Source: a virus. Taken from it: a stretch of DNA of 28,979 nucleotides. The notes beneath the pieces are model-generated. The model made no database searches and was not told the DNA's origin. It saw only the letters and a program-made list of their open reading frames with translations. How positions within the stretch are numbered: position 1 is the stretch's first letter; each line of letters starts with the position of its first letter. The position numbers and the translations under genes were made by a program. Below are positions 1 to 28,979 of this stretch, in pieces. The DNA lies in the IMG/VR virus record IMGVR_UViG_3300025120_000363, positions 1-28,979 of that record; one strand, 5' to 3'.

Positions 1-579
1 TTAACTATGCAGGTAAAATTACAAGATAACTGGCCGACGCCCAGAGCCAGCAACCCTGGAAGTCGTCCAAACGGAAAAGGCGGCAAAATACTTGCCGAAG
101 AGGTTCGAAAACAAGAGTCCTGGCCAACACCAACGGCGGCTGAAGGCTCAAAGATTGGAGGACAGGCAAATTATGGTCAAGTTGGACTTTCTAATCATCC
201 CAGTATTGTTGGCCCTGTAACACGAGAGAAAAGCATTAAGAGTGGCAAAGAGAAAAACTGGGCAACACCTAAAGCGAGAGATCATCTTGGAGCAGTTAAT
301 CCTAATTTTTTAACAAGAAAAGATGGACGTCATAGAATGGACGCATTGCCAGAACAAACAAAATACGATGAAACCAATATATCGAAAGTAGGAAAGCTGA
401 ATCCATCGTGGGTGGAGCAACTCATGGGGTTACCGGTCCAATGGTCCATGCTCCCGGAGCCCACATCAGCTCACCGGGTATCGAGGTTAATGCTTTTGGG
501 GAACGGTGTTGTCCCCCAACAGGCGGAGTTAGCTTTCAGGACTCTTCTTGCTCAAGCGGATCTAAACCGTCAATCTTAA
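1..579 (+). CDS. DNA (cytosine-5) methyltransferase-like protein, C-terminal part (5' end outside window)
   Basis: The reading frame is open to the first base, so the methionine at base 7 need not be the start and the gene is probably cut by the window edge. The end of the protein carries the sequence NPSWVEQLMGLP followed by LGNGVVPQQAELA, which matches the C-terminal pattern of phage C5-cytosine methyltransferases (motif X region, GN-x-V-x-P). Three spaced copies of W-[PA]-TP (NWPTPRA, SWPTPTAAE, NWATPKARD) precede it, also typical of phage methyltransferase target-recognition regions. The catalytic PCQ and ENV motifs are not in the visible part. The likely role is methylation of phage DNA against host restriction. 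The last 44 bases overlap the convergent Arm-domain gene. The C-terminal match is good, but activity cannot be judged without the upstream half. Confidence 0.6.
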   Translation, partial: LTMQVKLQDNWPTPRASNPGSRPNGKGGKILAEEVRKQESWPTPTAAEGSKIGGQANYGQVGLSNHPSIVGPVTREKSIKSGKEKNWATPKARDHLGAVNPNFLTRKDGRHRMDALPEQTKYDETNISKVGKLNPSWVEQLMGLPVQWSMLPEPTSAHRVSRLMLLGNGVVPQQAELAFRTLLAQADLNRQS

Positions 580-775
580 CCATCCGACGATAACCCATCG
601 ATTTATCCCTGGCTTCCTGCACCGACAGCTCCGGCCATGGTCCAAGACCCATGTCCCGGCGTCTACCATCCATCTGATACCGAAATATCCAACTTCCCGA
701 ACCACTTGCAGCAACCAGTAAATACAAGTTCTTGCCAAAACGATAGCGTCCTGGCCCGTCAATGCGTGGGTTCAA
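536..775 (-). CDS. Stand-alone integrase Arm-type DNA-binding domain protein (DUF4102-like), 79 aa
   Basis: The whole protein matches the N-terminal Arm-binding domain of tyrosine integrases: R-x-R-F-G-K-N-L-Y-L-L-V, then SGSWIFRYQMDGRRRDMGLG, PELSVQEAR, and a DGLDPLEQEES end. In full integrases this point continues into the core-binding and catalytic domains; here a stop follows and no catalytic domain exists nearby. The start is TTG at 775, supported by an AAGGAG sequence eight bases upstream (TTG overlaps the TGA of the preceding gene as TTGA). It is last in the leftward operon with the SNF2 helicase, and its 3' end overlaps the methyltransferase gene. It may bind DNA as an accessory or excision factor, or be a relic of a lost integrase. 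The domain call is firm; the function is inference. Confidence 0.72.
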   Translation of the reverse strand: MNPRIDGPGRYRFGKNLYLLVAASGSGSWIFRYQMDGRRRDMGLGPWPELSVQEARDKSMGYRRMVKIDGLDPLEQEES

Positions 776-1059
776 TGTAATATCTCCTTTAAAATGTCGC
801 CTGAAATCAAATCATCAAAACTTCCAATACCTTTACCAGCTTGGATAGCCAGTGTCAGGTTTAGGACACGCGATAAAAAATAGTTGTATTCGTTAAGCCC
901 CATCATCTGGGAACCGTATTCTGTGCCCACACGCAGCAAAGCAATAGTCTTCTCTTCAGCTTCAAGACCGTCAAAGTTATCAATCAAATCACAGATCTGC
1001 TCATACAACTCATCAATGTCTGTGTTGCGTTCATACTCTGCTTTCACATGGCTCATCAT
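772..1059 (-). CDS. Hypothetical protein, 95 aa, acidic and helical
   Basis: I do not recognise this protein. It is rich in Asp, Glu and Leu and looks mainly helical, with no signal peptide or membrane segment. Two consecutive ATG codons are possible starts; an AGGAG sequence lies three bases before the first and six before the second, so the second (1056) may be the one used. It overlaps the upstream RHH-like gene as ATGA and the downstream Arm-domain gene as TTGA, which suggests translational coupling within the helicase operon. An acidic protein between two probable DNA-binding proteins could be a partner of one of them, but this is only a guess. Confidence 0.6.
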   Translation of the reverse strand: MMSHVKAEYERNTDIDELYEQICDLIDNFDGLEAEEKTIALLRVGTEYGSQMMGLNEYNYFLSRVLNLTLAIQAGKGIGSFDDLISGDILKEILH

Positions 1060-1241
1060 GAGCTCCTAAGTGACGCATACATAGTCACAATATCGGTGTC
1101 GTTCGGTGATTGCTCTGCCAAATCCACCAGAAAAGCTATCTGCTGGGCTGGACTGCGATGGTTACGCTCGGCCAAGTCCCACAACTTCTCCCAGGTGGGT
1201 ATTGGGACCGCCACGCTTTTATATTTTTTTATATCTGGCAT
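1056..1241 (-). CDS. Small ribbon-helix-helix-like protein (putative DNA-binding regulator), 61 aa
   Basis: Residues about 6-42 follow the Arc/CopG plan: a short strand (YKSVAVPI), a proline turn, helix A (TWEKLWDLAERN), then helix B beginning with SPAQQIAFLVDLA. This is what family knowledge predicts for a ribbon-helix-helix dimer, but 61 residues is little evidence. The start at 1241 has AAGGAG six bases upstream. It lies ten bases after the SNF2 helicase stop and overlaps the next gene by four bases. It could autoregulate the leftward operon or act as an antitoxin-like repressor; no toxin partner is recognisable. Confidence 0.58.
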   Translation of the reverse strand: MPDIKKYKSVAVPIPTWEKLWDLAERNHRSPAQQIAFLVDLAEQSPNDTDIVTMYASLRSS

Positions 1242-1251
1242 GATTTTCTCC

Positions 1252-2697
1252 TTAATTTAGCCAATTTTCTAACTCTTCGCCTAAAACCTTTAAGCTGATG
1301 TCCATCTTAGACTTCAACGCCTTGGTAATCTGCTCGTCGATGGAGTTCCGGCAGACAAAATCTATATAGGTAACGCAGCGACCTTCCTGGCCCATGCGGT
1401 GGATGCGTGATTCAGATTGCATGCGAGATGACAAGTCAAAACTGTTCGCGTAATAAATCACAGTTTGGCTGGCAGTCAATGTAATCCCATAGCCGCCGGT
1501 CACCGGGTTCGATACAAAGAACCGTGCTTTCCCTTCTTGGAACGAATCAATGGCAGCCACACGCTCGTCATTCGTTGTATCGCCAAAGTAACTGACCGCA
1601 GACCCTGGGCCATAGATCTTATTCAATTCTTCTGTAATCTTTTTTATGTCATACCGAAACCTAGAGAAGATGACAATCTTGCCGCTGATTTCAGCGCAGC
1701 ATGACAGTAGCTCAGTCAACCGGTTGTTCTTAATCTCAATCAAATCACCTGCGTCAGACTTGGTATGCCCGGACAACACTTGCTGCATGCGAATGAGTTG
1801 GGTCATCACGTTATTGGTGGTCATAAACTCTGCGTCTTCTAAATGAGCCACACAATACTCTTTCAATTCCATGTAGATACGGCCCTGGTCCTCGGTCAAC
1901 TCGATGTCGCGCGTGATGTAATTCTTAGGAGGCAAGTCCAAGCACTCTTCCTTGGTCACTCGTGAACTGAACCCCTTCAATGTTTCACTTAACTCGTCCA
2001 GGTTCCGGTAACCAACGACCATATTGAATGAATGACCGCCCATGTTCTGTCGTTTGATGATGGCATAGTGATGTTGGAAATGGTGGAACGACTTGCTATA
2101 GCTGCCCAGCATCTCATCGCCTAGAAACTTACACTGGGACCACAGGTCCATGGGCGATTGAGTCACAGGAAATCCCGAAAGGATTCTTCGGTAATGAGCC
2201 AGGCTCCCCAACTTCAATAATGACTTGGTACGTTTCGCAGTCGGGCTCTTAATTGTAGTAGACTCATCAATCACGAGCATGGCCTTGTTAGCTTTCAACA
2301 CCATCTCAAGAAAGTTCAAACCTTTCTTGGTGGACAACGACTCAATGTTCATGACTAATATCTTTAGCTTGACTGAATCTTCAGTGATCAAACCGGTCAA
2401 TTCTTCTTTTTGTTTCTTGTTCGGGCTCGGACGCCAGACCACCATTTTACGTTCAATGCGCTCTGGCAAATGTTTGGGTATCTCAATCGAGCTCCAGTTT
2501 TGGAACACGCCTTTGGGTGCTAAAACAATCAACGTATCGATTAACTCGCGCTCAAATAATATCCCTGCATTGTTCAGTGATATAAATGTTTTCCCGGTTC
2601 CCATTTCAAGGAACCAGGCCCACGCAGTCTTGTTCCACGACTTTAATAAAACATCGCGTTGATGTTGGTAGGGCTCGTTTTTAAATAAATATGCCAT
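1252..2697 (-). CDS. SNF2-family DEAD/DEAH-type helicase (SF2 ATPase), 481 aa
   Basis: This is a superfamily 2 ATPase/translocase of the SNF2 group acting on double-stranded DNA. Motifs in order: Q-like region PYQHQRD (residues 9-15), Walker A EMGTGKT (31-37), motif Ia VLAPKGVFQNW, motif II with D144-E145 (VIDEST instead of DEAH), motif III LSGFPVTQSPMDLWSQ, motif IV KIVIFSRF, motif V VTGGYGITLT, and motif VI QSESRIHRMGQ with the arginine finger near R434. Length fits compact phage SNF2 proteins that lack extra domains. It heads a leftward operon with two small probable DNA-binding proteins, away from the rightward replication genes. No Shine-Dalgarno is visible, and a TATAAT box lies only 11 bases before the ATG, suggesting a leaderless message. 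Function in replication, recombination or transcription control is not determined by the sequence. Confidence 0.9.
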   Translation of the reverse strand: MAYLFKNEPYQHQRDVLLKSWNKTAWAWFLEMGTGKTFISLNNAGILFERELIDTLIVLAPKGVFQNWSSIEIPKHLPERIERKMVVWRPSPNKKQKEELTGLITEDSVKLKILVMNIESLSTKKGLNFLEMVLKANKAMLVIDESTTIKSPTAKRTKSLLKLGSLAHYRRILSGFPVTQSPMDLWSQCKFLGDEMLGSYSKSFHHFQHHYAIIKRQNMGGHSFNMVVGYRNLDELSETLKGFSSRVTKEECLDLPPKNYITRDIELTEDQGRIYMELKEYCVAHLEDAEFMTTNNVMTQLIRMQQVLSGHTKSDAGDLIEIKNNRLTELLSCCAEISGKIVIFSRFRYDIKKITEELNKIYGPGSAVSYFGDTTNDERVAAIDSFQEGKARFFVSNPVTGGYGITLTASQTVIYYANSFDLSSRMQSESRIHRMGQEGRCVTYIDFVCRNSIDEQITKALKSKMDISLKVLGEELENWLN

Positions 2698-2707
2698 GTC
2701 GCATGGA

Positions 2708-2736
2708 ATTATAAAGAACTTTTTCTCAAAAGTCTA
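2708..2736 (-). promoter_or_regulatory. Predicted sigma70-type promoter for the leftward SNF2 operon
   Basis: On the minus strand a perfect -10 TATAAT (2713-2708) is preceded by TAGACT (2736-2731) at a 17-base spacing. Transcription would start near 2701, only about four bases before the helicase ATG at 2697, so the transcript would be essentially leaderless. Confidence 0.55.
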
Positions 2737-2766
2737 TTGCAATGTGGGTTGATGTGGTGTCATACT
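2737..2766 (+). promoter_or_regulatory. Predicted sigma70-type promoter for the rightward replication operon
   Basis: TTGCAA (2737-2742) and CATACT (2761-2766) are separated by 18 bases, each matching four of six consensus positions. The predicted start near 2773 precedes the AGGAG ribosome-binding site (2778-2782) and the TTG start at 2789. It is the only non-coding space before the rightward genes, which supports a promoter here, although the hexamers are imperfect. Confidence 0.4.
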
Positions 2767-2788
2767 GTAGTTCAGAAAGGAGAGCACA

Positions 2789-3124
2789 TTGAAAAGTCGA
2801 GTCTTTGTTACACAAGAAAACCCACGCCTTGGCATTCTGTCAGCGGCGAAGTATGGCGAACTCATCCCTCTCACTTCTGCCTTTGAGCAGGTCCACTTGT
2901 CCCCAGAAAAAACAGTCGCGCAGATAAAACGCAAGCTGTTGGGTTTCGGTGACGATGACTATCTCTTAGCGTTGGGCGATCCAGCGATTATTGGGATCTC
3001 ATTCGCAATAGCGTCAAACCTGAACCATGGAAGAGTAAAACTTTTGAAGTGGGACAGGCAAGAAAAAATCTATTACGATGTAAAGATTTCGTTACGTCAC
3101 GGGATCGAAACTATTAAAACCTGA
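2789..3124 (+). CDS. Conserved phage protein of unknown function, 111 aa
   Basis: The start is TTG at 2789, chosen because AAAGGAG lies six bases upstream and no ATG is nearby. The sequence GDPAIIGISFAIASNLNHGRVKLLKWDRQEKIYYDV resembles a C-terminal pattern I recall in small proteins encoded next to replication genes of marine phages (GDP-x-x-IG ... NxGR-x-K-x-LKWDRQ). There are no catalytic motifs or membrane segments. As first gene of the rightward operon it is likely expressed early. A DNA- or polymerase-associated regulatory role is possible from position alone. Confidence 0.72.
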   Translation: MKSRVFVTQENPRLGILSAAKYGELIPLTSAFEQVHLSPEKTVAQIKRKLLGFGDDDYLLALGDPAIIGISFAIASNLNHGRVKLLKWDRQEKIYYDVKISLRHGIETIKT

Positions 3125-3141
3125 AGAGGATACTTTTTATT

Positions 3142-3738
3142 ATGAAAGAAGAAATTTGGAAAAAAATATCTGGCGAGTTGGCAGGAGCTAACGAACTGGA
3201 AAAACTCTCAACTGAGGGTGGCAAGCAGCTATCAGATCTTGTTAAGGAAGCAACCCAAGCACAGAAGGCGGCACTTCGAGCAAAAGAAGAAGCTACTCGC
3301 TTGCAGAAAGTTGCAGACAAATACAAGTACGAACTGCTTCCAGGTAAGATGCAAGAAGTTAATTTAGACAGTGTGAAAGTTGGAAACTTCTCGGTCAGTC
3401 TCAGCACATACGTTGCCGGAACAATGCCGAAAGACCCAATGGAAAAAGACATTGCACTGGCCCACCTTCGTGATATTGGTTGCGATGACTTTATTAAGAA
3501 CCAAGTCAACGTCAACTTCCCTGTTGCCCAAGATTCAAAAGCTGAAGCGCTACGGCGTGAGCTTGAGGATCAGGGCATGGAAACCACTTCGCGCGTATGG
3601 GTAGAACCCCAAACCTTGAAGAAGCTGATACGTGAGAGAGTTGAGAACTCAAAATTATATAAGAACTATCCACCGATAGACCTAGACATATTTAACGCCC
3701 ATATAGGCACAATAGCCAAGATAAAAGGAGAAGGCTGA
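3142..3738 (+). CDS. Conserved phage coiled-coil protein, 198 aa
   Basis: Residues about 18-62 are a heptad-like Ala/Lys/Glu-rich helix (predicted coiled coil). They are followed by a mixed domain with PKDPMEKDIALAHLRDIG and a C-terminal part with WVEPQTLKKLIRERVE. This architecture (N-terminal coil, then 'P-K-D-x-x-x-x-A-x-x-x-LRD-x-G', then 'WVEP-x-TLK') recurs in phage replication regions beside the SSB-like gene; I recall it annotated only as coil-containing or hypothetical. The stop codon overlaps the ATG of the SSB-like gene by one base (TGATG), suggesting coupled translation and a possible functional link to DNA replication. No enzymatic motif is visible. Confidence 0.75.
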   Translation: MKEEIWKKISGELAGANELEKLSTEGGKQLSDLVKEATQAQKAALRAKEEATRLQKVADKYKYELLPGKMQEVNLDSVKVGNFSVSLSTYVAGTMPKDPMEKDIALAHLRDIGCDDFIKNQVNVNFPVAQDSKAEALRRELEDQGMETTSRVWVEPQTLKKLIRERVENSKLYKNYPPIDLDIFNAHIGTIAKIKGEG

Positions 3739-4490
3739 TGACTAAAAAAGCATTGATGGATGCACTTGTTGGAGCCGCTGGCGCAGGACTTGAAGAAGTT
3801 GGCGCCACGGATGTACAGACACCTTATTTAAGGATAGCCCAAGCGTTATCACCACAGCTCAAGAAGAGCGGCAGTGATTTCATCGAGGGATTGGACCAAG
3901 GTGACATTTTTAACACGGTGACCAAGCAGTTTTGGAAGTCCGATGAGGGCGTGACCGTCCTTCCTGTGTATTTCCAGTTGAAGTACAACGAGTGGGTTCC
4001 TCGAAATGAGGGCGGTGGTTTTGTGCGAGAGCACCCACATGATTCAGCTGAGGTTTTGGAATTGGAGCAACGCAGAGATAAAAGAGATACTGTGTTGCAA
4101 AACGGTAATGATTTAGTAAAGACCGCAACACACTTGGTCAAAATCATGCATGAGAACGGTGCTTTGGAAACAGTCATTCTTGACATGAAGGGATCAAACC
4201 TGAAGCGCAGCCGGGGATGGAACTCCTTGATGTCGATGCAACGACATGATGGTGTGCTGTTACCCTCGTATGCAAAAACCTATACCGTGAAAACCAGTGA
4301 AGTAACTGGGGATCAAAATTCATGGTTTGAGTACAACTTGACGTTGAAGGGTGATATTGAGTCATTGGAGCAATTCAATGATGCCGATGAGCTACGAAAG
4401 GAGATGGTAGCAGGGAGTGTTCAGTTGGCGCCACCAACTGTTGATAAAGCACTGCCTGGACCTGCTGCGGCAGAAGACGTTCCTTTTTAG
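3738..4490 (+). CDS. Phage single-stranded DNA-binding-like protein with acidic 'EDVPF' tip, 250 aa
   Basis: The protein has the plan of the phage SSB-like family: PYLRIAQALSPQ near residue 29, an EGVTVLPVYFQLKYNEWVPR strand region, GGGFVREH, a SNLKRSRGWNSLM segment near residue 155, and a variable linker rich in Ala and Pro that ends in EDVPF. An acidic tail ending in hydrophobic residues is the hallmark of SSBs such as bacterial SSB (DDDIPF) and serves to recruit replication partners. AAGGAG precedes the ATG, which overlaps the stop of the preceding gene. A strong terminator hairpin follows directly. It should coat single-stranded DNA during phage replication. The family match is from memory and the tail is seen directly. 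Confidence 0.75.
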   Translation: MTKKALMDALVGAAGAGLEEVGATDVQTPYLRIAQALSPQLKKSGSDFIEGLDQGDIFNTVTKQFWKSDEGVTVLPVYFQLKYNEWVPRNEGGGFVREHPHDSAEVLELEQRRDKRDTVLQNGNDLVKTATHLVKIMHENGALETVILDMKGSNLKRSRGWNSLMSMQRHDGVLLPSYAKTYTVKTSEVTGDQNSWFEYNLTLKGDIESLEQFNDADELRKEMVAGSVQLAPPTVDKALPGPAAAEDVPF

Positions 4491-4500
4491 TTGATTGGAA

Positions 4501-4526
4501 AGCCCCCGCTTGCGGGGGTTATTTTT
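4501..4526 (+). terminator. Rho-independent terminator/attenuator between SSB-like gene and primase
   Basis: CCCCCGC (4503-4509) pairs with GCGGGGG (4512-4518) over a two-base loop (or six pairs with a CTTG loop), extended by G-U and A-U pairs, and is followed by TTATTTTT. The primase ATG begins immediately after the T run at 4527. It would reduce transcription into the primase genes. Its G-rich 3' arm lies eight bases before the ATG, so it may also mask the ribosome-binding region. Confidence 0.75.
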
Positions 4527-6059
4527 ATGGAAAAAAGATTCTTAGAACTATTTAGCGGTTGTCAGTCGGCACATGGTCAAACGACCGTGCTTGATGCACA
4601 GCGTAACGGTAAAACAAAAGCCAACAGCATTACGGTACGAACACCGCTGACGATAGAGCTTATCAAAGAGCATCTGTCTGGCAAAAAAGGCATTGGCGCA
4701 ATTCCAATTCGAGAAGACAACCTGTGTCAATTTGCTGCCCTTGATATTGATGACTACAACTTAGACCTGTTAATGCTACGAAAGAAAGTGTCACGACTTG
4801 AGCTTCCTTTGGTCATGTGTCGTAGCAAATCCGGGGGCGCTCATTTATATCTATTCATGACAGAATTTATTCCTGCTGCTGAGATCCGAGATAAGCTGGC
4901 AGAGATGGCGTCAGCATTGGGCTTTGGTTCATGTGAGCTGTTTCCCAAACAAGATACGGTGAAGGCAGAACGAGGGGATTTGGGTTCGTGGATAAACTTA
5001 CCGTACCAAAACTCTGAGTACACAACACGATATGCCCTGGACGAAGGCGCAGATAGCCTGACCTTAGAAGAGTTTTTAGACTTGGCTTCAACATCGCGAC
5101 TGACACCCAAAGAATTAGCTGACTTTACTATTGGCAGTGATGAAAAGGCATTGCCAGACGGTCCCCCATGTTTACAGCAGATGACAGAGTTTGGCATACC
5201 AGAGGGTGGGCGCAATACAGTGCTGTTTAACTGCGCCGTGTATTACCATCAGGCAAAACCAGAAGGTGATGATTGGAAGCAAGACCTAGAGAACCACAAC
5301 CAGAGCCACTGTACACCACCGCTACCCGCGCGTGAGATTGTCACAATTCAAGAGCAGCTGTCGAAGGGCAAAGACTACTACTACACCTGCAAACAAGAGC
5401 CGTTACTGTCTCACTGCAACCGTTCGCTATGTCGCTCAAGAAAGTATGGTGTGGGCAGTAATCAATCGTTTCCAAGTATCGGTGGACTAACTGTGGTTGA
5501 GTCAGAGCCTCCAGTTTGGTTTCTAGACTGTGATGGCCATCGCTTGGAGCTATCGACCAAGCAGCTACAGATGCCACAAGAATTCCAACGTGCTGCCATG
5601 GAGCAAATGTACAAGATGCCAACGCGAATGAAGGACGCAGATTGGCGTGACATGATTGATAATCTGTTGGGCAGTGCTACGCGCATTGAAGTACCAGAGG
5701 AGTTGACGCAAAAAGGTTTGTTTAGTGAGCTCCTTGAGATGTTCTGTACCTCCAGGTTACAGGCACAATCCGCAGAAGAGCTGCTGTCAGGTAAACCATG
5801 GACCGAGGACGGTGTGACCTATTTCAAGCTCAGCGCCTTACAGGATTTCCTCAAGCGCAAGAGTTTTACGCACTACACTCGTGGTCAGATTACTGAAAGA
5901 TTAAAAGAAATGTCCACAGAAGAACGAGCGGATAAAGAATACCGGTTTAAAGATAATCGTGACCAGTGGAAGAAGGTTCGAGTGTGGTTTATCCCAGAAA
6001 TTATACGAGGGGAGGTAGACCTACCTCCTGTTGATTTTGATAATGATGTTCCATTCTAG
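4527..6059 (+). CDS. Archaeo-eukaryotic-type primase (TOTE/PrimPol-like) with zinc-finger region, 510 aa
   Basis: Residues about 1-190 form an AEP primase/polymerase domain: metal-binding motif I LDIDD (D73, D75), motif II SKSGGAHLYLF (S100-H106), then CELFPKQ and GSWINLPY, the pattern of TOTE-type primases. Residues about 230-310 (GGRNTVLFNCAVYYHQ ... CNRSLCRSRKYG) match the PriCT-like part, with a probable zinc site at C288, H296 or C297, and C302. The C-terminal 150 residues resemble a winged-helix region, and the protein ends DFDNDVPF, an SSB-like acidic tip. I start at ATG 4527 because the longer TTG frame (4491) only translates the terminator hairpin. It should prime phage DNA synthesis with the SSB, helicase and polymerase encoded beside it. 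Confidence 0.82.
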   Translation: MEKRFLELFSGCQSAHGQTTVLDAQRNGKTKANSITVRTPLTIELIKEHLSGKKGIGAIPIREDNLCQFAALDIDDYNLDLLMLRKKVSRLELPLVMCRSKSGGAHLYLFMTEFIPAAEIRDKLAEMASALGFGSCELFPKQDTVKAERGDLGSWINLPYQNSEYTTRYALDEGADSLTLEEFLDLASTSRLTPKELADFTIGSDEKALPDGPPCLQQMTEFGIPEGGRNTVLFNCAVYYHQAKPEGDDWKQDLENHNQSHCTPPLPAREIVTIQEQLSKGKDYYYTCKQEPLLSHCNRSLCRSRKYGVGSNQSFPSIGGLTVVESEPPVWFLDCDGHRLELSTKQLQMPQEFQRAAMEQMYKMPTRMKDADWRDMIDNLLGSATRIEVPEELTQKGLFSELLEMFCTSRLQAQSAEELLSGKPWTEDGVTYFKLSALQDFLKRKSFTHYTRGQITERLKEMSTEERADKEYRFKDNRDQWKKVRVWFIPEIIRGEVDLPPVDFDNDVPF

Positions 6060-6073
6060 AAAGGAGAAATACA

Positions 6074-6460
6074 ATGGATAAAGAAAAACGTCGCGAATAC
6101 AATAAAAAATATTACGAGGCTAATAAAGAAAAGTGGAGCGAATACAATAAAAAATACCGCGAAGCTAATAAAGAAAAGATTAGCGAACATAAGAAAAAAT
6201 ATTACGAGGCTAATAAAGAAAAATGTCGCGAATACAATAAAAAATACCACGAAGCTAATAAAGAAAAGTGGGACGAATACAATAAAAAATATTACGAAGC
6301 TAATAAAGAAAAGATTAGCGAACATAGGAAAAAATATTACGAAGCTAATAAAGAAAAAAATAAAGAAAGACGTAACGAATACGCTAAAAAATATTACGAA
6401 GCTAATAAAGAAAAATGTCGCGAATACTCTAAAAAATATTACAAAACTAAAAGAAAAAAT
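6074..6460 (+). repeat. 45-bp tandem repeat, about 8 units, with 135-bp higher-order period
   Basis: The monomer has the core TAATAAAGAAAA and encodes the 15-residue units of the repeat protein. Units 1-3 and 4-6 match each other in order (last residues W, I, C, then W, I, N), showing that a three-unit block was duplicated as a whole. The array spans nearly the whole gene. Confidence 0.85.
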
Positions 6461-6466
6461 GATTAA
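6074..6466 (+). CDS. Lys/Glu/Tyr-rich tandem-repeat protein, 130 aa
   Basis: The protein consists of about eight 15-residue units of the form x-EYNKKYYEANKEK-x, charged and probably helical. Units alternate in a W-I-C order at their last residue, giving a three-unit higher-order period; one insertion (KERR) breaks the seventh unit. AAAGGAG lies seven bases before the ATG, so translation is well supported. It sits between primase and UvrD helicase and overlaps the helicase start by eight bases. Similar YYEANKEK tracts occur, as I recall, next to HNH or GIY-YIG nuclease domains in phages and large DNA viruses, but no nuclease domain is present here. It may be a nucleic-acid-binding helical rod or a remnant of such a nuclease. 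Base composition is much more AT-rich than its neighbours. Confidence 0.7.
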   Translation: MDKEKRREYNKKYYEANKEKWSEYNKKYREANKEKISEHKKKYYEANKEKCREYNKKYHEANKEKWDEYNKKYYEANKEKISEHRKKYYEANKEKNKERRNEYAKKYYEANKEKCREYSKKYYKTKRKND

Positions 6467-7979
6467 AACAATATTAGGTCCTCCGGGTTGCGGCAAGACT
6501 CAGACCAACAGCAACTTGATACAAACTTATATCAAAGAAGGTATTGCGCCTGAGCAGATAGCGTGTGTGTCATTCACCAGGAAAGCAGCACAAGAATCAA
6601 GAGAGCGTGTGTCAAATGATTGGGGTGTTCCGACAGACTCCTTGCCTTACTTCCAAACACTGCACTCCATGGCGTTTCGCGCCGGCGGATATAAACCTTC
6701 TGATGTTATTAGAGGCTCAGACTTAAAGGCTATTGGGGATGCGGTCAGTGTTCCTTTTGCGTTTAAGCGAGACAGCAATGTGGAGAGTGACTTCGATAAG
6801 TTAGGCGCATCGGTGGGCGATACCTACCTGGGGCTACACCATCTATCGCGGAGCAAGTGCCAGAGTTTAGAGCAGACATTTCGCGAGGCCAATAACTATA
6901 ACCTGCACTGGCCAGAGCTGAAGCGATTAGTCGATACTTATGAGAGCTATAAGAAGGCTCATGGCAAATTAGATTTTACTGACATGATTGACAACTTCGT
7001 AAAGGAAGACCAATGTCCTGACATTGAGGCGTTGTTTGTTGATGAGGCACAGGACCTGTCTACACTTCAATGGTCCATGGTCGATGTACTACGGAAAACC
7101 AAGGTACAGGTATTTACCGGGGATGACGATCAAGCCATCATGGGCTTTCAAGGCGCTGATGTAGGGGCTTTTTTAAGCGCTACGAAAGAAAAGGAAGTAC
7201 TCCAGCAGTCCTACCGGCTACCTTATGAGCCTTGGCAGGAAGCACAGCAGATTGTGTCACGGATTGAGGGGCGTCAACCCAAGGAGTGGCAGCCCAAAGA
7301 AGCAGAAGGTTTGGTTCGCTATCATCAAGACATGTACGACGTACCTATTGACCAAGGTGAGTGGTGCATCATGGCTCGAACTAATCGAATAGCAAGCCAT
7401 TATGCTAACGCATTGATGGATGAAGGGTGGGTGTTCAGTCGCAATGGTCATCCAAGCATACAAGCGAAAACCTATGAAGCGATAGTCGATTGGGAGCAAT
7501 GGTGTAAGAACGACCAGATAAGCGGCCAGCAGTTGCGGAATATCTATACGTTGATGTCGGTAGGTGTAGGGTTCACCAGGGGCTATGGTCCAAGGTCCAA
7601 GGCATTGCTGGGCATTGACCCAGAAGTTTTTATCACAATGAACCAAGCAAAAGATTCGTATGGCTTACTGGTCAGCGACACGATGCGGTGGCATCAGTCG
7701 TTAGATAAAATCGACACAGACACTCGAAACTATATTTTAAGCGCCCTCAAGCGTGGGGACAATATAAAGAATCCACGCATTAAAATAAACACCATTCATG
7801 GAATGAAGGGCGGTGAATGCGACAACATACTTGTCATACCAGACTTATCTCATGCTGCTTACAAGCAGTACCAAAGAAACCCAAACATGGAGCACCGGGT
7901 ATATTACGTTGCCGTTACTCGAACGAAAGACACATTACATATACTTGAGCCAACGACTGACGCTTATTACTCGCTTTAA
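6459..7979 (+). CDS. UvrD/Rep-like superfamily 1 DNA helicase, 506 aa
   Basis: Motifs of a 3'-5' SF1A helicase appear in order: Walker A GPPGCGKT (residues 7-14), Ia VSFTRKAA (37-44), II VDEAQD (D195-D199), III FTGDDDQAIMGFQGA (from about 219), IV QQSYRLP, V NTIHGMKGGECDNILV and VI VYYVAVTRTKD with R488. Length is about two thirds of UvrD, because the 1B/2B accessory insertions are short, as in other phage members. It should unwind DNA during phage replication or recombination. The start overlaps the stop of the repeat gene by eight bases and has no clear Shine-Dalgarno, implying coupled translation. No DnaB-type replicative helicase is present in this window, so this enzyme may serve the fork. 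Confidence 0.9.
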   Translation: MIKTILGPPGCGKTQTNSNLIQTYIKEGIAPEQIACVSFTRKAAQESRERVSNDWGVPTDSLPYFQTLHSMAFRAGGYKPSDVIRGSDLKAIGDAVSVPFAFKRDSNVESDFDKLGASVGDTYLGLHHLSRSKCQSLEQTFREANNYNLHWPELKRLVDTYESYKKAHGKLDFTDMIDNFVKEDQCPDIEALFVDEAQDLSTLQWSMVDVLRKTKVQVFTGDDDQAIMGFQGADVGAFLSATKEKEVLQQSYRLPYEPWQEAQQIVSRIEGRQPKEWQPKEAEGLVRYHQDMYDVPIDQGEWCIMARTNRIASHYANALMDEGWVFSRNGHPSIQAKTYEAIVDWEQWCKNDQISGQQLRNIYTLMSVGVGFTRGYGPRSKALLGIDPEVFITMNQAKDSYGLLVSDTMRWHQSLDKIDTDTRNYILSALKRGDNIKNPRIKINTIHGMKGGECDNILVIPDLSHAAYKQYQRNPNMEHRVYYVAVTRTKDTLHILEPTTDAYYSL

Positions 7980-7981
7980 TT

Positions 7982-9907
7982 ATGCAAGAAGATTTATTTA
8001 ACGAAGTAACGTGGACTCCGCCGGCGGAGTTGCCAAATTTGTCTGGTGAAAAAATCATCGCCATAGATTTAGAAACAAAGGACCCTAATTTAATTAGCCG
8101 TGGCCCAGGGTGGGCTAGAGATGATGGAAGAGTGATTGGTATCGCAGTAGCTGCTGAGGGATGGAAGGCATACCTGCCGATTGCCCACGAAGGCGGCGGT
8201 AACATGGCAAAGAAAACCGTACTAAAGTGGATGCAAGACCAGTTGAACCACGGCATGTCTGTAGTTTTTCATAACGCTCAGTATGACTTAGGGTGGATGA
8301 TGACTGAAGGGCTCACAGTTAAAGGTAAGATTTTAGACACCATGATAGCCGCACCACTACTTGACGAGAACCGGTTTAGTTACAGTTTGAACGCACTTGG
8401 AGCAACGTATTTAGGCGAACGAAAGAGCGAGGAAGAGTTACGAAGAGCCGCGCACCAGCACGGCGTAGATGCAAAAGCTGAGATGTGGAAGCTTCCGGCT
8501 GCAAGGGTTGCCGGGTATGCTGAAAAAGATGCAGAGCTGACGCTCAAACTATGGCATGTGCTACACCCTAAGTTGATAGCTGAAGACTGTGAGAAAATAC
8601 TAGAGCTAGAAACAGCGCTTCTTCCTATCATATTTGAAATGCGCCGTAAGGGTATTCGAGTAGACTTAGAAAAGGCGGAGAAGACGAAGAAAGACCTCCA
8701 GGCTAGAGAGAACAAACTACTGCGAGAAGTTAAGAAAGAAACAGGTGTAGACATTGAGCCATGGAACGCAATTAGCTTATCAAAAGCCTTCGACAGCTTA
8801 AAGCTAACCTACGAGAGAACAGAGAAAAGTGGAGCTCCAAGCTTCACCAAGCACTTTCTTAAATCACACGCTCACCCAGTTGCTAAGAAGATACTAGAGA
8901 TCAGAGAGTACAACAAAGCCAACACTACGTTTATTGACACCATACTAGGTCATCAACACAACGGACGTATCCATTGCCAGTTTAACCAACTGCGTTCAGA
9001 TGAGGGCGGCACAGTGTCAGGCAGGTTTAGCTCATCGCACCCTAATCTACAGCAGGTTCCTGCACGACACCCTGAAATAAAGACCATGATCCGTGGTCTA
9101 TTCTTGCCGGAAGAAGGTTGCCAGTGGGGTAGCTTTGATTACAGCGCCCAAGAACCACGGTGGCTGATGCATTTTGCATCGTTGACACCAGACACTCGCG
9201 ACCACCCAAAGGTTAAAGAGATTGTTGCTCAGTATCAAAAGGACGATTTAGACTTTCACCAGATGATAGCTGATTTGGCTGGGGTAGAACGGTCTCACGC
9301 CAAGACAATTAACCTGGGGATTATGTACGGAATGGGGCTTGGTAAACTTGCCTCTGTGTTAGGCGACATACCCTTTGAAGAAGCCAAAGCTTTGCGTAAG
9401 GATTATGATGAAAAAGTACCCTTTATCAGGGACTTAGCAGCAGCGGTAATGCGCGCGGCATCGCAGAAGGCTCAGATTAGAACAATGATGGGCCGCAAGT
9501 GTCGCTTTCCAATGAGAGAGCAGCGCTCCTACAGCCGGCTAAACAAGCCTATCCACTTTGAAAAGCTCGAAGAGCAGTGGCAAGAAATATTAGATACACC
9601 CATGGACGAGCGGCCAGATAAATGGGGCACACTAGAACCGTCCAGGTATCGTGTTGCGTTTACTTTTAAAGCTTTAAATCGGCTGATACAGGCTTGCAGC
9701 GCAGACCAAACTAAAGTTGCCATGCTTCAATGCTACGAAGCCGGATACACACCCATGCTGACAGTGCATGACGAGCTGTGTTTTTCTATTGAAAACGAAC
9801 CAAGCGTTAAGGAGATAGTAGATATTATGGAAAATTGTGTGCCAGAGATGAAAATACCATCAAAAGTAGACTACGGATTATCAAAAAACTGGGGGTTAGC
9901 TAAGTAA
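7982..9907 (+). CDS. polA: Family A DNA polymerase with 3'-5' proofreading exonuclease (Leu at 762-equivalent), 641 aa
   Basis: The N-terminal 3'-5' exonuclease shows Exo I IAIDLETK (D29, E31), Exo II VVFHNAQYD and Exo III YAEKDAELT. The polymerase shows motif A FDYSAQEPR (D386), motif B RSHAKTINLGIMYGMG (K441, L445, Y449) and motif C VHDE (H596, D597, E598). No 5'-nuclease domain precedes it, as usual for phage PolA. The residue equivalent to E. coli F762 is leucine (codon 9314-9316), the type I recall as common among marine viral PolA and proposed to mark slower or temperate-like replication. The ATG follows the UvrD stop by two bases with no clear ribosome-binding site, so coupling is likely. 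It is the replicative polymerase working with the primase, SSB and helicase upstream. Confidence 0.93.
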   Translation: MQEDLFNEVTWTPPAELPNLSGEKIIAIDLETKDPNLISRGPGWARDDGRVIGIAVAAEGWKAYLPIAHEGGGNMAKKTVLKWMQDQLNHGMSVVFHNAQYDLGWMMTEGLTVKGKILDTMIAAPLLDENRFSYSLNALGATYLGERKSEEELRRAAHQHGVDAKAEMWKLPAARVAGYAEKDAELTLKLWHVLHPKLIAEDCEKILELETALLPIIFEMRRKGIRVDLEKAEKTKKDLQARENKLLREVKKETGVDIEPWNAISLSKAFDSLKLTYERTEKSGAPSFTKHFLKSHAHPVAKKILEIREYNKANTTFIDTILGHQHNGRIHCQFNQLRSDEGGTVSGRFSSSHPNLQQVPARHPEIKTMIRGLFLPEEGCQWGSFDYSAQEPRWLMHFASLTPDTRDHPKVKEIVAQYQKDDLDFHQMIADLAGVERSHAKTINLGIMYGMGLGKLASVLGDIPFEEAKALRKDYDEKVPFIRDLAAAVMRAASQKAQIRTMMGRKCRFPMREQRSYSRLNKPIHFEKLEEQWQEILDTPMDERPDKWGTLEPSRYRVAFTFKALNRLIQACSADQTKVAMLQCYEAGYTPMLTVHDELCFSIENEPSVKEIVDIMENCVPEMKIPSKVDYGLSKNWGLAK

Positions 9908-10638
9908 TGTCATATTTAATGAGTAACATTCCGCACTTTAAATGCTGGGTCAGGAAAGAATTCACACACAACCACGAAAAATACCAAGGAGAATTTGTTC
10001 ACGCTATGGCTATTGCTGTAGCGACCGTTCCTGACAGGTGTTTAAGCTTTCATCTTGTGTTTACCGGAGCAGAAAGCGATATAGACGATACGGAAAACAT
10101 CCATGGAGGAGCGATGTGGGCTCGTATGCCAATTACTGCGTTAGTTGCCGATACGCCCTTAAACGAATGGCCAGAACAACTACCCGTACCCTTAGCTCAA
10201 CCCTGGGACTGTAGCTCCCACCACCATGCGGTTTTTCGCCTAGAAAGGGTGTCATCTAGCCCGTGGTTGTGTAAGATAGATGGTGAGTTTCATACTGGAC
10301 GGTATATGTTTACCGTTGAGTATACTGAGAGCGATATTGCGGATGACCCAGCGCAACACAAACAGAGTCATGTTATTGAGTTGACAGACGCTGGAAGGTA
10401 CACTGGTAACATCGTGGCATTGCCAAACAACAGGGTAAGAGCAACAAGCCCTGCATTATGGGAAACAGGTGATGGACCACCTGACTTTAAACCAAGTCAA
10501 TGGGCTCATAGCGCGGAATGTGATGACAGCTATATGGACCCTAGTATAACATTTGACAACTTATATGCAGGAGAGCAAGAAGATGATGAAGAAGAAAGGT
10601 TACTCGAAGGGCGGGATGAAGAAGAAGGGCTACGCTAA
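9907..10638 (+). CDS. Conserved marine phage protein of unknown function, 243 aa, with overprinted acidic tail
   Basis: The protein matches a family I recall from marine phage genomes by stretches such as HFKCWVRKEFTHNHEKY, GGAMWARMPITALV, QPWDCSSHHHAVF, SPWLCKIDGEF, DDPAQHKQSHVIEL and NNRVRATSPALWETG. These are highly conserved and rich in Trp, Cys and His, suggesting a compact folded protein, but no function is known to me. It starts at ATG 9907 overlapping the polymerase stop (TAATG). The last 19 residues (EDDEEERLLEGRDEEEGLR) are strongly acidic and are read from the same DNA as the basic start of the next gene in another frame, so this tail probably arose by extension past an older stop. 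Confidence 0.8.
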   Translation: MSYLMSNIPHFKCWVRKEFTHNHEKYQGEFVHAMAIAVATVPDRCLSFHLVFTGAESDIDDTENIHGGAMWARMPITALVADTPLNEWPEQLPVPLAQPWDCSSHHHAVFRLERVSSSPWLCKIDGEFHTGRYMFTVEYTESDIADDPAQHKQSHVIELTDAGRYTGNIVALPNNRVRATSPALWETGDGPPDFKPSQWAHSAECDDSYMDPSITFDNLYAGEQEDDEEERLLEGRDEEEGLR

Positions 10639-11011
10639 AGGCGGGATGCCCATGAACCCTGAAACTGGTACGCCAACATTTGTTGGTGACGGCAAAGGTA
10701 AAATGTCTGCTGGAGGCTCTGCGGTTTCAAAAAGTTTTTCTAAAACAATTTCTAAACTATTAGGTGAATCTGGAAAAACTATTTCTGATTCTGATAGAAC
10801 TAAAGTTGCAAAAATTCTTGGCGACGAGTCTGGAAAAACTATTTCTGACTCTGATAGAGCTAGATTAAAAACAATAATGAAGCGCAAAGGCGGTGGCTCT
10901 GCGATGAAGAAGAAAGGTTACTCGAAGGGCGGTGCGATGAAACGCAAAGGCGGCGGTTCTGCGCTAAACAAGAAGGGCTACGCTAAGGGCGGAGCTACTC
11001 GCATATTCTAG
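10583..11011 (+). CDS. Small basic repeat protein with KKKGY[SA]KGG motifs and two 'ESGKTISD' modules, 142 aa
   Basis: I place the start at 10583 because AGGAG (10569-10573) lies nine bases upstream; an in-frame ATG at 10553 has no such site. The N-terminus (KKKGYSKGG, KKKGYAKGG) and C-terminus (KKKGYSKGGAMKRKGGGSA, NKKGYAKGG) are Lys/Gly repeats. The middle (about residues 60-106) has two 20-residue copies of a module ESGKTISDSDR-x-[KR]. Proteins with KKKGYAKGG ends are common in marine phages with no known role. The middle module also occurs in the large late virion protein at 16168-18108, nearly identical even in DNA. Possible roles are nucleic-acid binding or a virion-associated partner of that protein. 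The first 56 bases overlap the end of the previous gene. Confidence 0.72.
   Translation: MMKKKGYSKGGMKKKGYAKGGMPMNPETGTPTFVGDGKGKMSAGGSAVSKSFSKTISKLLGESGKTISDSDRTKVAKILGDESGKTISDSDRARLKTIMKRKGGGSAMKKKGYSKGGAMKRKGGGSALNKKGYAKGGATRIF
10766..10859 (+). repeat. Two 34-base copies of the 'SGKTISD' module, 60-base period
   Basis: The copies at 10766-10799 and 10826-10859 begin GA[AG]TCTGGAAAAACTAT and differ at only a few bases. Together with flanks they form 60-base (20-residue) units. A third copy lies inverted at 16452-16485 in a different gene. Confidence 0.85.
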
Positions 11012-11314
11012 ATGGCTAGAGAAAGAAAAAAACCTATCCCTAAAACTACCAAAGGGAAAGGCGCCAATTACCGCCCCACTAAATCTGGGGCGGGGATGAC
11101 GAAAAAAGGTGTTAAGGCTTACCGCAGTAAAAATCCTGGCAGTAAGCTAAAGACAGCGGTTACTGGAAAAGTTAAAGCAGGAAGTAAAGCCGCCAAACGC
11201 CGTAAGTCATATTGCGCTAGGTCTTTAGGTCAACTGAAAAGAAGTTCGGCTAAAACAAGAAACGATCCTAATTCTAGGATAAGACAAGCTCGAAGAAGAT
11301 GGAGATGCTACTAA
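11012..11314 (+). CDS. Small basic conserved phage protein (DUF6321-like), 100 aa
   Basis: The opening MARERKKPIPKTTKGKGANY, then TKSGAGMTKKGVKAYR, SKAAKRRKSYCARS and an RQARRRWRC end correspond to a conserved small basic phage protein family that I recall as DUF6321. About a third of the residues are Lys or Arg, with a Cys near position 68 and another at the end. It begins immediately after the stop of the preceding basic protein and ends overlapping the next start (TAATG), so the four basic proteins form one translation-coupled cassette. Its function is unknown; nucleic-acid binding is the obvious inference from charge. Confidence 0.75.
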   Translation: MARERKKPIPKTTKGKGANYRPTKSGAGMTKKGVKAYRSKNPGSKLKTAVTGKVKAGSKAAKRRKSYCARSLGQLKRSSAKTRNDPNSRIRQARRRWRCY

Positions 11315-11529
11315 TGGCCACTAAAGATGCGTGTTATTCAAAAGTTAAAGCTCGATACAAAGTGTTTCCATCAGCATACGCTTCCGGGGCAATTGCTAAA
11401 TGCAGGAAAGTTGGAGCCAGTAACTGGGGCAACAAAACAAAACGTGCAGAAGGCGGAATAACTGTTACAACCAACGGATGTGGTTCAGTGATGTCTAGGC
11501 ACGGTGGACGGAAAGTCAAAATATACTAA
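11314..11529 (+). CDS. Small basic Cys-containing conserved phage protein, 71 aa
   Basis: I start at ATG 11314, which overlaps the previous stop as TAATG; an upstream in-frame ATG at 11299 lies inside the previous gene. The segment KDACYSKVKARYKVFPSAYA followed by SGAIAKCRKVGASNWG is a compact module found, as I recall, in phage proteins and in large eukaryotic DNA viruses, often fused or repeated. The remainder (TTNGCGSVMSRHGGRKVKIY) is short and basic. The spaced cysteines could bind a metal, but no standard finger spacing is seen. It is the third member of the basic-protein cassette and overlaps the fourth by one base. Confidence 0.72.
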   Translation: MATKDACYSKVKARYKVFPSAYASGAIAKCRKVGASNWGNKTKRAEGGITVTTNGCGSVMSRHGGRKVKIY

Positions 11530-11822
11530 TGGCTGTTCGTAAAACAAAAAAAGGCGCTGATCTTAAACGCTGGTTTAACGAAGAATGGGTTGACGTAAGA
11601 ACAGGTAAGCCCTGCGGAAGAAAGAAAGGTGAGAAAAGAGGAACGCCTTATTGCAGACCAAGCAAACGTGTTTCTAAGAAGACACCTAAAACATCTACAG
11701 AGCTTACTGCGGCAGAAAAGAAGTCTAGAATTGCTCAGAAAAAACGATTAGGGCAGCCACCTGGCAAGCCTAAAAGAGTTGCATCTGTTAAAAGAAAAAC
11801 AGTTAGGAAACGAACAGCCTAG
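11529..11822 (+). CDS. Small basic conserved phage protein (DUF5872-like), 97 aa
   Basis: The segment KKGADLKRWFNEEWVDVRTG followed by KPCGRKKGEKRGTPYCRPS matches a small family shared by phages and giant viruses; I recall the label DUF5872 but could not check it. Cysteines in PCGRKKG and PYCRP may coordinate a metal. The C-terminal half is a Lys/Arg-rich tail (KTSTELTAAEKKSRIAQ and a KRKTVRKRTA end). It is the last rightward gene; its stop is only five bases from the stop of the convergent nuclease gene, with no terminator hairpin between them. The function is unknown; the charge suggests DNA or RNA binding. Confidence 0.75.
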   Translation: MAVRKTKKGADLKRWFNEEWVDVRTGKPCGRKKGEKRGTPYCRPSKRVSKKTPKTSTELTAAEKKSRIAQKKRLGQPPGKPKRVASVKRKTVRKRTA

Positions 11823-11827
11823 CGACG

Positions 11828-12202
11828 TTAGTAAGCGCCCCAAATTTTTACTTTAGTACCGCCCCAATATTCTACGGCAAGGCCAGCGTCTATAAGTTTT
11901 GCGTTAATGCTATTGCCGTTAAAATCCCACAACACACCCAGTATTCTTCCGTACTTACCACGCCCTTGAGATTCTAAAACAAAACCGTCATACGTCAGTT
12001 CTTTTAATAGCTCTTTGGCTTCTAGCCCAAGTTTCTTTTCAGCAAGGTCCCTGGTCCGTGATTCAGGGGTATCTATTCCAACAAGCCTAACTCTTTGCTT
12101 TGCAAGAACAATCTTGAACCCTAGATCTATGTTTACGTCAACGGTGTCTCCGTCAACAACTCTGTCTAACGTGCATTTGTAAACGAATGGTTTAACGTCC
12201 AT
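11828..12202 (-). CDS. Staphylococcal-type (thermonuclease family) nuclease, 124 aa
   Basis: The SNase fold is clear: VVDGDTVDV, then RVRLVGIDTPESR, then GKYGRILG, and INAKLIDAGLAVEYWGG. Residues equivalent to the S. aureus catalytic set are all present (D19, R39, D44, T45, E47, R86 in the numbering used here). No signal peptide is seen, so it acts in the cytoplasm or virion rather than being exported. The frame is open up to an ATG at 12253, but I prefer 12202, with GAGG ten bases upstream and an 11-base overlap with the lysozyme 3' end. It is the last gene of the late operon. Likely roles are degrading host DNA or processing DNA at the end of infection. Confidence 0.87.
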   Translation of the reverse strand: MDVKPFVYKCTLDRVVDGDTVDVNIDLGFKIVLAKQRVRLVGIDTPESRTRDLAEKKLGLEAKELLKELTYDGFVLESQGRGKYGRILGVLWDFNGNSINAKLIDAGLAVEYWGGTKVKIWGAY

Positions 12203-12683
12203 GTAGGTCTGTCCTCGGTATGTTCCAATTGCCTTCTGGTGCAGGTGCAGCAAGCATTCTTTTTACTAATCTTTCTGCCCGGTTAGGGACCTGTATGTAC
12301 CATCGTGAGTCAACCATAGCATCTGCCGCGCCAACCCAATTAAAATCTTTTACGCATTTCTGCATGTCTTTAAACAAAGACAATCGAGTTCTTCCCAGGT
12401 TAAACATCATGTTAGCAATAATTAGCTGCACTTCCTCCGGGTACAAAGAAAAGTCTTCGTACAACACAAGACAATCTGCAACAGTTGTCTTAATGTCTTT
12501 TTCAAAGCACTCGCTAACTCTGTCTTCTGTTACAGGAGTGCCTTGCTTTAAATTGTACTCAAGGTCGCTGGGCGTAACTAAATGACCAATACCAAATGTT
12601 TTTTTGCCTAGATGGTCTAAGTATACCTCATAAACGCAGCCTTCATCTTCAGCCAGTTCTTTTTTAAGTTGGTCTATGTTCAT
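12192..12683 (-). CDS. Endolysin, T4-type lysozyme (glycoside hydrolase family 24), 163 aa
   Basis: This is a muramidase that cleaves peptidoglycan to release phage. The catalytic triad of T4 lysozyme (Glu11, Asp20, Thr26) is matched with exact spacing by E14 (AEDEG), D23 (YLDHLG) and T29 (KTFGIGHL). The C-terminal helical lobe shows NMMFNLGRTRL and DAMVDSRWYIQVPNRAERL, also typical of this family. Its length equals T4 lysozyme. No signal or anchor sequence is seen, so it should need a holin for access to the wall. The start overlaps the stop of the 1160-residue virion gene as ATGA. Confidence 0.92.
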   Translation of the reverse strand: MNIDQLKKELAEDEGCVYEVYLDHLGKKTFGIGHLVTPSDLEYNLKQGTPVTEDRVSECFEKDIKTTVADCLVLYEDFSLYPEEVQLIIANMMFNLGRTRLSLFKDMQKCVKDFNWVGAADAMVDSRWYIQVPNRAERLVKRMLAAPAPEGNWNIPRTDLHGR

Positions 12684-15600
12684 CCCATTAGCCCTGCTAT
12701 GCCCATTCGAGCTCGTTCTCGTTCAACTTCGCTTGCGTTCATAGATAGTTTTTTTGGATAAGGTACAGGACCTAACGAAGGATTTTCAGGAGTTGGCGGT
12801 TTGTTAAACATGTTTGGGTCTACCTTTATGCGTTCTTTAATTTGGTCTAAAGATAAACCGGAAGGAACATTAACATTTTTAACTTCTTCTCGCAGCATCA
12901 TTCCTTGAGGGCTTTCCCTGTCTTGGCCAACAGCCGTTGTTCCTGTAACCCTCAAAATCTCTCTGTTTCCAATATCTACAAACTTGTTTAGAAAATAGCC
13001 AAACTCATTACCCGGTGTTTTTTGAGCAAATTCTTCTGGAACCAAGCCATCTTTAATAGCTTGGTTGTATAACTTAGATCTCATTTGCGGAGAAAGAAGA
13101 ATTTTTAAAAAATTAGGGTATCTAAAAAGTCTTGCTAACACGCCGGAAAGAGCTAAACCACCAGCCGCTGTTGCAGCAGTAGCAAAATGACCAGCTATTG
13201 CAAGACCTATACCTCCCGCAGCGCCTAATCTTGCAATTGAACCGGCTAAACCAACGCCTGGCTTGTCTACATTAGATAAGCGAATAGCATTAGAAGCTAA
13301 TTTTTTTAAGCCGTTAAAAGTTTCTTTTCCTAATACTTTTTCAAGAACGCCTTTTTGATTATTTTTATCTAAAACATTAAGAAAGTTTTTACCCCAAGCT
13401 CCGGTTTGCACAGCATCTTGCCCGGCTGATGTAAATAAGGTGTCAAAATCAGCGCCTTTAAGAATACTTCGCAAAGTAGCTTCTTTTAGGCCGCCTTCTT
13501 TAACAAGCTCATCTCTGCCCACTGTTTTTAATAATTGCTCATAGCTTTTAGGGTCTTTTAACACTGCTTGAACAATATCATCGGCTGAGGATATTTCACC
13601 TTTAGCAATAACGGAAGCAAGCGCTGTTCGGCTAGCTTCAGCAGCTTCATCTACAGTATTTTTAATTGCTTCTGCTTGGAGCCTAAGACCATCGTCGCCT
13701 ATACTTCCAATTTGTCGAGAAAAATCATCAGCACTTTTTGCGCTAAGAAGATAAGCGTCTCCAAGAGAATCCCTAAGAATTTTAGCGTTAGTAGTTCCAA
13801 AAAGAGTATCTTGAACCCCTGTTCCCAACCCTTTAAAAGCACTGTTTAACGCTACTCCGTTGATAGTAGTAGCATTTGCAGGTCCTACGGTGGATTCACG
13901 AATTGCATTTTGTAGCCACTGGCGAGATAAATCTGTGCGTATAGCATCGCTTAAAACGGCAGGGTTAGCCCCAGACCTTGATTGCTGGACAAGAGTATTT
14001 AAACCTTTAATATAAGGGTCAACCATTGTTTGCCAATAAGAATCTTCTTTAACCATCCCCTGCACAAAATTAGGAAGCACTCCAGCAACTTCATCTAAAC
14101 CAGCACTTTTTAAAACTTGGTTACCGGCCAAAACATCTCCAGCTTCAAACAAAGCCTTAGCTTCAAGTATAGTTGCGTCTGCTCCAGGTTGAGCCAATCT
14201 AGCTATACTGTTTTCGCTAGGAGTAACAGCGTTTAAATACGTTTTTAAATTGGCTACATTACCGCCTTTAATTATCGTGCTAAGTTCGTCTAAATTCCTG
14301 CCACCTGTTTTAGCCTTAACATTTTTTAATATCATGTTGACAGCAGTATTGTTAAATTTTTCTTGGCCTTCACCATAAAAAGTATTAGCGCGCTTCCACA
14401 AAGTTAAGCCTTGTTTTACCTCGTCTAATTCTCCAGGACCTAAATACTCAACACGGTATTTAGGTTTAACACCTTCCCCAGCCGCCTTAGTCTGAACAAC
14501 CCTGTATCCCTGACTAATTATTTCCTGTGTTTCGACAAGTTTATTTTGCAAAACAGACCCTAACGATTTTATTACTTTACCAACTTCAGCGGCGCCTTGG
14601 CTAGCTATTACCCCTGGGTCTTTCGCCGCTAATTCAAGAACAGATTTTAAGTTTTGCAAAGTTGATATATCAGCGCCACCTTCTGTTTGAATTCTTTTAA
14701 CGGCGCTAAATATAGAACTTTCCGTTACAGGAATGCCTAAGCTAATAAATTTTTCTTCAAGAAATTTAATTTGATCTACAACAGGTGTTAAATCAAACTT
14801 AACACCGCTGGTTTTTAAAAGAGTGTCTGCATTTTTATACAAGGCATTAGAACTTGCTTGGAATAAAGCCGCAGAAACTTGAAGACCTTCGGAAAATTCT
14901 GTTGGCAATCCTTTTATAGGGCTAAAGTTTTTTTCTAAAGCTTTTAGCTGACCTGTAATAACGTCATCCAAGTTTCTTCTAGCAATTTTAAAAGCTTCTT
15001 CTGGATTCACTAATTTAGCATTTAACGTAGAGGCCAAAGCTTTTGCTTCAGCGTCAATTGCTGCGCTTCCGGCTTCTTGGGTAATTCTTCCTGCGCCCAC
15101 ATCTTCTAATATGTTTCTAATAAACTGAGAGTTTCTTGCTCCTGGAAAAGTTGGAGGCAGTACGTTTTCGGATAATGCTTGCGCTGTTCCAAGAATAGAC
15201 TTTCCACTAGCAGCCGTTACTGTTGGGCTCGCTCCAGCAATAACTAACCCTCTCATATTGGATATAGCTTCTTCCTGAGCTAATTGCTTGCCTAATTTAT
15301 CAGGGCTAGGGTACAACGTATTTTTAATTGCTTGTAATCCGGTGTCTGTTTCTCTACTTGCGGCAACACTTGCGGCAAGTTCTTCAGCTCTGGCCTGACT
15401 ATACTTTGGCCCCGGCCCTTTAATTAATCTTGCAACACCGCCAACAATAGCTCTTCCAACACCTTCTCCAAGAGCGTTAATAACTCCTTCTTTGGCAATT
15501 TTACCCATAACATCGCCAAGAGACTGCTTGTTAAGCCCTTGAAAATAATCTATTGCCTCATCGCCGGCAGAAAAAGCAGCCGCAGTTGCGCCAACTCCTG

Positions 15601-16162
15601 CCATACCAATTAAAATAGGAGCGCCGGCCAAAATTACACCAGCGGTAATGGCTCCCGCTAAAGGGGCTCCAGACTCTCCGGCAAAATCAAAAAAATCTCT
15701 GTCAGTAAAACCCGGCTTATCTGCGTACACTAGTCCTTGATCCGGAAGCCCTAGTTCCATTCTCACGTTTGGGTCTACTTTTGCGGCATCGATAACAAAA
15801 GTATCCTCAGCAGTTCTTTCAAATGTCCCTGGCCCAAGTTTTTGGGTCAGCAAGCCCATCTTTTCTTCGTCTGTTTCCATTCGACCAAGAGCAAACCTAA
15901 AAGATTTATCTTCTATCTCTTGCGTTATTTCTGGTAGGGCAACTTGAGGCTGCTCTTCTGGAGTCACCGGTTCTGGAGTCACCGGTTCTGTGTTAACACC
16001 CTCTCCAAAAGTTTCTTGGCTAGAAGGCGCTTCTACTGGAGATTCTTGCAAAAACAGCTCAGGGTTTTTTTCACGAAGCATTGGTATGATAGTTTTAATT
16101 TCATCGTCTGTTTTATCTTGAAAGTCAATAATTTTTCCAGAAGGAAACCGTATTTGATTCAT
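12680..16162 (-). CDS. Large virion/ejection-type protein with two hydrophobic glycine-rich segments, 1160 aa
   Basis: The N-terminus (IRFPSGKIIDFQDKTDDEIK) fits a short motif found at the start of internal virion proteins in marine phages. A Pro/Glu linker with a duplicated PVTPE follows (about residues 59-70). Hydrophobic Gly/Ala-rich stretches lie at about 165-199 and 970-1012, long enough to cross a membrane, separated by some 770 mostly helical residues. The end (LKILLSPQMRSKLY and a short Pro-rich tail) also looks familiar from these phages. Size, helicity, hydrophobic segments and position before the lysozyme suggest a protein ejected with DNA or an internal core protein, like T7 gp15/gp16 in role but not recognisably homologous. 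No lytic transglycosylase motif was found. Confidence 0.7.
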   Translation of the reverse strand: MNQIRFPSGKIIDFQDKTDDEIKTIIPMLREKNPELFLQESPVEAPSSQETFGEGVNTEPVTPEPVTPEEQPQVALPEITQEIEDKSFRFALGRMETDEEKMGLLTQKLGPGTFERTAEDTFVIDAAKVDPNVRMELGLPDQGLVYADKPGFTDRDFFDFAGESGAPLAGAITAGVILAGAPILIGMAGVGATAAAFSAGDEAIDYFQGLNKQSLGDVMGKIAKEGVINALGEGVGRAIVGGVARLIKGPGPKYSQARAEELAASVAASRETDTGLQAIKNTLYPSPDKLGKQLAQEEAISNMRGLVIAGASPTVTAASGKSILGTAQALSENVLPPTFPGARNSQFIRNILEDVGAGRITQEAGSAAIDAEAKALASTLNAKLVNPEEAFKIARRNLDDVITGQLKALEKNFSPIKGLPTEFSEGLQVSAALFQASSNALYKNADTLLKTSGVKFDLTPVVDQIKFLEEKFISLGIPVTESSIFSAVKRIQTEGGADISTLQNLKSVLELAAKDPGVIASQGAAEVGKVIKSLGSVLQNKLVETQEIISQGYRVVQTKAAGEGVKPKYRVEYLGPGELDEVKQGLTLWKRANTFYGEGQEKFNNTAVNMILKNVKAKTGGRNLDELSTIIKGGNVANLKTYLNAVTPSENSIARLAQPGADATILEAKALFEAGDVLAGNQVLKSAGLDEVAGVLPNFVQGMVKEDSYWQTMVDPYIKGLNTLVQQSRSGANPAVLSDAIRTDLSRQWLQNAIRESTVGPANATTINGVALNSAFKGLGTGVQDTLFGTTNAKILRDSLGDAYLLSAKSADDFSRQIGSIGDDGLRLQAEAIKNTVDEAAEASRTALASVIAKGEISSADDIVQAVLKDPKSYEQLLKTVGRDELVKEGGLKEATLRSILKGADFDTLFTSAGQDAVQTGAWGKNFLNVLDKNNQKGVLEKVLGKETFNGLKKLASNAIRLSNVDKPGVGLAGSIARLGAAGGIGLAIAGHFATAATAAGGLALSGVLARLFRYPNFLKILLSPQMRSKLYNQAIKDGLVPEEFAQKTPGNEFGYFLNKFVDIGNREILRVTGTTAVGQDRESPQGMMLREEVKNVNVPSGLSLDQIKERIKVDPNMFNKPPTPENPSLGPVPYPKKLSMNASEVERERARMGIAGLMG
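15956..15990. repeat. 15-bp tandem duplication in the 1160-aa gene
   Basis: GAGTCACCGGTTCTG occurs twice in tandem at 15961-15975 and 15976-15990, with the preceding TTCTG extending the match. It encodes the doubled PVTPE in the proline-rich linker. Confidence 0.9.
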
Positions 16163-16167
16163 AATTA

Positions 16168-18108
16168 TTACAACCCGTAAGAGCTAATAGTTGGAATATC
16201 ATTTTCTTCAAAAACATTTGAGTCGCGAACTGTTGGATTTTGTAACCCACCAGATTCAAAAGTTAACCCAACACGCATTAATGTTGAAGACATTTGGCTA
16301 TTTAACGCCATTTGTTGATCAATTAACGCTTGGTTTAAAGAGTTTTTAACTTCTTGAAATTTTTCGGGACTTGCAAGAAAAATCTCCATTAGTACATCCC
16401 CTCCAAAAGCGCTATCACCTTTTTTATAGCCAATAATCTCGGCTATTCTGTCTCTATCAGCATCAGATATAGTTTTTCCAGATTCTTTTAATAAAATAGG
16501 CGCTAATTCAGCGGCTAAAATTCTCATTTCTATAGCTGCTAACCCTGCTTTGCCGCTTGGTATTCCTGTAAACCCTTCAACAAGTTTTTTTGGAGCGCCT
16601 AACGTAATAAGCCGTTGTTGAATTTCTCCTATTGATGCGCGAGGTCCAGTAATATCCTCATTTTTAAATGTATTAACTTTATCAAGAAGTCTTTTTAGCC
16701 TTCGATTTCCTAAAGTAACGCTGTCATAAATTCCAAACAATGATTTCGCTTGGTTTTTATCCATTGATGATCCCCCATCACCAGTTTTTTGCACTCGTAT
16801 ATCTATCGAACTACTGTTTCCAAAATCTTTAAAAGGTTCTATCGTTTTTATAACTGTGTTTTTAGTGTCAGCTTTTGTTGGAAAGCCAGTTAATAATCCC
16901 GCAAGTTTATCTGAATTTTTAATCTCAACAACTTTCACGCCTTCGTTACTTAAAGAGGTAGCTTGTTTAGCGCTGAGGTATCTAGGGCTAAGACTCATAT
17001 CAATTTTTTCGTAATTTTTGTCCCAATCTGAAGTGCTTCCCAAAAGAAGATAGCTACTTGTTATGCTGCCTTGTTTGGCGTCTTCTTTACTTATCTCTCT
17101 ATTGGCATCGTCAGTTTTAAATTTTTGATTAAGAGCTAAAGTCGTAACAGCATCTTTTCTTTTTTGTTTAGCTTTAAACTGGCTGTCATGGTAAGCGGTT
17201 ATTTTTGGAAGACCTTCCAAGACACCTTTTTTAAACCCTTTATTCATAATGCTCGCACCTAATTCAGCGAGCAGCAAGCCTTCTGTAGTTGGGTTTTTTT
17301 CAAGCGGATCAAAAGCTTTTCCAATTTTTTTCTTTAACGCGTCTATATCAACATCACTTATACTTCCGGTCTTAACATTAGCCAAAAAATCTTCAAGAGA
17401 TCCTTTTTCTTTTAAGTTGTCTTCTGACGGTGTAAGATCTACCGCCGCTGGAGCCGCTGGCGTAAGATCTACCGCCGCAGGATCTACCGCCGCAGGATCT
17501 ACCGCCGCAGAATCGTCTGTTGACGGAAACAACGCATTTGTAACTTGGTCCAGAGGTGTACCACGCTTATCTGCTCTTTGATCTGCTCTAACAGCTCTCT
17601 CCCTAGCCGCTATGCTGCTCAAGCCCTCTGTTCCGGATAACAGCTCCCTAATGTCTTCTCCGGGCTTTAAGTCATACATAGATCTAGCTCTTGGGTCTCT
17701 TGCTAATCTATCCTTAGCAGTTGCTGACGGAGATGTATAACGCAAGTCGTCATCTGTCATGTCATCAAAGGGTCTTGGAAGATCAGTATTTGATACAAAA
17801 CTTGGATCTAAGCTTAAATTGCGAGATGGAGGCATAACAGTCGGAGCGGGTTCTTTATTAAGTGAGCCAGGGTCGTAAAAGTCTAACGGGTCAAATGCTG
17901 GTGTCTGTTCCTGCATTGATTCGGGGCTATAAAGTGCTTGCGGGGCAATTCCTAACTGAAAATTAGCGCCACCATTAGCAAACCTAGCAGCTTCCATCAA
18001 AGGCTGAGAAGAAGCTAGTATGCCGCCAGTATTTCTACCTTGCTCAGGCTCTAAAAGACCCCCTTGGCTAAAAAGCTTTCGCGATAGAACATCTTTAATT
18101 GCGCTCAT
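16168..18108 (-). CDS. Virion-associated protein of unknown function carrying a 'SGKTISDADR' module, 646 aa
   Basis: I do not recognise a characterised family. The N-terminal 200 residues are low-complexity and Pro/Asp-rich with a SRKLFSQGG opening common in such phage proteins, followed by tandem AAVD[PL] repeats (about residues 200-225). The rest is mixed helical. Near residue 545 it carries LLKESGKTISDADRDRIAEIIG, the module also found twice in the small basic protein at 10583-11011. Gene order (between two other large late proteins, starts overlapping stops as TAATG) points to a structural or internal virion protein. No membrane segment or enzyme motif is seen. Confidence 0.65.
   Translation of the reverse strand: MSAIKDVLSRKLFSQGGLLEPEQGRNTGGILASSQPLMEAARFANGGANFQLGIAPQALYSPESMQEQTPAFDPLDFYDPGSLNKEPAPTVMPPSRNLSLDPSFVSNTDLPRPFDDMTDDDLRYTSPSATAKDRLARDPRARSMYDLKPGEDIRELLSGTEGLSSIAARERAVRADQRADKRGTPLDQVTNALFPSTDDSAAVDPAAVDPAAVDLTPAAPAAVDLTPSEDNLKEKGSLEDFLANVKTGSISDVDIDALKKKIGKAFDPLEKNPTTEGLLLAELGASIMNKGFKKGVLEGLPKITAYHDSQFKAKQKRKDAVTTLALNQKFKTDDANREISKEDAKQGSITSSYLLLGSTSDWDKNYEKIDMSLSPRYLSAKQATSLSNEGVKVVEIKNSDKLAGLLTGFPTKADTKNTVIKTIEPFKDFGNSSSIDIRVQKTGDGGSSMDKNQAKSLFGIYDSVTLGNRRLKRLLDKVNTFKNEDITGPRASIGEIQQRLITLGAPKKLVEGFTGIPSGKAGLAAIEMRILAAELAPILLKESGKTISDADRDRIAEIIGYKKGDSAFGGDVLMEIFLASPEKFQEVKNSLNQALIDQQMALNSQMSSTLMRVGLTFESGGLQNPTVRDSNVFEENDIPTISSYGL
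16452..16485 (-). repeat. Third copy of the 34-base 'SGKTISD' module, inverted relative to 10766-10859
   Basis: Read on the minus strand, this segment matches 10766-10799 at 31 of 34 positions by eye. It encodes ESGKTISDADR within the 646-residue virion protein. Confidence 0.85.
17436..17510. repeat. 15-bp imperfect tandem repeat coding for AAVD units
   Basis: GATCTACCGCCGC recurs at 17436, 17466, 17481 and 17496, with spacings of 30, 15 and 15 bases. It encodes AAVDP/AAVDL repeats in the N-terminal linker of the 646-residue protein. Confidence 0.85.
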
Positions 18109-19157
18109 TATGAGTTTCCTTGCCTTTGCAACCCAAAAGGATCTCCAAACGCTTTATTTAGTCCAAACGCACCAATCCCTGCACCGATAGCTTGAGATAA
18201 GCCGCTAGGCGATGGAGCTGTGTTAACACCAAAGCTAGAAGTTGAAGGACTAATGGACGGTTTAAAAATATCCGACATGAAGCTTAATCGTTGGTAAGGC
18301 TCGTAAGCTCTTTGGAAAGCGTTCTTGCTTGTCGCATCTAATTCTCTTTGCGCCTGTGTCTGGCCTAACGAACCTAACTGAGACTGCAATTGAGCCTGTT
18401 GCCCAAGCATGTTTTGCCCGGAAACACCAAGATTGGCTTGCTGAGAACCTAAGCCGGCTGTGCTTTGAGCATACTGGTTGGCAAACTGTCCTTGGCCTTG
18501 ACCCAACTGACCTAACAAAGTACCTAACCCTTGCTGGCGTTTCTGTTGCGCCTCAAAAGCATTTTGAGCGTTAGCTAAAGAAGAAGCGTAACCTTGTTGG
18601 CGAAGTTGGCCAGCGGTTCGAGCTTGCGTGTCTAACATATTACGGCCTAACTCGGTTTGCATAATACCTGAACGACTGCCACCAAAAGCCCCTGCGTTAG
18701 CAGCTTGTGCATTCAAAGCCTGTTGCTGTAAAGCGCCTTGGCGATTAATGTCGGATAATGTCTGCTGGACCACTTGATCTTCATACGGGTTTTGATAGGC
18801 TGCTGCGCTAGTAGGGTCAAACATTTGATCGCTGCCGGCAGCTTGAGCTCTAGCTTGGTCAAAATAACCTGGGACCGCTTGTCCTTGGCCTCTTAAATAA
18901 TCAATGCCTTGCCCTGTTGTATCAGCAGCTTGCTGTAAATAAGGCATGTACTGGCCTATACCAGCTCCTGTTTGCATTGCTTGTTGTGTAAGAGGGTCTA
19001 AGCCAGCTACTTGCGTGTCTAGCTTACCAAAAGTTTGCTCGCTAAAAGGTGTTTGCCCTCTAGCAAAAGCTTGCTCTAGTAAATCTCTTTGAAATTCTTC
19101 AAGAAAGGGTGCTTGACGAATTACTTCGCTTGTTGTTCCTGTTGCTTCATTAGCCAT
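18108..19157 (-). CDS. Gln/Ala-rich virion-associated protein (marine phage family), 349 aa
   Basis: The core contains NPYEDQVVQQTLSDINRQG, LNAQAANAGAFGGSRSGIMQ, and long Gln/Ala/Gly-rich helices with repeats of GLG, GQG and AQ. The 'NPYEDQVV ... AGAFGGSR' signature is, as I recall, common in marine phage genomes between other large late genes and is generally labelled as structural or hypothetical. The extended low-complexity helical region would suit an internal core or ejection protein. AGGAG lies six bases before the ATG, and the stop overlaps the next start. There is no signal peptide or catalytic motif. Confidence 0.75.
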   Translation of the reverse strand: MANEATGTTSEVIRQAPFLEEFQRDLLEQAFARGQTPFSEQTFGKLDTQVAGLDPLTQQAMQTGAGIGQYMPYLQQAADTTGQGIDYLRGQGQAVPGYFDQARAQAAGSDQMFDPTSAAAYQNPYEDQVVQQTLSDINRQGALQQQALNAQAANAGAFGGSRSGIMQTELGRNMLDTQARTAGQLRQQGYASSLANAQNAFEAQQKRQQGLGTLLGQLGQGQGQFANQYAQSTAGLGSQQANLGVSGQNMLGQQAQLQSQLGSLGQTQAQRELDATSKNAFQRAYEPYQRLSFMSDIFKPSISPSTSSFGVNTAPSPSGLSQAIGAGIGAFGLNKAFGDPFGLQRQGNS

Positions 19158-19166
19158 CGTATGCTC

Positions 19167-20789
19167 CTAAGCCATTCCGCGTTCAAAACGAGACATCATG
19201 TCGTACATTCTAGCAGCACCTAAGTCTCTATCACCATTGCCAGCATTTCTAACCGCTTCCGCTGTCATTACAAATTCTCCATCAGAAAGTTTAGCATCTA
19301 TACTGTCCGAGGTCCCTGTTCCAGGGCCCACTATCTCACCACCATCAGCAGCCGTCCTTGTTGGGCCATACTTCCTTGTCAGATACGCTTGAGCTTGCTC
19401 TAAAGTAATGCCTGTAGACGCTGCAAGCTGTTCCGCTGTCAAAGTACTGTATATACCCGCATCTCTTCGAGCTTGATAATATTCATTTGACCCTTGAGGA
19501 AGACTAGCCGATTCTACATAAGAAGAATACTGAGGGTCACCTATCCTTCTAGCCTCCGCCACATCTTCAGCAGATAAAGTTCTCTTTTCTGGGTCAAGTG
19601 CTTCTGATGCAATTGATGCTGTAATTCCGGGCGCAAAAACATCTTTTTTAAATGGGTTAAATGCTTCTTTCAGTGCTTCAATTCCCGCAGGACGGTTTTC
19701 TACTGGAGTATTTTGTCTAGCAAGAACGTCAGCAGGTGTTACGTTAGCCAAAAGATCTTCTGGTACTTGTGCAGGGTATGCTCCTTTTTCTATAGCAAAT
19801 TCAGGAGGAGCATCATATTGACGGCCCCTACCAACAAACTCAGGAAGACCTCTCATGCTTGTAAGTTCTCTACCCGTAAACTCAGGAAGACCTCTCATAC
19901 TTGTAAGTTCTCCAGTAAACTCAGGAAGACCTCTCATACTTGTAAGTTCTCTGTTTGCGAACTCAGGAAGATCTCTCATGCTTGTAAGCTCCTTACTTGC
20001 AAGTTCTCTGCTTGCAAACTCAGGAAGACCTCTCATACTTGTAAGCTCCTTACTTGCAAGTTCAGGAAGAGCTTCCATGCTTGTAAGTTCAGGTGTGTTA
20101 GATAACATTTTTCTAGTTACAGCGTCATTACGATATTCAGGTAAAGTAGGAAGGGCTTCGTATCGACCGCCCCTATCAACAAACTCAGGAAGATCTCTCA
20201 TGCTTTCTAAGTTTTCTTCTTTCCCACCTAAAGCTTGCATTATCCCTGTAGCAGGACCTTTTTTAAAAGCATCAATGGGGTTTTCAGTAACATCATCAAA
20301 AAATGATTTTACAAACCCTTTGTTATCTTTATCTTTAAGAGCGGCCAATGCCGATGAAGTTACACCTGTAACCCCACCAATCAAAGCAGATTTTTTAAGG
20401 CTTTTACCGCTGGCCAAAGAACCTAGCCCAGCGCCTATCCCTGTACCAATGGACGACCCCGGCATAAATCTGTTGGCAACAATAGCGCCAATAGCCGGAA
20501 GCGAGCGTTTGGTAGCTTTCCAAAGTTTTTTCCAGAAAAACTCAGGCTGGCCAGTAATTGGATTTAAAGAGTTTAAAGCACTGCCCACCACGTAACGGTT
20601 AGGGTTTTCGATGCCCATCATTTGCATCTGGTGAAAGAGCTGTTGTTTTAAACCGGGGTTAGCATCAAGTATTTCACCTGGGATAACTGTCTCGCCCTCT
20701 GCGGCATGAACCATGTAGCTATCGCCATAACGACCCAAACTGGCTAATCCTTCCGCTTCTTTTTTGAAAATGGGCATCATTTGATTCAT
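19167..20789 (-). CDS. Virion-associated protein with conserved ends and a central tandem-repeat region, 540 aa
   Basis: The N-terminal part (GDSYMVHAAEGETVIPGEIL, NPNRYVVGSALNSLNPITGQ, PEFFWKKLWK) and the C-terminal part (GPGTGTSDSIDAKLSDGEF, VMTAEAVRNAGNGD, RMYDMMSRFERGMA) are both strongly conserved in marine phages as I recall them. Between them a Gly-rich hydrophobic stretch (IGTGIGAGLGSLASGK and following) is followed by about seven units of ELTSMRGLPEF and a UBA-like short segment (LTAEQLAASTGITLEQAQAY). Late position and neighbours suggest an internal virion or ejection protein. An extended -10 promoter and AGGA site precede the ATG. The repeat block looks like a variable insertion between fixed ends. 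Confidence 0.75.
   Translation of the reverse strand: MNQMMPIFKKEAEGLASLGRYGDSYMVHAAEGETVIPGEILDANPGLKQQLFHQMQMMGIENPNRYVVGSALNSLNPITGQPEFFWKKLWKATKRSLPAIGAIVANRFMPGSSIGTGIGAGLGSLASGKSLKKSALIGGVTGVTSSALAALKDKDNKGFVKSFFDDVTENPIDAFKKGPATGIMQALGGKEENLESMRDLPEFVDRGGRYEALPTLPEYRNDAVTRKMLSNTPELTSMEALPELASKELTSMRGLPEFASRELASKELTSMRDLPEFANRELTSMRGLPEFTGELTSMRGLPEFTGRELTSMRGLPEFVGRGRQYDAPPEFAIEKGAYPAQVPEDLLANVTPADVLARQNTPVENRPAGIEALKEAFNPFKKDVFAPGITASIASEALDPEKRTLSAEDVAEARRIGDPQYSSYVESASLPQGSNEYYQARRDAGIYSTLTAEQLAASTGITLEQAQAYLTRKYGPTRTAADGGEIVGPGTGTSDSIDAKLSDGEFVMTAEAVRNAGNGDRDLGAARMYDMMSRFERGMA
19835..20105. repeat. 39-42-bp degenerate tandem repeats coding for ELTSMRGLPEF units
   Basis: Six recognisable units of 13-19 codons (ELTSM-[RE]-[GDA]-LPE-[FL] plus a variable linker) lie in tandem inside the 540-residue gene; one more diverged copy (SMRDLPEFV) lies at about 20175-20210. 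Unit lengths vary by whole codons, and one unit carries an extra ELASK, suggesting slippage or unequal exchange. Confidence 0.85.
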
Positions 20790-20816
20790 TTTGTTATCCT
20801 GCCTTCCTAAGCTATA

Positions 20817-20825
20817 GTTATACCA
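20817..20825 (-). promoter_or_regulatory. Possible extended -10 promoter for the 540-aa gene and downstream virion genes
   Basis: The minus strand reads TGGTATAAC, matching the extended -10 form TGnTATAAT except for the last base. The -35 region is poor. It lies in the largest gap of the late region (48 bases), about 28 bases before the ATG at 20789, which has AGGA seven bases upstream. Confidence 0.35.
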
Positions 20826-20837
20826 TTATTTCATCAA

Positions 20838-21161
20838 TTAAGAAATTTCTATGTAGCTGCCTATAACGTGCAATCTATTTGCATTTGCAGCCGTTACTTT
20901 AACAATCTCTCCTTCTTGAACAACCAATGGTTTGTCCAAAAGCTCTAGTGTACCGTTTGCGGCTGTTGCCTTGACGTTATACAGTACAAATACTGCCGTA
21001 CTTGCGTCCGTAATTGTAACCGTAATAGTTGATGTGTTACCGCTATCATCAGCAGCAACTAAAGATTTAAAGATAGCTGTCTTTGCTGTTGGCGCTGTGT
21101 ATAGCGTTGTAGCACTAGTAGTCGTTAAATCTAACTTAGCATTTTTATAAAAACTAGCCAT
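20838..21161 (-). CDS. Conserved small beta-rich virion protein, 107 aa
   Basis: The sequence from YKNAKLDLTTTSATTLYTAP through AANGTLELLDKPLVVQEGEI to ANRLHVIGSYIEIS follows a short beta-rich protein found widely in marine phages next to tail genes. Its alternating Thr/Val/Ala pattern suggests a beta-sandwich suited to virion decoration or tail-tip packing. The ATG directly follows the stop of the 55-residue gene upstream (TAAATG). I know of no assigned function. Confidence 0.72.
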   Translation of the reverse strand: MASFYKNAKLDLTTTSATTLYTAPTAKTAIFKSLVAADDSGNTSTITVTITDASTAVFVLYNVKATAANGTLELLDKPLVVQEGEIVKVTAANANRLHVIGSYIEIS

Positions 21162-21329
21162 TTATCCTAAGAACCATGTTAAAGCGTTGTTTTCGTCCTG
21201 CCCTTCTATTTTAGAAGGCATTTCTGTGTCCGTTAAAGCTAGCTCAATGTCTCTAAAAGCTTTTTGAACAAGCTCTGAGTTATACTCAGTTTCTACGTTT
21301 GGTAGACTATGGTTCAACAATCTAGCCAT
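21162..21329 (-). CDS. Small conserved-looking protein between tail genes, 55 aa
   Basis: Reading the gap between the tail hub gene and the 107-residue gene gives a complete 55-codon frame: it opens MARLLNHSLPNVETEYNSEL, is acidic in the middle (DTEMPSKIEGQDENN) and ends ALTWFLG. ATG at 21329 overlaps the tail hub stop (TAATG), and its own stop abuts the next ATG, so the gap is fully used as coding. The pattern (MARLLN, then E-x-L-V-x-x-AFRD-x-E, then EGQDE-x-x-AL-x-WFL) resembles a small protein I recall in this position in other marine phages. Its function is unknown; it may help assemble the tail hub. Confidence 0.7.
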   Translation of the reverse strand: MARLLNHSLPNVETEYNSELVQKAFRDIELALTDTEMPSKIEGQDENNALTWFLG

Positions 21330-23608
21330 TATCGCTTACCGTCCGGTCTAGCTTCCAAGCGTAAATCGCCCAGGGTCCATGCAATATCAGTGGCGGAACT
21401 TTGAATCCTAACAGCAGCTTGCCGGGCTCTTGCCCTTAAAAAAGTTTGCTGGGTTGTGCTGCTAACGGCATTGGTTGAGTTAGTGGCTAACGTATCACCC
21501 GGATAGTTCCTGGTTTTTATAATGTAATCCACCGTAGCCGAAGTGTCCGTAGTTATGTCTATATCCGGTATAAGTCTAGTCAAAAACATAAACTGCTCAC
21601 CTGCCGGGTCTAAATCAAAGTCGGATGATTCTATAAATGATGTCATAGCAGATCCATCGTCCGTGTCCCCTAGCTCGTGATTATATATGTAATTTGATCC
21701 CCCTGCCGTACCTGCTGCCCTTGGGTAATCGTTAACTCCGTAATCAATCCAAGCCGTTCGAGACAAAGAACCAATGTCCCAGGTTCCTTCTAAGTAGTTA
21801 AACTTAGCGTATCTGTCTATCTCTTCTGAAGAAGAGGAAGCATAAAACCAAATAACCTCGTTGAACATTCTGTTTGATGCGGCAAAAAACTTAAATGTTT
21901 GCGATAGATTTATATCATCGAACACGTATCGTAAAACTGTGCAGGGCACATTATCTATTTTACCTGTATAAGCGTAAAAGTTTTCTCTGGCCATCCAAAA
22001 CACCTTATCGCCTACAGAAACTACAGCGTTAGGTGATATTAAAGAAATACCATTAGCCACTAAAGAAAAACCAAAAGTTAATGGCGGACCAACAAAGCGC
22101 ATAGAATGCAAGCCAACGTCAGTCCAAACCAATATTTCCGCTCTTGTTTTTACAGCGGTAATAATTTCAGACCCAGATGATAATCTTTGATCACCCGCTG
22201 TGTTGGTAGCTGTTGGCGTCCAATCAAAAGGATCTTCTTGATTTGACCAGCGTATCTGCAATAAATCTTGAGCAGTTTCACCTAAGGGGTTACAGCCAAA
22301 ACAAACAACATGCCTGTCAGCCCCTGACACCATTATCTGGCGTGTGATCGTAGGGGTGTTTGATGCTCCTGCTTGAGCAGAAAGAGCCGTAGATCTAAAG
22401 TTTAGACCTAAAGTCTTGTCCCAATAAAACGGTGCGCCATCAAAAACATTAAAAATTAAATCTTCACCCCAATTATCCTGCTTCCAAAGTCTTAACTGGC
22501 TAACAGAATTTGCCGCTGTTTGAGCAGGTTCGCCCCACCCGATAAAAGTATTAGCTTCCGCTACAATAGCGCCAGAACTGTGAGCAGCAGCCGTAGTTCC
22601 TCTCACCCCCCTAACTACGCCAGCGTTTAACGTATTGCCACTTTTCCCGGTGTATTGAATTAATTCTTCTCCCACCCTTATCATGCCAACAAAAGTAACA
22701 GCAACTCCATCGGATCCTGCGGCAACCGTTGTTCCGTCAACACCCCGTGTAAGTCCTGTGATCGTAGTTGCAGTTGTTTCGGTATAATCTATCTTTTCAC
22801 TGCCAATAAGAACTGTTCCCTCACTAGGAAAGCTACTAGCATCATCAAGTATCAAAACAGCCGAGTTAATAGTAATCGCACCGTTTAAAGTGTCTGCCAC
22901 CACTTCAAAGTTGCTGGCACTAGTCAAAACTACTGAAGTTGCTGAATCTGTTAAATCGCTTGCTAAAGTATTTTCAGATACGCCGCTAGTTGTTCCACCC
23001 CAAAGACCTGCTCCAAAACCAGTGCCTTGCACATAAGTAGATAGCCCGGTAGTAGTCTGGTATTCGGCAACTACAGAACTCCCTCCTCCAGCCGTTGACC
23101 CAGAAGAAGCGCTGCCGGCAGTGGTAATCCTGTAACTGTTGCTGTTATTAACTGTAATTTTAAATTCTGTGTTAAGTTGAGCTGCTGTGACACCATCCGT
23201 TGTTGCCGCTCCGCTAAATGTAACAAAATCCCCGGTCTGAGCTCCATGGCCTGTGGCTGTTACAGTAACCGTTCCTGAACCAGCATCACCCGTTGTAAAA
23301 GGATTAGCGCCCAAAGAAGTTGTTGCTCGAACAGGCGTTAGATCGTAGTACAAAGCACCTTCTTCTACATAAAGCTTAGATTCTGTTCCAATGCCCATAT
23401 ATTTTGAACCGTCTAACGCAGCCCATGTGTGCAAAGAACGAGGTTGTCCTTGTAAAACTTCGCTAGATAACTTAGTCCACCCTCCCATCTTTTCAGGACG
23501 GCCTTTTCTAAAACGTATTAGGCTAGAGTCAAACCATCCGCCATCGTTACCATAAGACGTAGTTTCTCTGTTAACACCAGGCTTAAATACTATTTTACCT
23601 AAAGGCAT
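21329..23608 (-). CDS. Tail hub / packaged-DNA stabilisation-like protein (P22 gp10-like role), 759 aa
   Basis: The start (KIVFKPGVNRETTSYGNDGG, WFDSSLIRFRKGRPEKMGGW) and the middle (QLRLWKQDNWGEDLIFN, DRHVVCFGCNP, QEDPFDWTPTATNTAGDQRL, LVWTDVGLHSMRFVGPPLTF, FNEVIWFYASSSSEEIDRYA) match a family of marine podovirus tail proteins often labelled tail tubular or stabilisation protein. Residues about 110-330 hold an inserted Thr/Gly/Ser-rich beta region. It would sit beneath the portal, closing the DNA channel and joining the tail. The assignment to a hub or nozzle role rests on family memory and on position next to fibre genes. Confidence 0.75.
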   Translation of the reverse strand: MPLGKIVFKPGVNRETTSYGNDGGWFDSSLIRFRKGRPEKMGGWTKLSSEVLQGQPRSLHTWAALDGSKYMGIGTESKLYVEEGALYYDLTPVRATTSLGANPFTTGDAGSGTVTVTATGHGAQTGDFVTFSGAATTDGVTAAQLNTEFKITVNNSNSYRITTAGSASSGSTAGGGSSVVAEYQTTTGLSTYVQGTGFGAGLWGGTTSGVSENTLASDLTDSATSVVLTSASNFEVVADTLNGAITINSAVLILDDASSFPSEGTVLIGSEKIDYTETTATTITGLTRGVDGTTVAAGSDGVAVTFVGMIRVGEELIQYTGKSGNTLNAGVVRGVRGTTAAAHSSGAIVAEANTFIGWGEPAQTAANSVSQLRLWKQDNWGEDLIFNVFDGAPFYWDKTLGLNFRSTALSAQAGASNTPTITRQIMVSGADRHVVCFGCNPLGETAQDLLQIRWSNQEDPFDWTPTATNTAGDQRLSSGSEIITAVKTRAEILVWTDVGLHSMRFVGPPLTFGFSLVANGISLISPNAVVSVGDKVFWMARENFYAYTGKIDNVPCTVLRYVFDDINLSQTFKFFAASNRMFNEVIWFYASSSSEEIDRYAKFNYLEGTWDIGSLSRTAWIDYGVNDYPRAAGTAGGSNYIYNHELGDTDDGSAMTSFIESSDFDLDPAGEQFMFLTRLIPDIDITTDTSATVDYIIKTRNYPGDTLATNSTNAVSSTTQQTFLRARARQAAVRIQSSATDIAWTLGDLRLEARPDGKR

Positions 23609-25041
23609 TACGATAATCCTCTTGCTGCTCTTTCATAAACATTCATAAAAGCTGGGCCTAAAGCTCCAATTCCTCTAAAAACAACTGGATCTACGCCTTG
23701 AGTAGATAGATTATCACGGTTTAAATTAGATTGGTTTAAATTTGCTAAACTGCTAATACCGCCCATGTTTGGGTTTACACCTGCATTTTGCGCTGCAACA
23801 GACGCATTTGTAGTCGGCTCTGGGTAATCATATGTAGGAAGTTCTTTTGGAGGAGCTAACGTGTCAATTGCAATAGATGTTCCAACACCTTTTAAAGCAT
23901 CCATAGTTCCTGCTTTTCCAAGATTAGAAACTCCTTGCAAACCTGTATTAGCTATCCCTGCCTTAGCATTAGCAGCTTTTTGCGCGGCAATTGCATCTGC
24001 GCCAGATCTTCCAAAGTAAGTTCCTGCTCCTGATTGAAGAGATTGATTTAAATCACCACCGCGAGCGGCTGTAATCCCTGTATTTATTGCTGCGGCTGTT
24101 AAGGGGTCAATTGAAGATCCAAGTCCTGCTGTAAGAGCGGATTGCCCAGTGTTTAAAAGCATATCTCCAAAGCTAACACCTCTGGCAGTGGAAGCACCTG
24201 CTTGAGCGGCAATTCCTACTCCTTTAGCTACGGGTCCCCCAAAAGCAATCATTGCTGGCGCAATGTAATCCGCAAAGACACCGCCGGCTTGCTGTAAAAA
24301 ACTTCCTGGCTTACGCTGTTGCTGCCGAGCAGTTTCTCTTTGTGCGTAATCGTAAGCTTCAAGCGCGTATTCTGGATTTAGCTCTGGTGTTATTTGCCCT
24401 GTAGTCAGATAAGTTTGTAACGCATCTTTAGAGCCATAAGGCGAAGCAATAGACCCGGCTGATTCTGGCCTATCGCCAGTGTTCCATGATTTCAAAGCTT
24501 CCCAATTGGACTTATTGCCGCCCATCTTGTTGCCGCCTTTAAACCCAGCGCCTTCATACTGGCCCCACTGGTCATAAAGACCCTGTAAAGTTGGAAATAT
24601 ATTTTCTCTAGTAACGCCTGTGTTTGCTATGCCTACTCCCGGAGAAGCAAAAGGCATATTTTTAGCGTTAAATTGCCCTAATCGAACATACTCAGCGCCT
24701 GGTGTTGCAAACCCATACTTTTCCCACAAAGGTGTGTCTGAAAAAGTAGTGTAGTCACCTTTTCCATAACCTAAAGCTTCTTTAGCTTCGTAAGCAGCCG
24801 TGTTTGCGTCACGAGTTTGATTTAAACTTTGAATGCCTTGCAAGCTATATTCGGGTTTTGCAAATTGATTTTGCAAAAAGCTTTTCATTCCTGGATTAAC
24901 GCCAGGCATATTGTTTAGCTTTGAAATAGCGTCTGCTTGGCTTGTTGGATTTTGGCTGTTGATAAAGTTACGCAGTATCAAGCTGGTTATACCTGTGCCA
25001 ACATTTGATTTGCTTAAAGCGTCTGCGTAAGGATTGGCCAT
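23608..25041 (-). CDS. Hypothetical virion-associated protein with Gly/Ala-rich hydrophobic region, 477 aa
   Basis: I do not recognise a characterised family. The N-terminal half is soluble and Asn/Gln/Tyr-rich. Residues about 250-340 are Gly/Ala-rich and hydrophobic (FADYIAPAMIAFGGPVAKGV, then SALTAGLGSSIDPLTAAAIN), like the membrane-active stretches in phage ejection proteins and tape-measure-like proteins. The C-terminus is Asn/Leu-rich. It lies between the holin-like gene and the tail hub, and its stop overlaps the hub start (TAATG). A virion or ejection role is likely from context only. Confidence 0.62.
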   Translation of the reverse strand: MANPYADALSKSNVGTGITSLILRNFINSQNPTSQADAISKLNNMPGVNPGMKSFLQNQFAKPEYSLQGIQSLNQTRDANTAAYEAKEALGYGKGDYTTFSDTPLWEKYGFATPGAEYVRLGQFNAKNMPFASPGVGIANTGVTRENIFPTLQGLYDQWGQYEGAGFKGGNKMGGNKSNWEALKSWNTGDRPESAGSIASPYGSKDALQTYLTTGQITPELNPEYALEAYDYAQRETARQQQRKPGSFLQQAGGVFADYIAPAMIAFGGPVAKGVGIAAQAGASTARGVSFGDMLLNTGQSALTAGLGSSIDPLTAAAINTGITAARGGDLNQSLQSGAGTYFGRSGADAIAAQKAANAKAGIANTGLQGVSNLGKAGTMDALKGVGTSIAIDTLAPPKELPTYDYPEPTTNASVAAQNAGVNPNMGGISSLANLNQSNLNRDNLSTQGVDPVVFRGIGALGPAFMNVYERAARGLS

Positions 25042-25044
25042 GTA

Positions 25045-25212
25045 CTAAATCTTCCAAGCAATGCCAGCTAATAGCGCAATAACTGCGCCAGCACCTGTAA
25101 TCATAATAAACTCTATACGTTTAATACGCAGTATAGCTTCTTTCCACCGTTCTTCCATCTGGACTTCTACAATTGTGACTCGTGTGTTTAAATTGTTAAC
25201 TAGGTCATTCAT
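25045..25212 (-). CDS. Small membrane protein, holin-like (XhlA-like plan), 55 aa
   Basis: The gap between two larger genes encodes a complete 55-residue frame: an N-terminal charged, heptad-like helix (VNNLNTRVTIVEVQMEERWK) followed by one C-terminal membrane segment (IMITGAGAVIALLAGIAW) and a final KI. A short soluble coiled helix plus one terminal membrane span is the plan of XhlA-type phage lysis proteins and some small holins. The start at 25212 has AGG eight bases upstream within a leader that is nearly duplicated at 27396-27414. It lies 12 kb before the endolysin in the same operon. Spanin or other small membrane functions are alternatives. Confidence 0.6.
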   Translation of the reverse strand: MNDLVNNLNTRVTIVEVQMEERWKEAILRIKRIEFIMITGAGAVIALLAGIAWKI

Positions 25213-25227
25213 TTCACATGCCTACGG
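25209..25227 (-). promoter_or_regulatory. Gene-junction sequence (stop + RBS + start), near-duplicate of 27396-27414
   Basis: On the minus strand it reads CCGTAGGCATGTGAAATGA: the TAG stop of the 92-residue gene overlaps the AGG ribosome-binding site and is followed by the start of the holin-like gene. The junction at 27396-27414 differs at only two of 19 positions. Confidence 0.6.
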
Positions 25228-25500
25228 TTTTGGGTTAGCGTCTTTAACTGCTTTTACGGTTTTGAACCATTCACCTGTACTGTCACCTTTTCCTGCCACC
25301 ATGTCTTTATAAAGCAGGTCTAGTTGATCTCCAATGCTAGGGTATGCTGCAACTCGGTTATATTTGTATGTATCTGGATCTACCCAAGCGTTTACTAAAG
25401 CCTCATTAAGCGTGACTTGATCGCCATTAATATCAAGAGCAATATCATCGCTGACAGTAACAACTTGAGAATACAGTGCAAGTATGGCTTTATGATTCAT
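25222..25500 (-). CDS. Phage tail-fibre-associated protein (YPSIGDQLD family), 92 aa
   Basis: The segment RVAAYPSIGDQLDLLYKDM followed by a short linker, EWFKTVKAVKDANPKP, matches the motif Y-P-x-x-x-x-QLD-[MLA]-[LI] found in small proteins encoded next to phage tail fibres, some of which I recall as tail assembly or XkdW-like proteins. Residues 1-40 give a separate small domain (DDIALDINGDQVTLNEALV). It overlaps the upstream fibre gene by four bases as ATGA. It most likely helps assemble or attach the fibre; the function has not been shown as far as I know. Confidence 0.7.
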   Translation of the reverse strand: MNHKAILALYSQVVTVSDDIALDINGDQVTLNEALVNAWVDPDTYKYNRVAAYPSIGDQLDLLYKDMVAGKGDSTGEWFKTVKAVKDANPKP

Positions 25501-26072
25501 CCTAATATCTCCATAGCCGTTAACGAAGAAGCTCCGCGTGGAAAATAAGCAGCGTCTGTATCACCGCCAACAAAATTAATAGAAACCGTTCCCGATCCAA
25601 AGTTTGGCGCACCTTGCACTTTATAAGTAACGGCAGAGGTTGTTGCTGGAGAGTCTACATAAGTAAGATGAGAATTGTTTGCTATCACCCCTGCTCCAGA
25701 AGGTGAAACCATAAATGACGCGACCCTTTGTCGGTTTGATGCAGCTCCACCAACAAAATCATCAGCGTTGCCGCCAGTAAACCGCAAAGCAGCTATTCTG
25801 TCAGCCGTCATACAACCATAACTAACTTGTGCCATAAGTAGGATTTTGTTTGAACTGCTTGACGGGGTTATATCTACAGACAAAGATGTAATGTCTACAA
25901 AATTAAACACATTACTAGCGGCTGCTGCGATAGTTTGTACCCCAAGAAAATTAGCGGTAACTACTTGAAGTATCATTCCCGGCCCCAAAGTAAGTGCCTT
26001 AGTCCCAGCTTCAGCTGCTACCCCCAAAGTTACCGCCCCTGACGTTGCTCCACTGATTACTACACTGCCCAT
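25497..26072 (-). CDS. Tail fibre/appendage protein with beta-sandwich-like module, 191 aa
   Basis: The motif DITSLSVDITPSSSSNKILL is typical of distal modules in marine phage fibres (V-x-ITPSS-x-x-x-KIL), followed by alternating hydrophobic strands and a small hydrophobic end (TAMEILG). The first 55 residues (VVISGATSGAVTLGVAAEAG) resemble the repetitive shaft-type sequence that starts other fibre proteins. A related module (SLRVSITPTHASSILFLEAS) is present in the fibre gene at 27409-28008, so the two may be old paralogues. The start overlaps the stop of the 55-residue gene (TAATG). The role is probably host recognition or fibre-tip structure. Confidence 0.72.
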   Translation of the reverse strand: MGSVVISGATSGAVTLGVAAEAGTKALTLGPGMILQVVTANFLGVQTIAAAASNVFNFVDITSLSVDITPSSSSNKILLMAQVSYGCMTADRIAALRFTGGNADDFVGGAASNRQRVASFMVSPSGAGVIANNSHLTYVDSPATTSAVTYKVQGAPNFGSGTVSINFVGGDTDAAYFPRGASSLTAMEILG

Positions 26073-26239
26073 TAGTCTGCTGCCTCTATCGTATTACCGT
26101 CTGCAACCCAAGTTAAGATTGCTTGATAGTCTGTGTTTCCTGCATCTAGTGGCACAGATTTAATAATTCCATCTTCAACCATCTTATAGCTAGCAAGAAC
26201 GTTTAAATAATTTACTTTTTGTACTGAGTCTATAGCCAT
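26072..26239 (-). CDS. Small tail-assembly-like protein, 55 aa
   Basis: A complete frame between two fibre genes opens MAIDSVQKVNYLNVLASYKM and ends DYQAILTWVADGNTIEAAD. The C-terminal pattern Y-x-x-x-L-x-W-x-x-x-GN-x-x-x-x-AD is common at the ends of phage tail fibre assembly proteins. The start is strongly supported by AAGGAGG six bases before the ATG, one of the best ribosome-binding sites in the window. Its stop overlaps the next fibre start by one base. A chaperone role for a neighbouring fibre is inferred. Confidence 0.68.
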   Translation of the reverse strand: MAIDSVQKVNYLNVLASYKMVEDGIIKSVPLDAGNTDYQAILTWVADGNTIEAAD

Positions 26240-26250
26240 ACTGCGCCTCC

Positions 26251-27399
26251 TTAAAGCTCTGCTGATGCTGTGTACTGAAAATAATAATTACCAACAGCGG
26301 GCACATTCGTACTGTAAACCATAGTTCTTTTTGGACTTGCAAACGCTACACTTAAAGCATTTGCATTAGTACCTCCTGCACCTTCTATACCCATTTCTCC
26401 TGCTGTGCCATCTTCTACATTGTAGAACACCATAGTTGCGCCCGTCCTCATAGGAGGACTAAAAATTATATTGTATCTAAAACTATTGCCTGTTGAATAT
26501 GTGTGAAGCATATATGAGCCGGGATTTACTGTGGCTCCTGCTGCAACGCCAAGATCGTAAGATTGATAATAGTACCTTTTACACAGGTCGTATTCTTCAC
26601 AAAAACTTCTATGCTCAAAGTCTGTAGCTGTAGAGCCTATCTCCATTTGTACGCCAGTAATGAAGAATGTCCTGTTGGTAGAATCAAAGATAGAAGTTCT
26701 GTTGGCTACCGCATAACGGTTAGCCGCAGTTTGATCATTCCAAGTATTTACAGCAAACGTACCTCCTGTGTAAGTAGAACCACCATGCAACCAAATATTT
26801 AAAAACAAACTTACAGCGTTATCGTCATCTAATGGGTCTGAAGTATCAGCCGCAAAAGTAAGTTCTATTCGGTTCCAATCGGTTGTTACTGCAAAGGATT
26901 GGGTTATAGATCTACCGTTATCTGAATCATATAATTCACATACATATAATGCTGCTGCGTTACCTTTAACGTAAAAACTTACTGTTACTTGTTCAGCGCT
27001 AGATGTGCCTTTTTTTAGTTGTTGTAGGTCTTGTCCTTCAAATCTTTGGTTTAAAGTTAAATTTTCGGTTGCTGCTATAGATGTATCAGCAGTAGTGGTA
27101 CTAAGTTTCAGACAGTTGGCAAATCCTGCTGGCCCGTCAGCTACCTGCGCCATTGTAAATCTTCCTGCCTGCCCTGTTTGCCCGTTTCCTGTTGGCTCAA
27201 GCATGTTCCAACGGTCTAACGTAAAGTAACCAGAGCTACCCCCTAATCCTGTTACTGACGCAGGTTTTTGGCATACTTTCATTGCACCGTTAATTACGAT
27301 GTTACGTCTGCCACCAACCTGCCCTGAGTTGACACCTGTTACGCCAGTTAGTGCGTTAGCGCCTGATATGCCTGTTGTGCCGTTTAATACTAAACTCAT
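26251..27399 (-). CDS. Receptor-binding/tail fibre protein with lectin-like module, 382 aa
   Basis: A short shaft-like start (MSLVLNGTTGISG) is followed by GRRNIVINGAMKVCQKP, TLDRWNMLE, LNQRFEGQDLQQLKKGTSSA, VSFYVKGN and a closing FFITGVQMEIGSTATDFEHR. These form the recognisable core of a jelly-roll (carbohydrate-binding or concanavalin-like) module used at the tips of phage fibres. The region after the FEHRSFCEEYDLCKRYYYQS stretch (about residues 255-382) is a separate beta domain ending in YYFQYTASAEL. It would bind host surface glycans. The start has an AGG site in the duplicated junction sequence. The ligand cannot be guessed. Confidence 0.8.
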   Translation of the reverse strand: MSLVLNGTTGISGANALTGVTGVNSGQVGGRRNIVINGAMKVCQKPASVTGLGGSSGYFTLDRWNMLEPTGNGQTGQAGRFTMAQVADGPAGFANCLKLSTTTADTSIAATENLTLNQRFEGQDLQQLKKGTSSAEQVTVSFYVKGNAAALYVCELYDSDNGRSITQSFAVTTDWNRIELTFAADTSDPLDDDNAVSLFLNIWLHGGSTYTGGTFAVNTWNDQTAANRYAVANRTSIFDSTNRTFFITGVQMEIGSTATDFEHRSFCEEYDLCKRYYYQSYDLGVAAGATVNPGSYMLHTYSTGNSFRYNIIFSPPMRTGATMVFYNVEDGTAGEMGIEGAGGTNANALSVAFASPKRTMVYSTNVPAVGNYYFQYTASAEL

Positions 27400-27414
27400 T
27401 TCATATACCTACGG
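27396..27414 (-). promoter_or_regulatory. Gene-junction sequence, near-duplicate of 25209-25227
   Basis: On the minus strand it reads CCGTAGGTATATGAAATGA: stop of the fibre gene at 27409-28008, then AGG ribosome-binding site and start of the lectin-like fibre gene. It matches the other junction at 17 of 19 positions. Confidence 0.6.
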
Positions 27415-28008
27415 ATTATAAATTTCTGTTACGCTAAAAACTATTGGCGCAGTCACGCCAGAAGCAGTAGATAAAGTTGAGGCTAAAAACTGCGCTGTTG
27501 CGCCTTCTGTCCCATAATAAATAGTATAAGTTCTTGCGTCCGTACTTCCCGCTGTTCCTGCTGCTGTAAAAATCATATTATGAAAATCATTAGCATCATC
27601 GTCTGATATTCTTATTGACCAATGCACTCGTTTTCTAGATCCGCTTGCAGGGGGGAGAAACGGTACTTCTGAATTTGTTACATCGTAAAAATGCGCGTAA
27701 TGTAAATTAATACTATTAGGCGAACACATCCACGCTGAAGCCTCAAGAAACAGAATACTAGACGCATGTGTTGGCGTTATAGATACCCTTAAACTTGTAG
27801 ATAATTCAGCTAAAGCACCTGCTCTTGTTAATTGGGTGGCGCTTGTGTGGTAAACAAAAGGTTTTTGTACAACGTGACCGGGAGCTAATGTTCCTCCGCT
27901 GCCTACAGTAAGCTTAGTATTGCCAGCAGATTGCACTTCTAAAGTTCCTGATGTATCAGAGGTTATCTTTAGTCCACCAGAAGTATCTGCGTTTATTTTA
28001 GCTACCAT
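27409..28008 (-). CDS. Tail fibre/appendage protein, 199 aa
   Basis: The N-terminus (INADTSGGLKITSDTSGTLE, VQSAGNTKLTV) is the repetitive shaft-type sequence of marine phage fibres, followed by a beta module with VSITPTHASSILFLEA. The middle shows an unusual His/Asp-rich stretch (RISDDDANDFHNMIF) that could be a metal or ligand loop. AAGGA lies seven bases before the ATG. Size and plan resemble the fibre at 25497-26072, so the operon appears to carry several alternative or layered appendage proteins. Confidence 0.72.
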   Translation of the reverse strand: MVAKINADTSGGLKITSDTSGTLEVQSAGNTKLTVGSGGTLAPGHVVQKPFVYHTSATQLTRAGALAELSTSLRVSITPTHASSILFLEASAWMCSPNSINLHYAHFYDVTNSEVPFLPPASGSRKRVHWSIRISDDDANDFHNMIFTAAGTAGSTDARTYTIYYGTEGATAQFLASTLSTASGVTAPIVFSVTEIYNP

Positions 28009-28017
28009 GTTCTATCC

Positions 28018-28979
28018 TTACAAAATTACCCAACGACTACCAGTAGGGATTGTTACTACTACACCAGATTCTACCGTTATTGGCCCAACGCTCATAGCAT
28101 TTTTGCCCGACGTTATAGTGTAGTTAGTGGTTACGTCATCTGAGTTTTCAACAAATACTGTATCACTGCCACCGCCTGTAGCACCGCCCCCTAAACTACC
28201 CCAAGCTGCGCCATATCCTTCAAACTGCCCTAATGTGCTGTTGTAGCGTATTAAACCTGCCGCACCCGTAGGTCTTTGCCCTGTTGTACCTACATTAAGT
28301 TTTATGGCGTTGGTTGCAGACAGCGAAACTTGCCCTGCCGAACTAATAGCTACTGCGTCTGCATCACTAGCAGAACCAATTGTTCCAGCATCGGCAACGA
28401 GTACCGAACCTCCAGTAATTGCTCCCGTCGTAGTGATAGTAGAAGAACCATTGTTTATAGTGCCAAAACCACTAGTAATGCTTCCAGAGTTTAATGCGCC
28501 CGTGGTTACTATAGAACCAGAACCTGCAACAGCAGATGCTCCTATATCTGACAAGACTTCCGCAGCAGACCTTCCTTCTATGGAAGTACCAGCAACTCGT
28601 AAAAAGTCATCATCTGCCACACCACTAGTAAACACAGGTACATTGGTATTACTAATTCCTGTAGATAACGTAGCTGTCGCGGTTATTGCTGTACCATTTA
28701 AAGTCATAGCATCAGCTTCTAACGTGCCGTCTATATCAGCATCACCTGATATATCAAGGCTTGCACCTGTTAATTTACCTGCCTGTAAGTCAGCATAGCT
28801 GTTAATTGTGACATTTCCGGCAGTCGTGCCGTCTTCTGTATTACAAGCTATTGCTGCAAATTCGTCAGCAGACTCATCCCAGATAAGACCTTTGTTTGCC
28901 GTATTACTAGCAGAGCCGTTGCCCCTGGTGACAATAAACCCTTCGTCATAAGCTGACCCTGTGTACGCTTGACCAAATT
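28018..28979 (-). CDS. Tail fibre protein, 5' end outside the window
   Basis: The frame is open to the right edge, so the ATG at 28707 is probably internal and the gene is partial. The extra upstream part reads AYDEGFIVTRGNG, GLIWDESADEFAAIACNTED, INSYADLQAGKLTGASLDIS, followed by GDADIDGTLEADAMTLNG. This is the hallmark repeat region of large marine phage fibre genes. The visible end (TIPTGSRWVIL) is a common fibre C-terminus. It is likely the main tail fibre, attached to the tail by its missing N-terminus, and begins the row of appendage genes that continues leftward. Confidence 0.8.
   Translation of the reverse strand, partial: FGQAYTGSAYDEGFIVTRGNGSASNTANKGLIWDESADEFAAIACNTEDGTTAGNVTINSYADLQAGKLTGASLDISGDADIDGTLEADAMTLNGTAITATATLSTGISNTNVPVFTSGVADDDFLRVAGTSIEGRSAAEVLSDIGASAVAGSGSIVTTGALNSGSITSGFGTINNGSSTITTTGAITGGSVLVADAGTIGSASDADAVAISSAGQVSLSATNAIKLNVGTTGQRPTGAAGLIRYNSTLGQFEGYGAAWGSLGGGATGGGSDTVFVENSDDVTTNYTITSGKNAMSVGPITVESGVVVTIPTGSRWVIL

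Follow-up and report, generated by a model that had tools for sequence, protein, structure and literature searches.

We found that a short peptide module is carried both by a large ejection-type protein, here called LARGE, and by small, mostly basic proteins of uncultured phages, and that the two proteins of a genome carry the same type of module wherever both could be typed. The DNA analysed (the window) is a stretch of 28,979 nucleotides from the IMG/VR virus record IMGVR_UViG_3300025120_000363. At a probability of roughly one half, we propose that the module is a docking hairpin and that the small proteins may serve as type-matched adaptors that load or hold ejection proteins in the phage head.

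The shared module in the window

Three 34-base copies of the module were located and their coordinates rechecked in the window, two on the plus strand (10766-10799 and 10826-10859) and one on the minus strand (16452-16485). The first plus-strand copy is identical to the minus-strand copy at 31 of 34 bases and its sister at 30 of 34, as a sequence-only reading of the window had reported, and dinucleotide shuffles gave 0.00 expected matches of this kind. All three copies are in frame and encode ESGKTISD[SA]DR. The wider protein similarity noted in the same reading (LL.ESGKTISD.DR...A.I.G, common to the small protein and LARGE) is also correct. Features are collected in Table 1.

Table 1. Features of the window bearing on the shared module.
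Feature	Coordinates	Strand	Basis
Small basic KKGYSKGG-repeat protein, two type A modules, tail GGATRIF	10565..11011	+	ORF; start from relatives beginning MQE
Predicted helical module cassette (helix-loop-helix-loop-helix), two ESGKTISDSDR copies	10730..10888	+	AlphaFold and relatives
Type A module copy 1, ESGKTISDSDR	10766..10798	+	Sequence match
Type A module copy 2, ESGKTISDSDR	10826..10858	+	Sequence match
Small basic neighbours: DUF6321, DACYxKV protein ending GRKVKIY, DUF5872	11012..11822	+	Relatives in G032 head operon
DNA-transfer protein, exchanged with LARGE in G003; candidate partner	12680..16162	-	
LARGE, 646-aa middle ejection-type protein	16168..18108	-	ORF; synteny with G005, G026, G032 and phage DSL-LC04
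Predicted LARGE hairpin holding the module, helices 519-538 and 548-557	16435..16551	-	AlphaFold, low confidence
LARGE type A module, ESGKTISDADR	16453..16485	-	Sequence match
ejA, DNA ejection protein-like (PHROG 4287), not exchanged in G003	18108..19157	-	

Identity at the DNA level ends where the conserved peptide ends, and the flanks are unrelated. When codons were drawn at random from the usage of the window, at least 31 of 33 identical bases arose with a probability of 1e-4 to 3e-5 for copy 1, and the identity of copy 2 had a probability of about 0.0035. Codon usage accounts for part, not all, of the DNA identity in the window. This excess, together with a 23-base identical run between the small gene and LARGE of another contig (G101, P 0.002) and the optional nature of the cassette (see below), is what would be expected had the cassette been copied from LARGE by recombination and kept passively without any function, with identity reflecting recency. 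We consider such passive copying unlikely, since the peptides also match in contigs G003, G005, G032 and G063 without the DNA clearly standing out, since identity stops at the peptide between unrelated flanks, and since the module occurs in many lineages, where passive copies would not sustain it. The recent copying event proposed from the sequence alone is possible in the window and G101 and is not needed in general, and DNA-level copying may be a route by which some modules (window, G101) are renewed. The ESGKTISD peptide recurs in many uncultured phage contigs, so it is not special to the two window genes.

The inverted arrangement of copies alike at 31 of 34 bases had also raised the idea that they recombine and flip the 10.8-16.5 kb segment between them. 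We regard this as extremely improbable, because the copies are short and explained by protein coding and because a stretch of the closely related contig G003 (IMGVR_UViG_3300031519_000269) that takes in both loci is collinear with the window. No reads or contigs with the segment inverted were seen, and an invertible DNA segment, which would occur in both orientations, was rejected.

In the middle of the small protein, AlphaFold predicted at low confidence helices at residues 50-61, 69-79 and 89-102 joined by the ESGKT loops. Judging by its relatives, the ATG at 10565 (MQESKKMMKKKGYSKGG...) is the more likely start of the gene, which would then overlap the preceding gene. The cassette is optional. 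Its module is absent from L003-L005, L008, L015, L016 and L023, and the closest relatives (L003, L005, L008) have the same protein frame without it. Other relatives have different inserts at this position, and in G003 the cassette is replaced. The gene adjoins that of a DNA polymerase within the replication operon rather than lying in a head operon. A set formed by an MSYLMSN protein, DUF6321, the DACYxKV protein and DUF5872 closes this replication operon (window 9907-11822); in G032 the same small basic set belongs to the head operon, and in G063 this is partly the case (compared at L150:3887-5677 and L385:15840-16640). Elsewhere in the window (6074-6466) we observed a 130-aa protein built of 15-residue repeats (YNKKYYEANKEKxxE); the opposite strand has a long hydrophobic open frame there.

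The type A module corresponds to the loop and second helix of the hairpin predicted at low confidence in LARGE. No other part of the protein is nearly as conserved as the module segment among 23 diverse homologues of roughly 600-980 aa, which elsewhere are 15-47% identical to the window LARGE. Searches of LARGE and the 23 homologues against Pfam, PHROG and PDB returned no informative sequence match, and fold searches with the low-confidence LARGE model gave nothing meaningful. The genes follow a P22-like order (stabilization, TMP-like, ejA of PHROG 4287, LARGE, DNA transfer). The window, G005, G026 and G032 share the order ejA, LARGE, DNA transfer, and the LARGE position is also found in the cultured phage DSL-LC04; because this order is kept across contigs, LARGE was placed by position as a middle ejection-type protein. 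Its earlier description as a large virion protein is reasonable given this synteny with ejection genes, and LARGE is presumably located in the virion. The N-terminus of LARGE (window 16168-18108) contains RK[LM]F-x-x-GG, and [FYM]-x-x-GG was observed in TerL ends and small proteins of related contigs as a second recurring short motif. The TMP-like protein (window 19167-20789) contains tandem ELTSMRGLPEF repeats and varies in length, with 540 aa in the window, 407 in G003 and 390 in L173.

Distribution of the module and the small head-operon proteins

Using an alignment of the tandem copies as query, we found 158 confirmed module stretches in the IMG/VR virus collection and a single stretch in genomes of bacteria and archaea totalling 257 Gb. 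The carriers are uncultured, mostly marine short-tailed phages known from metagenomic fragments. Queried with the modules and several LARGE proteins, a set of 50,697 phage records gave no real match, only weak ones at chance level. The cultured phages HTVC023P and DSL-LC04 have genes at the LARGE position that contain no A module, and neither has a small protein matching the hairpin of its own LARGE-position gene. The small protein matched no informative family in Pfam, PHROGs or PDB, and a search of literature text with the motif strings found no paper. The module is undescribed in the Pfam, PHROG and PDB families, the cultured phages of the collection and the literature searched.

After three truncated LARGE fragments were removed, 45 distinct small proteins bearing the module remained. 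For forty of these, a portal, TerL, scaffold or capsid gene lies on the same strand no more than 1.5 kb away; among background ORFs this holds for 1328 of 4256 (31%). The others lie within about 3.2 kb of such head genes except in the window and G003, where the contigs lack all four kinds of gene. The proteins are mostly basic and contain one to four hairpin copies, often in tandem. Nearly all end in a glycine-rich tail. A few glycine-rich basic forms recur at the C-terminus, among them NDGGIAKKTRVF, GCVMAGRGGKYKGMK and GSIQVSGSNFSGIY, and neighbouring small head genes that lack the module encode these tails as well. With or without the module, the shared tail looks like a C-terminal head-targeting or binding peptide. 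Runs of tiny consecutive head-operon proteins with unrelated bodies and similar tails (NDGGIAKNTRVF, GGAIKGKNFRGSF, RGGTFKGTF) were also observed, at L146:9534-10436, L394:5242-7055, L153:5328-6621 and L150:3301-6344.

A small protein that imitates LARGE could also act as an assembly chaperone or decoy, masking the binding site of LARGE or competing with it. This would keep assembly from starting too early or would stop a superinfecting phage from using its ejection proteins, and the small protein would not have to be present in the virion. Type-matched mimicry would be needed for this as well, tandem copies would raise avidity, and the window gene is indeed in a replication operon. Nearly all the other small proteins are encoded in the head operon and have the shared tails, which points to structural co-assembly, and a chaperone or decoy seems to us improbable.

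Module types within genomes and between close relatives

Two types of module were distinguished, type A (ESGKTISDxDR) and type B (TQSANSISNRDV), and both occur in LARGE and in small proteins. In G003, LARGE contains ...LGSTQSANSISNRDVELL... and the small protein ...LSSTQSRNTISNRDVAFL...; the latter also keeps a degenerate A-like second copy. Dozens of other contigs have the type B hairpin in LARGE, where it is hyperconserved. It was also found in other small proteins with the tail (L381, G063) and, in G073, in a basic protein of 425 aa encoded in the head operon. Matches to the A profile were absent from the 43 contigs typed B, G003 alone having both.

The sequence-only reading had asked whether the module pairs co-vary within genomes, and they do: the types of the small protein and LARGE agree in 9 of the 9 genomes with both typed, six pairing A with A (window, G005, G026, G032, G101, G105) and three B with B (G003, G063, G073), with p=6e-4 when partners were permuted among these nine genomes. 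Type A considered by itself shows no significant match (p=0.12 best, 0.064 mean). An unusual LARGE variant, LNEGNRTISDADRAR, occurs in G101 and recurs without change in the small protein of that contig. Type matching is not strict, as L006 (A-type LARGE) and L009/L237 (B-type LARGE) have similar degenerate cassettes (DSKSVSKEDKKKVKK; SAEEDKKKVKK). Nor is the pairing of small protein and LARGE obligatory, because the copy in the small protein is optional. Five contigs of 31-56 kb had LARGE only. Some relatives (L003-L005, L008, L015, L016) lack the peptide in the small protein, so the pattern that the earlier reading had named as refuting its interpretation, the peptide in one gene only, is seen in part. 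In L404:5856-6440 the module slot of the orthologous small protein holds an EF-hand-like DMNKDGKLTKVDF, which is possibly a third type, and this contig ends inside LARGE. In L026:195-878, DLTGDGKVTKKDI was observed just ahead of the A modules.

Two exchanges between near-isogenic phages add to this co-variation. G003 is 93-98% identical to the window over their shared DNA, save at two places separated by conserved sequence: the cassette of the small protein (breakpoints at 10723 and about 10876-10988 in window coordinates) and a block with most of LARGE and the DNA-transfer gene. The exchanged LARGE and the exchanged small cassette are both of type B and so match each other. In the second case, L183 and G063 are nearly the same in their head genes (TerL 99%, portal 98% and scaffold 97% identical, neighbours 94-100%), and only one protein among them stands out. 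It is a small orthologous protein, conserved in frame and tail, and its module slot is filled by two A modules in L183 but by a single B module in G063. The LARGE gene of L183 lies outside the contig.

The nine genomes with both proteins typed are few, and the types partly cluster on trees, as would be seen if A and B simply marked phage lineages and agreed by descent. We find this quite unlikely, for the backbones of window/G003 and of L183/G063 are near-identical and carry opposite types in the small protein, and the ejA tree requires 7 type changes, with window (A) and G003 (B), and likewise L173 (A) and L237 (B), as close sisters. The DNA-transfer tree needs 4 changes and places these phages together by type. 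The joint change between the window and G003 and the difference between these trees suggest that the partner setting the type is most likely LARGE itself or the DNA-transfer protein. Portal, scaffold and coat were rejected for this role, being 97-100% identical across the type swap between L183 and G063.

A further possibility is that the module is merely a common helix cap, a stable loop-helix used by many phage proteins with no functional link between them. The module is indeed a predicted loop and N-capped helix in both proteins, and it is widespread. A generic cap would not stay invariant over about 11 residues, however, nor would it switch type along with LARGE in a 97% identical phage or be confined to LARGE and head-operon small proteins, and we think this explanation rather unlikely.

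A possible docking role in phage heads

The suggestion of a shared docking peptide or mimic survives the co-variation check, and we infer physical binding, the identity of the partner, location in the virion and a loading role. In the mechanism we propose, the 34-base match would encode a short alpha-hairpin docking module, which in the C-terminal part of LARGE would engage, within the ejection complex, either other copies of LARGE or the DNA-transfer protein encoded alongside. The small proteins would mimic LARGE and bind whatever LARGE binds, while their constant part (the KGG repeats and the glycine-rich C-terminal tail) would anchor them to the head or to DNA. As adaptors they would load or hold ejection proteins in the assembling head, and where an ejection cassette is exchanged the adaptor module would have to follow.

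The P22-type ejection proteins (gp7, gp20, gp16) are the nearest known set, with a P22-like order in which an ejection-type gene is grouped with LARGE and a DNA-transfer gene. P22 ejection proteins must enter the procapsid, and the scaffold column has been proposed as their docking site, with loading through scaffold contacts (PMC12005531), which makes loading by an adaptor plausible. The phages studied here differ in that LARGE has no informative PHROG, Pfam or PDB family match and in that small proteins copying the hairpin of the cargo in matched types are undescribed in the literature consulted. Ejection proteins are mosaic and are known to swap parts (PMC8954989).

The capsid-targeting sequences of T4 internal head proteins are similar in being a short peptide common to several proteins and thought active inside the head. 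T4 capsid-targeting signals are N-terminal and are cut by the prohead protease, whereas the module is internal in both proteins, often in tandem and predicted to be helical; in function, the closer analogue would be the glycine-rich tail at the C-terminus of the small proteins. EF-hand and dockerin-like loops (DxNxDGxIxxxD) likewise place a loop before an N-capped helix, and the slot in L404 noted above holds such a sequence. They were rejected as an identity for the module, as L-x-E-S-G-K-T-I-S-D-A-D has no acidic ligands at loop positions 1 and 5. A P-loop (Walker A, GxxxxGK[ST] after a strand) was rejected too; the spacing in GESGKT is two residues short, and a helix-loop-helix is predicted.

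The selection and placement of internal virion proteins in the heads of short-tailed phages are poorly understood, and ejection genes of mosaic make-up must stay functional after recombination. The comparisons suggest a previously unrecognised way to dock or load proteins inside phage heads. We tentatively extend this to a modular, type-specific recognition code in which adaptor hairpins are interchangeable and an unlinked adaptor must switch with a new ejection cassette while portal, scaffold and capsid stay constant. If true, the type-matched peptide would be a candidate recognition element common to an ejection-type protein and a small head protein encoded apart from it. It would also assign a role to a large class of small phage proteins that lack annotation, and might be used as a tag for bringing cargo into phage heads.
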